This document shows positions 1 to 64,000 of a DNA stretch of 64,000 nt, piece by piece. Origin of the DNA: Actinomycetes bacterium (GTDB taxonomy: Bacteria > Actinomycetota > Actinomycetes > Nanopelagicales > Nanopelagicaceae); NCBI GenBank assembly GCA_025363635.1, contig JANYDL010000053.1, positions 1 through 64,000 of the forward strand, in the 5' to 3' direction. How positions within the stretch are numbered: position 1 is the stretch's first letter; the number at the start of each line of letters is the position of its first letter. Under the pieces are notes generated by a model. That model saw only the letters and a list, made by a program, of their open reading frames with translations. It had not been told where the DNA came from and did no database searches. A program made the translations under genes and the position numbers.

Positions 1-10
1 TCTCAATAGA

Positions 11-129
11 GTTTCGGCGACCATAGCGTGAGGGAAACACCCGGCTCCATTCCGAACCCGGAAGTTAAGCCTCACAGCGTCGATGGTACTGCACGGGTGA
101 CCTTGTGGGAGAGTAGAACGTTGCCGAAC
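11..129 (+). rRNA. rrf: 5S ribosomal RNA
   Basis: The segment has the 5S layout: the 5' end (GTTTCGGCGA) can pair with the 3' end (TTGCCGAAC), and the conserved inner block CCGAACCCGGAAGTTAAG lies at about 53-70. The length of about 119 nt is normal. It is followed at once by a strong terminator, so this is the distal end of an rRNA operon whose 16S and 23S genes would lie upstream of the window. End positions are estimated from the terminal stem and could move by 1-3 bases. Confidence 0.95.
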
Positions 130-142
130 ATCCTTTATAGAG

Positions 143-180
143 AGGGGCACTTTTCACTAAGTGCCCCTTTTCTATTTTTC
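143..180 (+). terminator. Intrinsic terminator of the rRNA operon
   Basis: The 8-bp arms AGGGGCAC (143-150) and GTGCCCCT (161-168) enclose a 10-nt loop and are followed by a T-rich tract to 180. It sits 14 bases after the 5S gene, as expected for the end of an rrn transcript. Confidence 0.92.
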
Positions 181-238
181 ATTTAGCGTGACATATTTAA
201 GTTAACGCAAAGTTGCCCGCTCGGAATGGAGTTTGGCT

Positions 239-1141
239 ATGGTTTCTGGAAATGAATCGGGCAGACCTCCCGCGCGATCGAACGCGGGTCGTCCATCATC
301 GGGTCGTCCATCATCGGGTCCACGTTCTGAATCACCACGTTCTGAATCATCTAGAGGTGGTCGTGCAGATCGTCCTGGTGCCACGCGACCGGGGATTTCC
401 AAGACTGCCGGAGATCGAAGCGGTCGCGCAGTTACTCCGCGCACTCCCATGGGACGTTCACAAGATCCAACGCGTTTTCGTCCACGAATTTTTGAACCTG
501 TGATTCCTGATGAAGTGACAGGAGAAGAGTTGGAAAAATCTGCGCGTGCAGAACTACTTTCCCTTTCTGCAGATAATGCGAAAGTTGTCGCGCGTCATTT
601 GGTATGTGTAAGCATTTTTATCGATAGTGATCCAGATCGTGCCTACCTTCATGGGATGGCCGCTGCCCATCATGCCGGTCGTTTGGCGGTGGCAAGAGAA
701 TCTGCAGGCTATGCCGCCTATCGAGCTGGAAAATATGAAGTTGCGCTAAGAGAGTTGAGAGCTGCTCACAGAATTTCAGGTGATGTATCGATTTGGCCAG
801 TGATGGCCGATTGCGAGAGAGGGTTAGGACGTCCTGAAAAGGCGCTAGAAATGGCCGCGTCTAAAGAAGTTAAGAAATTGGAGAAGCCTGAAGAAATTGA
901 GATGAGAATAGTTGCAGCGGGGGCTCGCAAAGATTTGGGACAGATGGATGCCGCAGTTGTGACCCTGACATGTAAGGAGTTAAAGAATGAGACTGCTGAG
1001 TGGGCAGTTCGTTTACGTTATGCATACGCTGATGCGCTGGAGGCTGCAGAACGGCCTCAAGAGGCGATGGAATGGTTTAGGAAATGCGCGGATCTTGATT
1101 CTGAGGATGAAACAGATGCTGAGTTAAGGGCACAGAATTAG
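239..1141 (+). CDS. TPR-like repeat protein with low-complexity Arg/Ser/Pro N-terminus
   Basis: A 300-residue protein in two parts. Residues 1 to about 85 are low complexity, rich in Arg, Ser, Gly and Pro, and partly encoded by 15-bp tandem repeats. Residues from about 95 to 300 are helical, with tetratricopeptide-like pairs such as AAYRAGKYEVALRELRAA, ADCERGLGRPEKALEMA and ADALEAAERPQEAMEWFRKC. TPR domains bind other proteins; the partner is unknown. I chose ATG 239 because GGAG (228-231) lies 7 bases upstream; the in-frame TTG at 233 is too close to that site. Similar TPR proteins sit upstream of tlyA in other actinobacteria. Function unknown. Confidence 0.8.
   Translation: MVSGNESGRPPARSNAGRPSSGRPSSGPRSESPRSESSRGGRADRPGATRPGISKTAGDRSGRAVTPRTPMGRSQDPTRFRPRIFEPVIPDEVTGEELEKSARAELLSLSADNAKVVARHLVCVSIFIDSDPDRAYLHGMAAAHHAGRLAVARESAGYAAYRAGKYEVALRELRAAHRISGDVSIWPVMADCERGLGRPEKALEMAASKEVKKLEKPEEIEMRIVAAGARKDLGQMDAAVVTLTCKELKNETAEWAVRLRYAYADALEAAERPQEAMEWFRKCADLDSEDETDAELRAQN
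287..350 (+). repeat. Two pairs of 15-bp tandem repeats inside the TPR gene
   Basis: A 15-mer (GGTCGTCCATCATCG) occurs back to back at 287-301 and 302-316. A second 15-mer (CACGTTCTGAATCA plus C or T) occurs at 321-335 and 336-350. Units are multiples of three, so copy changes keep the frame. They encode repeated Gly-Arg-Pro-Ser-Ser and Pro-Arg-Ser-Glu-Ser segments. Confidence 0.9.
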
Positions 1142-1262
1142 CATTTTACCCACAGGACTCTAGATTCACAGGGACCTCACTTCAACTCGATTTATGTCTC
1201 ACCTTAACGTGAACCTTTTCTTCTCAGGCATCCATGTCGATGCCAAGTAAGGGGAGCGAAAA

Positions 1263-1601
1263 ATGGCAACAAGGACTGTCAAAAAAGCAAGTGCGCCCTT
1301 AGATAATTCCCTCAATTCGGTTCTCCTCCGAGGTCGCGTATCTTCCCTTGCGATCGAGAAGACCATGCCAAGTCAGGATCGTGTGGTGGAGTTTCGTTTG
1401 GTAGTCAATCGAGATACACGTACTGGCGTAGATGTTTTAGATATTGGCGCATGGAATTCCAAAGCTCGACGCATCGCTCTAAAGTTAAAAGTTGATGACT
1501 GCATCGAGATCAAGGGTTCTATCCATCGACGCTTTTGGCAAAGCCCGCAAGGCTTAGCCAGCCGTTGGCAGATCGAAGCAAGCGAAATCAGTAGAATTTA
1601 G
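1263..1601 (+). CDS. Small single-stranded DNA-binding-like protein (OB fold)
   Basis: A 112-residue protein matching the core of the SSB family: SVLLRGRVSS (about 19-28), VVEFRLVVNRDTRTG (about 40-54), an alternating hydrophobic strand DVLDIGAWNS, and DCIEIKGSIHRRFW (about 79-92). SSBs coat single-stranded DNA. It lacks the acidic C-terminal tail ending in Pro-Phe by which standard SSBs recruit repair proteins and ends just after the OB fold, so it is probably a paralogue and not the replicative SSB. RBS GGGGAG (1251-1256) is 6 bases before ATG 1263. A 6-bp hairpin (1227-1244) precedes the RBS. Confidence 0.78.
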   Translation: MATRTVKKASAPLDNSLNSVLLRGRVSSLAIEKTMPSQDRVVEFRLVVNRDTRTGVDVLDIGAWNSKARRIALKLKVDDCIEIKGSIHRRFWQSPQGLASRWQIEASEISRI

Positions 1602-1647
1602 GTAACGTTTATACATACGAACCTCTTTTCTCAGGAAGGTCAATCAA

Positions 1648-2049
1648 ATGGCAAGCGATTTTTTTAGCACATTACGTGTTTACCTTTCGAAGTTTTCAGA
1701 AGGCGAGCGAAATCCCAGTGAAGTTGTCGCAGCGCTCAACACATGGCTTCGCGATAGTGGAGAGAGCATCAAGATTAAGATTGAAGAAGAGGTCGAGCGT
1801 TCGGTAAAGAAAATGGGCTTTGTAAAACAAGCGGATTTTGATCGGCTATCCCAAGAGGTTGAATCGTTGAAGAAGGCGAAGGGACCCTCCAAAGGAAAGA
1901 CGGCTAGGGTTTCTTCTCCTTCCACATCCACTTCAAAAAAGCCAGTCAAGTCAGCAACCAAGAAATCTGCAGTTAAAAAAGTTCCTGTCGCGACTGCTTC
2001 GACTAAGAAGAGTGCAAAAAAGGCGACGTCAGCGAAAGAAAAGAAGTAG
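1648..2049 (+). CDS. Coiled-coil (phasin/UbiK-like) protein with Lys/Ala/Ser-rich histone-like tail
   Basis: A 133-residue protein. Residues 1 to about 78 are helical and end in a predicted coiled coil (FVKQADFDRLSQEVESLKK), similar in style to UbiK/BMFP or phasin-like proteins. Residues from about 80 are a basic low-complexity tail with repeated Lys-Lys, Ser-Ala-Thr-Lys-Lys and Ala-Lys-Lys runs, like the tails of bacterial histone H1-like proteins. The tail suggests nucleic-acid or polyanion binding; this is an inference. AGGAAGG (1633-1639) precedes ATG 1648. The stop codon overlaps the GTG start of the next small gene, so the two are probably translated together. Confidence 0.7.
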   Translation: MASDFFSTLRVYLSKFSEGERNPSEVVAALNTWLRDSGESIKIKIEEEVERSVKKMGFVKQADFDRLSQEVESLKKAKGPSKGKTARVSSPSTSTSKKPVKSATKKSAVKKVPVATASTKKSAKKATSAKEKK

Positions 2050-2198
2050 TGAAAATTCTCGATGTTGAAGAGTTTGTGGAGAAGGTCAAAGCAGATCTGG
2101 TAGCGATTGATTCTTTGCCCATCGGAGAACACGCACAAAGACTCGAAAACGTCCACCGCACCCTTGAATCTACTCTCTCCACCATCGATGGCTTATAG
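2049..2198 (+). CDS. 49-residue conserved-type small protein upstream of tlyA
   Basis: A short frame of 49 residues begins with GTG 2049, sharing one base with the preceding stop (TAGTG), and ends at TAG 2196-2198. The product starts MKILDVEEFVEKVKADLVAI and contains LPIGEHAQRLENVHRTLES, a helical segment. A similarly small unnamed gene sits between the upstream neighbours and tlyA in other actinobacteria (position of Rv1693 in M. tuberculosis, from memory). The overlap with the previous gene and the tight tlyA junction support it as a real gene. Function unknown. Confidence 0.65.
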   Translation: MKILDVEEFVEKVKADLVAIDSLPIGEHAQRLENVHRTLESTLSTIDGL

Positions 2199-2207
2199 AA
2201 ATTTGTA

Positions 2208-2996
2208 ATGAAGACTCGACTAGATGCAGAGTTAGTGCGGCGAGGATTGGCACGTTCACGTGATCACGCTGCGGATCTCATAGAGTCTCGTTCGATCCTG
2301 GTGGGAGGAATTCCTGCCTCCAAGCCGGCCACGCAGGTAGATGCTGAAACCTCGATTGTTCTCCAAGGCGATCGTGATGATTTCGTATCACGGGGCGGGC
2401 ATAAATTGGCCGGAGCTTTGGATGTCTTTACGGAAATTGTCGTCGAGGGAAAGCGTTGCTTAGATGCAGGCGCATCTACCGGTGGCTTTACCGATGTCCT
2501 TCTAAGACGGGGCGCATCACAAGTTGTCGCCGTTGACGTTGGATACGGACAGTTAGCGTGGGAGTTGCGACAAGACCCACGTGTGATCATTCTCGACCGC
2601 ACAAATATTCGTCACCTCACAGGTGAAATGGTGGGAGAGCCGATTGATCTCGTCGTCGCTGATTTATCCTTTATTTCGTTGACTCTAGTTTTGCCCGCAC
2701 TTGCAGCTGTGTCTAAGTCGGAGGCTGACTTTGTTCTGATGGTTAAACCACAATTTGAAGTGGGACGTGAGAGGCTCGGAGCGGGAGGTGTTGTCCGCGA
2801 TCCATCGCTTCGACGCACAGCAGTACTCGATGTTGCAGAGTCTGCCTACGATGTTGGTCTGGGGACTCTCGGCATTGCCGCCAGTCCTCTTCCAGGACCC
2901 GCCGGCAATGTTGAATACTTTCTTTGGTTACGTCGAGGCGCTGGCGAAATATCACCGGAAGAGCTCGATCATGCGATTGCAATTGGTCCACAATGA
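2208..2996 (+). CDS. tlyA: TlyA rRNA 2'-O-methyltransferase
   Basis: A 262-residue protein of normal family length. Residues 1 to about 60 form an S4 RNA-binding domain (TRLDAELVRRGLARSRDHAA). An FtsJ-type methyltransferase follows with the SAM-binding motif DAGASTGGFTDVLLRRG (about 81-97), ADLSFISLTLVLPAL (about 150) and MVKPQFEVG (about 177). In Mycobacterium TlyA methylates 16S and 23S rRNA and sets capreomycin sensitivity; despite the old name it is not primarily a hemolysin. It has no clear RBS and may depend on coupling to the small gene 9 bases upstream. Its stop overlaps the nadK start (ATGA). Confidence 0.95.
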   Translation: MKTRLDAELVRRGLARSRDHAADLIESRSILVGGIPASKPATQVDAETSIVLQGDRDDFVSRGGHKLAGALDVFTEIVVEGKRCLDAGASTGGFTDVLLRRGASQVVAVDVGYGQLAWELRQDPRVIILDRTNIRHLTGEMVGEPIDLVVADLSFISLTLVLPALAAVSKSEADFVLMVKPQFEVGRERLGAGGVVRDPSLRRTAVLDVAESAYDVGLGTLGIAASPLPGPAGNVEYFLWLRRGAGEISPEELDHAIAIGPQ

Positions 2997-3886
2997 AACA
3001 AGACGATCGGAAACAAGACGATCGGCACCAAGCAGAGCACGCTATTCTCTTTGTCGTCAATCCAAATCGATCCGATGCACGCGAGGCTGCTCATGAGATT
3101 GCGGTTTTCTTTGCGAAGTCCGGGTACACACTTTTTGCTAATCCAGAGGCGGAGCTCGAGGGAATAGTGCCCTTTGATACTCAACATTTGGACTGCGTGC
3201 AGATCGCGATCGTTTTGGGGGGAGATGGAACGATGTTGCGGGCTGCAGAAGCAGTCCGTGGGACTCAAATACCAATTCTTGGCGTAAATCTTGGTCGAGT
3301 CGGATTTCTCGCTGAGGTTGAAAAACCTTCGATTGCAGAAATTTGCAGCGCCGTCCTGGAAAAGAATTACATAGTGGACGAACGCCTAGTTTTAAGTTAT
3401 TCCGTTTATAGGCGCGATGAATTAGTTACTCAGGGTTGGGCCCTTAACGAGGTAACGGTAGAGCGAAACGAAACAATCATGGTTGAACTACTTGTCCAGA
3501 TTGATCACCGCCCTTTATCTCGGTGGGGTTGTGACGGTTTGATTTGTTCAACTCCTACGGGTTCAACGGCATATGCCTTCTCTGCCGGCGGACCAGTCGT
3601 TTGGCCCCAAGTAGAAGCTTTTGTGGTGGTTCCCATTTCGGCACACGCATTATTTTCCAAGCCATTAGTCGTCTCGGCGCAATCGACAGTGGTCATAGAC
3701 GTTGAATCAAGTGATGCTTTGCTTTCAGCCGATTCGCGGAGAAAATTTTCGTTGCTCAAAGGCGATCGAGTCGTGATGACTCGAGATCAAGAATTGGTGC
3801 GGCTTGCACATCTTAAAGAGACTCTTTTCACCGACCGATTGGTAGCCAAGTTTAAATTGCCAATTGAAGGATGGCGCGGTGAGTGA
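2993..3886 (+). CDS. nadK: NAD kinase
   Basis: A 297-residue ATP- or polyphosphate-dependent NAD kinase, making NADP from NAD in the cytosol. Diagnostic segments are LGGDGTMLRAAEAV, GVNLGRVGFLAEVE, the NEVTVER region and STPTGSTAYAFSAGGPVVWP. ATG 2993 overlaps the tlyA stop. The N-terminus is odd: a 15-bp segment occurs twice (about 2996-3025), giving Lys-Gln-Asp-Asp-Arg two times over, just before the conserved HAILFVVNPNRSDA strand. The 3' end overlaps recN by 8 bases. The tlyA-nadK-recN order is conserved across Actinobacteria. Confidence 0.96.
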   Translation: MKQDDRKQDDRHQAEHAILFVVNPNRSDAREAAHEIAVFFAKSGYTLFANPEAELEGIVPFDTQHLDCVQIAIVLGGDGTMLRAAEAVRGTQIPILGVNLGRVGFLAEVEKPSIAEICSAVLEKNYIVDERLVLSYSVYRRDELVTQGWALNEVTVERNETIMVELLVQIDHRPLSRWGCDGLICSTPTGSTAYAFSAGGPVVWPQVEAFVVVPISAHALFSKPLVVSAQSTVVIDVESSDALLSADSRRKFSLLKGDRVVMTRDQELVRLAHLKETLFTDRLVAKFKLPIEGWRGE

Positions 3887-5609
3887 TCGTTCTTTTTTAG
3901 AAGAGATCAATATTCGAGCAATCGGCGTTATCGAAGAAGCTTCACTACACATCGAAAGTGGATTTACGGTGTTCTCTGGTGAAACTGGCGCTGGTAAAAC
4001 CATGGTTCTCACGGCCCTCGCCCTTGTCCTCGGAGGGAAAGTGGATGCTGCACTGGTTCGACAGGGCAAAGAACGTTTGACGGCCAGCGCAACCTTTCGC
4101 GTGCCAGAGGGAATAAAGCAGATGGCGCTGGAAAGGGGAGCTTCGGTTGACGAGGGAGTACTCATATTGACTAGAACCTTGGGAATCGATGGGAGAAGCA
4201 GAGCTATTGCCGGAGGCGTCAATGTACCGGTGAATGCACTTTCAGAACTTGGCGAATTACTCGTAGAGATTCACGGTCAGTCTGCGAGTGCCAGTTTAGG
4301 CAAATCTTCGAAACAAAGAGAGTTGCTTGATCGCTTTTCGGGAGAAGAATTTGATCGAACGTTCCAAGAATACGGAAGATCTCTTGAAAATTATCAGAAG
4401 ATGAAAAAGAAAATTGATTCCTTACGTAAGAGTGCCTCCGGTCGTGAAAGCGAAGTTGTCGAGCTTCGAGAATTTGCGAGCGCATATTCTAAAGTGAAAC
4501 CACTTCCTCACGAGGTGAGTAATTTGTTACTAGAGATTTCAAGACTTTCCTCAGTTGAAGCGCTTCGATTTGCAGTGAATGAAACCACTGAACTTCTCGA
4601 CGGCGAAAATGCAAGTATCCTCAATTTCCTTGCCGCAGCAAAGAGATCTTTAGAAGTTGTTGTAGAGAAGGATCCATTGATCGGCGAAATTCTCGGAAGC
4701 ATTTCGGAAAGCTATTATCTGCTGACAGAGGCCGCATTGGACTCTCATCGCTATCTTTCCGATCTTGATATGGATCCAGAAAGGCTGGAAGCAGCGCAGG
4801 CTCGTCGATCTGAAATCAGTGCCCTGCTGAGAAGATATGCCACTACAGAGGATCCTGATCTACAGATCGAGAAGTTAACACAAAGATTTGGTGAAGTTGC
4901 CGAGAAGATTGCAGATCTTTCAGGAGGAGAGGCGCGATTTACCGCACTTGAACAAGATCTGGAGAAACTATTGGTTGATTTGAAGTCAAAAGCAAAGTCA
5001 CTCTCAGATTTGAGACATACAGATGCGAAAAGGCTTTCCACCCTCGTGACTCACGAAATCCATTCTCTCTCAATGCCACACACTAAATTCATTTGTGAAG
5101 TTGACGCTCCGGATTACTTAGGTTCTATGGATGAGAAGAATTTTTCGAGTCATGGGTGTGACGAGATCACTATGAATATTCAAACTCATGTCAACGGTTC
5201 AATTGTCCCTCTGGCAAAGGGTGCAAGCGGTGGAGAACTATCTCGAATCATGCTTGCTCTGGAAGTGGTTCTCGCGCAAAGTTCGCCAGTGGGGACCTAC
5301 ATTTTTGATGAGGTAGATGCGGGCGTAGGCGGAAAGGCCGCGATTGAAGTTGGACGACGACTTCATGCACTTTCCCGTCATTCGCAGGTCATAGTGGTTA
5401 CACATTTGCCACAAGTGGCGGCCTGGGCAGATTCGCATTTTGTTTTGACAAAGAATGAAAGTGGAGCAGTTAACCAAAGTAGCGTCACTCAAGTGACCGG
5501 CGAGGCGCGAATCGCAGAAATTGCGCGAATGCTCGCCGGGCATGAAACTTCCAAAAGTGCGAGAGAACACGCCGCAGAACTGCTGGGCATGAGGGAAAGC
5601 AAGAATTAG
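3879..5609 (+). CDS. recN: DNA repair protein RecN
   Basis: A 576-residue SMC-like ATPase involved in double-strand-break repair. Visible features are Walker A GETGAGKTMVL near residue 37, a central coiled-coil region rich in Glu, Lys and Leu, the ABC signature GASGGELSRIMLALEV and Walker B YIFDEVDAGVGG followed by the Q/H-loop VVTHLPQVAAWAD. I chose GTG 3879 because GAAGGA (3866-3871) lies 7 bases upstream; an in-frame TTG at 3864 has no such spacing. It overlaps nadK by 8 bases. Confidence 0.95.
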   Translation: MSDRSFLEEINIRAIGVIEEASLHIESGFTVFSGETGAGKTMVLTALALVLGGKVDAALVRQGKERLTASATFRVPEGIKQMALERGASVDEGVLILTRTLGIDGRSRAIAGGVNVPVNALSELGELLVEIHGQSASASLGKSSKQRELLDRFSGEEFDRTFQEYGRSLENYQKMKKKIDSLRKSASGRESEVVELREFASAYSKVKPLPHEVSNLLLEISRLSSVEALRFAVNETTELLDGENASILNFLAAAKRSLEVVVEKDPLIGEILGSISESYYLLTEAALDSHRYLSDLDMDPERLEAAQARRSEISALLRRYATTEDPDLQIEKLTQRFGEVAEKIADLSGGEARFTALEQDLEKLLVDLKSKAKSLSDLRHTDAKRLSTLVTHEIHSLSMPHTKFICEVDAPDYLGSMDEKNFSSHGCDEITMNIQTHVNGSIVPLAKGASGGELSRIMLALEVVLAQSSPVGTYIFDEVDAGVGGKAAIEVGRRLHALSRHSQVIVVTHLPQVAAWADSHFVLTKNESGAVNQSSVTQVTGEARIAEIARMLAGHETSKSAREHAAELLGMRESKN

Positions 5610-5636
5610 CGCTCAGGGATGATAGGTTGGTCTTCC

Positions 5637-7268
5637 ATGGGCCAGCCACATGTGACTAAACATCTTTTTGTAACCGGAGGCGTGGCTTCAAGCCTGGGTA
5701 AGGGCCTCACTGCATCTAGTTTAGGAAGACTGCTTCGCTCCCGCGGACTTCGGGTGACGATGCAAAAGCTCGATCCCTATTTGAACGTCGACCCCGGAAC
5801 AATGAATCCATTCCAGCATGGCGAGGTTTTTGTCACAGACGACGGCGCAGAGACCGATTTGGATATCGGACATTACGAGCGCTTTCTGGACACCAATCTG
5901 CATGGTTCAGCCAATGTCACTACGGGCCAAGTTTATTCTCGGGTTATCGCCCGTGAACGTCGCGGTGAATACCTTGGCGAAACTGTGCAAGTCATTCCTC
6001 ACATCACGAATGAAATAAAAGAACGTATCCGTGCCATGGCTGGACCAGACATAGATATTGTCATTACCGAGGTGGGCGGCACCGTCGGTGATATCGAGTC
6101 ACAACCTTTTCTTGAGGCGGCCCGCCAAATTCGCCAAGAGGTTGGGCGAGAGAATGTTTTTTATGTTCATGTTTCCTTGGTTCCGTATATCGGACCTTCG
6201 GGCGAGTTAAAGACAAAACCAACGCAACACAGCGTACAGGCGTTAAGAAGTATCGGAATCGCTCCAGATGCAATCGTGATTCGATCTGATCGAGCAATAC
6301 CAGCATCAGTAAAGAAAAAGATTTCAATGATGTGTGACGTGGATATGGAAGCAGTTGTCGCGGCGGTGGATGCTCCTTCCATTTATGACATCCCTAAAGT
6401 TCTGCATTCGGAAGGCTTGGATGCCTATGTCGTGCGTCGGCTTGGGTTACCTTTTAAAGATGTTGATTGGCGCGAATGGGATGGTCTTCTCCAAAGAGTT
6501 CATCACCCGGCTCATCGTCTAAAGGTCGCACTTGTCGGAAAATATGTTGATTTGCCGGATGCTTATCTTTCGGTTACGGAAGCCCTTCGCGCAGGAGGAT
6601 TTGCGAATAATGCGAAAATTGAAATTAAATGGGTAGTGAGCGATGATTGCGAAACCCAAGCAGGTGCCGCTGCGCAACTCGCTGATGTGGATGCAATTTG
6701 TGTTCCGGGAGGCTTTGGAATTCGAGGTATAGAAGGAAAAGTTGGCGCGCTTAAGTTTGCAAGAGAAGCGAAAATACCAACCTTGGGACTTTGTCTAGGA
6801 CTTCAATGCATGGTAATTGAGGCGGCTAGAAATCTTGCTGGAATTCCAGATGCGAATTCTGCGGAGTTCGCACCTGAAACCCTTTCTGCCGTGATTTCTA
6901 CAATGACAGATCAACGCGATGTCGTTAACGGAGAAGCCGACATGGGCGGGACGATGCGACTTGGACTGTATACATCAAGTTTGCAATCCGGTTCATTGGT
7001 GGCAGAACTTTATGGATCTTCAGAGATATCTGAAAGACATCGACACCGGTATGAAGTCAACAATGCGTATCGCGAACAATTGAGCAAAGCCGGGCTTGTA
7101 TTTTCTGGTATTTATCCAGAGCGTGATCTTGTGGAGTTTGTTGAGTTACCAAGAGATCAACATCCATTCTACGTCGGAACACAAGCGCATCCTGAATTTA
7201 AATCGCGTCCTACTCGACCTCATCCATTGTTCGTGGGTTTAATTGCCGCCGCATTGCGAACAAAATGA
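5637..7268 (+). CDS. pyrG: CTP synthase
   Basis: A 543-residue amidotransferase that converts UTP to CTP with glutamine and ATP. The synthase half has [20 protein letters not shown] near the start and [20 protein letters not shown]. The glutaminase half has the oxyanion and nucleophile region [16 protein letters not shown] and the catalytic His-Glu in AHPEFKSRP. The start is uncertain: ATG 5637 gives the N-terminal length of mycobacterial PyrG, while an in-frame ATG at 5619 would add six residues but has a purine-rich site too close to it. It lies 27 bases after recN. Genes found between recN and pyrG in Mycobacterium are missing here. Confidence 0.96.
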
Positions 7269-7335
7269 TTTCAAATTCACGCGATATGTGCGTGTAGTCT
7301 TCACTCTAAAGCAAACTAATTAACAGGAGTTCACA

Positions 7336-8439
7336 ATGATCGTTGGAGTTCCAAAGGAAGTTAAGAGCCAGGAATCTAGGGTTGCAATTACTCCTGAAGG
7401 CGTTGGTGAATTTGTTCGGGCGGGACATCAAGTAGTTATTGAAGCTGGCGCCGGTTTAGGTTCGGCCGTCACGGACAGCGAATTTGAATTGGCCGGTGCA
7501 AAGATCTTCGCAAGTGCAGAACAGATTTGGGATTCAGCAGAATTGATTTTGAAAGTGAAAGAGCCGATAGCAATTGAGTATCCGAGAATGAGAAAAGGCC
7601 AAGTGCTCTTTACTTATCTGCACCTCGCGGCTTCAAAAGAATGTACCGATGCCTTGGTAAGTAGCGGAATTACGGCAATTGCTTACGAGACGGTGGAGAG
7701 CAATGGTCAACTTCCACTTTTAGCACCAATGAGTGAAGTCGCGGGGAGAATGGCAACCCAAGTCGGTGCTTCTGCACTACAAAAACCGCATGGTGGACGG
7801 GGAGTTCTCCTCGGAGGAGTTCCTGGAGTCGCACCGGGCAAGGTGGTGGTTATCGGCGGGGGAGTCGCTGGACTAAACGCAGCAACGATCGCCATGGGTA
7901 TGGGTGCAGACGTCACAGTAATTGACCGCAGTATTTCGCGTCTGCAATATATTGATGCGCTGTACGCAGGCAGAATTAAAACTTTGGCGGCCTCGTACCA
8001 CGCAGTTGATAGCCAGGTGATGAAGGCCGATCTCGTAATCGGAGCTGTTCTCGTGCATGGAGCGAAAGCACCGAAATTGGTCAGCAACGAACAGGTGAAA
8101 GCGATGAAGCCTGGCTCCGTTCTGGTTGATATTGCGATTGATCAAGGTGGATGCTTTGCTGACTCAAGACCGACTACGCATGCAGATCCGACTTATCCGG
8201 TTCACTCCAGTATTTTCTATTGTGTAGCAAATATGCCTGGAGCAGTACCTGTGGCATCTACCTACGCATTGACAAATGCAACACTTCCCTTTGCGCTAGC
8301 TCTGGCGAATAAGGGGTGGAGAGAGGCAGTGAAGCAGGATCGGGCTCTTGCTCTGGGACTCAATGTTCATGAAGGCAAGATCTATTACGAAGCCGTCGCT
8401 GTTGCTCACAATTATGAGTGCTCTCTGCTTGATTCCTAA
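7336..8439 (+). CDS. ald: Alanine dehydrogenase
   Basis: A 367-residue NAD-dependent enzyme interconverting L-alanine with pyruvate and ammonia. Signature parts are MIVGVPKEVKSQESRVAITP at the N-terminus, LKVKEPIAIEY with the substrate-binding Lys, FTYLHLAASKE with the catalytic His, and the Rossmann segment VVIGGGVAGLNAATIAMGMG (about 172-191). AGGAG (7325-7329) lies 7 bases before ATG 7336. A 5-bp hairpin (7278-7294) lies in the 67-base gap after pyrG. In a nutrient-poor organism it could support use of alanine as carbon and nitrogen source; that is an inference. Confidence 0.95.
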   Translation: MIVGVPKEVKSQESRVAITPEGVGEFVRAGHQVVIEAGAGLGSAVTDSEFELAGAKIFASAEQIWDSAELILKVKEPIAIEYPRMRKGQVLFTYLHLAASKECTDALVSSGITAIAYETVESNGQLPLLAPMSEVAGRMATQVGASALQKPHGGRGVLLGGVPGVAPGKVVVIGGGVAGLNAATIAMGMGADVTVIDRSISRLQYIDALYAGRIKTLAASYHAVDSQVMKADLVIGAVLVHGAKAPKLVSNEQVKAMKPGSVLVDIAIDQGGCFADSRPTTHADPTYPVHSSIFYCVANMPGAVPVASTYALTNATLPFALALANKGWREAVKQDRALALGLNVHEGKIYYEAVAVAHNYECSLLDS

Positions 8440-8445
8440 GACTTG

Positions 8446-9366
8446 ATGGACTTCCAAACCGAAGCAAGATCGTTTTTGGATTATTTACGCGTAGAAAGAG
8501 GACTCGCTGAAAATTCCATCGTGGCTTATCAACGCGATCTAAAACGCTTTGGTGGATTTCTGGAAGAGCAGAATATTTCTCTGAGTGATGTACTTGCGAC
8601 ACATATTCTTCAATTTCAAAGTGTTTTACGTGGTTCTCATCTTGCTGAAGCCTCTATAAGCCGAAGCGTTTCGGCGCTACGAGCCTTTTTCAACTATTTG
8701 GGGCGCGAGAAGAATTTTCGGGATCCAATGAATGAGATCGAACAATCTCGACAGACCCGCCGATTGCCCAAGGCACTTACGGTAAGCGAAGTTATTTCTC
8801 TTATTGAAGCTTTCTCTGGCGGCGGTGACGTAATTAGATTGAGAGACCGAGCAATATTGGAATTACTGTACGGTACCGGCGCTCGTGTGAGCGAATTAGT
8901 TGATCTAGATCTTGTGGATTTTTTGAAAGTAGAGACCACAGAGAATGCGGTAGACACTATCAAATTGCGCGGAAAAGGAGGCAAAGAAAGGCTTGTGCCT
9001 CTGGGCACTTTTGCGAGCGCTGCAGTCCAAGAGTATTTAGTAAGACTTCGACCATCTTTAGTATCAAAATCTAGCCGACCAAGCAATGCTCTTTTCCTTA
9101 ACCAGAGAGGAGGCAGACTCACCCGACAGTCCGCTTGGCATTTTGTACTAGAGGCCGCTAATAAAGTTGGGCTTGAAGGGAAAGTTTCACCTCATGTCTT
9201 TAGACATTCGTACGCAACGCATTTGCTAGACGGAGGAGCAGATATTCGTGTGGTGCAAGAATTGCTTGGCCATGCGTCAGTGACTACAACTCAAATTTAT
9301 ACATTGATAACGATTGACAAGATACGCGAGAGTTATAGCAGCGCACATCCTCGGGCTAGAGGTTAA
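8446..9366 (+). CDS. xerD: Tyrosine recombinase XerD
   Basis: A 306-residue tyrosine recombinase with the usual N-terminal SAM-like DNA-binding domain (FLDYLRVERGLAENSIVAYQ) and catalytic residues in order: Arg in GTGARVSELVDLDL, Lys in LRGKGGKERLVPLG, His-x-x-Arg in HVFRHSYATHLL, His in LLGHASVTTTQIYT and its final Tyr. It resolves chromosome dimers at dif. Synteny (after pyrG, before parA and scpA) marks it as the housekeeping XerD and not a phage integrase. ATG 8446 follows the ald stop by 6 bases; an in-frame TTG at 8443 is also possible. Confidence 0.93.
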   Translation: MDFQTEARSFLDYLRVERGLAENSIVAYQRDLKRFGGFLEEQNISLSDVLATHILQFQSVLRGSHLAEASISRSVSALRAFFNYLGREKNFRDPMNEIEQSRQTRRLPKALTVSEVISLIEAFSGGGDVIRLRDRAILELLYGTGARVSELVDLDLVDFLKVETTENAVDTIKLRGKGGKERLVPLGTFASAAVQEYLVRLRPSLVSKSSRPSNALFLNQRGGRLTRQSAWHFVLEAANKVGLEGKVSPHVFRHSYATHLLDGGADIRVVQELLGHASVTTTQIYTLITIDKIRESYSSAHPRARG

Positions 9367-9382
9367 ACGAGAAGATATTTTT

Positions 9383-9802
9383 CTATTGACCTCGAAGCCG
9401 CCTTGCAAGGATGCTTTGTTCACCTTTAGCTTCCAAATCGGCAATGAGAACTGCAATTGATTCGCGGACGATTCGACCTCGATCTGCTGCTAATCCGAGA
9501 TCTCCTCTAAGCAAAAGTCGGGCCTGATCGAGATCGAATAGTTCTTCGGGTGAAAGATAAACAGTAATTTTCTCCTCGTGCCTTTCTCGCCCAGATGGTG
9601 ACCGATCCACTGCTACCGCGCGACGTCGAGAGGTTGTTCGAACGCCCTTTCTTCCAGATGAGACAGGAGCAATCGGGGTCATCGGCACAGTCTGCGTAGG
9701 CGTTACATTTAACTCGACAGGCGTGTCTCGCACAGCGCTCAATGAGGGCGACGTAGGACGAAAGAGTTCATCAGCTCCAGGCAAACTCGCTCTGCGGCTC
9801 AT
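9383..9802 (-). CDS. Ribbon-helix-helix-type protein partnered with ParA
   Basis: A 139-residue protein. Residues 1 to about 70 are Pro-, Ser-, Thr- and Arg-rich and probably disordered. From about residue 75 there is a strand-helix-helix pattern typical of ribbon-helix-helix DNA-binding proteins: KITVYLSPEELFDLDQARLL and then DRGRIVRESIAVLIADLEA. The start ATG overlaps the parA stop by 4 bases, so the two are translationally coupled. In plasmid systems small RHH proteins act as centromere-binding partners of ParA ATPases; a similar role here is an inference. The gene converges with xerD, 16 bases away. Confidence 0.65.
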   Translation of the reverse strand: MSRRASLPGADELFRPTSPSLSAVRDTPVELNVTPTQTVPMTPIAPVSSGRKGVRTTSRRRAVAVDRSPSGRERHEEKITVYLSPEELFDLDQARLLLRGDLGLAADRGRIVRESIAVLIADLEAKGEQSILARRLRGQ

Positions 9803-10683
9803 CGTGCACCTCCGATTGCTATCAATTCGCGAGCGAGGCGTCGATAAGACGCAGCCCCACCGGAGCTACCCGCGTATGTCGTGATGGGTTCGCCAGCGAC
9901 AGTTGTCTCAGGGAAGCGAACGGTTTGCGCTATCACAGTTTCAAAAACTTTATCTGGAAAGGCCTCAAGAATTCTTTCTAGAACTTCTCGGCTATGCAGG
10001 GTTTTCTTGTCGTACATTGTCGCCAAAATCCCGACAAGTTTGAGAGTGGGATTCAAACTCACTCGCACACGTTCCAAGTTCTCTTGCAACTGTGCGAAGC
10101 CTCGAAGTGCAAAGAACTCGCACTGTAGAGGAACAATTACACCGTCAGCAGCCGTCAGCGCGTTGAGGGTGAGAAGACCCAACGTTGGCTGGCAGTCGAT
10201 CAGGATAACGTCGTAATAATCGCGCACGGATGCAAGTCTTCTCTTCAAAAAATATTCTCTCGCCATTTCATTGACAAGTGTTACTTCAGCACCAGCGAGT
10301 TCCTTATTGGCTGGGAGAAGATCCATACCAGGAATAGAAGTTTTCAGAATCACTTTTTCAATATCTGAGTGAGCATCCATCAGAATTTGATAGACAGTCT
10401 CTTCTTGTTTGAGATCATGCGCACTGACTCCTAGACCCACCGAGAGAGCACCTTGGGGATCAAAATCTACGAGAAGAACTTTCCGACCCAACTCGGCCAA
10501 ACTTGCACCCAGATTAATTGTCGTCGTAGTTTTACCGACGCCGCCCTTTTGGTTTACGATAGCGATGATCGCCGCGTCCCCATGATCCTTAACTGGCTTG
10601 GGTACCGGCCAGCTCTTGGGAGTTTTCTTGAGTAGGGTCGATGTGGTAGCCACATCATCATCAAATGTCGATTTAACGCTCAA
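9799..10683 (-). CDS. parA: ParA-family ATPase
   Basis: A 294-residue Walker-type ATPase of the ParA/Soj family. It has the deviant Walker A KGGVGKTTTTINLG (about residues 50-63), VLLVDFDPQGALSVGLG (A' motif) and VILIDCQPTLGLLTLNAL (Walker B). ParA proteins use ATP-dependent DNA binding to move cargo or chromosome regions. No parB neighbour is present; the partner gene is the downstream RHH protein. The likely start is TTG 10683, preceded on the minus strand by AGAGAGG at 8 bases. It is divergent from scpA, an arrangement conserved in Actinobacteria (Rv1708-Rv1710 region). Confidence 0.93.
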   Translation of the reverse strand: MSVKSTFDDDVATTSTLLKKTPKSWPVPKPVKDHGDAAIIAIVNQKGGVGKTTTTINLGASLAELGRKVLLVDFDPQGALSVGLGVSAHDLKQEETVYQILMDAHSDIEKVILKTSIPGMDLLPANKELAGAEVTLVNEMAREYFLKRRLASVRDYYDVILIDCQPTLGLLTLNALTAADGVIVPLQCEFFALRGFAQLQENLERVRVSLNPTLKLVGILATMYDKKTLHSREVLERILEAFPDKVFETVIAQTVRFPETTVAGEPITTYAGSSGGAASYRRLARELIAIGGAR

Positions 10684-10754
10684 TCGAGAAACCTCTCTGC
10701 CGCTTTATGGTCCGACTCTACGCATGGAAAATGGCAACAGCAAGTGGAGCCTCC

Positions 10755-11657
10755 ATGCAAGATTGTTTTGAAAAAGTGAAGTACGGTTCGCAAATGGAAG
10801 TTAGCGCGAGCGATGTAGATCAAGAGATCGCTTCTGGTTTTGACGTCCACCTAGATAATTTTGAAGGACCATTCGACCTGCTCCTGCAACTCATTTCACG
10901 TCACCGTATGGATATAACGGAAGTGGCTTTGAGTGAAGTTACTGACGAATTTATCTCCTTCATCAGAGCATTAGAACTTTCAGGGCAGGGATGGCAGCTG
11001 GATCAGGCCACGGAATTCCTCGTGGTGGCAGCCACCCTTCTGGACCTAAAAGCGGCTCGCCTCCTTCCCAGCGGTGAAGTTGAGGATGAAGCCGATCTTG
11101 CTCTTCTAGAAGCGCGAGATCTCCTCTTTGCGCGATTGTTGCAATATCGCGCATTTAAAGAGATTGCCGCTACTTTTAACGATCGGATTGCTCTCCAAGA
11201 TAAGATTTTCCCTCGGTTAACAGCCCTGGATCCAGCTCTCGCCGCGTTGCTCCCTGAGGTACTTATTGGGGTAGGTGCTCAACGTTTCGGTGCCATTGCG
11301 GAAAGGGTTTTAGCTCCGCGCGTTACCCCGTCCGTGGCCCTAGAGCACCTTCATTTACCCCTTGTAAGCGTGGCTGAGGAGTCACGGTGGGTAGTCCAGG
11401 CCTTGAGAAAAGGTCGAACGATGAGTTTTCGTCATTTGGTCGCCGAGGCGGAGAGCACATTGGTGGTCGTTGCACGTTTTTTGGCACTCTTAGACCTCTA
11501 CCGGCTGGGGGCCTTGCGCTTCGATCAAATGGCAGCGCTGGGTGAGTTGCAGATTAGTTGGACTGGTCCCGATTCTGGTGTCATCGAGGCTGGAGACGAG
11601 TTTGATATCGAGGTTCCAGATCTACTGAGTGAGACAAAGGAAGGTACAAATGTCTGA
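10755..11657 (+). CDS. scpA: Segregation and condensation protein A
   Basis: A kleisin of about 300 residues that bridges the SMC heads in the bacterial condensin complex. Family features are FDVHLDNFEGPFDLLLQLIS near the start, RMDITEVALSEVTDEFISFI, then FLVVAATLLDLKAARLLPSG and a C-terminal winged-helix region. I chose ATG 10755 because GGAG (10746-10749) lies 5 bases upstream; in-frame starts at 10707, 10731 and 10794 are possible because the first residues are not conserved. It overlaps scpB by 8 bases. Confidence 0.92.
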   Translation: MQDCFEKVKYGSQMEVSASDVDQEIASGFDVHLDNFEGPFDLLLQLISRHRMDITEVALSEVTDEFISFIRALELSGQGWQLDQATEFLVVAATLLDLKAARLLPSGEVEDEADLALLEARDLLFARLLQYRAFKEIAATFNDRIALQDKIFPRLTALDPALAALLPEVLIGVGAQRFGAIAERVLAPRVTPSVALEHLHLPLVSVAEESRWVVQALRKGRTMSFRHLVAEAESTLVVVARFLALLDLYRLGALRFDQMAALGELQISWTGPDSGVIEAGDEFDIEVPDLLSETKEGTNV

Positions 11658-12201
11658 ACTTGATCTTGAAGGTTCAATAGAAGCGATCTTGATGGTGGTT
11701 GATGAGCCCGTTAGTGAGATCATCCTTGCTCAGGTATTAGAAAGACCCGTGGATGAAGTCGTACACGCCCTGGCGGGGATGACGAAAGGGTACGAAGATC
11801 GTGGATTCTCCCTACTCAAAGTAAATGAGGGATGGAGGTTTTATAGTCGCCCCGAATACGCAAGCGTCGTCGAGAAATTTGTGCTTGACGGTCAGCAATC
11901 CCGCCTTACTCAGGCTGCCCTTGAAACTCTTGCCGTCATCGCTTATCGCCAACCCGTATCTCGGGCTCGAGTCTCTGCGATACGAGGCGTCAATGTAGAG
12001 GCGGTCATGAAAACTTTGGTTTCGCGCGGCCTTGTTGAGGAATTTGGAACTGAGCATGAGACCGGGGCAATTTTGTATCGCACCACGAGTTACTTTTTAG
12101 AGCGGCTCGGTCTAAATTCCATTGGAGATCTGCCCGCTTTAGCACCTTACCTTCCCGATCTAGATCGACTAGATGAAGTCTTGGGGGCGCTGACTGATTA
12201 A
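11650..12201 (+). CDS. scpB: Segregation and condensation protein B
   Basis: A 183-residue protein with two winged-helix domains. It binds ScpA and completes the SMC-ScpAB complex. Recognisable segments are LEGSIEAILMVVDEPVSEII at the N-terminus, LTQAALETLAVIAYRQPVSR and AIRGVNVEAVMKTLVSRGLV. ATG 11650 is preceded by AAAGGAAGG (11637-11645) inside scpA, and the two frames overlap by 8 bases. Confidence 0.95.
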   Translation: MSELDLEGSIEAILMVVDEPVSEIILAQVLERPVDEVVHALAGMTKGYEDRGFSLLKVNEGWRFYSRPEYASVVEKFVLDGQQSRLTQAALETLAVIAYRQPVSRARVSAIRGVNVEAVMKTLVSRGLVEEFGTEHETGAILYRTTSYFLERLGLNSIGDLPALAPYLPDLDRLDEVLGALTD

Positions 12202-12276
12202 TTCCGGGCCCTAGAGCTCGCTGAGATTTCTACAGTAGACTTATACCTTCGCTCTTCCTGTGAAGGATTGGACCTT

Positions 12277-12990
12277 ATGGCACTCATTCGACTAAATAAA
12301 ATCATTGCAGATGCGGGTATCACTAGCCGTAGGGGTGCTGATGAACTTATCTTTGAAGGTCGAGTCACCGTGGACGGGGATGTTGTCCGTGAAATGGGAA
12401 GTAAGTTCGATCCCAATATGTCTATAGTTATGGTTGATGGTGAGATAATTACTATCAGTTTGACTAAGAATTACTTAGCACTTCATAAACCAAGAGGTGT
12501 AGTGTCCACCATGTACGACCCTGAGGGTCGGCCCTCTCTTTCGGATTTCATTTCTCTTCGAACTGAGCGTCTCTTTCACGTAGGCAGACTTGATAAGGAG
12601 AGCGAAGGTCTGATCTTGCTCACCAATGATGGGGATATGACTTTCAGGGCAACGCACCCTTCTTACGGTTTAGAAAAAACTTATCTCATCGAGTATGCCG
12701 GGAAATTGCCACGCGGAGCCGAAGATTCTTTGAGGAAGGGCATTGAGTTGGAAGATGGGCTCGGCCGTGTTCTGGATTTTAAAGCTCTTTCGCCTACCTG
12801 GATAGAAGTCACGATCCACGAAGGTCGATATCACATCATTCGTCGTTTAATGGAAGCAGTGGGTGTTGAGGTGCTACGTCTGATCAGAACGCGTTTCGGA
12901 CCCATTTTGCTAGGCGATATTTTGGAAGGGCGATGGAGGGATCTCAATGAAGTTGAGTTGATAAATCTCCGTAAGGCTTTAAGTCTTTAA
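12277..12990 (+). CDS. rluB: Ribosomal large subunit pseudouridine synthase B family
   Basis: A 237-residue RsuA/RluB-family pseudouridine synthase that modifies 23S rRNA (family position 2605 in E. coli). The N-terminal S4 domain begins IRLNKIIADAGITSRRGADE, and the catalytic domain contains GRLDKESEGLILLTNDGD with the nucleophilic Asp. ATG 12277 follows GAAGGA (12262-12267) at 9 bases. The scpA-scpB-rluB order is conserved in Actinobacteria. The gene is followed by an AT-rich gap. Confidence 0.94.
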   Translation: MALIRLNKIIADAGITSRRGADELIFEGRVTVDGDVVREMGSKFDPNMSIVMVDGEIITISLTKNYLALHKPRGVVSTMYDPEGRPSLSDFISLRTERLFHVGRLDKESEGLILLTNDGDMTFRATHPSYGLEKTYLIEYAGKLPRGAEDSLRKGIELEDGLGRVLDFKALSPTWIEVTIHEGRYHIIRRLMEAVGVEVLRLIRTRFGPILLGDILEGRWRDLNEVELINLRKALSL

Positions 12991-13271
12991 CGCTTTATCG
13001 TTTTTAAAGAAAAAAAGATAATATTTATTTATAACTTTATCGATTTTATCTATTGTTATTTTTATAGTTTTATCGACATTGAAGTTTGCAAATGTGTGGC
13101 AAATGAAGCGCTTTTTGTTAATTTATTGACTTTTGTCAATGGACGGGAATCGGGTCGTTCATTGTTATTAGCGTTTTATGGATGAACATGTACAACTATT
13201 ATTTAATAAAACCTTTTATTAATAAAACGCTATTACGCACCTCAGTTGTCCCGAAGCGGTAATCTATTGCC
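12991..13271. other. AT-rich intergenic region with repeated TTTTAT motifs and inverted repeats
   Basis: This 281-base gap holds no plausible gene. My count gives about 30% G+C for 12991-13260 and 11 G/C out of 80 for 13001-13080, far below the flanking genes. TTTATCG occurs at 12994, 13036 and 13069 (spacings 42 and 33). TAGCGTTTTAT (13169-13179) has a perfect inverted copy at 13222-13232. Between them lies the palindrome AATAAAA-CC-TTTTATT (13205-13220). ATTGAC-TTTT-GTCAAT (13125-13140) is another perfect hairpin, and GCAAATG is repeated at 13087 and 13099. It also contains the promoter region of aroH. Its function is unknown; a binding-site array or nucleoid-protein target is an inference. 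Confidence 0.75.
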
Positions 13272-13634
13272 ATGACGGTGAAAGCGATTCGCGGTGCAAT
13301 TCAGGTAGATTTGAACACAGCTGAGCATATTCATTCTGGAGTGAAAGAATTATTGGGCGCCATTTTAACTATAAACCAACTCGTCCCTGAGGACGTCATC
13401 TCCGTGATCCTCACTTCGACCCCAGATTTGGTTGCGGATTTTCCTGCCGTCGGTGCTCGAGGTATGGGTTTTGAGTCCGTCCCTCTCTTATGTGCCACTG
13501 AAATTGACGTACCAGGAGCCTTGCCTCGAGTTATCCGGGTCATGCTTCATTGCAACACTGAGTTGAGTTCGAAAGAGGTGAGCCACATCTACCTCAAGGG
13601 TGCTGCGGCACTTCGTCGCGATTTAGCTCAATGA
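13272..13634 (+). CDS. aroH: Chorismate mutase, AroH type
   Basis: A 120-residue protein of the trimeric AroH class, as in Bacillus, converting chorismate to prephenate. Typical segments are KAIRGAIQVDLNTAEHIHSG with the active-site Arg near the start, DVISVILTSTPDLVADFPAV, MGFESVPLLCATEIDVPGAL and IRVMLHCNT near the end. It overlaps tyrA by 4 bases (ATGA), so successive steps of tyrosine synthesis are coupled. It is the first gene after the AT-rich region, so its promoter must lie there. Confidence 0.93.
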   Translation: MTVKAIRGAIQVDLNTAEHIHSGVKELLGAILTINQLVPEDVISVILTSTPDLVADFPAVGARGMGFESVPLLCATEIDVPGALPRVIRVMLHCNTELSSKEVSHIYLKGAAALRRDLAQ

Positions 13635-14677
13635 TGAAAATTCGAATCATTGGTTCGGGCTTGATTGGCACATCCATTGGTCTTAAGGCTCGACTTAATG
13701 GATTCTCGATTGAAATGGTTGATGTAGATGAGCGCAATGCTCGCTTAGCTCAAGATTTGATGGGATCTCCTGGGAGCGAGGCGCCATCGATTGTTATATT
13801 TTCCCTGCCGACTTCCCAACTGTCTTTGGTCATAAATAGAGAGTTTGCGTTATATCCAAACTCGATATTTATGGATGTTGGCAGTGTTAAAACTAAATCT
13901 CAACTAACTATTGATGCTATTCCAAGCCTCGCTCCGCAATTTTGCGGTTCTCACCCGATGGCTGGACGCGAATCTGGAGGTCCTGAAGCGGCTCGAGGTG
14001 ACCTCTTCGAGGGACGTCCCTGGATACTTTGCCCGAGCGATGAAACTGCGGAGGAGACCTATCGGGGAATTCGTGACTTTGTTCTAGGTTTGGGGGCCGA
14101 TCCGATTCGCATGTCGGCCCATGATCACGATCGTACGGTGGCAAGCATTTCGCACCTGCCTCAATTGGTTTCATCACTTTTAGCGCGCCAATTGCAAAGG
14201 ATGTCGCCGGAAAGGTTGGCCCTTGCCGGACAAGGCTTGCGCGATACAACCCGAATCGCTCATTCTGATCCGCATTTGTGGCGAGAAATTATCTCGATGA
14301 ATCGCGAGGAAATTCTTCCACTTTTGCATCTCGTGCAAGCGGATTTGGCAGAACTCATTGGAAAATTTGACGACCCGTCAAAGATTGAAGACTTTATACG
14401 CTCCGGCAATGACGGTGCATCGCTGATTCCCGGCAAGCATGGTGGTCGTTCACGAGATTATTCTTACCTGCCGATAGTGATTGAAGATAAGCCAGGGCAA
14501 CTGGCGGCGCTCTTTGATGAATGTGCAAAAGTTGAAGTGAACGTGGAAGATCTTACGATTGAACACTCACCTGGACAGTTCACGGGATTGATCTCATTGG
14601 CTTTATCTGCCGAAGATGGCGAGAAACTCTCGCGGCATCTCTCTGCGATCGGGTGGAAGGTTCACTCTCTTCGTTAG
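13631..14677 (+). CDS. tyrA: Prephenate dehydrogenase with C-terminal ACT domain
   Basis: A 348-residue enzyme oxidising prephenate to 4-hydroxyphenylpyruvate for tyrosine synthesis. The NAD-binding loop is IIGSGLIGTSIGLKARLNG. Substrate-side residues include FCGSHPMAGRESGGPEAARG and ISHLPQLVSSLLA. From about residue 275 there is an ACT domain (VIEDKPGQLAALFDECAKVE) that probably senses tyrosine. Starts at 13631 and 13634 are both possible. It follows aroH with a 4-base overlap and precedes cmk-der by 16 bases. Confidence 0.95.
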   Translation: MMKIRIIGSGLIGTSIGLKARLNGFSIEMVDVDERNARLAQDLMGSPGSEAPSIVIFSLPTSQLSLVINREFALYPNSIFMDVGSVKTKSQLTIDAIPSLAPQFCGSHPMAGRESGGPEAARGDLFEGRPWILCPSDETAEETYRGIRDFVLGLGADPIRMSAHDHDRTVASISHLPQLVSSLLARQLQRMSPERLALAGQGLRDTTRIAHSDPHLWREIISMNREEILPLLHLVQADLAELIGKFDDPSKIEDFIRSGNDGASLIPGKHGGRSRDYSYLPIVIEDKPGQLAALFDECAKVEVNVEDLTIEHSPGQFTGLISLALSAEDGEKLSRHLSAIGWKVHSLR

Positions 14678-14693
14678 CGACTAGACTTGAAGC

Positions 14694-16652
14694 ATGGGCA
14701 TAGTTGTAGCAATTGACGGCCCAAGTGGAGCAGGCAAATCCAGTACTTCCAGGGCGATAGCGATGCGCGCTGGCTGGGACTATTTGGATACAGGGGCTCT
14801 CTATCGCGGAATTACTTGGTTATCCCTTCGCGAAAATATCGCTGATGCCTCAGCTTTGATTGATTTGCTCAAGAAGAACTCCTTGAGGTTTGTGACCGAT
14901 CCCATGGATCCGCGTTTGTATTGCGGAGAGGTTGATATCACCGAGCAGATTCGCGGCTTGGAGGTCACCGAGAGGGTGAGCGGGATAAGTGCCGATCCCG
15001 AGATTCGTCGATATTTACTGGGTGCTCAATTGAAGATTATCGAACGAGCACTGAAGGGGATCGTAGTCGAAGGTCGTGATATCGGCACGGTGGTCGCACC
15101 AGATGCCGCCTTGAAAATATTTTTGACAGCGGATTTAGAGGCCAGAGCGATACGCCGCGAGGCCGAACTATCCGGTATCGGTCTGGATGCGGTCGGGTCT
15201 TCCTTGGCCAAGCGTGATGAGATTGATTCAACCAGGCAAGCCTCACCTTTGGCCCTGGCAACGGATGCGATCGTGATTGATTCCACCGGGTTAACTTTAG
15301 AAGAGGTAACTGCCCGTATCTGGGAAGTTGCTAAAGAACGCAGGTTGCTTGGATTGCCGATCGTCGCACTTCTCGGTCGACCCAATGTAGGTAAATCCAC
15401 GCTCATCAACCGTTTCCTTGGTCGGCGCGAAGCGATAGTGGAAGACACTCCTGGTGTAACGCGGGATCGAGTGACATATGAATGTGAGTGGAATGGCCGT
15501 GATTTTATGGTCATGGATACGGGTGGATGGGAATCAAAACCCGATGGAATTTCTGTCGGAGTCAGCGCAATTGCGGAGTTGGCGATGCAGGAAGCCGATG
15601 TTCTCGCCTTCGTAATTGATGCTCAAGTTGGGGCGCTGGATGAGGATGATGTCCTCGTCCAACATTTGCGCAAGATGAAGAAGCCCATTCTTCTCATTGC
15701 CAATAAAGTTGATGGTGAACGTGAAGAATCAGATGCACACGCTCTCTGGAACCTCGGATTAGGAGAACCGTATTTTGTTTCAGCCCTGCATGGTCGCGGC
15801 GCCGGTGATCTACTCGATCGCATCGTCCTGGTTCTGCCAGAGGTAGGTGCAGCTCAGAGCCAGGATGGTTATCGAAAAGTGGCCCTCATCGGGCGACCGA
15901 ATGTGGGCAAATCAAGTTTGCTCAATACATTGGCGGGCAATGAGCGTTCCCTCGTCGATGACGTTGCAGGCACAACGCGCGATCCGGTGGATGAACTCAT
16001 CGAAGTAGGTGGATCGATATGGAGATTTATCGACACTGCGGGAATTCGTAAGAGGGCCAACCAATCAAGTGGCACTGACTATTACGCAACATTGCGCACG
16101 CAGGTAGCCCTTGAGCGAGCAGAAGTTGCGGTGGTGGTTTTGGACGGTTCACAACCCATCAGCGAGCAAGACCTACGCATTATTACGATGGTGGAAGAAG
16201 CAGGAAAAGCTCTCATCATTGTGATGAACAAGTGGGATTTGGTGGATGAAGATCGCCAAATCTCCCTAGACCGAGAGATTGACCGCCATTTAGATCAGGT
16301 CGAATGGGCCCAACGTGTAAATCTTGCGGCGAAGACTGGCTGGCATCGGGACCGTCTCGCTCCGGCGCTGCGAACCGCCCTCACCAGTTGGGAGAAACGA
16401 ATCCCCACTAGTCGCCTGAATTCCTTCCTAGGCACCCTTATCGCGGCTACACCTCCACCGGTGCGTGGAGGCAAGCAACCGAAGATTCTCTACGCAACTC
16501 AGGCCGGGATTGCGCCGCCGCGTTTTGTCATTTTCACGACAGGTTTTCTTGAGAGTTCGTATCGGCGCTTCATCGAAAGGCGCTTGCGCGAGGAATTTGG
16601 ATTCCCTGGAACTCCCGTGCAGATTTCGGTGCGGGTTCGGGAGCGAGACTAG
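14694..16652 (+). CDS. cmk-der: Fused cytidylate kinase and ribosome-assembly GTPase Der
   Basis: One 652-residue frame joins two normally separate proteins. Residues 1 to about 218 are cytidylate kinase: [32 protein letters not shown] and [10 protein letters not shown]. The rest is Der/EngA with two GTPase domains, the first G1 motif [16 protein letters not shown] near residue 227 and the second [16 protein letters not shown] near residue 399, plus NKVD and NKWD motifs and the C-terminal KH-like domain. The fusion occurs in several actinobacterial groups; Mycobacterium keeps the genes separate but adjacent. The linker is only a few residues (around [10 protein letters not shown]). Confidence 0.96.
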
Positions 16653-16682
16653 GATTTATCGTTATTGGCGAGGAATCGTCAC

Positions 16683-16756
16683 CGGGGCGTAGCGCAGCTT
16701 GGTAGCGCACCAGGCTGGGGGTCTGGGTGTCGCAGGTTCAAATCCTGTCGCCCCGA
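16683..16756 (+). tRNA. tRNA-Pro (anticodon GGG)
   Basis: A 74-nt cloverleaf. Acceptor arms CGGGGCG (16683-16689) and CGCCCCG (16749-16755) pair fully, with discriminator A 16756. The anticodon stem CCAGG/TCTGG encloses the loop CTGGGGG, reading GGG. The T arm is GCAGG-TTCAAAT-CCTGT. CCA is not encoded. The next gene starts at 16758, one base after the discriminator. Confidence 0.96.
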
Positions 16757-16757
16757 C

Positions 16758-17315
16758 ATGGCAAAGATCGCGACAATTCCCAACGGCCTTACAGCCTTGC
16801 GCGGTTTGGGAATTCCGCTTTTCATTTATCTAGCACTAGATAAAAAAGCAGACGCTGCTGCGATTTTTGTTTTAGTGATCGGCGGGGCGACTGATTATTT
16901 AGATGGAAAACTAGCACGCGCCTGGAACCAAACCTCGCGTTTAGGTGAGTTAATGGATCCAGCAATAGATCGACTCTACATCGCTTCGACTCTGATCGTC
17001 CTCTACATTCGTGATGCATTGCCAATCTGGATGCTTGCACTCCTTATGGGACGTGATCTTATCTTGGGAATTCTTACTGTGGTCATGAATCGATTTGGAA
17101 TTCCTCCCTTTAAGGTGACATACCTAGGAAAAGCGGCAACCTTTAACCTTCTTTATGCATTTCCCTTGTTGCTCCTGTCACTTTCAAAGAATTTTCTCGG
17201 AACAATCTCGTTTATTGTCGGATGGAGTTTTGCGATGTGGGGAATTGCGTTGTATTTGGTAACCGGTGCCAGTTATTTCAGAGACGGATGGCGCTCGATC
17301 ACCCTTGCGAAGTAA
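16758..17315 (+). CDS. pgsA: CDP-alcohol phosphatidyltransferase (PgsA-like)
   Basis: A 185-residue membrane enzyme with several hydrophobic helices. The CDP-alcohol motif D-x2-D-G-x2-A-R-x8-G-x3-D-x3-D is complete in TDYLDGKLARAWNQTSRLG and ELMDPAIDRL. It transfers a phosphatidyl group from CDP-diacylglycerol to an alcohol; glycerol-3-phosphate is likely but the acceptor cannot be read from sequence, and actinobacteria carry several paralogues. The conserved NGLTALRGLGIP fixes the start near ATG 16758. This leaves one base between tRNA-Pro and the start codon and no ribosome binding site. Confidence 0.88.
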   Translation: MAKIATIPNGLTALRGLGIPLFIYLALDKKADAAAIFVLVIGGATDYLDGKLARAWNQTSRLGELMDPAIDRLYIASTLIVLYIRDALPIWMLALLMGRDLILGILTVVMNRFGIPPFKVTYLGKAATFNLLYAFPLLLLSLSKNFLGTISFIVGWSFAMWGIALYLVTGASYFRDGWRSITLAK

Positions 17316-17357
17316 GGTATCCGTATCCAGTTTGTATCGTCGTGATGGGAGAATTAC

Positions 17358-17738
17358 GTGTCTGAAGCACCATTGGCTCTTCGCTACACCAAAGAACATG
17401 AGTGGGTCGCGAATACCCAATCGCCGACTGTTTTGCGAATGGGCATCACTGACTTCGCGCAAAGCGCACTTGGGGATATTGTCTATGTCCAACTTCCATC
17501 AATTGGGGAGACAGTAGAAGCTGGAAAAGTTTGTGGGGAGGTTGAATCGACAAAAAGTGTTTCTGAACTATATGCACCTGTCAGCGGAAAAGTTACCTCT
17601 GTCAATGGTGCACTGACTGCAAATCCTGAAATTCTCAACAGCGATCCATATGGTTCTGGCTGGATTGCGGACATTGAGGTCACAAGCGAGCCGGGGGACC
17701 TGCTTAGCGCCCAGGAGTACATAACTTTTACGGGCTAA
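17358..17738 (+). CDS. gcvH: Glycine cleavage system H protein
   Basis: A 126-residue lipoyl carrier that shuttles the aminomethyl group between GcvP and GcvT. YTKEHEWVA lies near the N-terminus and the lipoylated Lys is residue 66 in GEVESTKSVSELYAPVSG. GTG 17358 is preceded by GGGAG at 7 bases. The neighbours match the mycobacterial gcvH-garA order. No gcvT is present in this window, so the complete complex depends on a gene elsewhere. Confidence 0.96.
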   Translation: MSEAPLALRYTKEHEWVANTQSPTVLRMGITDFAQSALGDIVYVQLPSIGETVEAGKVCGEVESTKSVSELYAPVSGKVTSVNGALTANPEILNSDPYGSGWIADIEVTSEPGDLLSAQEYITFTG

Positions 17739-17810
17739 ATATCCCGCTTGACCTGCGGGGCGCTGATCTCTAATGTCAGCCTCAAGTAGATGTTGAGTTG
17801 GGAGGTCGAG

Positions 17811-18245
17811 ATGGAAGAGAAGAAAAATCTCGATCTGACAACGACGATTCATCTTGGCAGTGTTAGCGGATCAGAAGAAATCTCGTCTCAGGGCGAGTCG
17901 CTAATGGGGCTCTCTGACGAGGAACAAGTGGTGGTCGCAAACTTAGCCCTCGGCGATGGAATGCTTATTATTCATCGCGGTCCCGGCAAAGGTTCCAGAT
18001 ACCTCTTGGATGCATCGACTTCGGTCGGAAGAGAGATCGGAAGTAGCATTTTTTTGGATGACGTGACAGTTTCGCGAAAACATGCACTTCTTATTTCACA
18101 GGATACAAGTTTTTTCTTAGAGGACTTAGGAAGTTTAAACGGAACCTATGTCAATGGAGAATCGATTACCAAGATCGCACTTAAAAATGGTGATGAAATT
18201 CAGATTGGAAAGTTTCATATGCTCTTCTTTGGAGGAAATAAATGA
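17811..18245 (+). CDS. garA: FHA-domain regulator of the GarA/OdhI type
   Basis: A 144-residue protein with an N-terminal tail carrying a Thr cluster (LDLTTTIHLGS) and a forkhead-associated domain: GRE near residue 66, DVTVSRKHALL and LEDLGSLNGTYVNGES. In Mycobacterium and Corynebacterium GarA/OdhI is phosphorylated on N-terminal Thr residues and in its unphosphorylated form inhibits 2-oxoglutarate dehydrogenase and glutamate dehydrogenase. The usual Glu-Thr-Thr pair is here Leu-Thr-Thr-Thr, so kinase recognition may differ. GGGAGG (17800-17805) lies 5 bases before ATG 17811. It overlaps ftsR by 4 bases. Confidence 0.88.
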   Translation: MEEKKNLDLTTTIHLGSVSGSEEISSQGESLMGLSDEEQVVVANLALGDGMLIIHRGPGKGSRYLLDASTSVGREIGSSIFLDDVTVSRKHALLISQDTSFFLEDLGSLNGTYVNGESITKIALKNGDEIQIGKFHMLFFGGNK

Positions 18246-18955
18246 GTGTTCCGGCCCGCGCTTATCTAAGCATTGGTGAAGTTCTAAATAAGTTGCGCGG
18301 TGATTTTCCTGATGTAACGATTTCAAAGATTCGATTCTTAGAGTCAGAAGGGCTGATTGAACCTCAACGAACACCTTCTGGGTATCGAAAATTTACGAAT
18401 ATGGATCTTGAGAGATTGCGTTACGTTCTCTTGGCGCAACGTGATCAATATTTGCCTTTGCGTGTTATCAAAGAAAATCTTGATGCGCTAGATCGCGGTC
18501 TTGAGCCGTCACCTGTATCTGGGGGAGTTCCCGTGCCGAGATTAGTGACACTTGACGGGGAATTGGCGCCGGCGAATTTTGGTGAATCAAGCGACCTACG
18601 TCTTTCTCGAGATGAATTACTCAAGGCCAGTGGTTTAAGCGAAGTGCAACTAGTTGATTTGGAATCTCACGGACTCATCGCCCCACGAGGCAGACATTAC
18701 GATGGTGATGCATTAGCCATTGCCCGAGCCGTTACCGAAATGGCCGGTTTTGGAATTGAGCCACGACACTTGCGTTCTTTCAAATCTGCAGCCGATAGAG
18801 AGATCGGCTTGATAGAGCAGGTGATCACACCCTTGACGCGGCAAAAGAATCCTGAGGCAAAGGCAAGAGCTGAAGAAGTGCAACGCGAAATTGCTTCACT
18901 ATCTGTTCGACTACACGCTGCTCTTGTGCGCGGCGGATTGCACCGATTTAGGTAG
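18242..18955 (+). CDS. ftsR: MerR-family regulator FtsR
   Basis: A 237-residue MerR-type protein with the N-terminal winged helix YLSIGEVLNKLRGDFPDVTI followed by IRFLESEGLIEPQRTPSGYR. It matches the Rv1828 / Corynebacterium FtsR group, which activates ftsZ expression. The C-terminal part (SRDELLKASGLSEVQLVDLE) resembles a second effector or dimerisation winged helix. GGAGGAAA inside garA serves as RBS, and the ATGA overlap couples the two genes. FtsR identity rests on fold plus synteny. Confidence 0.87.
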   Translation: MSVPARAYLSIGEVLNKLRGDFPDVTISKIRFLESEGLIEPQRTPSGYRKFTNMDLERLRYVLLAQRDQYLPLRVIKENLDALDRGLEPSPVSGGVPVPRLVTLDGELAPANFGESSDLRLSRDELLKASGLSEVQLVDLESHGLIAPRGRHYDGDALAIARAVTEMAGFGIEPRHLRSFKSAADREIGLIEQVITPLTRQKNPEAKARAEEVQREIASLSVRLHAALVRGGLHRFR

Positions 18956-18960
18956 CGGTG

Positions 18961-19449
18961 ATGATTCCCGTGGAAGTGGTGGGTGTTCGAGTTGAGATGC
19001 CCTCTAACCAACCCATTGTGCTGTTGAAAGAGATAGATGGAGCGAGATTTCTTCCGATCTGGGTGGGGTCGGTGGAAGCGACCGCAATAGCTTTTGCGCA
19101 ACAAGGGATCGAACCGCCTCGACCTTTAACTCATGATCTTTTGGTATCAATGCTCACTTCTATGCGAGCCATAGTTGAAGCCGTCCACTTGACTGAATTG
19201 CGGGATGGCGTTTTCTATGCCGAACTTCACCTCACGACAGCGACGGGGGAAGGGTTAACGATATCTTCGCGACCTTCAGATGCAATTGCAATCGCACTTC
19301 GAGCCCATTGCTCAATCTTCTCGACCTCCACACTTTTAGACGAAGCCGGTATCGAGATTCCCATCGATGATGGAGTCCAAGCCAATGAAGAGGTGGAGAA
19401 ATTTCGCGAATTTCTTGAGCAAATCACTCCAGAAGATTTTGCAGGGTGA
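18961..19449 (+). CDS. DUF151 (bifunctional nuclease family) protein
   Basis: A 162-residue protein with DUF151 hallmarks: VVLLKE-type strand IVLLKEIDGARFLPIWVGSV, AIAFAQQG, HDLLVSMLTSM, FYAELHL and SRPSDAIAIALRAHCSIF. It is the counterpart of Rv1829. Some plant and bacterial members show RNase and DNase activity, but the cellular role is not established. GTG 18958 just before ATG 18961 is an alternative start. It sits between two MerR genes, as in Mycobacterium. Confidence 0.88.
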   Translation: MIPVEVVGVRVEMPSNQPIVLLKEIDGARFLPIWVGSVEATAIAFAQQGIEPPRPLTHDLLVSMLTSMRAIVEAVHLTELRDGVFYAELHLTTATGEGLTISSRPSDAIAIALRAHCSIFSTSTLLDEAGIEIPIDDGVQANEEVEKFREFLEQITPEDFAG

Positions 19450-19452
19450 AAG

Positions 19453-19845
19453 ATGCTGATCCGACGTGCGGCGATGGTCCTTCGGGTAGAAGCAATTCTT
19501 CTCTTCCTGCTCGCCATTCTCCTGATTGCCAATCCAGTATCTGTCGCACTGTATTTACAGTTTCCGAAATCCCACACCACCGCTGAACTCCTCTGGCTCT
19601 TCAGAGTGGTGGGAGCTACCTTTTTGATTCCCGCCCTTCTTGCTCCACTGGTTGCTGCCTTTGCCGGAGAGCGGGGTTTGCGTCAAGCTGCTTCGGGAAT
19701 GGCTTTCATCTCCCTTGTTGTCGGCACGGTCTGCTTACTTGCGCCCGGAGGGCTGAAGATGGTTACCGTTGGCACAAGCGTGGGGTGGTACTTCTTCGCA
19801 CTCCTCTACTTCTTTGCTTTACGAGGAAGGGGGCGAAACCGTTAA
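19453..19845 (+). CDS. Small integral membrane protein, four predicted helices
   Basis: A 130-residue protein with hydrophobic stretches at about 13-33 (EAILLFLLAILLIANPVSVA), 45-70, 80-100 and 105-124, and a basic C-terminus ending RGRGRNR. I do not recognise the family. It begins 3 bases after the DUF151 stop and is probably co-transcribed with it. A hairpin with a short T run lies at its stop codon, so the transcript probably ends here. No enzymatic motif is visible. Confidence 0.72.
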   Translation: MLIRRAAMVLRVEAILLFLLAILLIANPVSVALYLQFPKSHTTAELLWLFRVVGATFLIPALLAPLVAAFAGERGLRQAASGMAFISLVVGTVCLLAPGGLKMVTVGTSVGWYFFALLYFFALRGRGRNR

Positions 19846-19865
19846 CCTCTACTTGAGGTTTTAAC
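19842..19865 (+). terminator. Probable intrinsic terminator after the membrane-protein gene
   Basis: AACCTC (19844-19849) and GAGGTT (19855-19860) form a 6-bp stem with a 5-nt loop, followed by TT; flanking GTTAA and TTAAC can extend pairing across a bulge. The stem includes the stop codon of the membrane-protein gene. The short T run makes this moderate evidence. Confidence 0.55.
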
Positions 19866-19958
19866 CGTGTCGCTCGTTGCTTCTACTGCCTACCGCTCGT
19901 ACCCTTACCGTAGTTGAATGGGTCCCTTCCGAAACCCTTCGCAGAATCGAGAATTTTC

Positions 19959-20462
19959 GTGACCGACCAGTCCCTTGATGAAGTTGGGTATCGGGGAGCA
20001 ACTGCCTGCTCGGCGGCAGGTATCACTTATCGCCAGTTGGATTACTGGGCACGAACGGGCTTGGTTGAACCAAGTGTACGTGGGGCAAGCGGGTCAGGAA
20101 CTCAACGCTTATACGGATTCCGGGACATACTCGTTTTGAAAATAGTCAAGAGACTCCTTGACGCTGGCGTTTCTCTTCAGAATATACGAACCGCTGTTGA
20201 TTACCTTCGAACGAGGGGAGTGACCGAGCTAGAGCGCGTTACCTTGATGAGCGATGGTGCCTCGATTTATGAATGCTCTAGTCCTGATGAAATTATTGAT
20301 CTACTGCAAGGCGGGCAAGGAGTTTTTGGAATCGCGGTCGGAAAAGTATGGAGCGAAGTGGAAGGCTCCCTTGCCACTCTGCAGGGCGAGATTGACGGTG
20401 AAATCGTCAGTGGCGAAGGTAACGATGAATTGGCCCTTCGTCGCAAGCGTAAAGGTGCATAA
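19959..20462 (+). CDS. MerR-family transcriptional regulator (Rv1830-like)
   Basis: A 167-residue regulator with a MerR winged helix: YRGATACSAAGITYRQLDYW, ARTGLVEPSVR, TQRLYGFRDILVLKIVKRLL and AGVSLQNIRTAVDYLRTRG. It matches the second MerR gene of the gcvH-gcvP region in Mycobacterium (Rv1830). The effector is unknown. The start is uncertain: GTG 19959 starts just before the conserved part, and an in-frame TTG 19914 would add 15 residues; neither has a strong RBS. A 106-base gap separates it from gcvP, so it may regulate that gene, but this is only a guess from position. Confidence 0.82.
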   Translation: MTDQSLDEVGYRGATACSAAGITYRQLDYWARTGLVEPSVRGASGSGTQRLYGFRDILVLKIVKRLLDAGVSLQNIRTAVDYLRTRGVTELERVTLMSDGASIYECSSPDEIIDLLQGGQGVFGIAVGKVWSEVEGSLATLQGEIDGEIVSGEGNDELALRRKRKGA

Positions 20463-20568
20463 CCGCCTTATCCTTCAACCCTAGGATCATACGAAGGTAG
20501 CTTCGTGTTGAGAATTATCCGCGCTCACATTCTTGACAAGTTGATCTGATTGAGAGAATAGGGAATCC

Positions 20569-23433
20569 ATGGAGTTTTCATACGATGCATTTGAGTCTAG
20601 ACATATCGGGCCTTCATCGGAGCAAGAGAAATTGATGTTGAAAGAGTTAGGTTTTTCCTCTCTTTCGGAGTTCATTTCCAAAGTTGTTCCTACAAGTATT
20701 GCTAGCGCCAAGAAACTCTCCGAACTTTTACCATCGGCGGCTACCGAAGTTGAAGTAATGCAAGAGTTGCGAGCGATGGCCGATACCAACGAAGTCTTCT
20801 CATCTTTGATCGGTGTTGGATACTACGGCACCATCACGCCGCCAGTGGTTCTGCGAAATGTTTTGGAAAATCCTGCTTGGTACACCGCATACACCCCTTA
20901 TCAACCTGAAATTTCACAAGGCCGACTCGAAGCTCTATTTGCCTTTCAAACAGCTGTCAGCGATCTCACGGGATTGCCCATTGCAAACGCCTCTATGTTG
21001 GATGAAGCAACCGCAGCAGCGGAAGCAATGACTTTGGCACATCGAGTTTTTAAGGGCGATGCGGAGGCAGTTTTCTTGGTGGATAAAAATCTGCATCCGC
21101 AATCCTTAGCTGTCATCGGTACTCGAGCAAAGCCGTTGAATATACAAGTGTCGCTTTTCGATCCCACCGCACCATTACCGGACGAGTCATTCTTTGCTGC
21201 TCTTGTCCAATACCCAAATACCTATGGAACTGTGGAAGATTTTGCATCTTTGGCTTCAGAGATTCATCGACGCGAAGCATTGTTCTTGGTGGCTACAGAC
21301 CTGATGGCTCTTACTCTCTTAGTTCCACCAGGGGAGTGGGGTGCAGATGTCTGCGTGGGTTCTGCCCAAAGGTTAGGCGTGCCCATGGGATTTGGGGGGC
21401 CGCATGCTGGATTTATGTCAGTACGCAATGGACTTGAAAGATCCATGCCCGGACGTCTCGTTGGACAGAGCATCGATTCTGATGGGCACCCAGGTTTGCG
21501 TTTGGCATTGCAAACTAGAGAGCAACACATTCGTCGCGATAAAGCAACGAGCAACATTTGCACTGCTCAGGTTCTTCTTGCGGTGATGAGTGCTTTCTAT
21601 TGCATGTGGCATGGACCAATTGGCCTTCGAAGGATCGCTGCAAGAATTCATAATCAAACAGATCGATTTGCCGCAGGCTTAAAAGCAAGTGGATACGTGC
21701 TGAGTAACGATAAGTATTTCGACACGATTACTGTTGAAGTAGTGGATGCCGCATCAATTCACGGAAAAGCCCTTTCGCTGCGCGTAAATCTGCGTCCAAT
21801 TGATGCAACGCATATAGGAATTTCGCTAGATGAAACAGTAACCGAAAGCACTCTCAGGCAACTTGAAGAAATATTCACGATCGTAATTCCTGCGTCGGTA
21901 AGTGGTTCTACCTCGCTTCCAGCTTCGTTAATTCGGACTTCGGAATTCTTGAGTCACCCGATTTTCAACACAAACCATTCTGAAACTGGAATGATGCGCT
22001 ATTTGCGCACGTTGGCAGATCGAGATTTGGCATTGGATCGAACGATGATTCCTCTAGGTTCGTGCACGATGAAATTGAATGCAGTTACTGAGATGGAATC
22101 TGTAACATGGCCGGAATTTTCGTCCTTACATCCTTTTGCACCTGTTGATCAAAGTGCGGGGTCACGAGAACTTATCAAGCAACTCTCTAACTGGCTGATT
22201 GCGATTACGGGATACGACGCAGTTTCACTACAACCTAATGCTGGTAGCCAAGGAGAATTCGCCGGATTACTTGCCATTCGAAATTATCATGATTCCCGAA
22301 GTGATTTTGCGCGGCGCATCTGTCTTATTCCTTCCAGTGCGCATGGCACAAATGCTGCGAGTGCTGTCATGGCGGGCATGAAGGTAGTTGTCGTTGAATG
22401 TGACGAAAATGGAAATGTAAGCCTGACGGATTTGCGTGAAAAAATTGCAAAGGCAGGTAACGAGCTTGCCTCCTTAATGGTGACTTATCCATCAACTCAT
22501 GGGGTATTCGAAACTGCCATCACAGAAATATGTGCTCTCGTGCATGATGCAGGCGGCCAGGTTTATGTTGACGGCGCCAATCTCAATGCACTTGTAGGTC
22601 TTGCCCAACCTGGAAAATTCGGAGCAGATGTTTCTCACTTAAATTTACATAAAACATTCTGTATTCCTCATGGCGGTGGGGGACCGGGTATCGGACCAGT
22701 CATTGCGCGCGCGCATCTGGCGCCATTCCTGCCTAATCATCCTTTAGACGCTACCGCAGGGCCCTCAACTGGTCCTGGACCTGTTAGTGCGGCTCCGTTT
22801 GGATCAGCGAGCATTCTGCCGATTTCTTGGGCTTACATCCGATTGATGGGGGGAGCCGGGCTCACCCATGCAACGGAGGTTGCAATTCTTTCAGCCAATT
22901 ACATCGCTCATAAGCTCACTTCCTACTATCCAGTTCTCTACAGTGGCGAAAGTGGTTTGGTAGCTCATGAATGCATTCTTGATCTCCGCGAAATCACAAA
23001 AACAACGGGCGTAACAGTTGATGACGTTGCAAAACGTTTAATGGATTATGGCTTCCACGCACCCACCATGAGTTTTCCAGTCGCTGGGACTTTGATGATC
23101 GAACCGACAGAGAGCGAAGATATTGCCGAATTGGATCGATTTATTGGAGCCATGATTGCCATTCATGGCGAGATCGAAGAAGTGCGTTCAGGGGTATATT
23201 CCAGCGAAAATTCACCACTTCGCAATGCGCCACATACCTCGGAGCGGATATCGACCCAAGAGTGGAATTTGCCATATAGCCGCGAAGTTGCCGCCTACCC
23301 GCAAGGAATGCACCTTGAGACACTGCTTGGCCGTAAAGGCAAGTATTGGCCTGTGGTTGGACGCATTGAAGGCGCACACGGAGATCGAAATCTCATTTGC
23401 GCTTGTCCGCCCATCCAGGAGTATCAGGAGTAA
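20569..23433 (+). CDS. gcvP: Glycine dehydrogenase (decarboxylating), P protein
   Basis: A 954-residue single-chain P protein of the glycine cleavage system, close to the E. coli length. The N-terminus is [20 protein letters not shown]. The PLP Lys is near residue 695 in [20 protein letters not shown], and [11 protein letters not shown] and STHGVFE are further family segments. It decarboxylates glycine and passes the aminomethyl group to the lipoyl of GcvH, encoded 3 kb upstream. AGGGAA lies about 5 bases before ATG 20569. No glycine riboswitch was seen in the 106-base leader. A TTGACA at 20533 could be a -35 box, but no good -10 follows. Confidence 0.97.
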
Positions 23434-23490
23434 AGGGAACCTTCGGGGGGTACTTACGGGGAAGCGGTTTGCACCTCTGCTCGGTTTACT

Positions 23491-23525
23491 TTACATAATG
23501 TAACTTATCGGCGTTTTAAACGCCG
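23491..23525. repeat. Two adjacent perfect palindromes between converging gcvP and lnt
   Basis: TTACAT-A-ATGTAA (23491-23503) and CGGCGTTT-T-AAACGCCG (23509-23525) lie five bases apart in the 118-base gap between two converging genes. The second could fold as a hairpin, but neither strand shows a long T run, so a terminator role is uncertain. Confidence 0.6.
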
Positions 23526-23551
23526 CTGCGTAAACCACCCTTTGGACCAAA

Positions 23552-25042
23552 TCAAGCTATTTCTTTCACGGTTGTGGCTTTCTGGAATTTCTGCGGGCTC
23601 TGGGATTTTCGCTTTGTCCATGCCAACACATAGAAACCTATTATCCAAAGCGCAGGGATTGCGGCCAGGAAAGTTTCGATCTGCGATCCAAAACGATCAG
23701 AGAAAGATGCGTCATCGATAAGGCCGACAGTCGACTCCAGTGCCACAATTGCACCGAATTTACTCTTTTCCAGGATGTGACCTGAGGGGGTAATGATGGC
23801 GCTTATGCCGGTCGTGGAGACGCTCACGATGTATTTTTGGTGTTCAATCGCTCGGGTGCGTGCGATTCCGAGTTGCTGTGCGCTCTCTGGGCTACGCCCA
23901 AAGGTGGCGCTATTGGTTTGAACCAAGAGCAAATTCGATCGTTGGGACATGGCCCTTCCCAGAGAATCATCGAGAAGTTCGTAGCAAATGATGGGAGCAA
24001 TTACTGCATTTCCGCTTGTATGCAAAACGAGGGTTCTTCCCGGATGAAAATCCGCGACGCTGCTGGCTAGCGGTGAAATAAATTCCGCCAGGTTTCTGAG
24101 TGGGATGTACTCACCAAAAGGCGTTAAATGCTCTTTTCGATATATTGAAGTGGCACCCTTCTTTGGCTCCCAAAGGATAGAAGCATTTGAAAATCCTTTC
24201 GACTCATTTAGCACTGCGCCTATGATCAGTGGAATTTTCCACTTGTCGACAAGTTTTTGTAAATCGCTGTTGACAATGGGATCTAGGAAGGGGTCCAGAT
24301 CAACCGAATTTTCCGGCCAGAAAACTATCTCTGGAGGATGTGGAGCGCTCGATAGATAATCTTTGGTTTTCTTCACATGCATTGTGAATACTTCACGTGC
24401 CCTGGCATTAAAATGTAACCCCAGCGATGGAACTCCCCCTTGTATTGCCACGATTGATTTCCGACCGATGATTTTCGAGTTGGGAAATATGGATAAGGAA
24501 GACAGCAGAATAAATGTCGCAACGATGAACGCCCAGTGCTTTAGTTTTAGAGTGAATAAAAAGTAAATGAAGAGAGCCGATAAGGAAGCGGTAAAGGTGA
24601 GCGCAGGCGTTCCACCCCACCTTGCAATAAATGAATATGGTGCATCCGCTTGACTGAAACCTATTCTTCCCCATCCAAATCCACCAAAAGGAAATCTTGA
24701 GGAAAGTGCTTCGGTGAGTATAAGAAGAAAAGGAAAAAGCAGAGCCCTGCCAGGATATTGTTTTGAAAATGGAACAAGAGCAATAGGTAAAAGTAGAATT
24801 GATTCAAGAACAAACAATACGATCCACGGCAAATCTCCGACGTAGATATTGCTCCATGAAAGCAGAGGAGCGAAGAAACCAATTCCGAAGGTGAAAACAA
24901 TTGCCAATCTTTTCACGAAAGATGCATCGCTCAGCGTTTGCAAAAGAACTGCCATGGAAATTGGCGCAAGCCACCAGAGAGAAAGTGGCGCGAACGCTCC
25001 AAAAGCCAAAAGTCCTGCAATAAATCCTTTGATGATTACCAT
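23552..25042 (-). CDS. lnt: Apolipoprotein N-acyltransferase
   Basis: A 496-residue membrane enzyme that N-acylates the N-terminal Cys of lipoproteins. The N-terminal half holds multiple transmembrane helices (GFIAGLLAFGAFAPLSLWWL onwards). The nitrilase-like periplasmic domain carries the catalytic triad: Glu in VFWPENSVDLDPF, Lys in YRKEHLTPFGEYIPL and Cys in APIICYELLDD. A final helix lies near the C-terminus. Its start overlaps the exonuclease stop by 7 bases. Mycobacterium has the same enzyme as part of Ppm1. The presence of Lnt implies triacylated lipoproteins. Confidence 0.94.
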   Translation of the reverse strand: MVIIKGFIAGLLAFGAFAPLSLWWLAPISMAVLLQTLSDASFVKRLAIVFTFGIGFFAPLLSWSNIYVGDLPWIVLFVLESILLLPIALVPFSKQYPGRALLFPFLLILTEALSSRFPFGGFGWGRIGFSQADAPYSFIARWGGTPALTFTASLSALFIYFLFTLKLKHWAFIVATFILLSSLSIFPNSKIIGRKSIVAIQGGVPSLGLHFNARAREVFTMHVKKTKDYLSSAPHPPEIVFWPENSVDLDPFLDPIVNSDLQKLVDKWKIPLIIGAVLNESKGFSNASILWEPKKGATSIYRKEHLTPFGEYIPLRNLAEFISPLASSVADFHPGRTLVLHTSGNAVIAPIICYELLDDSLGRAMSQRSNLLLVQTNSATFGRSPESAQQLGIARTRAIEHQKYIVSVSTTGISAIITPSGHILEKSKFGAIVALESTVGLIDDASFSDRFGSQIETFLAAIPALWIIGFYVLAWTKRKSQSPQKFQKATTVKEIA

Positions 25043-25935
25043 TTAAGTGCGGCGATAAGTTTGTCGACGCTGGCACCCAATCCATAACGCTCCTGCAAAT
25101 CTCGAAGCTGCGCCAAATCTCTTGGTCGCTTTGGAATATTCAGTGAGACCTGGGGTAGGGAAAGTTCGGTAACGCATTGCACCAAGGTCGGTGCAAACTC
25201 TAAGTATTCACGACCAGCCAATATTTTTTTTGCAAGAAGGGGCGTGAGGGATGGATGAGCGTTCTCGGCACCAACTAGCGCCTCTTTCGCAGATGCAAAG
25301 TTATTTGCAATCAAGGCCGCGCCCTTTTCACCTATACCTCGAACGCCAGGTAAACCATCAGAAGGATCTCCCCTGAATGTGGCGAAGAGTCCGTAACGAT
25401 CTCCTGGAATCTCATATCTATCCGCTATCCATTTTAAATCAACGAGTTCATGAGCAGATAACCCTTTGGCCAAATAGACGACCGCGACATCTCTGGAATC
25501 ATCGACAGTTTGAAACATATCTCTATCACCAGTAACAATGCGTACTGGTCCAGGTTGTTGCACGGCGAAGGAAGCCATTACATCATCGGCCTCGTAGTCA
25601 TCTATTCCAATAATCGTGATGCCGAACGCGTCGATGACGTCTAGTAAAATAGGGATCTGCGGAGCTAACGTGTCGGGCTCTTCCTCTTCCCCTTCTGCAT
25701 CCACGCGATTGGCCTTGTAATCCGGAAACAACGCCACGCGCCACGTCGGGCGCCAATCGCCCTCAATACAGGCAACAATTCGATCGGGCTGATACATCCC
25801 GATTAGCCGCGCCGTCATGTCAAGATAGCCTCTAACAGCATTTACTGGCGTGCCATCTGGAGCGACAAGAGTGTCGGGCATTCCGTAGTAAGCCCGATAC
25901 CAGAGCGAGGCGCTATCTAAGAGCATCAGCGTCAT
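25036..25935 (-). CDS. 5'-3' exonuclease (FEN-like domain protein)
   Basis: A 299-residue stand-alone version of the 5'-nuclease domain found at the N-terminus of DNA polymerase I. Metal-binding and fold motifs are MLLDSASLWYRAYYGMP, ALFPDYKANR, IDDYEADDVMASFA, IVTGDRDMFQTVDD and the helix-hairpin-helix GLPGVRGIGEKGAALIANN. It probably removes RNA primers or flaps during repair. It is the counterpart of Rv2090, which is also near helY. Coupled to helY by a 4-base overlap. Confidence 0.92.
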   Translation of the reverse strand: MTLMLLDSASLWYRAYYGMPDTLVAPDGTPVNAVRGYLDMTARLIGMYQPDRIVACIEGDWRPTWRVALFPDYKANRVDAEGEEEEPDTLAPQIPILLDVIDAFGITIIGIDDYEADDVMASFAVQQPGPVRIVTGDRDMFQTVDDSRDVAVVYLAKGLSAHELVDLKWIADRYEIPGDRYGLFATFRGDPSDGLPGVRGIGEKGAALIANNFASAKEALVGAENAHPSLTPLLAKKILAGREYLEFAPTLVQCVTELSLPQVSLNIPKRPRDLAQLRDLQERYGLGASVDKLIAALKW

Positions 25936-28310
25936 GCTTCACCTACCAAATATGTCACCACTCCCCGATCAAGTTTCTTGACTGCTTCCAAACATTTAGG
26001 ACGCAATTTTTCACTGGCCACGGAAATCTGACCCAATAAATCGATTAGCTGCTTTACTGATCGCACAAAATCTCCCACTGATAAATCACTGCCCTTCAAG
26101 ACGTTCTGAAGTGAATGACCATTCGCCCACCTAAATGATATCCAGCAGAAACCGAAATCTGGTTCGCGCTGAGTTTTGACTTGATGCTCTCTCTCCACTT
26201 CCTCCAATCTTGACCAAAGTTTGCTCAATTCCAATAGCGCGACCTGCACATTTCCTGATGGGATTCTCGGTGCTTGACTCTCTTGTGTTCGCGCTTCAAA
26301 TATCACACTGGAAACAACGGAGAGCAATTCAGATGAAGACAATCTTTCAAGAAATCCCTCTCGGATCGCTTCACTGAGGAGTAAATCAGATTCTGTATAA
26401 ATTTTGGCAAGAATCTGTCCTTGATGAAGAGTGTTGTCATTCTCTATGTATCCTAATTCAGTGAGTACCTCGCACACTTGATCAAATGTTCTGGCTATGA
26501 CATGAGTACGATTCTCAACACGTGAACGTAAGCCAGCGTTCTCTTTGTGAAGCCTATTAGACCTCTCGGCGATTCGAGCATGAGATTCTCTCTCGTTGCA
26601 AGAATGGCAGGCATGGCTACGAAGCTGTTTGCGCAGTTCGATTAACTCGGATTCCATATACACGCGTTGACGAGGGTCGAATCCGCGTTTTGCTTGCCTA
26701 TGAGAAAGCAAAGTCTCGGTCTCTTTGATTTCACGTCGAAGCGCCGCGTAGCGAGAAAAGTCACCTAAATGACATACTGCGCTAGCTTCAAATTCAGCAA
26801 TCGCAATTTCATTCTTTTGAATTTGGCGATTGAGTCCTACGACGGCTCTATCAGCCTGGAATTGTGCAAAGGAGGATTCAAGGGAACCTCGTGCGCGTTC
26901 ACGCCCAAATTGGCTGATGAGATTGATTGCCATGTTGTACGTAGGAGTGAATGAAGATTTAAGCGGGTACGTGCGAGTGGAAGCCAATCCGGCAGCGGTG
27001 GCCGAATCCACAGTTGGAGACCATTGAATGACAGCGTTACCCTCAATGTCGATTCCGCGCCTTCCCGCCCTACCCGTTAGTTGTGTGTACTCCCCCGGAG
27101 TGATTGGCAGATGGGCTTCCCCGTTCCACTTCATCAATTTTTCCAAAACCACTGTCCTTGCAGGCATATTGATGCCGAGGGCCAAAGTTTCAGTTGCGAA
27201 AACAATTTTTACCAGGCCCCTTTGAAAGAGTTCCTCCACCGTGTTCTTAAAACTCGGCAGAAGTCCCGCATGATGTGCGGCAATTCCGCGTTCAAGGGCG
27301 GAGAGCCATTCAGAAAAACCAAGTGTTTCCAGATCCTCTTCGGCAATATTGTGAGTGTGGCGAAAGGCGCATTCGCGTATTTGTGATTTTTCCTCGGTTG
27401 AGGTTAATCGAATTCCACCATTGAGGCATTGCCGAACCGCTGAGTCACACCCGACTCGGGAAAAAATGAATGAAATGGCGGGAAGCATTGCTTCCCGATT
27501 GAGCTTTTCTATGACTTCTGGACGACTCAGGCGTCGACCACCATCTGTCCAATCTTTACTCTCCCTGCCTCGCGGAGTTCGAACTCGACGCATCGCTTCT
27601 TTCTCGCGTCGGAGAATTTCAGGATTGACCTTTCCATTTTCAACGAAGAGATCAATGAGTCCATTATCAATGAGTACATGTTGATAGAGAGGTACCGGTC
27701 GCACTTCGCTCACAATAACCGCGGTATCGCCTCGAATAGTTTGCAACCACTCACCAAATTCTTCTGCGTTTGAAACCGTCGCAGAAAGGGAAATTACTTG
27801 CACGCTCTCCATGAGGTGAATGAGAACCTCTTCCCAGACGGCTCCACGGAATTTGTCGGCAAGGTAATGAACCTCATCCATCACTACGTAACCCAGTCGC
27901 GAGAGAGTGGATGAGCCCGCATACAACATATTTCGCAAGACCTCGGTCGTCATAACCAGGACATCGGCCTCACCGTTGATACTCGTGTCCCCAGTGAGTA
28001 GGCCGACGTGATCTGGTCCGAAACGTTCAACAAATTCCTGATATTTTTGATTCGACAAGGCTTTGATCGGAGTTGTGTAGAAACACTTTCGGCCCTTTTC
28101 CAAAGCGAGAAAGGCGGCAAACTCTCCGATAACAGTTTTCCCCGCACCAGTGGGAGCAGCGACAAGAACGCCATGTCCCCTTTCGACGGCCACGCACGCT
28201 TCTGTTTGAAATGGGTCAAATGAAAAATCAAAGGTAGCAGCAAAGCGTTGCGTAAAAGGTGAACTGCTACGCGTCTTTGCCGCCGCAAAACTTTGCGCTG
28301 GAGTACTCAT
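25932..28310 (-). CDS. helY: DEAD/DEAH-box helicase HelY (Ski2/Mtr4-like)
   Basis: A 792-residue superfamily 2 helicase. Walker A is VAAPTGAGKTVIGEFAAFLA near residue 50, followed by TTPIKALSNQKYQEF, the DEVH box in VVMDEVHYLADKFRG, SLSATVSNAEEFGEW, FATETLALGINMPARTVV and QLTGRAGRRGID. The C-terminal third is helical, as in the Ski2/Mtr4 group, and includes HACHSCNERE with a Cys pair. It probably acts on RNA or DNA structures; the substrate is not established. It is shorter than the roughly 900-residue mycobacterial HelY. It overlaps the lipid kinase by 4 bases. Confidence 0.93.
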   Translation of the reverse strand: MSTPAQSFAAAKTRSSSPFTQRFAATFDFSFDPFQTEACVAVERGHGVLVAAPTGAGKTVIGEFAAFLALEKGRKCFYTTPIKALSNQKYQEFVERFGPDHVGLLTGDTSINGEADVLVMTTEVLRNMLYAGSSTLSRLGYVVMDEVHYLADKFRGAVWEEVLIHLMESVQVISLSATVSNAEEFGEWLQTIRGDTAVIVSEVRPVPLYQHVLIDNGLIDLFVENGKVNPEILRREKEAMRRVRTPRGRESKDWTDGGRRLSRPEVIEKLNREAMLPAISFIFSRVGCDSAVRQCLNGGIRLTSTEEKSQIRECAFRHTHNIAEEDLETLGFSEWLSALERGIAAHHAGLLPSFKNTVEELFQRGLVKIVFATETLALGINMPARTVVLEKLMKWNGEAHLPITPGEYTQLTGRAGRRGIDIEGNAVIQWSPTVDSATAAGLASTRTYPLKSSFTPTYNMAINLISQFGRERARGSLESSFAQFQADRAVVGLNRQIQKNEIAIAEFEASAVCHLGDFSRYAALRREIKETETLLSHRQAKRGFDPRQRVYMESELIELRKQLRSHACHSCNERESHARIAERSNRLHKENAGLRSRVENRTHVIARTFDQVCEVLTELGYIENDNTLHQGQILAKIYTESDLLLSEAIREGFLERLSSSELLSVVSSVIFEARTQESQAPRIPSGNVQVALLELSKLWSRLEEVEREHQVKTQREPDFGFCWISFRWANGHSLQNVLKGSDLSVGDFVRSVKQLIDLLGQISVASEKLRPKCLEAVKKLDRGVVTYLVGEA

Positions 28311-29173
28311 TCACACCAAGTAAGAAGCGCGCCACGTATGGTTTCAGCTTTCACGGGCAAGGGGCCAACACGCTCCCCATCGGCATAAGCAATGGCATCT
28401 GCGTCAATGGATATCTCCTTACCTCGATAAATCTTAACGGCAGGATGAGACACATGAGAGCCACTGTATACGCGAGGAAATACTTTGAGGAATCTAAGTT
28501 TTGAAATGGGACTCAAGACCATCACGTCAAATAAACCATCATTCACTTCCGCTCCCGGACAGGCTTTCATTCCTCCGCCATAGGATGAACCATTTCCTAT
28601 CGCTATGAGCATAGCTCGCGTTGATATTTTCAAACCATCGATACTGAGCTCATAGTTGCGCGGTGCAAACCCAACAAGCTCCAAGAGAATGGCAACGTTA
28701 TATTTCATCGGACCTTTCGGCCATCGCAATTTATTGGCTCGCTCATTTACTAATGAATCAAAGCCGGTAGATAAAATAGCTCCGAACCACTCTCCGTCCA
28801 CGACTCCCAAGTCGATAGCAGTTGGCGAGGTAAAAAGGGCCGCCGTAAGGACTTTTTCTATCTCATTAAGCGGCCACCCTAATGTTCTATAGAAATCATT
28901 GCCCGTGCCAGCAGGAACAACCGCAAGAGGAACCTTAGTGCCGGCAACTTGTTGCAGTACGAGGTGAACCAATCCGTCGCCACCCACCGCTATGACACCA
29001 TCACAATCTTCATTTAACAAAAATTGGCGCAGCGCTTCACTTGTCTGTTCTGCACTAGAACCTGAGAGAATGCGATATGCGACGCCATGGTTGCTGAGGA
29101 AATTCGTTACTTGAATCCCGAACTGCGCTCCGACTCCCCTACCTGAGATCGGGTTGATCACGACGCCCCACAT
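28307..29173 (-). CDS. Diacylglycerol kinase-like lipid kinase
   Basis: A 288-residue protein of the DagK/YegS/LCB5 family. The nucleotide-binding region has VVINPISGRG at residues 4-13, VIAVGGDGLVHLVLQQVAG and VVPAGTGNDFYRTLGWP, with a C-terminal beta-sandwich domain (AIGNGSSYGGGMKACPGAEV). It phosphorylates a lipid, probably diacylglycerol, feeding phosphatidic acid synthesis. Its ATG shares one base with the tatC stop region. A gene of this family sits between tatC and helY in Streptomyces too. Confidence 0.9.
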   Translation of the reverse strand: MWGVVINPISGRGVGAQFGIQVTNFLSNHGVAYRILSGSSAEQTSEALRQFLLNEDCDGVIAVGGDGLVHLVLQQVAGTKVPLAVVPAGTGNDFYRTLGWPLNEIEKVLTAALFTSPTAIDLGVVDGEWFGAILSTGFDSLVNERANKLRWPKGPMKYNVAILLELVGFAPRNYELSIDGLKISTRAMLIAIGNGSSYGGGMKACPGAEVNDGLFDVMVLSPISKLRFLKVFPRVYSGSHVSHPAVKIYRGKEISIDADAIAYADGERVGPLPVKAETIRGALLTWCE

Positions 29174-29955
29174 CAGAAGTCCGCTTCTTCCTTCTCAGCG
29201 CGCTTAGAACGGCGTCGATCGACAAGAAGTGCAATTCCGCCTGCCATGAAATATAAGAGACAGAGTGGCACCGCAAGAAGTGCCATCGTGAGCGGATCTC
29301 CGGTCGGCGTAAATGCTGCAGTAAACAAGGTGATACCAAATATCCAGATTCTCCAAGGACGAAGAATCGCTTTTCCAGAAATAAAGCCAATGAGATTGAG
29401 AGCGACCAAGAAGATAGGAAGTTCGAATGCAAGGCCAAACAACAAGATGACTCGGAGAACGAAATCTAGGTAATCATCAAATTTCACGAGATTTGCTAAA
29501 GAGGTGGGAGTAAAACCAAAAAGAACTTTGATTGCAACGGGCAAGATCAAGTACCCCAATGTCGCCCCTGTCGCAAAAAAAGGCGTGGCGGCCAAAATAA
29601 AGAGGATTGAATTACGCTTCTCTTTCCTATGTAGACCTGGTGCGATAAATGCCCAAAGTTGATATATCCACAGTGGCGCAGAAACGATTAGACCGGTCAA
29701 GAGTGCAACTTTGATTTGTAGATTAAGTGGCCCGAGGACTCCATTAATGTAGAGAGCTCCGCAATGTGAAGAGGCAGTAGCTTGCGCTTTCCGAAGATCA
29801 CATACCGGACGCGCCAAAGTTGCGATTATAGGATTATAAAAAAACCAACCCACACCTGAGCCAAGCAGGATAATGATGGATGAACGAACAACTCTCCGCC
29901 GAAATTCACGCAGGTGTTCTAAAAGCGGCATTCGGCCGCCAGAAGTGGCCGCCAT
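29173..29955 (-). CDS. tatC: Twin-arginine translocase subunit TatC
   Basis: A 260-residue membrane protein with six hydrophobic helices. TatC features are MPLLEHLREFRRRVVRSSII at the N-terminus (the signal-peptide recognition site), APLWIYQLWAFIAPGLHRKE, FELPIFLVALNLIGFIS and PTGDPLTMALLAVPLCLLYF. It binds the twin-arginine signal of folded proteins for export. It follows tatA by 5 bases. The C-terminus is basic (RRRSKRAEKEE). Confidence 0.96.
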   Translation of the reverse strand: MAATSGGRMPLLEHLREFRRRVVRSSIIILLGSGVGWFFYNPIIATLARPVCDLRKAQATASSHCGALYINGVLGPLNLQIKVALLTGLIVSAPLWIYQLWAFIAPGLHRKEKRNSILFILAATPFFATGATLGYLILPVAIKVLFGFTPTSLANLVKFDDYLDFVLRVILLFGLAFELPIFLVALNLIGFISGKAILRPWRIWIFGITLFTAAFTPTGDPLTMALLAVPLCLLYFMAGGIALLVDRRRSKRAEKEEADF

Positions 29956-29960
29956 ATAAA

Positions 29961-30146
29961 TTACTTCTCCGCGCCACCTTCTCCGTCGGTCTTCTTTTCG
30001 TCTTGGTTGATCTCTTTCATTTCACTTTTAAAGATACGCATCGACTTTGCAAGTGATCGCGCAGAATCAGGTAGACGTTTTGCTCCAAAAAGGACGACTA
30101 AGACCAGGAGCAGAATGAGAATATGGCTTGGCTCTCTGAGAAACAT
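29961..30146 (-). CDS. tatA: Twin-arginine translocase subunit TatA
   Basis: A 61-residue pore-forming Tat component: a short N-terminus, a hydrophobic helix [20 protein letters not shown], the amphipathic helix [17 protein letters not shown] and an acidic tail. AAAGGAG on the minus strand is about 9 bases from the ATG. The 194-base upstream gap holds an 11-bp tandem repeat and probably the tatAC promoter. Confidence 0.95.
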
Positions 30147-30234
30147 GGCAGAGGACTCCTTTGAAGTAGTAGGACGGTGGTCGAAGTTCGTCCGACCCCG
30201 ACTTTGCTAGTAAACGTCTAGTGCTTGTCCATGA

Positions 30235-30278
30235 ATTGGGTAGTCATTGGCTAGTAATTGGCTAGTAATTGGCTAGTT
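30235..30278. repeat. 11-bp tandem repeat, four units, upstream of tatA
   Basis: Units ATTGGGTAGTC (30235-30245), ATTGGCTAGTA (30246-30256), ATTGGCTAGTA (30257-30267) and ATTGGCTAGTT (30268-30278) lie head to tail. Read on the minus strand, the tatA strand, they give repeated ACTAGCCAAT. More CTAGT cores occur at about 30207 and 30218. They lie 89-132 bases before the tatA start. A role as an operator array or as a slipped minisatellite cannot be decided from sequence. Confidence 0.9.
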
Positions 30279-30340
30279 ACGGTCAGGGGCTGATGGGGTA
30301 ACGCTACCTTATTGAACCAAAATTGAGTGAAACCCTTAAA

Positions 30341-31297
30341 CTACCCGTTCTGATGCGAATATCCCTCCAAGGCGCGCCAAGCGCGGGCTCGTATGGCCGA
30401 CCTGAGAGATTTTGGAGAGGAAACAATGACTTCTCCTCCAAAACTCATGACCTCGCGAATAGTCCATTCAGGACTAAAGCTCTGAGCCGATATCTCTGCA
30501 TTAATATCACTATCCGAATGAGCGATGGAAAATCTTTCCAGAACATCTCGAGCCCGAGAGGAAATGCAAATGGAAAAGAACGATCGATTTTCATTATCTA
30601 ATTCAGTCCCTCCCTGCTTTCTATTTTCCGCCGTTGGTATTGATTTTTGACTGGAAGCAGAAATAATTCGGTCCAGTCGGAAGGTTCGGTATCCGAACGA
30701 ACGGTGACAATAAGCTTCGAGATACTCCATTCCGTTATGAATCGTAAAATCCACTGGTTCTATTACGCGCTCGCCAACTTCGTCTTGAACTGATGAATGG
30801 TAAACAATCTTCAACAGTTCACGGTCGTCAATCGCTTTTGAAATTTTTGCACGTAGCAATGATGAACTCGATGTACCTGCCTTAAATCGGTGCGAGGCGC
30901 TCTCATCAATCGTAGAAGAAATCTTCTCGATTAGTTGAGTGATTGATATAGCAAGGTCGCCATCTTCAGTTGTGACCTCTTCGCGAAGTGTCTGCAATCC
31001 AAGAAGTAAGGCAAGCGCCTCGTTTCGCTGTAGATTTCGAGGACGCTGTAGAGTTTCAGCGTTTGAAATTGTTACGAAACCGGACTCAAACGAAAGGTCA
31101 ATGAGTTCGTAAGCCGTATATCCCGGTAAACCGCACATCCACAAAGTCGTTAAGTCCGAAGTGATCTCTTCAGTCGTCACAGAAAACTGGAGTGCCAAGT
31201 CAACCAGAGAGATACCCTGATGCGAAATAAGAAAAGGTACTAGATCTAGCAAACGTGCCGCATCCTCCAATCCAGCGTTTGCTTTTGGACTACTCAT
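30341..31297 (-). CDS. pafC: WYL-domain transcription factor PafC
   Basis: A 318-residue protein with an N-terminal helical and winged-helix region (LDLVPFLISHQGISLVDLAL) and a central WYL-type domain (LLKIVYHSSVQDEVGERVIE, then YLEAYCHRSFGYRTFRLDRI). PafC pairs with PafB to form a transcriptional activator of the recA-independent DNA-damage response in mycobacteria. It overlaps pafB by 8 bases, which fits an equimolar heterodimer. The name, 'proteasome accessory factor', reflects synteny only; no proteasome gene lies nearby. Confidence 0.93.
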   Translation of the reverse strand: MSSPKANAGLEDAARLLDLVPFLISHQGISLVDLALQFSVTTEEITSDLTTLWMCGLPGYTAYELIDLSFESGFVTISNAETLQRPRNLQRNEALALLLGLQTLREEVTTEDGDLAISITQLIEKISSTIDESASHRFKAGTSSSSLLRAKISKAIDDRELLKIVYHSSVQDEVGERVIEPVDFTIHNGMEYLEAYCHRSFGYRTFRLDRIISASSQKSIPTAENRKQGGTELDNENRSFFSICISSRARDVLERFSIAHSDSDINAEISAQSFSPEWTIREVMSFGGEVIVSSPKSLRSAIRARAWRALEGYSHQNG

Positions 31298-32240
31298 GAG
31301 TCGTGACCAAGTTATTCAACTTTCCCATCACTTGCTCCCTCAGGAAGATGGGAGATTCAACAATGACGTCGTCAGCATGCCAGAGAATTTGATCAAGAAA
31401 TTGTGCCTCATTTTGATATTGGATTTCCAACAATTCGAAGTCACCATCCGAAGAAATGATCGTGGCCCCTGTTCTTAGTGTGTGTCCTTTCCCAAGTCGA
31501 ATCTTCACTCTCGCCCGATACTTTTCAACAAACAAATTGGAATCCAAGTAGTGGAGAACATCAAATGCGGATTCAACTGTAAAGGTTTCTCTATTTTTTT
31601 CTACGGATGCTTCTCCAATAATCCTAGAAATTCGAAATGTTCGTATTGCATCACGAGTGAGATCTCGACCCACTAAATACCAAACCCCTTTACGGCTACC
31701 TAATCCATAAGGCTCTATTCGTCTTTCTTCACCTACCATTTGCGAAGATAGATATGTAAACGCGACGATTCTTCGCTCGGCTACCGCTTGGGCGAGTGGG
31801 AGGAAATTCGAGGAATCGATATGAACTTTCGGTGATAAAGCGGGTAGTGAATCAAAGTCAGATTCAATTCCTAATGAGCGCAATTTTACGAGTGCGCTTT
31901 GTGCCGATTCGCTCAGAGCGGCTCCCCGCCAAGCCTGTGCAGCCAAGGATAAAATCGCGATTTCGGCACCTGACAAGTCGCCCAGCGCTAGCGAATAGGA
32001 TTCGGGGTGAATGCGATATCCAGGCTCATCATCGAATAATGGGTCTTGGCTCCTAACTTCGATCGCAATGCCGATATTGCGAAGGTCATCTTTATCTCGT
32101 TCGAACATTCTCTCTTTAGATTCTTCATTGCCGGAATAGCCGTCGATAGTGCGAAAAATTTCCGACTTTGAAAGATATCGACGAGTTGCAAGCAAAGCCA
32201 TCGTGAGATTAATGAGCCTTTCACTCTTGCGCGATGCCAT
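31290..32240 (-). CDS. pafB: WYL-domain transcription factor PafB
   Basis: A 316-residue protein with an N-terminal winged helix (SERLINLTMALLATRRYLSK and a following FERDKDDLRNIGI) and a WYL domain (RIVAFTYLSSQMVGEERRIE, VWYLVGRDLTRDAIRTFRIS). With PafC it controls DNA-repair genes in mycobacteria. The second of two ATGs (32240) has GGGAGG at 5 bases and is preferred; 32243 is the alternative. It overlaps the trmI stop by 20 bases. In Mycobacterium the Pup ligase pafA precedes it; here trmI does. Confidence 0.93.
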   Translation of the reverse strand: MASRKSERLINLTMALLATRRYLSKSEIFRTIDGYSGNEESKERMFERDKDDLRNIGIAIEVRSQDPLFDDEPGYRIHPESYSLALGDLSGAEIAILSLAAQAWRGAALSESAQSALVKLRSLGIESDFDSLPALSPKVHIDSSNFLPLAQAVAERRIVAFTYLSSQMVGEERRIEPYGLGSRKGVWYLVGRDLTRDAIRTFRISRIIGEASVEKNRETFTVESAFDVLHYLDSNLFVEKYRARVKIRLGKGHTLRTGATIISSDGDFELLEIQYQNEAQFLDQILWHADDVIVESPIFLREQVMGKLNNLVTTHE

Positions 32241-33075
32241 CATAGCCTCCCTTCGATGGTCGTCTTCGTCTAGGTAAAACTTCCACCCCCGGTGCCATGC
32301 GTCGAGATTGAATGAGAAAACCTGTGTGTCCGATCATTCGGTGTTGGGGCCGCACGGCCAATCCTTCGTGATGCCAACCGCGAACTAGAGATTCGCTACT
32401 CTCGGGCTCAGTGAAATTTCCATCGGACTTTAAAGCCTCAGCAGTAACGGAAAGCTGAGTTGTAGTAGCAACATAAGCCAAGAACACGCCACCAGGTCTC
32501 AGTACTTTTGCGGCTAGTTCTACACATTCCCACGGAGCTAGCATGTCAAGAATAACTCGATCGAATATTTCGGAAGAGTCTTGGTCTTGCAACGAGCCCA
32601 CCATGCAATCCCAATTAGAAGGTTTACCTGAAAAATAGTCGGTGATATTTCCTATCGCATTATCGGCAAAATCTGCTCTTCGTTCTATTGAGCGAACATA
32701 TCCGTTCGGACCAACCGCTCTTAATAGAGAGATCGTGAGAGCTCCACTTCCAACTCCGGCCTCGAGTACTCGAGATCCAGGATAGATATCAGCAAATCCA
32801 ACGATAAGAGAAGCATCCTTGGGATAAACGATCGTCGCACCCCGAGGCATTGAGAGAACGTAATCACTTAAAAGTGGTTTAAACGCAGTGAAACGTAGGC
32901 CCCCGGTTGTGGAAACAACCGACCCTTCAGGTAAGCCAATCATTTCATTGTGGATGATCCAACCTTTATGAGTGTGCCACTCCTTTCCTTCTATCAATGT
33001 AAAGCTATAAAGCTTGCCTTTCGAATCGGTTAACTGAACGCGATCGCCTATAGCGAAATAACCGGGAATGGACAC
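32221..33075 (-). CDS. trmI: tRNA (adenine-N1)-methyltransferase TrmI
   Basis: A 284-residue SAM-dependent enzyme that makes m1A58 in the tRNA T loop. The N-terminal beta domain (YFAIGDRVQLTDSKGKLYSF) is followed by the Rossmann methyltransferase: PGSRVLEAGVGSGALTISLL, YVRSIERRADFADNA, DRVILDMLAPWECVELAAKV and GGVFLAYVATTTQ. It is the counterpart of Rv2118c. The apparent start is GTG 33075. It is divergent from a RecB-like nuclease gene, as in Mycobacterium. Its stop lies inside pafB. Confidence 0.95.
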   Translation of the reverse strand: MSIPGYFAIGDRVQLTDSKGKLYSFTLIEGKEWHTHKGWIIHNEMIGLPEGSVVSTTGGLRFTAFKPLLSDYVLSMPRGATIVYPKDASLIVGFADIYPGSRVLEAGVGSGALTISLLRAVGPNGYVRSIERRADFADNAIGNITDYFSGKPSNWDCMVGSLQDQDSSEIFDRVILDMLAPWECVELAAKVLRPGGVFLAYVATTTQLSVTAEALKSDGNFTEPESSESLVRGWHHEGLAVRPQHRMIGHTGFLIQSRRMAPGVEVLPRRRRPSKGGYDGIAQE

Positions 33076-33132
33076 GTGAACATCTTAGGCGGGAAATCCC
33101 GCCCTTGCTGGAGAACCGAGTACCTTGTCCGC

Positions 33133-33888
33133 ATGAATCCGCTTCGTCTATCTCCAAGCCGCGTCAACGATTATTTAAATTGTCCTCAGCTATATAAATA
33201 TCGCGCAATTGATCTCCTGCCAGAAGAAATCAGTTTGGACGCGGAGAGGGGCACGTTAGTTCATACCATCTTGGAGAGACTTTTCGACGCGCCTGCGCCA
33301 ACGAGAACACCTGAATTGGCTTTTGCATTGCTGCCAACTTCTTGGGAGGAACAATTAATCGCGCGTCCCGGACTACGTGAGAAAGTACAAAATGATAAAG
33401 AGTGGATTGATAGAGTTCGGGCTCTATTAACGACTTATTTTACCCTTGAATCACCCGCAACCTTTGAACCTACCGAACGAGAAGTCCATGTTGAAGTCAA
33501 CCTGACTGAATCGATCTATCTGCATGGCTATATCGACCGGCTGGATATTGCCCCCTCAGGCGAGGTCAGAATCGTGGACTATAAGACAGGTAAATCGCCC
33601 AAGCCTGGGTGGGAAGAGAAAGCACTTTTCCAATTATGGATCTACGCTTTCATTTATTGGCGAACGATGGGGGTTCTCCCAAAACTGCTGCAACTCATTT
33701 ACCTCGGCAACGGAGAACTACTTCGAAATGCTCCGACTGAGGCGGATCTATTGCGCACCGAAAAAAAACTTATTTCTATTGCAGAAGAAATTGTCTATTC
33801 TATTGAGAATGTTTCGTGGAGACCTCGACCTTCTCGACTGTGTGATTGGTGCTCCTTCAAGAATATCTGTCCAGCGTTCGCAAAATAG
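33133..33888 (+). CDS. RecB-like PD-(D/E)XK nuclease with probable Fe-S cluster
   Basis: A 251-residue protein related to the nuclease domain of RecB/AddB. The catalytic motif is VRIVDYKTGKSPKPGWEEKA (Asp, then Lys after the usual spacing), with upstream RGTLVHTILERLF carrying the metal-binding His. Four Cys (YLNCPQLYKYR near residue 17, then CDWCSFKNICPAF at the end) match the iron-sulfur staple of AddB-type nucleases. ATG 33133 begins just before the conserved LRLSPSRVNDYLNCP; an upstream GTG at 33076 would abut trmI. It matches Rv2119 in position. Probably involved in DNA end processing; substrate unknown. Confidence 0.9.
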   Translation: MNPLRLSPSRVNDYLNCPQLYKYRAIDLLPEEISLDAERGTLVHTILERLFDAPAPTRTPELAFALLPTSWEEQLIARPGLREKVQNDKEWIDRVRALLTTYFTLESPATFEPTEREVHVEVNLTESIYLHGYIDRLDIAPSGEVRIVDYKTGKSPKPGWEEKALFQLWIYAFIYWRTMGVLPKLLQLIYLGNGELLRNAPTEADLLRTEKKLISIAEEIVYSIENVSWRPRPSRLCDWCSFKNICPAFAK

Positions 33889-33892
33889 CAGG

Positions 33893-34570
33893 TCAATCGG
33901 TGATATTTGGCCGCGTAGAATAGAAGTTACTAAGTTCCATAAAAGTTAATTCCTCTAATGATCGATAGGTTTTCACACGACCCTTAGTCTCAATCTTTAC
34001 CAGGTGAGGAATCGCAATGACCCACCCACCACTTTTCTCCGCTGCCTGCACACCTGTAGCCGAATCCTCAAGTATCAACGAATTTTTGATTGAAACCTCA
34101 AGCAGTTTGGCGGCCTTCAAATATCCCTCGGGATCCGGCTTAACATTGTTGACGTCATCAGATGAAATAGAAATCTGGAAAGGATGATTTGAGAGATTAT
34201 CGAGCACTGAGTCAACTAGCACGCGTGGGCTCGCTGATACCAACGCTAAAGGCACATCCCTCGAAACACATAACTCTAAAAGTGCCTCGCTTCCAGGCAT
34301 CAAAGCAGCGCCAAGGCGCAACCGATGAGCCATCAAATCAATCAGAGAATTGGTGAAGAACTCCGGAGATTCCGCTTTGGTGAGGCCGTGCATGTAGTGC
34401 CCTACTCGATCAAGGGGCCCCCCGAGACAATTGGCTTGATCCTCGGTCGTCCAGTGGTAACCATAATCAATAGTCAATTCTTGTTCACACAATAGCCATA
34501 GTGGTTCTGAGTCCACTAACGTGCCATCCATATCAAAAAGAACAGCCGAGAAGAACGAATTAGTTTGCAT
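33893..34570 (-). CDS. HAD-superfamily hydrolase (subfamily IA)
   Basis: A 225-residue phosphatase or phosphoglucomutase-like hydrolase. Motif I is AVLFDMDGTLVDSEPLWLLC, motif II LALVSASPRVLVDSVL, motif III Lys in NNVKPDPEGYLKAAKLL and motif IV LILEDSATGVQAAEKSGG. The substrate cannot be inferred. ATG 34570 lies 11 bases inside the metH end; longer upstream frames would overlap metH further and lack conserved residues. Co-transcription with metH is likely. It converges with the RecB-like gene, 4 bases apart. Confidence 0.9.
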   Translation of the reverse strand: MQTNSFFSAVLFDMDGTLVDSEPLWLLCEQELTIDYGYHWTTEDQANCLGGPLDRVGHYMHGLTKAESPEFFTNSLIDLMAHRLRLGAALMPGSEALLELCVSRDVPLALVSASPRVLVDSVLDNLSNHPFQISISSDDVNNVKPDPEGYLKAAKLLEVSIKNSLILEDSATGVQAAEKSGGWVIAIPHLVKIETKGRVKTYRSLEELTFMELSNFYSTRPNITD

Positions 34571-37500
34571 TGAAATATTTTGCCTCGGGGTGATGCACGA
34601 TGATCGCAGATGTTGATTGCTCAGGATGAAGTTGGAATTCTTCTGAAAGTTCCACAGCAATTCGTTCAGGCTGCAAAAGTTCACATAGTTGCACTTGCTG
34701 TTCCAAATCAGGACAAGCCGGGTAGCCAAATGAGTATCGAGATCCTCGATAACCTTGATCTAGAATTTCAGCAAGATCACCAGAATCCTCACCTTGCACT
34801 TTCAACTCATCTCGTACCCGAGCGTGCCAATGCTCCGCTAAGGCTTCGGTGAGTTGGACAGACAGACCATGTAATTCCAAATATTCACGATATGCATTTG
34901 AGGCAAATAATTCTCCTGTAGCAACACTCACAGCATTGCCCATTGTGACAATATGAAAAGCCGCAACATCAACTCGTCCCGAATCCCGTGAAGCGAAGAA
35001 ATCTGCTAAACACAATCTGCGGTCTCGCGATTGGCGGGGAAAAGTGAATCGGAGACGATCCTGACCTTTAAGTTCGCCTTCGTGGTGCAAAATCACGAGG
35101 TCGTTGCCTTCGCTTACGCAAGGAAAATATCCATAGACAACTGCTGGATTGAGCCAGCCTTTTGCTATTGACTCGTTGAGCAGAGACCGCAGTCGGGGGC
35201 GGCCTTCACTTTCTGCCATTTCCGCATATTCACCCCGAGCTCCGCGTAAACCCCATTGACCTACGAAAAGTGCTCGTTCATCAAGCATGGATGCATAATC
35301 TGTAAGGGGAACGCCCTTGACTACCTTGCTCCCCCAGAATGGTGGGGTAGGAATGTCATAATTTTGAGAAACGTCACTCCTCTTAGTATCCGTTTTTGCG
35401 AACTCTTGCGCTGAAGTCACAACCTTCACACGCCTTTCACGTAAAGGTGGGAATGCGGCTCCAACTTCTCCCCGTTTGATCGCCATAATCGTATCCATCA
35501 ATTTAAGACCTTCAAAAGCATCTCGCGCGTATCGGACTTCACCATTGAACTGATTCGCGAGATCTTGCTCTACGTAAGTCCTCGTAAGCGCAGCACCACC
35601 TAAGACAATGGGCCAACGTTGATCGAGACCTCGAGAAGTCAATTCTTCAAGATTCTCTTTCATGATAACGGTAGATTTAACGAGCAACCCACTCATACCG
35701 ATTGCATCCGCATCTGAATCGACTGCTGCATCGATAATTTGGTTGATAGTCTGCTTGATTCCAATGTTGACTACCCGATATCCATTATTTGAAAGAATAA
35801 TGTCGACTAAGTTCTTACCTATGTCGTGAACATCACCGCGAACTGTGGCTAACACCATTACACCTCGACCACCCACCCCGGTCTTCTCCATGAAGGGTTC
35901 AAGAAATGCCACGGCACTTTTCATTACCTCTGCACTTTGCAGAACAAATGGCAACTGCATCTCGCCTTTGCCGAAAAGCTCGCCGACCACTTTCATACCC
36001 TGTAGTAAGTGCGTGTTAATAATCTCCAAAGGTGGAAGCCCATCGTCCAGTGCCTTTTGCAGATCGGCTTCAAGCCCAACTCTTTCGCCGTCAATGATTC
36101 TTCGACTTAAGCGATCCGTCAGTGGCAGAGCCGCAAGTTCTGCCGCACGAGTCAATCGTGAATTCGATACCTCTACTCCTTCAAATAGTCTAAGAAACTC
36201 GGAGAGTGGATCGTAAATGCAGTTCTCACCATCAAACACGCGACGGTCATAAATCAGATCTAAGGCAACCGCGCGTTGTTTAGCGTCAATGCGCGACATT
36301 GGAGTGATTTTAGAAGGATGAACAATTGCAGAGTCAAGACCTGCTTCCACGGCCTCGTGTAGAAAGACAGAGTTGAGGACAATACGCGCTGCGGGATTAA
36401 GTCCAAAAGATACGTTGCTGACGCCTAAAGTTGTCTGTACTTCTGGGAACTCCGCCTTAAGTTGTCGAATTGCGTTGATTGTTTCGATACCGTCTCGACG
36501 CGTCTCCTCTTGACCGGTTGCAATAGGGAAAGTTAAACAGTCGATAAGAATATCTCCGAGGGCCATTCCCCAAGTGTGCGTGAGACTGTCGATGAGACGG
36601 CGCGATACTCGAAGTTTCCATTCCGTATCTCGCGCTTGACCACTTTCGTCAATTGTCAAAGCGATAACGCTAGCTCCATGCTCTTTGACCAAAGGCATTA
36701 CACGAGCAAAACGAGACTTGGGGCCATCTCCGTCTTCGAAATTTACTGAATTGATGACGCTACGTCCGCCTAAATGTTCCAGTCCCGCTTTGATGACCTC
36801 TGGTTCCGTGGAATCCAGAACAATAGGTAGTGTCGATGAAGTCGCGAACCTGCTCGCCAACTCTTTCATATCAGCGACACCATCTCGACCAACATAATCA
36901 ACCGAGAGATCAAGAAGATGGGCACCGTCTCGAATTTGATCTCGGGCTATTTCAACGCATGTCTGCCAATCTTCGGCAATGAGCGCGTCCCGAAATGCTC
37001 GAGATCCATTAGCGTTCGTTCGTTCACCAATGGCAAGATAGGTAACATCTTGTCGGAATGGCACATACTGATAGATAGATGATGCACCAGGCTCAACTCT
37101 AGGTTCACGAATTTGAATTGGTGCATTATTCAATCGCTGTACAACGGCCTGCATGTGCTCTGGAGTTGTACCGCAACAGCCTCCAATGAGTGAAACTCCG
37201 TAGTCACGAACAAAATGCTCAAGCGCCGAAGCCAACTCATCAGGAGTGAGTGGATAGGTAGCTCCATTGGGTCCAAGAATGGGAAGGCCCGCATTTGGCA
37301 TTACCGATATCGCGGCAGTTGAAGACTTGCTCAGAAACCGTAAATGTTCTGACATTTCGGCAGGACCTGTGGCGCAGTTCAGTCCTATCAAATCGATCTC
37401 GAGCGGTTCAAGTGCATTGAGTGCGGCGCCGATTTCAGATCCCAGCAGCATAGTTCCAGTTGTTTCGACCGTGACTTGAACAATGAGGATGACATCACGA

Positions 37501-38051
37501 TCGATTTCTTTGATTGCCTTTCTTGCTCCATTGACGGCAGCCTTAGCCTGTAGCAAATCCTGGGTAGTTTCGATAAGGAGTGCGTCGACGCCGGCATCCA
37601 CAAGACCCTTTGAGGCGGTGAAGTACGAGTCTTTGAGAATCTCATATGTCGTATGTCCAAGGCTCGGCAGTTTGGTACCAGGGCCAAGAGAGCCAAGAAC
37701 GTATCGCGGTTTCTCGTGCGTCGAAAAACGGTTTGCGCTTTCGCGGGCAATCGTGCCGCCAGCGAAAGCCAATTCGTAAATTCGTTCTTGAATTCCGTAT
37801 TCGGCCAAATTCGCCCAATTTGCACCGAAAGTGTTCGTCTCAATGGCGTCAACTCCGACTGAGAGATATGCCTCATGCACTGAGCGGACAATGTCGGGAC
37901 GACTTATGTTGAGAATTTCATTGCAACCCTCATGTCCCTGGAAATCAAGCAAAGTGGGAGCGGAAGCTTGGAGCATTGTCCCCATGGCCCCATCTGCAAT
38001 AACGCAGCGATGGAGTAGGGCTTCACGAAGGCTTTGCGTTGAGGTCGTCAC
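34560..38051 (-). CDS. metH: Cobalamin-dependent methionine synthase
   Basis: A 1163-residue four-module enzyme that methylates homocysteine from methyltetrahydrofolate through methylcobalamin. Module 1 (homocysteine, Zn) has DGAMGTMLQAS, GLNCATGP and IGGCCGTTPEHM. Module 2 (folate) has IGERTNANGSRAFRDAL. Module 3 (B12) has the cap MQLPFVLQSAEVMKSAV and DVHDIGKNLVDIIL with the cobalt-ligating His near residue 740. The C-terminal reactivation domain has PACPDLEQQVQLCELLQPE. No cobalamin riboswitch fits in the 28-base gap to the divergent PAC2 gene. The cell needs cobalamin for this route. Confidence 0.97.
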   Translation of the reverse strand: MTTSTQSLREALLHRCVIADGAMGTMLQASAPTLLDFQGHEGCNEILNISRPDIVRSVHEAYLSVGVDAIETNTFGANWANLAEYGIQERIYELAFAGGTIARESANRFSTHEKPRYVLGSLGPGTKLPSLGHTTYEILKDSYFTASKGLVDAGVDALLIETTQDLLQAKAAVNGARKAIKEIDRDVILIVQVTVETTGTMLLGSEIGAALNALEPLEIDLIGLNCATGPAEMSEHLRFLSKSSTAAISVMPNAGLPILGPNGATYPLTPDELASALEHFVRDYGVSLIGGCCGTTPEHMQAVVQRLNNAPIQIREPRVEPGASSIYQYVPFRQDVTYLAIGERTNANGSRAFRDALIAEDWQTCVEIARDQIRDGAHLLDLSVDYVGRDGVADMKELASRFATSSTLPIVLDSTEPEVIKAGLEHLGGRSVINSVNFEDGDGPKSRFARVMPLVKEHGASVIALTIDESGQARDTEWKLRVSRRLIDSLTHTWGMALGDILIDCLTFPIATGQEETRRDGIETINAIRQLKAEFPEVQTTLGVSNVSFGLNPAARIVLNSVFLHEAVEAGLDSAIVHPSKITPMSRIDAKQRAVALDLIYDRRVFDGENCIYDPLSEFLRLFEGVEVSNSRLTRAAELAALPLTDRLSRRIIDGERVGLEADLQKALDDGLPPLEIINTHLLQGMKVVGELFGKGEMQLPFVLQSAEVMKSAVAFLEPFMEKTGVGGRGVMVLATVRGDVHDIGKNLVDIILSNNGYRVVNIGIKQTINQIIDAAVDSDADAIGMSGLLVKSTVIMKENLEELTSRGLDQRWPIVLGGAALTRTYVEQDLANQFNGEVRYARDAFEGLKLMDTIMAIKRGEVGAAFPPLRERRVKVVTSAQEFAKTDTKRSDVSQNYDIPTPPFWGSKVVKGVPLTDYASMLDERALFVGQWGLRGARGEYAEMAESEGRPRLRSLLNESIAKGWLNPAVVYGYFPCVSEGNDLVILHHEGELKGQDRLRFTFPRQSRDRRLCLADFFASRDSGRVDVAAFHIVTMGNAVSVATGELFASNAYREYLELHGLSVQLTEALAEHWHARVRDELKVQGEDSGDLAEILDQGYRGSRYSFGYPACPDLEQQVQLCELLQPERIAVELSEEFQLHPEQSTSAIIVHHPEAKYFNAN

Positions 38052-38079
38052 TTGAGAAAGGTTACCGTAAGGTAGATGA

Positions 38080-38925
38080 GTGGAAATTCTTCAAATACCT
38101 TCATTGCGCGGACCGATCATGATAGTGGCCTTTACGGGATGGAACGATGCAGGAGAGGCCGCCACAGGTGCGGTATCGCATTTGCTTAATACATGGGTCT
38201 CAACACACATCGCATCCTGTGACCCCGAAGATTTTTATGATTTCCAAGTTAATCGTCCACAAGTATCTATCGATGGCTCCAAAATTCGACAGATCACGTG
38301 GCCCAACACTGATGTTTACGGTGTAAACGTGCCGAGTTTTCCCTTTGATCTCGTTTTGGTACGCGGTGCCGAACCTTCGATGCGTTGGAAAACTTTCACT
38401 GCACAAATTTTAGATCTTGCCGATGATCTTGAAGTATCCATGATCGTAACAGTTGGATCTTTACTGGCAGATACACCGCATACCCGTCCGATTGGCGTGA
38501 CGGGTAGTGGGTCTCATCCAGATCTTGCGAAGAAATTGGGAGTCAGCATCAGCCGGTATCAAGGACCTACGGGCATACTCGGAATCTTGCTAGATGGAGC
38601 ACAAAAGCGCAGCATCGACGCGGTTTCACTGTGGGCATCTATTCCTCACTATGCGTCGGCACCACCTTCCCCAAAAGCAACTTTGGCCTTGATCAATTCT
38701 CTTGAGGACATTCTGAATGTAAGTATCGATTTAGGAGACTTGCCAGATCATGCGCGGGCGTGGGAAATTGCTGTCGATGAGATGGCAAGTGAGGATAGTG
38801 ATGTTGCCGAGTACATAAAATCTTTGGAAGTTGCTAAGGATGAAACAGATCTACCCGAGGCTACCGGCGAATCGATTGCACGAGAATTTGAACGATATCT
38901 GCGCAGAAATAAAACCGAAGACTAG
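38080..38925 (+). CDS. PAC2-family protein
   Basis: A 281-residue protein of the PAC2 / proteasome-assembly-chaperone-like family: IMIVAFTGWNDAGEAATGAV near the start, VLVRGAEPSMRWKTFTAQIL, VTVGSLLADTPHTRP and VSLWASIPHYASAPPSPKAT. It is the counterpart of Rv2125. Members resemble archaeal and eukaryotic proteasome-binding proteins, but the actinobacterial function is unknown. It begins at GTG 38080 with AAGG 7 bases upstream, is divergent from metH, and overlaps the converging mshC by 4 bases. It is retained although no proteasome gene is visible here. Confidence 0.9.
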   Translation: MEILQIPSLRGPIMIVAFTGWNDAGEAATGAVSHLLNTWVSTHIASCDPEDFYDFQVNRPQVSIDGSKIRQITWPNTDVYGVNVPSFPFDLVLVRGAEPSMRWKTFTAQILDLADDLEVSMIVTVGSLLADTPHTRPIGVTGSGSHPDLAKKLGVSISRYQGPTGILGILLDGAQKRSIDAVSLWASIPHYASAPPSPKATLALINSLEDILNVSIDLGDLPDHARAWEIAVDEMASEDSDVAEYIKSLEVAKDETDLPEATGESIAREFERYLRRNKTED

Positions 38926-40169
38926 ATAGAGACACCCAACAATAGATCTATAGCTCTGGCAAGTTCGCCAGCAGAACCTCCGCTTGAACCGTTTTCAGTA
39001 CTTTCGCACCATTCTTCAAGCGTCAGGATTGCCGAAGGTGTATCGAGATTCTCTGCTAAGGCGTTGATTAAACCCACAATCACCAACTGCGTGGGTGCCA
39101 CCTCAGGTTTGGATAACGCGAGCCGCAATCTATTGAGCAAGGATGTTGCGTTACGCAGTTTTTCATCATTCCACATTCTGTCGCTGGAATAATGATCGGA
39201 AATAAGTGCTAAACGTATTGCCATGGGGTCATGACCCGATTTCACAAGACGAGAAAGAAATACCAAGTTACCCAAACTCTTACTCATCTTCTCGCCATCT
39301 AATCCAATCATCCCGGCATAGACATACATACGCGCATATTGCTGACCTGAAATGAGGGTTGATTCTGAAGCACCCATTTCGTGATGTGGGAAGATCAGAT
39401 CGCTTCCACCACCCTGTATGTCAATCGAATATTCCAATTCTCTATCAACCATTAGGTAATTTAGTGCGATAGCGCTGCATTCAATATGCCAACCAGGACG
39501 CCCCTCTCCAAAAGGCGATGGCCATGATGGCTCTCCTGGTCGTTTGCCTAACCACACAAGAGGATCTAATGGATCTCGCTTACCTTCGCGCAAAGGATCC
39601 CCACCGCGTTGCGCAAAAATCTCAAGCATGGATTCGAGAGAGTGATGTGACCTAGATCCAAATTGCGGATCTGTACGAACTGAAAAGTACAGGTCATTGT
39701 CCACTTTATAGACAAGACCTTTTTCGAGAAGTTGTTGGATCGCTTCGATAACCAGAGGAATGGATTCGACTGCACCTATATATTTGTAAGGAGGGATAAC
39801 GTGTAAATCGCTCATATCTCCTCTGAATAAATCAATTTGCGATTGGGCTAAATCTTTCCAATCAACTCCATCGCGATGCGCGCGTTCTAACAGCGGATCA
39901 TCTATATCCGTAATATTTTCAACGAAAAGCACTTCTTTGCCAGAGGCACGTAAATATCTATTTATGAGATCGAAAGTGAGGTAAGTGGCAGCGTGTCCTA
40001 AATGGGTTGCATCGTAGGGAGTTATGCCGCAAACATACATCCGAAAAATATTTTGATCAGGAAGTTGCTCGACGATTCCGCTTGCCGAATTGAAAAGAGA
40101 AAGCTGCGGGAAAGTAAACCGATTATCGACAGGGGGAAGGTAAACATCAGCCCAAGATTTCACGGGCAC
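38922..40169 (-). CDS. mshC: Cysteine:glucosaminyl-inositol ligase MshC
   Basis: A 415-residue cysteinyl-tRNA-synthetase-like enzyme that joins cysteine to GlcN-inositol in mycothiol synthesis. It reads MYVCGITPYDATHLGHAATY where CysS normally has Pro-Thr-Val-Tyr, a mark of MshC. Zn ligands include GWHIECSAIAL and FPHHEMGASE, and KMSKSLGN is near residue 290. The short C-terminus lacks the anticodon-binding region of full CysS. Position next to a PAC2 gene and the SCO1664-type gene matches other actinobacteria. It implies that mycothiol is the main thiol. Confidence 0.94.
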   Translation of the reverse strand: MPVKSWADVYLPPVDNRFTFPQLSLFNSASGIVEQLPDQNIFRMYVCGITPYDATHLGHAATYLTFDLINRYLRASGKEVLFVENITDIDDPLLERAHRDGVDWKDLAQSQIDLFRGDMSDLHVIPPYKYIGAVESIPLVIEAIQQLLEKGLVYKVDNDLYFSVRTDPQFGSRSHHSLESMLEIFAQRGGDPLREGKRDPLDPLVWLGKRPGEPSWPSPFGEGRPGWHIECSAIALNYLMVDRELEYSIDIQGGGSDLIFPHHEMGASESTLISGQQYARMYVYAGMIGLDGEKMSKSLGNLVFLSRLVKSGHDPMAIRLALISDHYSSDRMWNDEKLRNATSLLNRLRLALSKPEVAPTQLVIVGLINALAENLDTPSAILTLEEWCESTENGSSGGSAGELARAIDLLLGVSI

Positions 40170-40197
40170 ATCCTACTGACTCAGCACGCTGGGTTTA

Positions 40198-40914
40198 TTA
40201 GAATGGGGGCCATGGTACAGAAGGCCAATCTGGATTAGGCAAGGGAAATGACCCGGTTTCCAATAGAGATTTGACTCTTCTGGACAGTTCGCGGACTTCT
40301 CCTTGTGTAAGCAAATCATCCAACTCTGAACCCAAAGAGCCATCAATGAGATTCAATAATCTACCTAATTGCTCGCGTTCTTTCGTGGAGAGTTCGACAC
40401 CAGCCCATTGCCATAGCACAGTCCGCAATTTATCGTCACTATGAAAAGTGACACCATGATCGCATCCCAATATTCGACCATCCGCAGTTGGCAAAAGATG
40501 TCCGATTTTGCGATCCGTATTGTTGATGACCGCATCAAAAAGCGCCATTTTTCTCAACTCAGAAAGATCTTGCTTGAAGAGCTCTAATAGATCGATTGAC
40601 TCATCGATATCGATCCACTCTTGGACTGCTCCTTCTCCGTAGGGGCCTTGCCGTAAAAGGGTTAACGGAACAACATCGAAATTCGCCCGAGAACTGACCA
40701 AATAAGCGGCGTATTCTCGGTGGGCTAAGGTGCCGTGAGGAAAATCCCAGAGGGGACGTTCTCCTGCAATTGGTTTATAGATGCACTTTGTACCTTCTTC
40801 ACTGTCTGCTTCGCCTTCCACAGTTACAAGCAGAGTCGCATTCGAAGCATCGACCAACCGACCCAGAATAGACATTGCTCCGTTTTTAAGCGTGTGATTA
40901 ACGTCTGTAGCCAT
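40198..40914 (-). CDS. SCO1664-family kinase-like protein
   Basis: A protein of about 238 residues from an uncharacterised actinobacterial family. It carries kinase-like motifs of the PI3/4-kinase and HipA style: KPIAGERPLWDFP near residue 45 with a candidate ATP-binding Lys, AVINNTDRKIGHLL (catalytic-loop-like Asp-Arg) and ILGCDHGVTFH (Asp-His-Gly in place of Asp-Phe-Gly). The substrate is unknown. ATG 40914 has GAGGG 4 bases upstream; the in-frame TTG 40947 and ATG 40932 would extend it. It overlaps the DUF3090 gene and so is translated with it. Confidence 0.82.
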   Translation of the reverse strand: MATDVNHTLKNGAMSILGRLVDASNATLLVTVEGEADSEEGTKCIYKPIAGERPLWDFPHGTLAHREYAAYLVSSRANFDVVPLTLLRQGPYGEGAVQEWIDIDESIDLLELFKQDLSELRKMALFDAVINNTDRKIGHLLPTADGRILGCDHGVTFHSDDKLRTVLWQWAGVELSTKEREQLGRLLNLIDGSLGSELDDLLTQGEVRELSRRVKSLLETGSFPLPNPDWPSVPWPPF

Positions 40915-41455
40915 TGGCCCTCGGGCATACATGACCACGGGGATCAAGAGCTAGACCGCAGAAAGGACATGGTGGCCGTCCCGATGCAACAAGAGCAAGA
41001 GCTCGCGAAACAAAGGTCCGAGTCTGTGATACAGAAAGAAAAACGCGAAGCACATCTAGCGTGTCATCATCATCTGAAAAAACTTCATCAGTCTCTTGAC
41101 TCTCGTCCGTCATGGCTTGCAGATCGATTTGAACCAGTTCACGATCACTAACCCATGCCAACCCAATAACGCCCACTCTAAATTCTTCCATGATCGGGGC
41201 TTCGAGCGGTTGGTCATCAAGGTTGATAGGGGTGGAGATAAGTGCTGAAGCAATTCTTGGTTCAATCTTCGTCAATTCCTTCATGAGAAGGTTAAGCCGC
41301 TCGGCCATTGCCAGAACTTGAGCCTTCTCTAGAAGCACCGAAACGACACGGAGACCAGTTCGCGCTTGAAGAAAAAATGATCGTTCACCAGGCTCACCTA
41401 CGGTACCTGCAACGAATCGTTCTACTGGATCGAACTCGTGTATTACTCGAGCCAT
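40898..41455 (-). CDS. DUF3090 protein with C-terminal zinc ribbon
   Basis: A 185-residue protein of a conserved actinobacterial family of unknown role. It starts MARVIHEFDPVERFVAGTVG and includes GERSFFLQARTGLRVVSVLL. The C-terminus has CPFCGLALDPRGHVCPRANG, with Cys pairs placed as in a zinc ribbon. An acidic stretch (EVFSDDDDTLDVL) lies mid-protein. It abuts the histidine phosphatase start and overlaps the SCO1664-type gene by 17 bases. The three-gene set next to mshC is also found in Streptomyces. Confidence 0.87.
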   Translation of the reverse strand: MARVIHEFDPVERFVAGTVGEPGERSFFLQARTGLRVVSVLLEKAQVLAMAERLNLLMKELTKIEPRIASALISTPINLDDQPLEAPIMEEFRVGVIGLAWVSDRELVQIDLQAMTDESQETDEVFSDDDDTLDVLRVFLSVSQTRTFVSRALALVASGRPPCPFCGLALDPRGHVCPRANGYRR

Positions 41456-42160
41456 CTACGATTTTGCCTTTCTTGATTTAGGGCCGGCCCCGCCACCAAT
41501 GAGCGCTCCTCTAGTTCTGTGGCCGACGGTGAAAAGGTCGATTACCGAGCGAGAGTCATTCATCAAAATAAGTCTAGGAGTAGTTGAAGAATAATCAAGA
41601 ATGGAGATGGAGGCGGGATCGACGACTATCCGCTGGAAATGATCGAGGTCCATCGACAAACTCGAGGCAATAATCGATTTAATCACATCACCATGACTCA
41701 CCAGAATGATGTTGCCTTTCCCTCGAGAAGTAAGTGCGCTTTCCACAGATCTCATGGCTCTCTTCTGCATGGCGATCATTGATTCTCCTTGTGGAAATGT
41801 CACTGTGGAAGGACGTGATTGCACCTTCTTCCATAGCGGTTCTTTTCGTAGCGACTTTAGAGAGCGACCAGTCCATGTCCCGTAATCGGCTTCGACGAGT
41901 CCTTCGTCGATGTGAAGTTTCAATCGAGAATTAAGGCCTTGAACCATGCAGCGATTCATCCATGGCGCAATCGTCTCTGAACATCTTTCCAACGGACTTG
42001 ATCTGAGAGCCTTGATAGTTGAATTTCCAAGTCGCTTGCTCAAGGACCGCGATTGAATTCTTCCCAATTGACTAAGGTGCACTCCTTGACTTCTTCCTGA
42101 CAAAATATTGCTGGCATTCGCGGTGGAATGCGCGTGCCGAACGAGAAGTATGAGTGTCAA
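41456..42160 (-). CDS. Histidine phosphatase (MSMEG_4193 family)
   Basis: A 234-residue member of the phosphoglycerate-mutase-like histidine phosphatases. The phospho-acceptor motif is ILLVRHAHSTANASNILSGR near residue 4-23 (Arg-His), with Arg in ALRSSPLERCSETI, acid Glu in VEADYGTWTG and the second His in ILVSHGDVIKSIIA. The C-terminus ends in a Gly/Lys-rich tail. It is followed immediately by the DUF3090 gene with no gap. The substrate is unknown; the family name comes from a Mycobacterium smegmatis member. Confidence 0.9.
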   Translation of the reverse strand: MTLILLVRHAHSTANASNILSGRSQGVHLSQLGRIQSRSLSKRLGNSTIKALRSSPLERCSETIAPWMNRCMVQGLNSRLKLHIDEGLVEADYGTWTGRSLKSLRKEPLWKKVQSRPSTVTFPQGESMIAMQKRAMRSVESALTSRGKGNIILVSHGDVIKSIIASSLSMDLDHFQRIVVDPASISILDYSSTTPRLILMNDSRSVIDLFTVGHRTRGALIGGGAGPKSRKAKS

Positions 42161-42261
42161 ACGCTATACCTCGCTTCCCCGCTATCACTGTGCCCATAAA
42201 GTTGAACCCTAAGGGTAAGGCTATCGGGCAAAACGCCACGTCACCTTGCTAGGGTCGGGCT

Positions 42262-43212
42262 ATGGAATTTCGCCGCGCAGGAAAAAGTGGTCTAACACTC
42301 TCTCGACTCGGGCTCGGAACCATGACGTGGGGCAGAGATACAGATGAACATGAGGCAGCCGAACAATGTCGCGCATACCTAGAGGCCGGTGGGAATTTTC
42401 TCGATACCGCAGCGATATATGGCGACGGAGATAGTGAACGAACTATAGGCGGACTTGTGGGGACATTTTTCAGAAGGGAAGAGATAGTTCTTGCGACCAA
42501 AGCTGGTATCTCATTTGAGAATGGCCTGCGAAAGGTTGGCACCTCGCGGAGAGATCTCTTGTCGCAACTTGAACAATCGCTCACGCGTTTAGGAACCGAT
42601 TATGTTGACTTATGGCAAGTACATGCATGGGATTCGGAGAATCCCTTAGAAGACACGCTCTCCGCTTTGGATTACGCCTTCTCTAGTGGTAAAGCTCGAT
42701 ATGTTGGCATTTCAAATTTCAGTGGCTGGCAGAGTGCGCGCGCTGTCTCCTTGCAAGAAAAAGTGGCAACAAAAGCGCCAATTGTTTCACTTCAAAATGA
42801 ATACTCACTTCTCAACCGATCCATTGAAATAGAAATTTCTCCTTGCGCCCAAAACCTTGGCGTCGGAATTCTCGCTTGGTCACCATTAGGTCGCGGAGTA
42901 CTCACGGGTAAATATCGCTATGGGACACCGAGTGACTCTCGTGGAGCAAGTCCGCACTTTGCAAATTTTGTTGAGCCCTACCTAGATGCCCGAAGCAATC
43001 GAATTGTGGAAGCAGTCTGTGTAGCCGCCGAAGGTTTGGGATTTTCGCCGTTAGAAGTTGCCTTGGCATGGGTAAGGGACAGACCAGGAGTAACTAGCGC
43101 AATTGTTGGAGCACGAACCGGAGCGCAATTACGCGGAGTATTAACTTCTGAGGAAATATCCCTTCCCCAAATTGTTCGTAGCGCCTTAGACGATGCTTCA
43201 GCAGTTTTCTAA
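42262..43212 (+). CDS. Aldo/keto reductase
   Basis: A 316-residue NADP-dependent oxidoreductase of the AKR family. The catalytic tetrad is visible: Asp in GGNFLDTAAIYGDGDSE with its Tyr, Lys in VLATKAGISFENG and His in VDLWQVHAWDSEN. Further features are ARYVGISNFSGWQSARAV and AWSPLGRGVLTGKY. It is probably related to the voltage-gated K-channel beta/YghZ group. The physiological substrate cannot be read. It is divergent from the histidine phosphatase with a 101-base shared promoter gap that includes ACCCT-A-AGGGT (42206-42216). Confidence 0.93.
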   Translation: MEFRRAGKSGLTLSRLGLGTMTWGRDTDEHEAAEQCRAYLEAGGNFLDTAAIYGDGDSERTIGGLVGTFFRREEIVLATKAGISFENGLRKVGTSRRDLLSQLEQSLTRLGTDYVDLWQVHAWDSENPLEDTLSALDYAFSSGKARYVGISNFSGWQSARAVSLQEKVATKAPIVSLQNEYSLLNRSIEIEISPCAQNLGVGILAWSPLGRGVLTGKYRYGTPSDSRGASPHFANFVEPYLDARSNRIVEAVCVAAEGLGFSPLEVALAWVRDRPGVTSAIVGARTGAQLRGVLTSEEISLPQIVRSALDDASAVF

Positions 43213-44535
43213 GAACGATTCCAATACTCGAACCCCAAAGACCATTCCTTCAATAGGGACTCGTTCATCAACTCCGTGAAATAAAGCCATAAAGTCCAAA
43301 TCTTTGGGCAATTTAAGAGGAGAAAAACCGTAACCGGCAATTCCAAGTTCTGAAAGCGCTTTATTATCTGTCCCGCCACTCATCATGTAAGGAACTGGAA
43401 TTCCCTCGGGATCCTCCTGTAGCAGCGCCTTGCACATCGCATCAACAAGTGGTCCTTCAAATTCCACTTCTAATGCGATATCTCGAGTGATAGTTTCAAT
43501 AGCAATGTCAGGACCGATCAACTCTCGAACTGTAGCGTTTAGCTCATTTTCCAACCCAGGCAAGAAACGTCCATCAACAATGGCAGATGCACTTTGTGGA
43601 ATGACATTTGCTTTATAGCCCGCCTCCAAAAGAGTTGGGTTGGCCGTATTTTGTAGGGTCGCCCCAATCATTCTTCCCGCAGAGCCAAGCTCGGGTAACA
43701 ACGGTCGAAGATCTGATTCTTCGTAGGGTTTGCCAGTTGCTTGGGCGACATATTGAAAAAGAGTTTTGACCGATTTCGAATATCGCTGGGGCCAGATATG
43801 TGAACCAATTTTTGCGATCGCAAGCGATAAGGCGGTAATTGCATTCTCATCGTTCATCATGGATCCATGGCCAGCCCGACCGTGGGCAGTTAACTTCATC
43901 CAATGAATTCCTTTTTGAGCAGCTTCAATCAAATACAGACGTTTATTCTCCCCCACTGTGACTGAAAAACCACCGACTTCAGAGATCGCTTCATTGCACC
44001 CGTCGAAGACTTCAGGATGTTCTTTCACCATCCATCGTGATCCATAGATGCTGCCAGCCTCTTCATCAGCAAAGAAAACAAGGACTATTCGCCGCGGAGG
44101 TTTATAACCAGTTCTTGCCCATTTGCGGACAATGGCAAGAATCATCGCATTCATATTCTTCATATCGACGGCGCCGCGACCCCAGATCATCCCATCTTTG
44201 ACATCCCCAGAAAAAGGATCGATAGTCCAGTCTTCTGCGTGTGCAGGCACGACATCTATATGACCGTGAACCACCAGTCCTGCTCGTGTCATATCACTTC
44301 CATCAATGTTGGCAACTACATTGCATCTGCCGGGAGCGGACTCGTAAATACGAGCAGTAATTCCAACTTCGAAAAGTTTTGCTACAACGAAATTTGCAAT
44401 TTCTATTTCATTGCCTTTGCCGTCCCCATAATTCACACTGGGAATTCGGATCATCTCTTGACACAGTGTGATTGCATCACGTTCTAGATCCGAGAGGCTG
44501 AAGGAGGCGAGCTCATCGATTCTTTCAATCATCAT
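43198..44535 (-). CDS. M20-family zinc peptidase
   Basis: A 445-residue metallopeptidase of the M20/ArgE/DapE/carboxypeptidase family. Zinc and catalytic motifs are GLVVHGHIDVVPAHAEDWTI (His, then Asp), WGRGAVDMKNMNAM (Asp), FADEEAGSIYGSRW (Glu-Glu), GHGSMMNDENAI in the lid domain and a C-terminal His in MALFHGVDERVP. It probably cleaves a small peptide or acylated amino acid; it matches Rv2141c in position. Two ATGs (44535, 44532) are possible starts. It overlaps the converging aldo/keto reductase gene by 15 bases. Confidence 0.93.
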   Translation of the reverse strand: MMIERIDELASFSLSDLERDAITLCQEMIRIPSVNYGDGKGNEIEIANFVVAKLFEVGITARIYESAPGRCNVVANIDGSDMTRAGLVVHGHIDVVPAHAEDWTIDPFSGDVKDGMIWGRGAVDMKNMNAMILAIVRKWARTGYKPPRRIVLVFFADEEAGSIYGSRWMVKEHPEVFDGCNEAISEVGGFSVTVGENKRLYLIEAAQKGIHWMKLTAHGRAGHGSMMNDENAITALSLAIAKIGSHIWPQRYSKSVKTLFQYVAQATGKPYEESDLRPLLPELGSAGRMIGATLQNTANPTLLEAGYKANVIPQSASAIVDGRFLPGLENELNATVRELIGPDIAIETITRDIALEVEFEGPLVDAMCKALLQEDPEGIPVPYMMSGGTDNKALSELGIAGYGFSPLKLPKDLDFMALFHGVDERVPIEGMVFGVRVLESFLENC

Positions 44536-44615
44536 GGACCTATTCTCTCCAATAGAAGGGGTAAATCACGTATTTGGTTTACGCCCCCGAGAGTTGATAT
44601 TGTGGGCCTTCACTC

Positions 44616-44699
44616 GTCCGGGTGGCGGAATTGGCAGACGCGCTAGCTTGAGGTGCTAGTGCTCGAAAGGGCTTCGGGGTTCAAGTCCCCGTTCGGACA
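44616..44699 (+). tRNA. tRNA-Leu (anticodon GAG)
   Basis: An 84-nt class II tRNA. Acceptor arms GTCCGGG (44616-44622) and TTCGGAC (44692-44698) pair with two G-U pairs; the discriminator is A 44699. The anticodon stem CTAGC/GCTAG encloses TTGAGGT, reading GAG. A long variable arm (TGCTCGAAAGGGCT) and the T arm GGGGTTCAAGTCCCC are present. CCA is not encoded. Confidence 0.96.
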
Positions 44700-44759
44700 C
44701 ATTTATGCAGGGGATGTTGATCGATTGTGCGCTGGCTGGGGAAGAGCGGGAAGGACACC

Positions 44760-45293
44760 ATGTCAAAGAACCTCGACAGAGCGCGGTCATTGGTTCGTGA
44801 GATCCCGGACTATCCCATTCCAGGTGTTCGATTTCAGGATTTAACCCCACTTTTGGCCGATGGCGAGTCTTTTAAGGCGACCATCGAAGCGCTTCAGGAA
44901 TATACCGATGGTTCCGATCTCATTGCAGGAATCGAAGCACGTGGCTTCATCTTCGCCGCGGCTCTAGCCTTCTCATCCCATCGCGGATTTGTGCCTATCC
45001 GGAAAAAAGGGAAGCTCCCACATCTCACTTTTGGAGAAAGTTACGGATTGGAATATGGATCAGATGTACTAGAAATCCATCAGGACGCAATTCCTCATGG
45101 CACACGTACCGTGATTGTCGACGATGTTCTTGCAACCGGTGGCACGGTATCGGCAGCAATAAAATTGATTGAAAGATCTGGCGGCGTTGTTTCAAAAGTC
45201 ATCACCATTTTGGAGATCTCATCTTTAGGCGGTCGTCGGAGAATTCTTGAAGAGAACTTAGATCTCTCGATCCATTCACTTTTTCTAATTTGA
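44760..45293 (+). CDS. apt: Adenine phosphoribosyltransferase
   Basis: A 177-residue purine salvage enzyme making AMP from adenine and PRPP. Family segments are IPDYPIPGVRFQDLTPLLAD, AGIEARGFIFAAALA, VPIRKKGKLP and the PRPP loop VIVDDVLATGGTVSAAIKLI. GGAAGGA lies 5 bases before ATG 44760; a longer frame from 44727 is not supported. In Mycobacterium apt follows the sec genes and precedes relA; here it is followed after 2 bases by an acyltransferase gene. Confidence 0.95.
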   Translation: MSKNLDRARSLVREIPDYPIPGVRFQDLTPLLADGESFKATIEALQEYTDGSDLIAGIEARGFIFAAALAFSSHRGFVPIRKKGKLPHLTFGESYGLEYGSDVLEIHQDAIPHGTRTVIVDDVLATGGTVSAAIKLIERSGGVVSKVITILEISSLGGRRRILEENLDLSIHSLFLI

Positions 45294-45295
45294 TC

Positions 45296-47137
45296 ATGAT
45301 CCTTGAAATTCAAGGTCTTCGAGCTGTTGCTGCAATGCTTGTCGTACTTTTTCATGCACGATTCATCTCGGGTGGATTTATCGGAGTGGATATTTTCTAT
45401 GTCATCTCTGGTTATCTCATCACAGGACTATTACTTCGAGAAATTGAAAAAACCGGGACAGTTTCATTTATCAAATTTTTCGCCCGAAGAATCAAACGAC
45501 TTTTGCCGTCATCCTTCTTCGTCTTAATTTGCACAGCCATCGCTTCATTTCTTATCTTGCCCAGCGCCGCTCGAGCCAATCTTGGAAGAGATGTAATAGC
45601 GGGCGCTCTCTACATCAGCAATTATCTTTTTGCTTTCTGGCAAAATGACTATCAAAATTTAGGAGCGACCCCCTCCCCGATTATTCACTTTTGGTCTCTC
45701 GCAGTCGAGGAACAGTTCTATCTTATTTGGCCCTTCTTATTAGTTGCCGCGTATAAATTCGGAGGCAGGCGTGCGCTCTTTCGAATTATCGCCGTCATTA
45801 CTTTCATTTCGTTCTGCTATTCGCTTTACCTAACCACACATTCGCCCATTTGGTCATTTTATATATTGCCTACACGTGCTTGGGAATTGGGAATAGGGGC
45901 GTTGATACTCTGGCATCCCGTTAAACGTCACTTTTTGAGGGCCTTTGGCTATCTTTTCGTCCTTGCCCTACTGGGCTCAAGTCTCCTTTACAGCTCGGGT
46001 ACTGCCTTCCCAGGTTGGGCGGCAACCATTCCAGTGTTGGCATGCGCAGGGATCATTCGATACGCGAATTCCCTACCGAAAGGGATCTCCGTTCCTCTAA
46101 GCAATCGATACATCCAATGGCTTGGTGCAGTCTCCTACCCCGCATACCTTTGGCATTGGCCCATTCTCGTACTTGCACCTCAATGGTTGAATCATCCCTT
46201 GAGCATCGTTCAAAGAGTAACAGGCGTTCTTCTCACACTACTTTTAGCAGACTTAACTCATCGCTTTATTGAACAGCCTTTACGATTCGTTAAAACCGCT
46301 CCGAGAGTTATTTTTTCATTTGCTTTCATGATTACTCTTATCAGCGTTTCCCTTGGATCGGCGATAGCCATTTCATCTCCGAAAGTCATTGCGTCAGGTT
46401 TAGATCTTTCGACCATCACACAAAAGCCAGCAATCTATGCCGACGGATGCCAGTTAGACAAGAACCAACTGAAGTCTGGACCTTGTTTATATGGAGATCC
46501 GCAAGGGAAAAGAACAATAGTGCTCTTTGGCGATTCTCATGCTGCGCAGTGGTTTCCGACTCTCGACCTAATTGCAAAATCACACAAATGGAAATTGGTA
46601 GTACTCACTAAATCTAGTTGTCCCGCAACGAGCGTCTCGCTCCCCGACATCGGCGCCTTCCGCAATACACAATGTGCGATATGGAGAGAGAATTCCTTTC
46701 TGCGAATTGCCTCGCTCAAGCCATACGCCGTGCTAACTAGCAACTTTGGCCATTATGCACCTCCGGCTGCAGAAAGAAATGACACAAATTGGTGGCGCAA
46801 AGGATATATCTTGACTATGGATCGCTTAAAAGGATTGGTGAGTGCTTCGGGATTCGCAATTTCCATTGATGACACACCATTACCAACCCAAGACATACCA
46901 TCATGCTTGACATCTGATCGACCCGAATTGTGTTTTGCGTTACCAACAAAGAATGTGGTGTTCATCAGTCAGACTTCTCACATCAACCCCACGCCTTGGT
47001 TATGTGATCGAGGTACCTGTCCCGCCATCCGAAACGGAATTGTCGTGTATCGCGATACTACTCATCTCAGCGTTGGTTACGCCGTATATCTAGTGCCCGA
47101 TATGACAAATGCTCTCAAGTCTCTGGGCGTGCTGTAA
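45296..47137 (+). CDS. OafA-type acyltransferase with SGNH hydrolase domain
   Basis: A 613-residue protein. Residues 1 to about 370 are an acyltransferase-3 membrane domain with some ten helices; the N-terminus has LEIQGLRAVAAMLVVLFHAR with the catalytic His and GGFIGVDIFYVISGYLIT, then FWSLAVEEQFYLIWP. From about residue 395 comes an SGNH-type domain: VLFGDSHAAQWFP with the nucleophilic Ser and YRDTTHLSVGYA with the Asp and His. Such proteins O-acetylate cell-surface polysaccharides or peptidoglycan. The acceptor is unknown. The start is 2 bases after the apt stop. Confidence 0.92.
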   Translation: MILEIQGLRAVAAMLVVLFHARFISGGFIGVDIFYVISGYLITGLLLREIEKTGTVSFIKFFARRIKRLLPSSFFVLICTAIASFLILPSAARANLGRDVIAGALYISNYLFAFWQNDYQNLGATPSPIIHFWSLAVEEQFYLIWPFLLVAAYKFGGRRALFRIIAVITFISFCYSLYLTTHSPIWSFYILPTRAWELGIGALILWHPVKRHFLRAFGYLFVLALLGSSLLYSSGTAFPGWAATIPVLACAGIIRYANSLPKGISVPLSNRYIQWLGAVSYPAYLWHWPILVLAPQWLNHPLSIVQRVTGVLLTLLLADLTHRFIEQPLRFVKTAPRVIFSFAFMITLISVSLGSAIAISSPKVIASGLDLSTITQKPAIYADGCQLDKNQLKSGPCLYGDPQGKRTIVLFGDSHAAQWFPTLDLIAKSHKWKLVVLTKSSCPATSVSLPDIGAFRNTQCAIWRENSFLRIASLKPYAVLTSNFGHYAPPAAERNDTNWWRKGYILTMDRLKGLVSASGFAISIDDTPLPTQDIPSCLTSDRPELCFALPTKNVVFISQTSHINPTPWLCDRGTCPAIRNGIVVYRDTTHLSVGYAVYLVPDMTNALKSLGVL

Positions 47138-47179
47138 CCAGGTTGGCAATATTCTCAGGATACATGGCATTATTCACTC

Positions 47180-47824
47180 GTGGCCGAATTGATTTACTAC
47201 TGCGGAACTATGGACAGTGGAAAGTCAACACTCGCCCTGCAAACGGCACATAATCATCAAAGCCGTGGTCGTTCTGGCTTGATTTTTACAAGTAAAGATC
47301 GCGCCGGAAGCGGAGTCATCTCTTCGCGATTGGGACTACGGCGACAAGCAATCGAAGTAGATGAAGTAATCGACATTCATCGTTTTGTTGTGGATCAACT
47401 TTCCATGGGTGAGCGAATCGACTATGTCATATGCGATGAAGCGCAGTTCTATCAGCCGGAGCAGATTGAACAATTGGCAAAGATTGTTGATGGGCTCAGC
47501 ATCGATGTATTTGCTTTCGGCATTCTCACAGATTTTCGCACATCTCTTTTTCCCGGCTCGGCTCGTCTCGTTGAATTATCTGATCGAGTAAATACACTTC
47601 AAGTTGAGGCCTTATGCTGGTGCGGAGCAAGAGCAACGCACAACGCCCGCACCGAAGGTGGGGTGATGATCACTGAAGGTGAACAGGTTGTTGTTGGAGA
47701 CGTTACTTCAGGGCAGGAAATTGCTTATGAAGTTTTATGTCGTCGACATCACATGCGTCAAGTGACAGCACGAGCCTCCAAAGCAGGTCACACATCTCCA
47801 GAACCACTTCCGTTTAAGAACTGA
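47180..47824 (+). CDS. tdk: Thymidine kinase
   Basis: A 214-residue type II thymidine kinase for dTMP salvage. The P-loop is YYCGTMDSGKSTLALQTAHN near the N-terminus; YVICDEAQFYQPEQIEQLAK is the Walker B/lasso region, DFRTSLFPGS the substrate-binding segment, and zinc is probably bound by CWCGARATHNART and the later Cys-Arg-Arg-His-His. GTG 47180 is the start. Together with apt and the NCS2 permease downstream, it points to nucleobase and nucleoside salvage. Confidence 0.95.
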   Translation: MAELIYYCGTMDSGKSTLALQTAHNHQSRGRSGLIFTSKDRAGSGVISSRLGLRRQAIEVDEVIDIHRFVVDQLSMGERIDYVICDEAQFYQPEQIEQLAKIVDGLSIDVFAFGILTDFRTSLFPGSARLVELSDRVNTLQVEALCWCGARATHNARTEGGVMITEGEQVVVGDVTSGQEIAYEVLCRRHHMRQVTARASKAGHTSPEPLPFKN

Positions 47825-47865
47825 GATTTCACCAGACCCATCCCCAAAAAAACGAAAGAAGGATC

Positions 47866-48903
47866 ATGAAATCGCGTGGATTAGTTGTGCATGACTCAAA
47901 GTCTCCTCTTGTTCCATATGAATTTGAACGTCGGGATCTACGCCCTCATGATGTTGGGCTAGACATACTCTTTTCGGGCATTTGCCACTCTGATATTCAC
48001 CAGGCTCGTGAAGAGTGGGGGCCATCCATTTTTCCCATGGTGCCAGGCCACGAAATTGTTGGAATTGTTACTTCAGTTGGTTCTGAAGTTACTAAATTTG
48101 TCGTCGGAGAGAGGATAGGAGTCGGCGTATTCATCGATTCCTGCCGAACATGCACACACTGCAAGCGCGGACTCCAGCAATATTGCACCGAGGGTATGAC
48201 GGGCACATATAACGCTCTCGATCGTGACGGTGAGAACGCACTCGGGGGTTATTCAAATACTTTTGTGATCAATGAGGATTATGCAGTTCATGTGCCAACG
48301 AACCTTTCCCTAGCAGGCGTAGCCCCACTCCTCTGCGCCGGCATCACTCTTTATTCGCCCCTCAAACATTGGAAAACTCATATCGGGACAAGGGTGGGCG
48401 TGATGGGCCTGGGCGGATTGGGCCACATGGGGGTCAAATTTGCCAAAGCGCTTGGTGCCCAAGTGACCGTATTTTCGCACTCCGCAATTAAGGAAAATGA
48501 CGCCTTAGCGATGGGCGCAGACTCTTTTGTATGCACTACTGAAAGTTCAATCCTTAAAAAGCATTCATCATCTTTTGATCTTATTCTTAATACCGTTTCT
48601 GCGAGCCTTGATATAGCGCCCTACCTGAATCTTTTAGATCTCGACGGAACGCTCGTCGCAATCGGATTACCTACTCGGCCGTATTCCGTCCCCGTAGGAA
48701 CGCTTCTGGGAGCTCGGCGATCGGTGGCTGGTTCCATGATTGGCGGAATTCCTGAAATGCAAGAGATGCTCGACTTTTGTGGTCGTCACGCGATCGTTAG
48801 CGATGTCGAAGTTATTTCAGCGAACTACGCAAATGTTGCATACGATCGCACTGTTGCTAGCGATGTAAAGTATCGATTTGTGATTGATGGCTCTACTTTT
48901 TGA
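47866..48903 (+). CDS. Zinc-dependent alcohol dehydrogenase (YahK/CAD-like)
   Basis: A 345-residue medium-chain dehydrogenase. Catalytic zinc ligands are in FSGICHSDIHQAREEWG and PMVPGHEIVG; the structural zinc site is DSCRTCTHCKRGLQQYC; the cofactor loop is GVMGLGGLGHMGVKFAKALG. The Cys-His-Ser-Asp arrangement and the overall sequence resemble the NADP-dependent aldehyde reductase group that includes YahK. The substrate is unknown. Its stop abuts that of the converging DUF554 gene with no base between. Confidence 0.93.
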   Translation: MKSRGLVVHDSKSPLVPYEFERRDLRPHDVGLDILFSGICHSDIHQAREEWGPSIFPMVPGHEIVGIVTSVGSEVTKFVVGERIGVGVFIDSCRTCTHCKRGLQQYCTEGMTGTYNALDRDGENALGGYSNTFVINEDYAVHVPTNLSLAGVAPLLCAGITLYSPLKHWKTHIGTRVGVMGLGGLGHMGVKFAKALGAQVTVFSHSAIKENDALAMGADSFVCTTESSILKKHSSSFDLILNTVSASLDIAPYLNLLDLDGTLVAIGLPTRPYSVPVGTLLGARRSVAGSMIGGIPEMQEMLDFCGRHAIVSDVEVISANYANVAYDRTVASDVKYRFVIDGSTF

Positions 48904-49647
48904 TTAGATAAAAGCATGGAGTCCCCACGCCACAAAGGGTGCAAAAACGAGAGCCGGCAGAAGATTACCGACAGCGACCTCCTTGATGCGCAAAAGTCGC
49001 AACCCGATGCAGATTAAGAGAACTCCGCCCGCTATGGTCATGGCATCAACTTGGTAGCCATCTAGGACCGACCCTAGGAAAATTCCGACCACGGTCCAGA
49101 TACCTTGATAGATTCCAACTGGCAGCGCTGAAACCGCGACTCCCCATCCAAGCGAGGCGGCGAATGCCATTGACGTAAAAAAGTCCAAAGAACTCTTCAA
49201 CACAAGTTGATCAATTCCCGTTGACATCCCGTCACTTATGCTTCCGAGTATCGCAAGTGGCCCGATGGCGAAGAGCAGAGAGGCCGAAACAAATCCTTCT
49301 ACAAAAGTACTCTCCCCTGATGCGCGGAATTTAACTCGTAACCTTTCACCCAACGATTCCAGCCGATCTTCAAGGCGCAGCGCTGAACCAAGAAGTCCTC
49401 CAAAAATCAACGAGGCAAGAATCGTGAGTAATGGCCAACCTTTTGGCACACCTGCAATGTATCGATGCGACCACAAAGGAATGAATGCACTGGCTGCGCC
49501 CAATAAGACTGTTAGGCCCACTACATCGGTTAGGAGTGCCCGCGTACGGCTGGACATTCTTCCTCCGATAAAAATTCCAAGAATTGAACCTCCGACAATT
49601 GCAAACACATTGATGACCGTGCCCATGCCGGGGAAGGAGAGGTCCAT
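48904..49647 (-). CDS. DUF554 membrane protein (YdfK/YqgA-like)
   Basis: A 247-residue integral membrane protein with about seven hydrophobic segments. It starts with GMGTVINVFAIVGGSILGIF and has GGLLGSALRLEDRLESLGER, FVSASLLFAIGPLAILGSIS and MTIAGGVLLICIGLRLL, which are typical of DUF554. The function is not known. It abuts adh on its 3' side and is divergent from the YczE-like gene across 41 bases. Confidence 0.88.
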   Translation of the reverse strand: MDLSFPGMGTVINVFAIVGGSILGIFIGGRMSSRTRALLTDVVGLTVLLGAASAFIPLWSHRYIAGVPKGWPLLTILASLIFGGLLGSALRLEDRLESLGERLRVKFRASGESTFVEGFVSASLLFAIGPLAILGSISDGMSTGIDQLVLKSSLDFFTSMAFAASLGWGVAVSALPVGIYQGIWTVVGIFLGSVLDGYQVDAMTIAGGVLLICIGLRLLRIKEVAVGNLLPALVFAPFVAWGLHAFI

Positions 49648-49688
49648 AGCATTTAAGCCTATCCGAGGCGATGAGATAACCTGCCATC

Positions 49689-50366
49689 ATGTTTCGAACT
49701 CTTTTTGTGAAGATCGCAAGATGGTTGCGACCCCATCGAACGATTCCGCACCTACCGTGGAGGGCGCAAGGACGATGGAAGCCAACGACCCCGAGTTTCG
49801 CAATACTGCTACTTGGATTATCTCTCTTCGGCTTAGGCGAGGCTCTCTTAGTTCAATCAGCTCTTGGCAATTCTCCGTGGGTGGTTCTGGCTCAAGGTTT
49901 CTCGATTCATACTGGAATGAATCTGGGGTGGGCTACTTTCGTAACGAGTTGCGCGGTTCTCCTCTTATGGATTCCACTCAAGGAACGTCCTGGTTTTGGC
50001 ACGCTGATGAATATCATCGTCATCGCCATTGCTTTGCAAATCGGAGTTAATTTAATTCCGCTCCAAAACCTTTTCCTTGCACAAATTCTCTTCGCACTTC
50101 TCGGGGTTCTCTGTGTGGGCGTTGCATCCTCTCTTTATATCTCAAGTGGTTTAGGACCTGGTCCCAGAGATGGCTTGATGACCGGTATACATAACCGAAC
50201 CGGAATACGGATCGGACGTGTTCGATTGACGATTGAGGCGATGGTTCTCCTCTGTGGAGCAGCGCTTGGCGGCAAGGTCGGCTTAGGGACGGCCCTCTTT
50301 GCGCTCCTGATTGGCCAATCTGTCGCCATCGCATTTGGAATTCTCGCGCGTCTTAGGCACACATGA
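49689..50366 (+). CDS. YczE/YyaS-type membrane protein
   Basis: A 225-residue membrane protein. The N-terminal 40 residues are basic and cytosolic-like; five hydrophobic helices follow, beginning LLLGLSLFGLGEALLVQSAL. Signature segments are LGNSPWVVLAQGFSIHTGMN and the Gly-rich ISSGLGPGPRDGLMTGIHNR, which define the YczE family. The function is unknown. It runs towards the NCS2 permease gene with a 104-base gap that contains two hairpins. Confidence 0.87.
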   Translation: MFRTLFVKIARWLRPHRTIPHLPWRAQGRWKPTTPSFAILLLGLSLFGLGEALLVQSALGNSPWVVLAQGFSIHTGMNLGWATFVTSCAVLLLWIPLKERPGFGTLMNIIVIAIALQIGVNLIPLQNLFLAQILFALLGVLCVGVASSLYISSGLGPGPRDGLMTGIHNRTGIRIGRVRLTIEAMVLLCGAALGGKVGLGTALFALLIGQSVAIAFGILARLRHT

Positions 50367-50400
50367 TCAACTTTTCCCGATAGCGTCTGCTCATCCTCCC

Positions 50401-50464
50401 CCGGCTTGTGGGCCGTGAAGCCACACGGGGTCGCAAACACCCCCGATACCAAAACAGTAAGGGG
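50401..50464 (+). other. Structured leader upstream of the NCS2 permease gene
   Basis: Two hairpins can be drawn: GGCTT (50403-50407) with AAGCC (50418-50422), and GGGGT (50427-50431) with ACCCC (50439-50443). They precede AAGGGG (50459-50464), the RBS of the permease gene. It does not match any purine, guanidine or ppGpp riboswitch consensus that I know. It could also be the end of the upstream transcript. Confidence 0.4.
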
Positions 50465-50470
50465 ATGGTT

Positions 50471-51907
50471 ATGCTCGATAGTTATTTTAAAATTTCCGAA
50501 CGTGGCTCCACCGTGGGGCGCGAAATTCGAGGAGGTATTGTCACCTTCTTCACGATGGCTTATATCGTGGCTCTTAACCCACTTATTATCGGTTTGAGTA
50601 AAGATGGTGACGGAAAATATCTAGGCGGAGATGGCTCTCATCCCAATCTGGCCATGATTGCGGCAGCGACTGCTCTTATTGCTGGGGTGCTCACCATTCT
50701 TATGGGCTTCGTTGCAAATTTCCCGATAGCGCTAGCAACGGGACTAGGGCTCAATACTTTCGTTGCGGTAGGAATTGCGTCAAAAATGACGTGGGCCGAT
50801 GCAATGGGTCTCATTGTTCTCGAGGGCTTAATCATTACAGTTCTCGTTTTGACAGGTTTTAGAACCGCCGTGTTCAGGGCCGTTCCTCAACAATTGAAAA
50901 TCGCCATCTCGGTGGGTATCGGTTTGTTTATTGCTCTCATCGGTCTTGTTGATTCAGGATTCGTTCGCCGCACGGGAGCAGGTCCGGTCCCTGTGACACT
51001 GGGTGATAACGGCACACTTGTTGGTTGGCCCATAATCATTTTTGCTTTTGGACTTTTCCTTATGATCGCTCTGCTTGTGAAGAAGGTGAAGGGGGCGCTT
51101 CTTATCGGAATTGCACTCTCAACTGTCCTTGCTGTGATCGTAGAATCTGCATTTAAAATTGGGCCCAACTTCATGCCACCCGACAAGATTAATCCCAAAG
51201 GATGGGGACTCAATGTTCCAAGGGTCCCATCAAAAATAGTAGCAAAGCCAGACTTTGGACTTCTAGGTCACTTCAGTTTGCTCGGTTCCTTCGGTCGGAT
51301 TAGTGCAATTTCTGCAATCTTGCTTGTCTTTACCCTCCTACTTTCGGACTTCTTTGACACAGTCGGCACCGTAACCGCCATTGCCAACGAAGCGGGGTTG
51401 GTTGATTCACAAGGAGTCATTCCAAAAACAGAACAGATCCTGCTTGTTGACTCCCTTGCCGCTGTAGCTGGCGGAATGGGAAGTATCTCTTCTAACACTT
51501 CCTATATCGAATCAGCCTCTGGAGTAGGAGAAGGTGCTCGCACCGGTTTGGCGTCTATCGTCACTGGAATATGTTTTCTCTTTACTACTTTCTTGGCGCC
51601 GCTAGTTGCCGTTATTCCTTATGAAGCAGCAACTCCAGCATTGGTAATCGTTGGATTCTTGATGATGACGCAAATCAAAAGTGTTGATTGGGAAGACTTG
51701 GGCATCGCTATACCCGCCTTCCTCACGATCATCCTTATGCCCTTTACCTACAGCATTTCTGTTGGCATAGGAGCGGGATTCGTCTCACATGTTGTCATTC
51801 GGTTTGTCCAGGGAAGAAGGAAAGAGATCCATCCCTTGCTTCTGCTCGTTTCAGGGCTCTTTATGATCTATTTCTTAACCTCACCCATTAACATCTGGAT
51901 CGGATAA
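50471..51907 (+). CDS. NCS2-family purine permease (AzgA/GhxP-like)
   Basis: A 478-residue membrane transporter with about twelve to fourteen helices. Typical segments are REIRGGIVTFFTMAYIVALN, TGLGLNTFVAVGI (the family's Gln/Asn-type motif region), LLLSDFFDTVGTVTAIANEA and SSNTSYIESASGVGEGARTG. This subgroup moves adenine, guanine or hypoxanthine with protons. ATG 50471 has AAGGGG at 6 bases; an in-frame ATG 50465 lies too close to that site. A strong terminator follows. Confidence 0.93.
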   Translation: MLDSYFKISERGSTVGREIRGGIVTFFTMAYIVALNPLIIGLSKDGDGKYLGGDGSHPNLAMIAAATALIAGVLTILMGFVANFPIALATGLGLNTFVAVGIASKMTWADAMGLIVLEGLIITVLVLTGFRTAVFRAVPQQLKIAISVGIGLFIALIGLVDSGFVRRTGAGPVPVTLGDNGTLVGWPIIIFAFGLFLMIALLVKKVKGALLIGIALSTVLAVIVESAFKIGPNFMPPDKINPKGWGLNVPRVPSKIVAKPDFGLLGHFSLLGSFGRISAISAILLVFTLLLSDFFDTVGTVTAIANEAGLVDSQGVIPKTEQILLVDSLAAVAGGMGSISSNTSYIESASGVGEGARTGLASIVTGICFLFTTFLAPLVAVIPYEAATPALVIVGFLMMTQIKSVDWEDLGIAIPAFLTIILMPFTYSISVGIGAGFVSHVVIRFVQGRRKEIHPLLLLVSGLFMIYFLTSPINIWIG

Positions 51908-51922
51908 CTTAAATGAAGTAGA

Positions 51923-51962
51923 AGAGAGAGCGTGGTCTTCTGGCCACGCTCTCTCTTTCTTC
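51923..51962 (+). terminator. Strong intrinsic terminator between converging permease and ABC genes
   Basis: A 13-bp perfect stem, AGAGAGAGCGTGG (51923-51935) with CCACGCTCTCTCT (51944-51956), an 8-nt loop and a T-rich tail (51957 on). The minus-strand tail is C/T-rich but less uniform, so it may act mainly on the plus strand. Confidence 0.88.
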
Positions 51963-51968
51963 TTAAAA

Positions 51969-52757
51969 CTACATGGCCCTCGCTGAGAAACGTCCATTCT
52001 CTTTTAGGACCGCGATGGGTAAACCAAACACCGCACTAATATGCTCGCTGGTCACCACATCATTGACCGGTCCCGAAACCGCTATCAGGCCATCTTTCAT
52101 GAGCAATGCGTGCGTGGTGCCTTCAGGAATTTCCTCAATATGATGAGTGACAAGGACGGTAACAGGGGCGCGAGAATCGCGCGAAAAATGAGCAAAACGA
52201 GACAAAATATCTTCTCGGCCTCCAAGATCTAGACCCGCTGCCGGTTCGTCTAAAAGCAAAATCTCGGGGTCAGACATTAAGGCACGACAAATTTGGACGC
52301 GCTTGCGTTCCCCCTCGCTAAGTGTGCCAAACTCTCTGTCGCCTAAATTTCTGACACCAAATGTCGTTAGCAGGGCAATTGCGCGTGACTCATCCCAAAG
52401 GTCATAATTTTCATTCCATCTTCCCAAGACCGCATATGCCGCAGTGAGAACTACGTCTCGAACCAACTCATCGGATGGAATAAATTCGGTCATCGCTGAA
52501 CTGCAAAAACCAACGCGCGGTCTAAGTTCAAAAAGATCAACTTTCCCTATTCGCAAACCGAGTATTTCTACCGTTCCTTGCGTTGGAAAATTCATGGCAG
52601 CCATGAGTTTGAGTAGAGTAGATTTTCCTGCTCCATTAGGACCCAAGATAACCCATCGTTCCCCTTCTGCGATGGCGAAATCTAGAGGTCCCAAAATAAT
52701 CCGCTCGTCGCGAGTAACGGAAACTTGTGAAAGATTAACGACTGTATCTTCGCTCAT
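51969..52757 (-). CDS. ABC transporter ATP-binding protein without a linked permease
   Basis: A 262-residue ABC ATPase. Walker A is WVILGPNGAGKSTLLKLMAA, the signature LSEGERKRVQICRALM, Walker B EILLLDEPAAGLDLGG and the switch His in VTVLVTHHIEEIPEG. No permease gene is adjacent. An ABC ATPase next to serB is also found in Mycobacterium (Rv3041c-Rv3042c), so this is a conserved pairing of unknown meaning. ATG 52757 begins 16-20 residues before the first strand; longer upstream frames lack similarity. Confidence 0.9.
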   Translation of the reverse strand: MSEDTVVNLSQVSVTRDERIILGPLDFAIAEGERWVILGPNGAGKSTLLKLMAAMNFPTQGTVEILGLRIGKVDLFELRPRVGFCSSAMTEFIPSDELVRDVVLTAAYAVLGRWNENYDLWDESRAIALLTTFGVRNLGDREFGTLSEGERKRVQICRALMSDPEILLLDEPAAGLDLGGREDILSRFAHFSRDSRAPVTVLVTHHIEEIPEGTTHALLMKDGLIAVSGPVNDVVTSEHISAVFGLPIAVLKENGRFSARAM

Positions 52758-52823
52758 GTTGCCCCAAAGATAGTGCCCCCAGAACGCAATTTCAGCCAAA
52801 GACTTACCTATAAACTCTCGGCT

Positions 52824-54008
52824 ATGGCGGAGATTACAAAATCGAGCGGCTCTAAAGATATTCAAGCCCTCATTTTGCTCACCTCCACGGATTCTCCAGG
52901 ATTGGCCAGAGGTCTTTTTGAAGCCCTCGCTCCCTTTGCCATCAGGATCGAAGATGTCGAGCAAATTGTTATCCACGGCAGACTTATACTTTCTGTACTC
53001 ATTGGCCTCAACCCGGCCCATGCACTAGCGATCGAGGATGATCTTCAGGCCCACGCCGTAAAACTTGGAGTCGATATTGCTATCGCCTTTACTGACCCTC
53101 CAGACCATTCTGAAGTGGATGTCGCAGAACTTTTACATATCCACCTGCTTGCTGACCCCCTAACCCCTTCAATGCTCTTTGGGATCACTCAGGTCATTGA
53201 AGTGCTAGGTGCGAACATAGAAAGCATCACTTGTGAATTTTCTGCCGTCCCCACGCTCCATCTCATCATTTCAGGTGCAGTACTGGATGCCGCCCGATCC
53301 GCGATTTCTGCCTTTGCCAGGGCTCAAAGTTTGGAATTGCTCGTGACCACATCCGAATTTCTTCATGCCAGAAAAATGTTTGTGCTGGACGTCGATTCCA
53401 CCCTCATTGATCAAGAAGTTATCGAACTTTTGGCGCGCCGTGCGGGAGTAGAAGAAGAAGTCAAACAAATTACCGAATCCGCCATGAGGGGCGAATTAGA
53501 TTTTGCCCAATCCCTTCTGGCCAGAGTCTCTCTGCTGAAAGGTCTACCCGAATCAGTAATCGCGGATGTTCAAATGGAAATAACTCTCACCACCGGTGCT
53601 GAAGAAATGATTGAGTCTTTACAAAAACTAGGACACGTTGTTGGCATAGTAACAGGAGGCTTCGTAGAAGTTCTCGGTCCTACAATTGCCCACCTTGGAA
53701 TTATGCATGTGCGGGCAAACAGCCTAAACATTGAGGATGGATACCTCACTGGTTTAGTAAATGGTCCAATAATTGATAGGGCTAAAAAAGCCGAAGCACT
53801 AGTCGAATTTGCCAGTAAGGAATCAATCTCAATAAATCACACCATTGCGATCGGTGATGGAGCGAATGATTTAGATATGGTGATCAAAGCCAATCTAGGC
53901 ATAGCGTTCTGTGCCAAACCCGCACTCATTGCTCAGGCCGACACAATCATAGTTCGTCGGGATTTGTCTAGGGTGCTCGATCTATTGGGGATTCCTCGAA
54001 TTCAGTAG
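52824..54008 (+). CDS. serB: Phosphoserine phosphatase (SerB2-type with ACT domains)
   Basis: A 394-residue enzyme making L-serine from phosphoserine. Two ACT-like domains (about 12-85 and 95-170) precede the HAD domain: KMFVLDVDSTLIDQEVIELL with the nucleophilic Asp, AMRGELDFAQSLLARVSLLK, GIVTGGFVEVLGPTIAHLGI and IGDGANDLDMVIKANLGIAF. The ACT domains probably allow feedback by serine. ATG 52824 lies a short distance before the first ACT strand. It is divergent from the ABC ATPase and converges with hisG. Confidence 0.95.
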   Translation: MAEITKSSGSKDIQALILLTSTDSPGLARGLFEALAPFAIRIEDVEQIVIHGRLILSVLIGLNPAHALAIEDDLQAHAVKLGVDIAIAFTDPPDHSEVDVAELLHIHLLADPLTPSMLFGITQVIEVLGANIESITCEFSAVPTLHLIISGAVLDAARSAISAFARAQSLELLVTTSEFLHARKMFVLDVDSTLIDQEVIELLARRAGVEEEVKQITESAMRGELDFAQSLLARVSLLKGLPESVIADVQMEITLTTGAEEMIESLQKLGHVVGIVTGGFVEVLGPTIAHLGIMHVRANSLNIEDGYLTGLVNGPIIDRAKKAEALVEFASKESISINHTIAIGDGANDLDMVIKANLGIAFCAKPALIAQADTIIVRRDLSRVLDLLGIPRIQ

Positions 54009-54011
54009 TTA

Positions 54012-54857
54012 TTACAACCGGCATGCATGGATGTCGGTCACGAGAATTCCCCTTGCACCCAAAGCCCATAGTTCATCCATTACATGGTTGGTATCCTTGC
54101 GCAGGACCATAGCTCTCACAGCCACCCAATCCTTTTTCTGAAGGGGGGAGATGGTCGGTGACTCTAATCCCGGAGTGATTGCGCACGCGCTTTCTACCAT
54201 GGAAAGTGGTACGTCGTAATCGAGAAGAACGTATCTTCGCGCGATTATCACACCTTGTAATCGACGAATCAGTATTTCTAAGGGCATCGGCATGGATGCA
54301 CCTTCACGTTGGATGAGAACCGCTTCGCTGGTCAAAATGGGATCTGCAAAAACTTTGAGACCCGCTTGTCGCAATGTGTTTCCTGTACTCACCACATCGG
54401 CAATCAGATCTGCAACACCGAGCCTTACACTGCTCTCCACGGCGCCATCAAGGCGCACTACGTCGGCCGAGATACTGTGCGATTTCAAATAAGATGTCAC
54501 TAAACCTGGATAGGCCGTCGCTACGCGTTTTCCCTCTATATCTGAAAGAGACCATTCTCGACTAGCACTGGCTGCAAATCGAAAAGTTGATTGACCAAAA
54601 TCCAATTCCAAAATCTCTTGAGCCTTCGCCCCCGAATCGATAAGCAGATCTCTGCCGGTTATCCCAGCTTCCAATTCTCCCGAGCCGACGTACACCGCGA
54701 TATCTCTAGGACGAAGATAGTAAAATTCGACGCCATTTTCTGAATCAGACAGAATCAGATCTCGCGCATCTACTCGTTGACGATACCCAGCCTCGCGCAA
54801 CACTTCGGTAGCCGCATCCGATAGAGAACCTTTGTTGGGAACTGCAATTCTTAGCAC
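54012..54857 (-). CDS. hisG: ATP phosphoribosyltransferase (long form)
   Basis: A 281-residue first enzyme of histidine synthesis. It begins MLRIAVPNKGSLSDAATEVL and has YVGSGELEAGITGRDLLIDS, GVADLIADVVSTGNTLRQAG and the C-terminal histidine-sensing domain (VAVRAMVLRKDTNHVMDELW) of the long HisG form, which works without HisZ. It follows hisE by 13 bases. The convergent serB stop is 3 bases away. Confidence 0.95.
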   Translation of the reverse strand: MLRIAVPNKGSLSDAATEVLREAGYRQRVDARDLILSDSENGVEFYYLRPRDIAVYVGSGELEAGITGRDLLIDSGAKAQEILELDFGQSTFRFAASASREWSLSDIEGKRVATAYPGLVTSYLKSHSISADVVRLDGAVESSVRLGVADLIADVVSTGNTLRQAGLKVFADPILTSEAVLIQREGASMPMPLEILIRRLQGVIIARRYVLLDYDVPLSMVESACAITPGLESPTISPLQKKDWVAVRAMVLRKDTNHVMDELWALGARGILVTDIHACRL

Positions 54858-54870
54858 TGTCTCTCCACTC

Positions 54871-55134
54871 TCAGAGGTATCGGTAAATATCGTTCAAGGA
54901 CAAACCACGTGCGAGCATGAGTGTTTGAACATGGTAAATAAGTTGGCTAATCTCCTTCGCCAACGCCTCGTCGGTTTCGTGCTCAGCCGCTAGCCAGACT
55001 TCTCCTGCCTCTTCCAAAATCTTTTTGCCGATAGCGTGCACACCGGCGTTTAAAGCGGCCACGGTGCCTGACCCCTCTGGACGTTCCTTTGCAATATTCT
55101 CTAACTCATTCCAGAGGGTTTCAAAAGACTTCAT
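54871..55134 (-). CDS. hisE: Phosphoribosyl-ATP pyrophosphatase
   Basis: An 87-residue enzyme for the second step of histidine synthesis. The family core is [20 protein letters not shown] at the start, [20 protein letters not shown] with the metal-binding Glu residues, and [20 protein letters not shown]. It lies 40 bases after ribM on the same strand and 13 bases before hisG. The ribM-hisE-hisG run recalls the ribBMAH-hisE-hisG order of Streptomyces. Confidence 0.95.
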
Positions 55135-55174
55135 AGGTGAAGTTTATCGGGTCAACCCAATCGAAGTAGGACAG

Positions 55175-55846
55175 TTATGTCAGACTTCGCTCCTTTTCCT
55201 TACGAGAAATCCGCAACCATGAGATGAAACCGACAAGGACTAATGGCATATAGATGGCGTACAGCGTTCCTGTCGGGTAATAGCCGTTCTTAAATGCGAA
55301 GGGAACACCGACGAGATCCACCGCGATCCATACGAGCCAAAACTCAACGTATCCCCTGCTCATTCCATATGTTGCAAGTGCAGTGCCGGTGAATATCCAT
55401 GTATCAACTCGTAACCAGGCGCCAGACTCCCCCAGAGCCTTGAAAATGAAATACGAGAGGAAGTAGAAGCCGATCACGACAGGAATGATGCGGGCCTTCT
55501 CGGAACGTGTTGTCCAACGAGGTTGGACTGGCGATTTAGTTATGTCATGTGAGCGATTTTGAGACCAGCGATACCAACCATATGCGCTCACAACTACCAA
55601 GAGCAGATTTCGTCCGGCCTGGCCGTAGAAATTCTTAGTATTGGCTCCTGCATTGAATATAGAACCAAGAAAAACGGTAAAAAGTAGGCCATCGCCAATG
55701 ATGCCAATAGGCCAGGCGAAAACTTTACGTTGCATTCCTAAGAATGCGCTGGCTAAGCCGAAACTTCCGCCAACAACTTCTCGCCAGTAGATCGATTTAG
55801 AGCCAAAGTGAATTTGAGCTTCAAGTAACCATTTAATTACGGACAT
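55175..55846 (-). CDS. ribM: Riboflavin transporter RibM/PnuX (PnuC-like fold)
   Basis: A 223-residue membrane protein of the PnuC fold, with about seven helices: AWPIGIIGDGLLFTVFLGSI, FYGQAGRNLLLVVVSAYGWY, FYFLSYFIFKALGESGAWLR, TGTALATYGMSRGYVEFWLV and AVDLVGVPFAFKNGYY. PnuC proteins take up nicotinamide riboside, but the FMN riboswitch just upstream and the location before hisE-hisG identify this one as riboflavin uptake (PnuX/RibM in Corynebacterium and Streptomyces). Start ATG 55846 is preceded by GAGGAAGG on the minus strand. No rib biosynthesis gene is linked. Confidence 0.92.
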   Translation of the reverse strand: MSVIKWLLEAQIHFGSKSIYWREVVGGSFGLASAFLGMQRKVFAWPIGIIGDGLLFTVFLGSIFNAGANTKNFYGQAGRNLLLVVVSAYGWYRWSQNRSHDITKSPVQPRWTTRSEKARIIPVVIGFYFLSYFIFKALGESGAWLRVDTWIFTGTALATYGMSRGYVEFWLVWIAVDLVGVPFAFKNGYYPTGTLYAIYMPLVLVGFISWLRISRKEKERSLT

Positions 55847-55854
55847 TTACTGAT

Positions 55855-55917
55855 CAACCTTCCTCGGTAAAAGTCCGAGGGTGTCCAAGTAAAGGCAGCA
55901 CCTTGAACCACTCAAGG
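55855..55917 (-). promoter_or_regulatory. Expression platform of the ribM riboswitch
   Basis: Between the aptamer and ATG 55846 there are two hairpins: CCTTGA (55912-55917) with TCAAGG (55901-55906), and CCTCGG (55875-55880) with CCGAGG (55862-55867). The second includes the 5' half of the Shine-Dalgarno GAGGAAGG. No T run follows, so control is probably at translation through RBS sequestration. Confidence 0.7.
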
Positions 55918-55933
55918 AGATCGCCGCCATTAC

Positions 55934-56062
55934 CGTCTATTCCTTTATCCAGACTGTAACTGTCGGTCTTGGAATTACACCAAGTCAACCGTCCAAGTGA
56001 AAACTTGGTCGGGTCGCGGACTTTACCGCCGGTTCGGAATTACACCGACCCCCGGAACAACG
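55934..56062 (-). promoter_or_regulatory. FMN riboswitch (RFN element) controlling ribM
   Basis: On the minus strand the two hallmark GGTGTAATTCC loops occur (about 56047-56037 and 55985-55975), together with ACCGGCGGTAAAGTCCGCGA, then GACCGACAGTT and AGTCTGGATAAAGGAATAG at the 3' side. The 5' CGTTGTTCC and 3' GGAATAGACG ends can pair as stem P1. It starts 5 bases after the rpe stop. FMN binding is expected to shut off ribM. Confidence 0.95.
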
Positions 56063-56067
56063 TGTCG

Positions 56068-56733
56068 CTATCCTGCCACAGATTGGGCCAATTTTCGCAA
56101 TTGCTCAACGATTTGGCCAGGATTCTCCGAACGAAAAACCGCGCTTCCGGCAACAAAGGTATCTGCCCCCGCTCGTGTCGCGATTTCGATAGTTGATTGC
56201 GTAATCCCACCATCCACTTGAAGCCATATTGGTCGTGATCCAATCATGGACTTTGCCCTTTCAATCTTCTTCACCATTTCCATCATAAATGCTTGACCAC
56301 CAAATCCTGGTTCCACAGTCATGATGAGAAACATATCGACGAGGTCAACGACTTCAGCGTAATCAGTTATTTCGGTAGCAGGCTTTACGGCTAGTCCCGC
56401 TCGCGCGCCCTCACCTCGGATCGATCGCAAAGTCGCAGGAATATTTTCCGTTGCTTCAGCGTGAATTGTCACGCTACCACAACCTGCTTGCGCATATGAA
56501 GGTCCGATGAGATCGGCGTTAGCGACCATCAGGTGTGCATCCACTGGGATCGAACTTCTAGCGATTAATTGGCACGCTCGCTCAAAATCATAAGTAAAGT
56601 TAGGCACAAAAATATCATCCATGATGTCTAGATGAAGCAAATCCGAAACCTTCGCGATTCTTTCAATTTCATCTTCGAGATGCTCTTGGTCGGCATTGAG
56701 AATACTTGGCGTGATACGAATTTCTCGAACCAT
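56068..56733 (-). CDS. rpe: Ribulose-phosphate 3-epimerase
   Basis: A 221-residue TIM-barrel enzyme interconverting ribulose 5-phosphate and xylulose 5-phosphate. Family features are ITPSILNADQEHLEDEIERI near the start, LHLDIMDDIFVPNFTYDFER with the catalytic Asp, VDAHLMVANADLIGPSYAQA, MTVEPGFGGQAFMMEMVKKI and WLQVDGGITQSTIEIATRAG. It overlaps rsmB by one base and is followed after 5 bases by the FMN riboswitch. Confidence 0.96.
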   Translation of the reverse strand: MVREIRITPSILNADQEHLEDEIERIAKVSDLLHLDIMDDIFVPNFTYDFERACQLIARSSIPVDAHLMVANADLIGPSYAQAGCGSVTIHAEATENIPATLRSIRGEGARAGLAVKPATEITDYAEVVDLVDMFLIMTVEPGFGGQAFMMEMVKKIERAKSMIGSRPIWLQVDGGITQSTIEIATRAGADTFVAGSAVFRSENPGQIVEQLRKLAQSVAG

Positions 56734-58100
56734 TATCGACCTCCGCTCGATAGACGTTCGAAAAGAGCTAAAAACATTGCGTCAGTGCCGTGTTTATGAG
56801 TCCACAATTGAAGTGAATCCGCCACTACTGCATCCAATAAATTACTTGGCAAGAACGGAGCGACTGAAACTTGTCGAATATCAGTGCGTTGTTTCAAAAT
56901 TGATGCAACTTGCACTCGAGTCTCGGCAATGTGAGGCGAGCAAGTTGCATAGGCAATGAGACCACCCGGCTCTGTAACTGTAATGGCACTATCCAATAAT
57001 TGGTTTTGTAGGGATGACAGACCTGCCAGATCCGAAGGTTTACGTCGCCAACGTACCTCTGGCCTGCGTCGCAACGCCCCTATACCTGTACAAGGAACAT
57101 CGGCTAAGACCGCACCAAAAGTTTCACCTCGCTCAGCAATTGTTCGGCCGTCACCGACCCAAACTCTCCCGTGCGCTATCACTTGTTCAACGAGAGTTGC
57201 TCGTGCCCGAGAGAGTTCGTTTGCTGTAAATGCGATACCTAGACCCTGAGCGATGCTCGAAGACAACGCTGCCTTTCCTCCAGGACCCGCACACAGATCA
57301 AGCCAATCATGATGTGATTTTGCCGCTTGAGAAAAGATATAAGAGACAAGTTGGGATCCCTCATCTTGAACACCTGCACGACGTTTCTTGATGAGATCTA
57401 TCTCCGACGGAATTCCGACACACGTGCTACCAAAAGGTGAATACCGCGTTGCAACTCCGCCAAGTTCAAGCAAATCTGAGGGCTCTGAACGTCCTGGCCA
57501 TGATACCAAGGTAGGTGAGGCGGGAACATTATTCGCTTGTAGCGCCAAAACGACTTCGTCCGTTGTCTTAAGGAGATCAAAATATGAAGAGACAATCCAT
57601 TCGGGATGTGAATATTTGATTGAAAGTCGCTCAATTTCGTCTTCAATTTCATCAACTCCGATGAGCCAATCATCAAGGGAAAACGAACTGACCTTTCTTA
57701 GTAAGGCGTTGACATAGGTGGCACGCGACTCCCCTAAAACCTTTCGCGCGAGTTCTACAGTCGATGACACTGCTGCGTGATTGGGTATTCTCATTTCAAA
57801 AAGTTGGTGAACACCCATACGCGCAATGTCTACTATTCCTGAGTCGACGGTTGACCAATCACGATCACTTACCTGCGCAAGTATCCAATCATGACGACCC
57901 TGCATTCTGAGCGTGCCGTAGACCAATTCGGTGACAAAGGCTCTATCACGGAGCTCTAAAACACTGTCTCCGAGCAACTTTGGTAATAGTAGATTTGCAT
58001 ACGCCTGGCCCTGATTGACTTGCGTCAAAACTTCGAAGGCAATGGTTCGCGACAGTTCTGGCCGAGGTTTCCTAAAACTACTTTTGGTCAAAAAACTCAC
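56733..58100 (-). CDS. rsmB: 16S rRNA cytosine-5 methyltransferase RsmB (Fmu)
   Basis: A protein of about 455 residues. The N-terminal NusB-like domain has TIAFEVLTQVNQGQAYANLL and the catalytic domain has LDLCAGPGGKAALSSSIAQG, ADVPCTGIGALRRRPEVRWR with one catalytic Cys and YATCSPHIAETRVQVASIL with the other. It makes m5C in 16S rRNA (position 967 in E. coli). The start is unsure: GTG 58100, overlapping fmt by 23 bases, or TTG 58091. The fmt-rsmB-rpe order is conserved in Actinobacteria. Confidence 0.92.
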   Translation of the reverse strand: MSFLTKSSFRKPRPELSRTIAFEVLTQVNQGQAYANLLLPKLLGDSVLELRDRAFVTELVYGTLRMQGRHDWILAQVSDRDWSTVDSGIVDIARMGVHQLFEMRIPNHAAVSSTVELARKVLGESRATYVNALLRKVSSFSLDDWLIGVDEIEDEIERLSIKYSHPEWIVSSYFDLLKTTDEVVLALQANNVPASPTLVSWPGRSEPSDLLELGGVATRYSPFGSTCVGIPSEIDLIKKRRAGVQDEGSQLVSYIFSQAAKSHHDWLDLCAGPGGKAALSSSIAQGLGIAFTANELSRARATLVEQVIAHGRVWVGDGRTIAERGETFGAVLADVPCTGIGALRRRPEVRWRRKPSDLAGLSSLQNQLLDSAITVTEPGGLIAYATCSPHIAETRVQVASILKQRTDIRQVSVAPFLPSNLLDAVVADSLQLWTHKHGTDAMFLALFERLSSGGR

Positions 58101-58998
58101 CAACGCCAATCCGAGCCCCATTGCTCCATGCAAATGCGGTCATAGAATTCTTTCCCGCCGCTCTTACCTCAATGAGACGAATTGCAGTGTCAAATTCACA
58201 GCCAACAATCACTTGGTTCCCCATTAAATGAATTTCACCCGTCCGTAAACCCAAACCACTCGCCGCAATTTCACTTTCTATGATTCGAAGAGGCTCTCGC
58301 TTCCAGAGAGTCCAAGATCCTGGAAGGGGCGTGAAGGCACGAATATTTCGCGAGACTGTCTCCGCGTCTTCTCCCCAACGGATTTGTGCTTCGCCCTTCG
58401 ATACTTTCTGTGCGAGACTCGACCCCGCCTCCTGCTGAGGAATTGGTGCAATTCCAGAGGAAATCAGATCGATTGTTTGCTCTACCAATTCAGGACCTAA
58501 TAGCGCCAGTTCCTCTAAGACTTTACCTGCAGTGCTATCGGGTCGAATGCGATAGGACTTCTTGAGATAAATGGGGCCGGTATCCATCCCCTCATCTAGA
58601 GCAAAGATAGTAATGCCAGTGAGGTCATCCCCGGCTGCGATCGCTCTTTGAACGGGGGCGGCGCCTCTCCATCGAGGGAGGAGAGAAAAATGCATGTTGA
58701 TGCTCCCGTGTTTAGGAGCCGAGAGAATTCGGAGAGGCAACATCGTTCCGAATGCGATCGTGAGGAGAAGGTCAACTTCCTTTAGGGGTTCAAGAATTTC
58801 AGTAATTTTTTCTGGTTTGTACACTACATGCTTATTCCGAACTGCCCACTCCGCGATGGCCGATTGCTTGAGCGCCTTGCCTCTCCCTGATGGCTTGTCA
58901 GGTCGCGAGACGATGAATGCGATTTCATGAACACTCGATGAAAGGTGTTCTAAAGTGGGAACGGCCAGAGCTGGTGTGGCCGCCACGGCGAGACGCAT
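58078..58998 (-). CDS. fmt: Methionyl-tRNA formyltransferase
   Basis: A 306-residue enzyme that formylates initiator Met-tRNA from 10-formyl-THF. It has RLAVAATPALAVPTLEHLSS, IVSRPDKPSGRGKALKQSAI, MHFSLLPRWRGAAPVQRAIA with the catalytic Asn-like/His region and TGITIFALDEGMDTGPIYLK. The C-terminal OB-like tRNA-binding domain follows. ATG 58998 shares one base with the def stop, so the formylation and deformylation genes are coupled. Confidence 0.95.
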   Translation of the reverse strand: MRLAVAATPALAVPTLEHLSSSVHEIAFIVSRPDKPSGRGKALKQSAIAEWAVRNKHVVYKPEKITEILEPLKEVDLLLTIAFGTMLPLRILSAPKHGSINMHFSLLPRWRGAAPVQRAIAAGDDLTGITIFALDEGMDTGPIYLKKSYRIRPDSTAGKVLEELALLGPELVEQTIDLISSGIAPIPQQEAGSSLAQKVSKGEAQIRWGEDAETVSRNIRAFTPLPGSWTLWKREPLRIIESEIAASGLGLRTGEIHLMGNQVIVGCEFDTAIRLIEVRAAGKNSMTAFAWSNGARIGVGEFFDQK

Positions 58999-59558
58999 TA
59001 AAGACTCTTACCAAATGGATTGTGCGGTGAAATGCGAATTTCTGGAGTGGTTCCATATTCTTTAGCTAAACCAAACCATTCAGATTCGCGAATCTCTTTC
59101 ATGGCCAACTTACGCGAAGCGCTATCAAGGCGATCAATAAAGAGAATTCCATCTAAGTGATCTGTTTCGTGTTGCAATGCACGTGCCATCAATTCGCTTC
59201 CCTCGAGCACCACGGGCTCACCATGCATGTTCCAACCTTTCGCAACAACGCTAAAAGCACGGGGGGTGTCATATCGCAAATCAGGAAAAGAAAGGCATCC
59301 TTCTTCGCCGTCTTGGAGTTCGTCACTTAAATCTAAACTCGGGTTGATGAGATGACCCAAATTATCATCGATATCCCAGACGAAAACCCTTAGGGGAACA
59401 CCGATTTGCGGCGCAGCCAGACCTGCTCCCGGAGCATCAATCATCGTTTCGGTCAGATCAGCAACAAGGCGACGTAATTCCTTATCAAAATCAACCACCT
59501 CGGCTGCTGGTGTGACTAACACAGGATCGCCGAAAAGTCGGATGGGTTGTATTGGCAT
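58998..59558 (-). CDS. def: Peptide deformylase
   Basis: A 186-residue metalloenzyme removing the formyl group from nascent proteins. All three motifs are present: GAGLAAPQIGVPLRVF, EEGCLSFPDLRYDTP with the metal Cys and ALQHETDHLDGILFIDRL with the His-Glu-x-x-x-His set. The last 25 residues form a C-terminal extension ending HNPFGKSL. It is coupled with fmt, while a 31-base gap separates it from priA. Confidence 0.96.
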   Translation of the reverse strand: MPIQPIRLFGDPVLVTPAAEVVDFDKELRRLVADLTETMIDAPGAGLAAPQIGVPLRVFVWDIDDNLGHLINPSLDLSDELQDGEEGCLSFPDLRYDTPRAFSVVAKGWNMHGEPVVLEGSELMARALQHETDHLDGILFIDRLDSASRKLAMKEIRESEWFGLAKEYGTTPEIRISPHNPFGKSL

Positions 59559-59589
59559 GCGCGTAATCCTACCAATCTGGAACCTTTAA

Positions 59590-61515
59590 TCAGGCAAGAG
59601 AGTACGGATCTACTCGAAGTTCCAAAAGGAGTTTGCGTGAGATTGATCTTTTTCTTTGCAATTCATGCAGAAAATCAATCATTTCTTGACTATCTCTTAC
59701 AGGCGCAGTCACCGTAATTCTTGAATTTCCTAGAGTGGTTTCAAACGGTCCACGTATTGTCGTGCGGGAAGGGAGCCTTTTTTCATTTTTAGCCTTCTCT
59801 AAACCTTGTGCGAGAAGGACTGCCTCGGGACTGCTTAGTTCAAGAATCGCTATTCTCCAATATGGAGGCAAGTTAGCATCTGCTTGTTCCATCAACTCTT
59901 TTCGTGCCATAAAAGTTGGATCCCACAAATTAAGTGCAGACACGATTGGATGAACAGGATCAATAACGACGCCCACCTCGGCTGTAGTCGACGCTAACGC
60001 GGCCGTCTCGAAAAAAAGATCCCGGGCGCGTTCAGACGAACGCAAATCACTGTGTCCAAAGAATCGCATACCTTGAAGTAACACAACTCCTGCAAAACCG
60101 TCGTGGAGACTGGGAATTGCTCCTGGAGTTGCAACTATTAATGAAGGGACATTCGAAACTATTCTAGTTATGTGGTCGCCCGATGAATTGATGATGGGAA
60201 AGTTCGGAAAAGACCTTCCAATTTCCTCGGCGAAGCGATCGATTCCACGTGAGGCAATGAAAATCGCAGATGATTGACACCAAGTGCACTTCCACAATGG
60301 ATACTGAGCCATGCACAGTGCGCATTCTGGATCTGCATGGGAAGATTTACGTTGAAGCTTCCCACCGCATTTACAGAAAGCTACATTTCTACACTTCGAA
60401 CATAGAACTGCATTGCCATATCCTTTACTCGGTACGAGGAAGAGAACCGGTCCAATTTTCAATGATTTTCGTACAAGTGAAAAGACTCTACTTGGAAGAA
60501 GTTCCCCTTTTGCCGATTCATGCGCTGAAACCGTACGACGTTGCTTCGATGAAATTAGAGTCAGGGAGGCTGCATCAATGAGGTGAGCCACCTCTAGTGA
60601 CGGGCTATAACCGATCAGTACAAGGTTTGTCTCTTGAATCTGCGAACGAAGTATCGCAACATCTCGTGCATTCCATCCCGGATTCCGTTTTTCATATAGA
60701 TGAGGCGAACTCTCACCAATAACAATGATTGTGGAGTTGCTTGTGAGAGGCGTAAAAACCGCTCCACGCATGCCAAAAACCAAGTCGGCCCCTCCATCCA
60801 CGACCCGCAGAAAATTTCGATACCTCTCAGAACGCGAGACCTGCGCATCAATTCGTACGCTTTCTCGGTTCGGCATAGCCGTCTGAATCTTTGAAAATAA
60901 GGATTGAAGACTCCACTCATCGGGCACAATGATCAAAACTTGTCCAAATGCAGATCTAGAGCGAATAAGTTCGACGAAGAGATCGGAAGAATCAGGCGTA
61001 GGTGGAAGAGACCAATAAGCACGAATATTTGTATCTTTCAATCTGCTTGGAATTTCTTTCGAATGCGCGAAATTCAAGGTATCAGAGGGTCTCTCTGACC
61101 GTGCATAACTCCGATCCACATGTAAAACTCTTGGCGGAATTGCACTTCGCAGAATGTCGTAAGGATTCGCAGCCCATCTTTGTGCGGTTCGCTGGATAAT
61201 CTCCAGTGACTCAGCTGTTGCTATGCGATGCGGGGAAAGCACTTTTGATATTTGTTTGAGCTCTCCAGAACGCTCAGTTTTCATCGCGCGCTCGACGACA
61301 ATGCCTTCGCACAGAGTCGAACCAAATGGCACGGCTACGCGAACTCCAACATTGGCAGCATCCGAAAATATTTCAGGGACAAGGTAGTCGAATGCAGAAT
61401 CTAGATGGTAGACACCTGTGTCGACCAGTACACGGGCGATGGGAAATTCCTTTGTACTAGTTAATCTCCCCGCTCGACCCACTTGCGTCTTTAAAACCAG
61501 CGGTCGTGCGACCAT
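59590..61515 (-). CDS. priA: Primosomal protein N' (PriA), helicase-degenerate actinobacterial type
   Basis: A 641-residue replication-restart protein. The N-terminal 3'-DNA-binding domain includes ARVLVDTGVYHLDSAFDYLV and VRVAVPFGSTLCEGIVVERA. The zinc-binding part has VLCSKCRNVAFCKCGGKLQR and CALCMAQYPLWKCTWCQSSA. The Walker A loop (Gly-x-x-Gly-x-Gly-Lys-Thr) expected in PriA is not present, and no DEEH box is visible. Actinobacterial PriA is known to lack intact helicase motifs, so it probably acts as a loading or recognition factor. It lies between def and metK as in Mycobacterium. Confidence 0.88.
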   Translation of the reverse strand: MVARPLVLKTQVGRAGRLTSTKEFPIARVLVDTGVYHLDSAFDYLVPEIFSDAANVGVRVAVPFGSTLCEGIVVERAMKTERSGELKQISKVLSPHRIATAESLEIIQRTAQRWAANPYDILRSAIPPRVLHVDRSYARSERPSDTLNFAHSKEIPSRLKDTNIRAYWSLPPTPDSSDLFVELIRSRSAFGQVLIIVPDEWSLQSLFSKIQTAMPNRESVRIDAQVSRSERYRNFLRVVDGGADLVFGMRGAVFTPLTSNSTIIVIGESSPHLYEKRNPGWNARDVAILRSQIQETNLVLIGYSPSLEVAHLIDAASLTLISSKQRRTVSAHESAKGELLPSRVFSLVRKSLKIGPVLFLVPSKGYGNAVLCSKCRNVAFCKCGGKLQRKSSHADPECALCMAQYPLWKCTWCQSSAIFIASRGIDRFAEEIGRSFPNFPIINSSGDHITRIVSNVPSLIVATPGAIPSLHDGFAGVVLLQGMRFFGHSDLRSSERARDLFFETAALASTTAEVGVVIDPVHPIVSALNLWDPTFMARKELMEQADANLPPYWRIAILELSSPEAVLLAQGLEKAKNEKRLPSRTTIRGPFETTLGNSRITVTAPVRDSQEMIDFLHELQRKRSISRKLLLELRVDPYSLA

Positions 61516-61520
61516 AATAT

Positions 61521-62711
61521 TTACTGCGCAGCGTTGCGCAGACCTTCAATTCGATCTGCCTTTTCCCAAGTGAAATCCGGCAACTCTCGACCAAAATGTC
61601 CATATGCAGCCGTCGCTAAATAAATAGGTCGGAGCAAATTTAAGTCACGAATAATCGCTGCAGGGCGAAGATCAAAGGTCGCTATTACCGCTTCTTGAAT
61701 TTTGCTGACCGGAACATTTTCGGTTCCAAAAGTTTCTACAAATAAACCAACAGGGTGTGCTTTCCCAATTGCATAGGCCACCTGAACTTCACATCGGGTT
61801 GCCAATCCCGCGGCCACAACATTCTTGGCTACCCAGCGCATGGCATAGGCAGCCGAACGATCTACTTTTGATGGATCTTTTCCACTGAAGGCTCCGCCGC
61901 CATGTCTTGCCATCCCTCCATAGGTATCAACAATGATCTTTCGTCCGGTAAGACCCGCGTCGCCCATAGGTCCGCCAATCACAAAACGTCCTGTTGGGTT
62001 GATGAGCACTGTGAGATCACTTTGAGATAGTTCGACATCTGCGAGTACTGGATCGATGACAAGTCTCTTTACATCCGGAGCCAGTGTCTTCTCCACGTCA
62101 ATCTCCGGAGCATGTTGGGATGAAATGACAATTGTTTTGAGAGCAACCGCTTTATTCCCCTCATAAGCAATCGTGACCTGTGTTTTTCCATCAGGGCGAA
62201 GATAAGTGAGCTCTCCTGACTTACGAACTTTGGACAGTTGCTGGGCCAGTCGGTGAGCAAGAGAAATGGGAAGTGGCATCAATTCTTTTGTATCAGTGCA
62301 CGCGTAACCGAACATCAATCCTTGATCACCGGCACCCTGCAAATCAAGGGGATCGATGGAGGAAGAGATTCGATTTTCATAGGCGTCGTTCACACCTTGC
62401 GCGATATCTTGTGATTGTTGTCCAATCGATAAGGAAACGCCGCAAGTACTTCCGTCAAAGCCCTTCTCTGATGAGTCATACCCGATCTCATTCACCGTCT
62501 TGCGTACAATTCCCATAACGTCGGCATAGCCTTCAGTGGTGACTTCTCCTGCCACGTGAACTTGTCCAGTCGTGATCAGTGTTTCAACTGCTACGCGGCT
62601 TTTGAAATCTTGCGAGAGCAAGCTATCGAGCACTGCATCTGAAATCTGGTCAGCGATCTTATCTGGATGGCCTTCGGTAACCGATTCTGAAGTAAAGAGA
62701 CGTTGTGACAT
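61521..62711 (-). CDS. metK: S-adenosylmethionine synthetase
   Basis: A 396-residue enzyme making SAM from methionine and ATP. It starts [20 protein letters not shown] and contains [35 protein letters not shown] and [20 protein letters not shown] with the Lys and Asp of the active site. It lies 14 bases after coaBC, which leaves no room for a SAM riboswitch. Together with metH it covers methionine and SAM supply in this window. Confidence 0.97.
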
Positions 62712-62725
62712 TGGATTAACCTAAC

Positions 62726-63901
62726 TTAAGTGAGTTGGTCGAGTAGGACATTGGCTAACGTGTCTTTTGAAGCTTCGGAAACGCTAATAACCGTTCCTGA
62801 AGATAGAATAATGGAACCTTTCGTGGAATCTGAGCCAAAGATGGCTCCTCCGGAAACATCATTGACATAGAGAATATCTAGATTTTTTGCCACTAATTTG
62901 GCTTGGGCATTCTCTAAGAGATTTTCAGTCTCCGCCGCAAAACCAATGACTTTTTGTCCTACCCTCCGCGTTGCCGACACTTGAGCAAGCAGGTCAGGAT
63001 TTGCTTCTAAGTTGATCGACGTGAGTTTTTGTTTTTTGATTTTCTCAGGACTTACAAGCAAAGGTTTGGCATCTGCCACAGCAGCACACATTACGAGTAT
63101 GTCGAATTCTGGGAATTTGATCTTCAGAACTTCGCCCAATTGTGCTGTCGTTTCGACGGGAATTATCTCTGCTCCCGGAAGTTCGAGCTCTGAACAATTT
63201 GCCGCTATGACACATACTTGTGCACCCCGAGCCAAGGCAGCCTGGGCGATTGCAAATCCTTGTTTACCAGAGGACCTATTGCCAATGTAACGCACGGGAT
63301 CTATAGGCTCCCTTGTCCCACCAGTTGTTACAATGACCTTCTTTCCAAGAAGATCTGCTTTCGTCATATGAATTTCATGAAGTGCTTCAAGTATCCGACT
63401 TGTTTCTGGGAATCGACCTGGACCAATGTCATTCCCAGTCAGACGCCCTGTATCAGGCTCGAGAACGATTAATCCGCGATTACGAAGAAGAGCAACGTTG
63501 TACTGCGTAGCCGCATCGGCCCACATTTCAGGATGCATCGCTGGAACAACTAATTTTGCCACTCCGCTTGCAAGGACAACGTTTGTCAGCAGATCATCTG
63601 CTCGACCATGAGCAAGACGTGCAATCAAATCCGCAGTTGCGGGCGCAATAACAATGTAGTCAGTAACCTGCGCCAGGTGAATATGAAGGAGGTTAGGAAT
63701 ATCTTCCCAAACCTGAGTATGAACTGGGCGACCAGAGAGCGCCTCCCACGTAGCGCTACCCACAAAGTTCAGTGCTGCAGGTGTCGGAACCACGGTAACG
63801 AGAAATCCGTGATCTTGCATTCGGCGAAGAAGGTCACATGCCTTGTAGGCGGCGATCCCTCCCCCAACTCCAAGAATTACCTCTCGACCTGAGATCGACA
63901 T
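62726..63901 (-). CDS. coaBC: Bifunctional phosphopantothenoylcysteine decarboxylase/synthetase
   Basis: A 391-residue fusion for coenzyme A synthesis. The CoaC flavoprotein half has EVILGVGGGIAAYKACDLLR at the start, LSGRPVHTQVW, HIHLAQVTDYIVIAPATADL with the catalytic His and VVPAMHPEMW. The CoaB half has KKVIVTTGGTREPIDPVRYI, RSSGKQGFAIAQAALARGAQ and IGFAAETENLLENA. It follows rpoZ on the minus strand, as in other actinobacteria. Pantothenate itself may be made or imported; this cannot be told here. Confidence 0.96.
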   Translation of the reverse strand: MSISGREVILGVGGGIAAYKACDLLRRMQDHGFLVTVVPTPAALNFVGSATWEALSGRPVHTQVWEDIPNLLHIHLAQVTDYIVIAPATADLIARLAHGRADDLLTNVVLASGVAKLVVPAMHPEMWADAATQYNVALLRNRGLIVLEPDTGRLTGNDIGPGRFPETSRILEALHEIHMTKADLLGKKVIVTTGGTREPIDPVRYIGNRSSGKQGFAIAQAALARGAQVCVIAANCSELELPGAEIIPVETTAQLGEVLKIKFPEFDILVMCAAVADAKPLLVSPEKIKKQKLTSINLEANPDLLAQVSATRRVGQKVIGFAAETENLLENAQAKLVAKNLDILYVNDVSGGAIFGSDSTKGSIILSSGTVISVSEASKDTLANVLLDQLT

Positions 63902-63933
63902 GGATACCCGCAGTAACCGCTCGCGACTGAAGG

Positions 63934-64000
63934 CTAAGCGGTCGGTTCTAGATTCTCGATGGTCAGAAGTCCTTCATTGATCTCGCGGAGCGCAATGGAG
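63934..64000 (-). CDS. rpoZ: RNA polymerase omega subunit, C-terminal fragment
   Basis: Only the last 21 residues and the stop are in the window, reading SIALREINEGLLTIENLEPT and a final Ala. The SIALREI segment is a hallmark of actinobacterial RpoZ C-termini, and rpoZ directly precedes coaBC in Mycobacterium. The gene is cut by the window edge; nothing suggests it is broken. Confidence 0.9.
   Translation of the reverse strand, partial: SIALREINEGLLTIENLEPTA

Follow-up and report, generated by a model that had tools for sequence, protein, structure and literature searches.

A conserved site array near dif, between rluB and aroH, as a possible centromere-like platform beside a PldP-type ParA

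The gap between rluB and aroH

What is the short AT-rich gap between rluB and aroH for, and which protein would bind it? The gap and its two flanking genes occupy the following positions of the window, by which we mean the whole stretch of DNA that was analysed (64,000 nucleotides of a draft actinobacterial genome).

12268–12990, forward strand: rluB, RNA pseudouridine synthase
12991–13271, no strand assigned: rluB–aroH gap with the conserved site array, 281 bp, 29.9% G+C
13272–13634, forward strand: aroH, chorismate mutase (Pfam CM_1, 3.4e-42)

A sequence-only reading of this locus had reported about 30% G+C for the gap as a whole and 11 G or C bases among the 80 positions 13001–13080 (14%), and our recount agrees. 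No other 80-mer in the 64 kb window is as poor in G+C as the one starting at 12994. The AT extreme had also been regarded as a feature to look for in close relatives, where it is not kept: their rluB–aroH gaps contain 27–40% G+C, and the value of 14% is peculiar to the window's species. The heptamer TTTATCG occurs at 12994, 13036 and 13069, as had been noted, with spacings of 42 and 33 bp; when the gap was dinucleotide-shuffled 2000 times, three or more copies never appeared (mean, 0.10). About ten further copies are present elsewhere in the window, unclustered. An inverted pair that had been described is likewise present, and TAGCGTTTTAT occurs in the window solely at 13169 and, inverted, at 13222, but the perfect palindrome said to lie between the two arms is 14 bp rather than 16 bp in length (13214–13227) and overlaps the second arm. 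An Rfam search of the gap for structured RNA gave no match, and a search for promoter and terminator consensus sequences gave nothing above chance.

Conservation and arrangement of the sites

Corresponding gaps were extracted from 26 loci of the same family, a group of freshwater actinobacteria, using aroH and rluB as anchors. They are 260–292 bp long, though the adjoining aroH proteins are 53–81% identical to that of the window. Alignment and motif modelling of these gaps gave the consensus CGATTTATCGAYATT (14.4 bits), with 129 sites in the 26 gaps compared with 3.9 in shuffles. Because the modelling was seeded with the motif, it is the return of the sites at the same positions that counts as independent evidence. 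In the window's genus, the sites are usually located at +4, +46, +79, and +131/132 after the rluB stop. Relatives have a further site near +200–226, which is often inverted, and the gap in the family holds about four sites plus this one. The spacings group at 33–34, 41–42, and 52–53 bp. Some sites flip their orientation yet hold their position, as expected from the near-palindromic core TATCGATA; the palindromic core TRTCGAYA lies within a signal of roughly 12–15 bp. The spacings had been described as about four and three helical turns, but exact 10.5-bp phasing was not demonstrated, because circular statistics gave similar R values (0.36–0.49) for any period from 9.5 to 11. A lack of conserved repeats in close relatives had been named as grounds for abandoning the sequence-only reading; in the alignment, both the repeats and their spacing are conserved.

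The gap of the relative L002 is better preserved than that of the window. Judged against its relatives, the window copy retains three sites intact and has three more in a decayed state.

12994–13005, forward strand: site 1, TTTATCGTTTTT, 14.2 bits; at the same place (+4) in most genus members
13036–13047, forward strand: site 2, TTTATCGATTTT, 14.5 bits; at the same place (+46) in many relatives
13069–13080, forward strand: site 3, TTTATCGACATT, 15.6 bits; at the same place (+79) in relatives
13122–13133, forward strand: decayed site 4, TTTATTGACTTT; relatives have TTTATCGAY at +131/132
13175–13186, forward strand: putative decayed extra site, TTTATGGATGAA, assigned by similarity to the consensus; the left arm of the inverted repeat is 13169–13179
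13212–13229, reverse strand: putative decayed inverted site, CGTTTTATTAATAAAAGG; it includes the 14-bp palindrome, and the right arm of the inverted repeat is 13222–13232

In comparison with the relatives, TTTATTGAC at 13122 (site 4) resembles a decayed copy of the array site. The two arms of the inverted repeat also look like two decayed sites in opposite orientation, and the inverted repeat, which had been presented as a feature of its own, appears to be a by-product of this decay. Many relatives also keep a short block, ACGCT(T/C)A, which is located between sites 3 and 4 (about 13095–13115 in the window) and lies outside the site motif. About 20 bp before aroH, a GGGGAGTANCCTT block (13230–13271 and relatives) is conserved in many genus members and resembles a ribosome-binding or leader feature.

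A single cluster located close to dif

In the complete genome G035 (1.34 Mb), which belongs to the same family, at least two sites of at least 12 bits within 300 bp occur only at the array, and sites are at background beyond approximately 10 kb from it. Nearly all other site matches in this genome fall inside coding sequence, and no other cluster precedes any gene. When the 26 family loci are divided into 500-bp bins, the one following rluB contains 108 sites (5 with a reversed-matrix control) and forms the single dominant peak over 27 kb. The two main other positions at which sites recur, the start of parA and a Der motif, are both coding; in the window, the array-like site at 16026 lies in coding sequence (FIDTAGIR of Der). 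The earlier concern that the motifs might occur at random throughout the genome is thus answered for full-length sites, which are not randomly scattered. A search with pairs of the short core was uninformative, as its matches were mostly coding.

The GC skew of G035 was too weak for placing the origin and terminus, and the positions of dnaA (located by a family search) and dif were used instead. In 12 complete genomes of the family, the array is located at 0.466–0.517 of the chromosome from dnaA. The dif site was first recognised in G035 and then matched exactly in the window.

23488–23515, reverse strand: dif, AACGCCGATAAGTTACATTATGTAAAGT, present once in the genome, immediately downstream of a gene with a gcvP-like end

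This 28-mer is similar to actinobacterial dif, lies at the terminus, and is single-copy in nearly all genomes searched; a dif suggested for Frankia, CACGCCGATAATGCACATTATGTCAAGT, resembles it (PMC3025954). It marks the replication terminus, and its distance from the array, about 10 kb in the window, is 9.7–12.3 kb in the 12 complete family genomes. In representatives of three further families (G062, G060, and G046), dif and the array share a contig and are about 20–27 kb apart, and in G129 the distance is about 125 kb. The terminus location of the array alone is no proof of a terminus function, because the xerD-parA-scpAB-rluB gene cluster itself sits there.

An RHH-like gene behind parA

The genes upstream of rluB are arranged as follows.

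8443–9366, forward strand: xerD, tyrosine recombinase, about 4 kb from the array
9383–9802, reverse strand: gene of a putative RHH-like protein, 139 aa, directly behind parA and conserved in the family; strand-helix-helix in AF2 models
9799–10683, reverse strand: parA, pldP-like Walker ATPase (Pfam AAA_31, 6.7e-61; CbiA, 2.8e-25)
10707–11657, forward strand: scpA (Pfam SMC_ScpA, 7.1e-46)
11629–12201, forward strand: scpB (Pfam SMC_ScpB, 2.6e-49)

The array lies behind rluB, 2.3 kb from the start of parA, and the RHH-like gene is about 3.2 kb upstream of it. This gene overlaps the end of parA in the window, runs in the same direction, and follows parA in the relatives. In its product, the N-terminus varies and the C-terminal domain (GRERHEEKITVYLSPEEL...DRGRIVRES) is extremely conserved; no sequence match was found in Pfam, NCBIfam, or PDB. 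In the AF2 models, a predicted strand-like stretch is followed by two helices, which is the order expected of a ribbon-helix-helix monomer. The centromere-binding ParB of pCXC100 (3no7) recurred in both Foldseek fold searches, with E values (2.7–5.2) that are not significant. Based on the sequence pattern and the AF2 secondary structure, we infer that the protein is RHH-like.

From its gene neighbourhood, the adjoining ATPase is taken to be of the PldP/ParA2 type. In the cited passages, PldP is an orphan ParA without a ParB partner that forms foci at the division site (PMC3989709), with minicells in the mutant (PMC3989709, PMC4255298), and the mycobacterial homologue Rv1708 is stated to bind ScpA and ParB (PMC10482377). 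The sole ParB_N protein of the genome is encoded near dnaA, and the PldP-like ATPase is therefore without a second ParB.

Directly before parA (10660–10720, reverse strand), a GAGAGGTTTCTCG stretch is almost invariant in the family; it may be the promoter or start region of parA or an operator, and this assignment is confounded by coding. At the 5′ end of parA, TCGACA is constant in the family. We rejected it as an autoregulatory site, because it is coding sequence (S-T) and also occurs in a genome lacking the RHH-like gene.

Co-occurrence of the array and the RHH-like gene outside the family

Sixty loci across the class and additional loci were scored with the family-trained matrix, which was not trained outside the family. 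In the 38 non-family gaps from genomes with the RHH-like gene, 35 sites were found compared with 0.28 expected; 16 of the 38 gaps have at least one site, and 10 have at least two. The array-bearing non-family genomes span 59–75% G+C, mostly 65–75%. The same matrix found no site in any of the 25 gaps from genomes without the gene, and these gaps are short (median 80 bp), which confounds gap length with gene content. The other 22 of the 38 gene-bearing genomes, some of them large and Streptomyces-like, have no site in the rluB–aroH gap.

On a tree of ScpA, ScpB, RluB, and ParA, which is midpoint-rooted and has deep branches, about 11 changes are counted for the RHH-like gene and about 8 for the array. 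No tip has sites without also having the gene. Contrasts include L191/L198, L157/L203, and L189–L190/L160. Cellulosimicrobium and Oerskovia keep parA and lack both the RHH-like gene and the array. The dependence looks one-way: the array implies the gene, but the gene does not imply the array.

Loci that have the gene and no array in the rluB–aroH gap include L155, L182, L183, L196, and others, some of them large and Streptomyces-like. In two genomes with the gene (L154:1207–1489 and L150:4900–5412), the AT-richest stretch and weak site-like sequences are found between xerD and parA rather than between rluB and aroH, and the array may have moved to this interval.

Possible functions of the array

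The repeats noted in the sequence-only reading hold up, and the case for them is stronger than was first described. It is well supported that the gap is a conserved multi-site platform, probably linked to replication or segregation. The sequence-only reading had proposed such a platform for a regulator, a nucleoid protein, or a replication or segregation element, and this part of it agrees with the conserved array, its spacing and singularity, its location about 10 kb from dif, and its presence only with the RHH-like gene; the binder is a candidate.

The main alternative is an operator or promoter region, through which a transcription factor (the RHH-like protein or another regulator) would control aroH-tyrA-cmk/der. 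The array is directly upstream of aroH, where the aroH promoter would be, and the last forward site is about 140–155 bp from the aroH start in many family members; however, the sites keep their distance from the rluB stop just as strictly. RHH proteins commonly act as repressors, but four to six copies over 220 bp are unusual for an operator, neither a promoter nor a terminator rose above chance, and G035 has no such cluster before another gene. In addition, the array tracks a segregation-type gene, whereas aroH is also found in genomes without the array; G022, G027, and G029, which have no aroH match, are non-deciding here, as the gap is missing or the contig ends in it. We consider transcriptional control unlikely, while giving it more weight than any other rival.

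A structural nucleoid-protein or SMC-related architectural element for loading, unloading, or a domain boundary, recognised by a protein other than the RHH-like one behind parA, would suit the AT-richness, the spacing, the adjoining scpAB, and the terminus position. This is improbable in our judgement, because a specific consensus of about 14 bits recurs at 65–75% G+C, beyond mere AT-richness, and the array is restricted to genomes with the RHH-like gene. Still less probable is an accessory or replication-termination site for XerCD/FtsK, or a Tus-like fork trap: although dif is 10 kb and xerD about 4 kb from the array, the array consists of several spaced copies in a single location, dif is complete in itself and stands apart from the array by 10 kb, and xerD is retained in genomes without the array. 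The site has 8 of 9 bases in common with the DnaA box (TTATCGACA versus TTATCCACA) and AT-rich DNA beside it, which raises the idea of DnaA titration or a secondary origin. We give this very little credence, since the sixth base (G, 94%) and the T/C at the eighth differ consistently, and the array is opposite dnaA on the chromosome. A DnaA-box cluster was rejected as a candidate on the dnaA loci of seven genomes, which carry TTRTCCACA and no TTRTCGAYA. A functionless AT-rich spacer with chance repeats, as the partly decayed window copy and its extreme AT content might suggest, is barely credible, because sites, spacing, and location are conserved across genera and families.

Our preferred reading, to which we assign about an even chance, is that the array is a terminus-proximal set of centromere- or anchor-like sites bound by an RHH-like partner of PldP. 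The gap would act in cis as a site of nucleoprotein assembly close to the replication terminus, with four to six spaced site copies, and the RHH-like protein behind parA, as the most likely binder, would load onto the array and link it to PldP, the ParA homologue. The terminus/dif region would in this way be placed or retained at the division site as XerCD and the ScpAB condensin complete their work on the chromosome, and the array system would be the terminus counterpart of the oriC-located ParABS. Binding by the RHH-like protein, the action of PldP through it, and the cellular role are what we infer here; conservation, spacing, singularity, position, and gene restriction are observed. More tentatively, and at somewhat less than an even chance, actinobacteria with this cassette may have a second, terminus-located chromosomal centromere, in which an RHH protein on an array 10–27 kb from dif is driven or read by PldP.

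According to the cited passages, all actinobacteria have PldP/ParA2, which influences where the division site is placed and has no ParB of its own (PMC3989709, PMC4255298). If the preferred reading is true, this 'orphan' ParA would gain its missing partner and a DNA target, and chromosome termination would be linked to division-site placement. With the conserved partner gene and the terminus array, PldP would have a defined target, and its role could be tested. A ParA-linked site array at the terminus would, to our knowledge, be new; the open-licence papers searched describe none. Origin-proximal ParABS systems are common.

Comparison with known systems

The M. tuberculosis gene order at Rv1708 is presumably the same xerD-scpAB-rluB neighbourhood. 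By description, PldP/ParA2 (C. glutamicum Cg1610, M. tuberculosis Rv1708, and S. coelicolor SCO1772) is the same ParA homologue in this neighbourhood, and the cited passages call it an orphan without ParB and mention neither an RHH-like partner nor a DNA site (PMC3989709, PMC4255298). The array shares its terminus neighbourhood with dif/XerCD, but it has an unrelated motif and is 10 kb from dif. As in the chromosomal ParABS at oriC, ParA-driven positioning through a site cluster is proposed here; the array differs from that system in its motif, in lacking a ParB_N domain protein, and in its location at the terminus rather than the origin, and a normal ParB gene is present near dnaA.

MatP of enterobacteria is a terminus-associated RHH protein with dedicated DNA sites (matS). 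The many matS sites are dispersed over the Ter macrodomain and differ in sequence from the array motif, whereas here one compact array lies beside a ParA gene, with the background level in G035 reached within about 10 kb.

The system also resembles the type Ib partition systems of plasmids (ParF-ParG of TP228, delta-omega of pSM19035, and ParA-ParB of pCXC100), in which a Walker ParA is followed by a small RHH-type gene and iterated short sites are located nearby; here, four to six copies stand at conserved spacing. Unlike type Ib, the present system is chromosomal and at the replication terminus, its RHH fold and binding are putative, and the array is between rluB and aroH instead of at the parA promoter, the parA start having a single coding-confounded site. 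Because the sites are placed differently and the RHH fold is putative, we do not file the system as a type Ib member; by analogy, it would work like a ParA–RHH–centromere module.

Follow-up and report, generated by a model that had tools for sequence, protein, structure and literature searches.

The three proteins considered here belong to catalogued families, namely a histidine phosphatase (P, NCBIfam TIGR03848), a DUF3090 protein (D, TIGR03847) and a SCO1664-family protein (K, TIGR03843), and the TIGRFAM notes for these families present them as a three-gene system that includes a likely kinase. SCO1664 is listed as an actinomycete signature protein, and a published review connects it with mycothiol. 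In PMC4255298, SCO1664 is said to be "invariably closely linked" to mycothiol genes, and mycothiol to be absent outside actinomycetes, Acidimicrobium excepted. Rv2135c of M. tuberculosis has been purified and is described in PMC3866925 as a tetrameric acid phosphatase with a pH optimum of 5.8. It did not act as a phosphoglycerate mutase or on glucose-6-phosphate or ADP, and its activity on the remaining small phosphates was weak (Km 8-14 mM). Literature searches turned up no study addressing the function of K or D.

Layout and inheritance of the trio

The window, that is, the whole stretch of 64,000 nucleotides analysed, comes from a genome of 1.85 Mb (98% complete) with a single K. A profile search of the window proteins placed P, D and K, encoded on the minus strand from 42160 to 40198, above the curated NCBIfam cut-offs. 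The features were the following:

41456..42160, minus strand: P, histidine phosphatase branch 1 of the MSMEG_4193/Rv2135c family (234 aa; TIGR03848, 217 bits)
40898..41455, minus strand: D, DUF3090 protein with a predicted PUR/Whirly-like two-repeat domain and a C-terminal zinc ribbon (185 aa; PF11290, TIGR03847)
40925..40969, minus strand: putative zinc-ribbon ligands C163, C166, H175 and C177 of D, from conservation in alignments
40198..40914, minus strand: K, SCO1664-family protein, predicted PI4KII/FAM20/HipA-like kinase (238 aa from ATG; TIGR03843, 291.5 bits; structure model)
40774..40776, minus strand: K47 codon of K, predicted ATP lysine in a YKP motif (68/68)
40498..40515, minus strand: predicted catalytic loop of K, D134-R-K-x-G-H139 (D, R, K and H each 68/68), aligned to NTDRGNDN of PI4KII
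40453..40461, minus strand: D152-H-G154 of K, predicted metal-binding motif equivalent to DFG (D in 68/68; middle position H in 59 and N in the other 9; G in 67/68)
40201..40215, minus strand: invariant C-terminal pentapeptide of K, PWPPF (PWP-x-hydrophobic in 146/146 Actinomycetota kinases)
38922..40169, minus strand: mshC, mycothiol cysteine ligase, a neighbour outside the module (TIGR03447, 547 bits, cut-off 485.1)

The stop codon of P (41458-41456) is followed directly by the ATG of D at 41455, with a gap of zero. The longest open reading frame of K, whose stop lies at 40198, starts from a TTG at 40947 and overlaps D by 50 nt; we took the ATG at 40914 as its start, which leaves an overlap of 17 nt and agrees with relatives. 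mshC starts 28 nt downstream of K on the same strand, giving the order P-D-K-mshC. A sequence-only reading of this DNA had described three packed minus-strand genes, the first two abutting and the last two overlapping, with the motifs NTDRKIGH and DHG in the kinase-like protein, and all of these features were recovered. At 55934-56063, also on the minus strand, the window carries an FMN riboswitch (97.4 bits).

The joint inheritance of the genes was surveyed by searching separately for each family in 296 phylum genomes, each with a completeness of 90% or more. K was present in 121 and D in 122 of them, and among the 120 genomes with both, P, D and K were collinear in 117, which excludes a chance arrangement; the three exceptions have K or P on a different contig or past a contig end. 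Two genomes contained D only, on contigs ending at D, and one contained K only, with a match at E 9e-4. Independent inheritance, named beforehand as an outcome that would tell against the trio, was thus not the pattern in Actinomycetota, where the three genes travel as a unit. The window trio is an ordinary member of the catalogued set and differs from it in nothing defining. K is a near-single-copy chromosomal gene kept across families. The trio occurred in 30 of the 35 sampled genomes of the window's class, and the remaining five, all from one family, possessed neither the trio nor MshC over the cut-off. Saccharopolyspora and Umezawaea (L120, L135, L141) have D-K without an adjacent P, which is encoded elsewhere (320-331 bits), and one genome (G008) holds a second P-K copy without D; the existence of such P-K pairs points to an accessory role for D. 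Among 14 control genomes, K was found only in C. glutamicum and D in none. A locus titled 'Bifidobacterium breve' MAG (L082) has counterparts of P, D, K, mshC and PAC2 that are 50-62% identical to those of the window, and is probably a mislabelled aquatic actinobacterium.

No constant fourth gene was found outside the class in the 36 of 43 loci with callable genes (seven were missed). Neighbours varied by lineage, including EtfAB, a uracil-DNA-glycosylase-like protein, PhoR/Pst, fumarase, PPX and UppS, these names having been read from the sequences by hand and not by family search.

We also searched 201 genomes of the phylum to which three loci titled 'Chloroflexi' belong (hereafter, second phylum). 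K was present in 111, D in 129 and both in 104; seven genomes had K without D, one of these being a sub-threshold protein of another type, and 25 had D without K, while P exceeded its cut-off in only 29, adjoining D in 27. The module is therefore not obligate in this phylum: the pairing of K and D is frequent but not constant, P accompanies them less often, and the trio is only loosely linked. One group without detectable D (L173, L174, L175, L176) has kinases ending in FEWW, with DNA in place of DHG, the kinase of L175 reading in two frames; L177 encodes a different PI4KII-like protein (NTDRHEDN, DNG) under the TIGR03843 cut-off.

Families, folds and active sites of the three proteins

P matched His_Phos_1 (E 6.9e-42) and exceeded the TIGR03848 cut-off of 203.85 bits. 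The residues that define branch 1 histidine phosphatases were all present, namely the RH motif (as RHA, R8-H9-A10), a second arginine (R59), a glutamate (E90) and a second histidine (H156), and they were conserved in the aligned members (R8/H9 66/68, with gaps in the other two rows; R59 68/68; E90 67/68; H156 68/68). Its earlier identification as a phosphatase is thus borne out by the catalytic residues and by a biochemically tested relative, Rv2135c (PMC3866925).

D exceeded the cut-offs of both DUF3090 (PF11290; 184.5 against 27 bits) and TIGR03847 (207.5 against 117.25 bits). Its C-terminus reads C163-x2-C166-x8-H175-x-C177; C163, C166 and C177 were invariant and H175 was conserved to at least 90% in an alignment of 32 rows, and all four were invariant in one of 62 rows. 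These four Cys/His putative ligands agree with the C-terminal CxxC zinc ribbon proposed from the sequence, and the CxxC..HxC motif of DUF3090 has been remarked upon before (PMC9425974). The model of D (pLDDT 85.6), in which the ribbon is poorly modelled, resembled PURA in one structural comparison (Z 10.3; VIA, 113 residues, 3.3 A), whereas the Foldseek matches to PUR-alpha and Whirly were weak (best E 0.043, range 0.04-0.5) and not significant, so that a PUR-like fold is only a lead. Neither alignment of D contained an invariant Ser, Thr or Tyr; D thus presents no obvious conserved substrate, and we rejected it as a conserved phospho-acceptor of K. In the second phylum, D-only genomes in which no K was found (L248-L252, L256, L257) retain the zinc ribbon, suggesting that D may also work without K.

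Published data touch D in a few places. Insertions in the BCG orthologue of Rv2134c reduced survival under rifampicin at 8 ng/ml (log2FC -1.42; PMC11329110), and from gene order this orthologue should correspond to D. MSMEG_4192c, which by its numbering would also be D, was over-represented following dibucaine exposure (log2FC 1.49, P 0.045; PMC10127668) and appears in the ClpC1 interactome list of PMC10433963. Two further papers list DUF3090 (PMC13118837) and name Rv2133c (PMC11754781). Together, the mutant data are no more than a hint at envelope stress.

K scored 291.5 bits with TIGR03843 (cut-off 172.4). The window protein fell below the Pfam gathering scores of PI3_PI4_kinase (PF00454; 15.1 vs. 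27.1 bits) and HipA_C (14.1 vs. 30.5 bits), and single-sequence searches of the PDB gave noise; PF00454 was nevertheless matched by 26 of 29 family members at E<=0.01, and a profile of these 29 members retrieved PI4KII-beta (E 4e-6), PI4KII-alpha (E 2e-4) and FAM20A (E 1e-3) from PDB sequences. An AlphaFold model, computed from an alignment of 70 sequences from the window and the named loci, had a pLDDT of 92.4 and a pTM of 0.91. Structure comparison placed PI4KII-beta first (Z 18.4; 222 residues, 3.7 A), followed by FAM20 (Z 15.0), CtkA (Z 13.7) and HipA (Z 10.8), and Foldseek agreed on the fold (E 1.6e-7). On the family profile and this structure model rests the kinase reading of K, which by the model almost certainly has a kinase fold.

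Residue roles in K were transferred from known kinases by alignment to PI4KII, and we take K47 to be the ATP lysine, E67 the alpha-C glutamate, and D134 and D152 the catalytic and metal-binding aspartates. All four, along with the lysine two positions after D134, were invariant in 68/68 aligned members, and the catalytic loop was retained in 10/10 second-phylum loci. The sequence-only reading had staked its kinase-like protein on the presence of an ATP site, and both the modelled fold and the invariant residues of that site uphold it. At the position of the PI4KII metal-binding asparagine, five residues past the catalytic aspartate, all 68 members carry histidine (H139) where relatives of solved structure have asparagine, so the activity of K could differ from ATP phosphotransfer. 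K looks like a kinase but is not assignable as a PI4-kinase.

The C-terminus of K is far more constant than those of its partners, the named loci containing seven distinct C-terminal pentapeptides for K, 25 for D and 49 for P. PWPxx ended 164 of 164 kinases with a readable stop, four scanned loci (L153-L156) having held no kinase signature. After subtraction of five duplicate fetches and 13 second-phylum loci, 146 distinct Actinomycetota proteins remained (145 genomes plus one paralogue), all with an exact C-terminal PWP-x-hydrophobic. The tail had a pLDDT <50 in the monomer model and was variable in the second phylum. There, in a test of 74 loci with D adjacency and tail flags assigned by hand, PWPxx was found in 27/38 kinases with an adjacent D, 12/31 with D elsewhere and 1/5 without D; the test omits G348 (tail running off its contig), G355 (split frame, no D) and G364 (protein of another type). 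The trend towards docking on D counts as weak, since it is clade-bound and 11 of the 38 kinases with an adjacent D carry no PWPxx motif. The PWP-x-hydrophobic tail is probably a docking element.

A proposed phosphorylation module, its alternatives and the suggested mshC link

Our best reading, to which we give an even chance, is that P, D and K form one reversible phosphorylation module. K, with its PI4-kinase II/FAM20/HipA fold, would bind ATP and metal through K47, E67, D134, H139 and D152 and transfer the gamma-phosphate onto some cellular substrate; P would be the matched histidine phosphatase, stripping this phosphate through a phospho-histidine intermediate. D, with a possible PUR-like domain and its putative zinc ribbon, may be an accessory protein, either an adaptor guiding K to its target or a sensor of metal or redox state, and the C-terminal tail, which is loose in the modelled K monomer, is probably the element by which K docks.

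It is also conceivable, with appreciably lower probability, that the system serves small-molecule metabolism, K phosphorylating a sugar, an inositol or the head group of a lipid, with P as a dedicated phosphatase or phosphomutase acting on the product. The nearest folds do include lipid and sugar kinases (PI4KII, and Hydra Fam20 with sugar), TIGR03848 bears the NCBIfam name 'putative phosphomutase', and Rv2135c is active on small phosphates; however, the same study gives this enzyme no mutase, glucose-6-phosphate or ADP activity and millimolar Km values on the rest (PMC3866925), and no constant metabolic neighbour accompanies the trio outside the class in loci with callable genes.

We consider it improbable that K is a nucleotide-binding enzyme of non-classical type, either an AMP-transferase or a regulatory pseudokinase. 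The DxKxxH loop, with H139 in place of asparagine throughout, would fit such an enzyme, but the other catalytic residues are all invariant, which is atypical of a pseudokinase, and FAM20 kinases depart from asparagine at this position too.

It is very unlikely that the trio has an accessory role in the making or use of mycothiol. In favour of this, PMC4255298 draws the link, and the distance from K to MshC was at most 3 kb in 28 of the 30 genomes that encode MshC over the cut-off (30/296, every one a trio genome from the window's class). In the other two MshC lay elsewhere, and co-occurrence was limited to 30 of the 120 trio genomes. The 90 trio genomes without MshC over the cut-off were split by eye into 44 with only CysS-level matches and 46 with intermediate MshC-like proteins, the latter being outside the window's class, with scores above CysS level but short of the cut-off (445.8 bits at best). 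True MshC may be among these, and their genes did not adjoin the trio in the cases examined. Mycothiol is confined to actinomycetes and Acidimicrobium according to PMC4255298. The trio is found in the second phylum as well. The 90 genomes contradict the word "invariably" as it stands in PMC4255298, and a special tie of the trio to mshC or mycothiol is not supported: mshC is a class-level neighbour of the trio and not a part of the module. A PAC2-family gene (38080-38925) is convergent with mshC, with an overlap of 4 nt, and was seen in 47/80 named loci, some contigs stopping short of it.

Least probable of all is that K is a HipA-like toxin flanked by antidote genes: HipA is inside its fold reach, but K is a near-single-copy gene beside which stand DUF3090, the phosphatase and mshC and no helix-turn-helix (HipB-type) antitoxin, and a PADLOC search gave no match at E<=0.01.

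Returning to the proposed phosphorylation module, a protein or a target bound by D is a likelier substrate than a mycothiol intermediate. A bolder and rather unlikely version would make the module a phospho-switch older than mycothiol, common to Actinomycetota and the second phylum, in which K is a minimal PI4KII-type protein kinase with a DxKxxH loop whose invariant, free PWP-x-hydrophobic tail docks on DUF3090; the latter, a PUR-like zinc-ribbon protein in this view, would choose what is phosphorylated (a nucleic-acid complex or a ribonucleoprotein, perhaps), and the phosphatase would reset it. If the switch is real, it stands apart from the well-studied Ser/Thr kinases and is present in most sampled genomes of the window's class (30/35). 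The SCO1664 problem is thereby recast as one of enzymology, the parts being a PI4KII-type kinase with an unusual loop, a phosphatase whose counterpart in a relative has been purified, and a protein with a putative zinc site.

Comparison with known systems

PI4K2A and PI4K2B share with K the fold across 220-222 residues, the ATP lysine, the catalytic aspartate and the DxG motif; they differ from it in sequence (16-18% identity), in length, K being about half that of the solved chains, and in the loop, which is DRxxxN in them and DRKxxH in K. FAM20 kinases, which are secreted and eukaryotic, resemble K in fold (Z 13-15) and in the NxDR and D[NH]G motifs, and they likewise depart from asparagine in the catalytic loop. 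HipA and CtkA are, like the predicted kinase K, bacterial and of the same fold group, whereas K lacks a HipB partner and sits in a conserved operon with a phosphatase. The model of D has two beta-sheet-plus-helix repeats that may correspond to those of PUR-alpha and Whirly, at only 9% identity and with a putative zinc ribbon in addition. Rv2135c, also a histidine phosphatase, shares the RHA variant of P and was taken as its orthologue by family and motif (PMC3866925). As to the catalogued families TIGR03843, TIGR03847 and TIGR03848, the window proteins exceed all three cut-offs, and their gene order is that of 117 of the 120 genomes.
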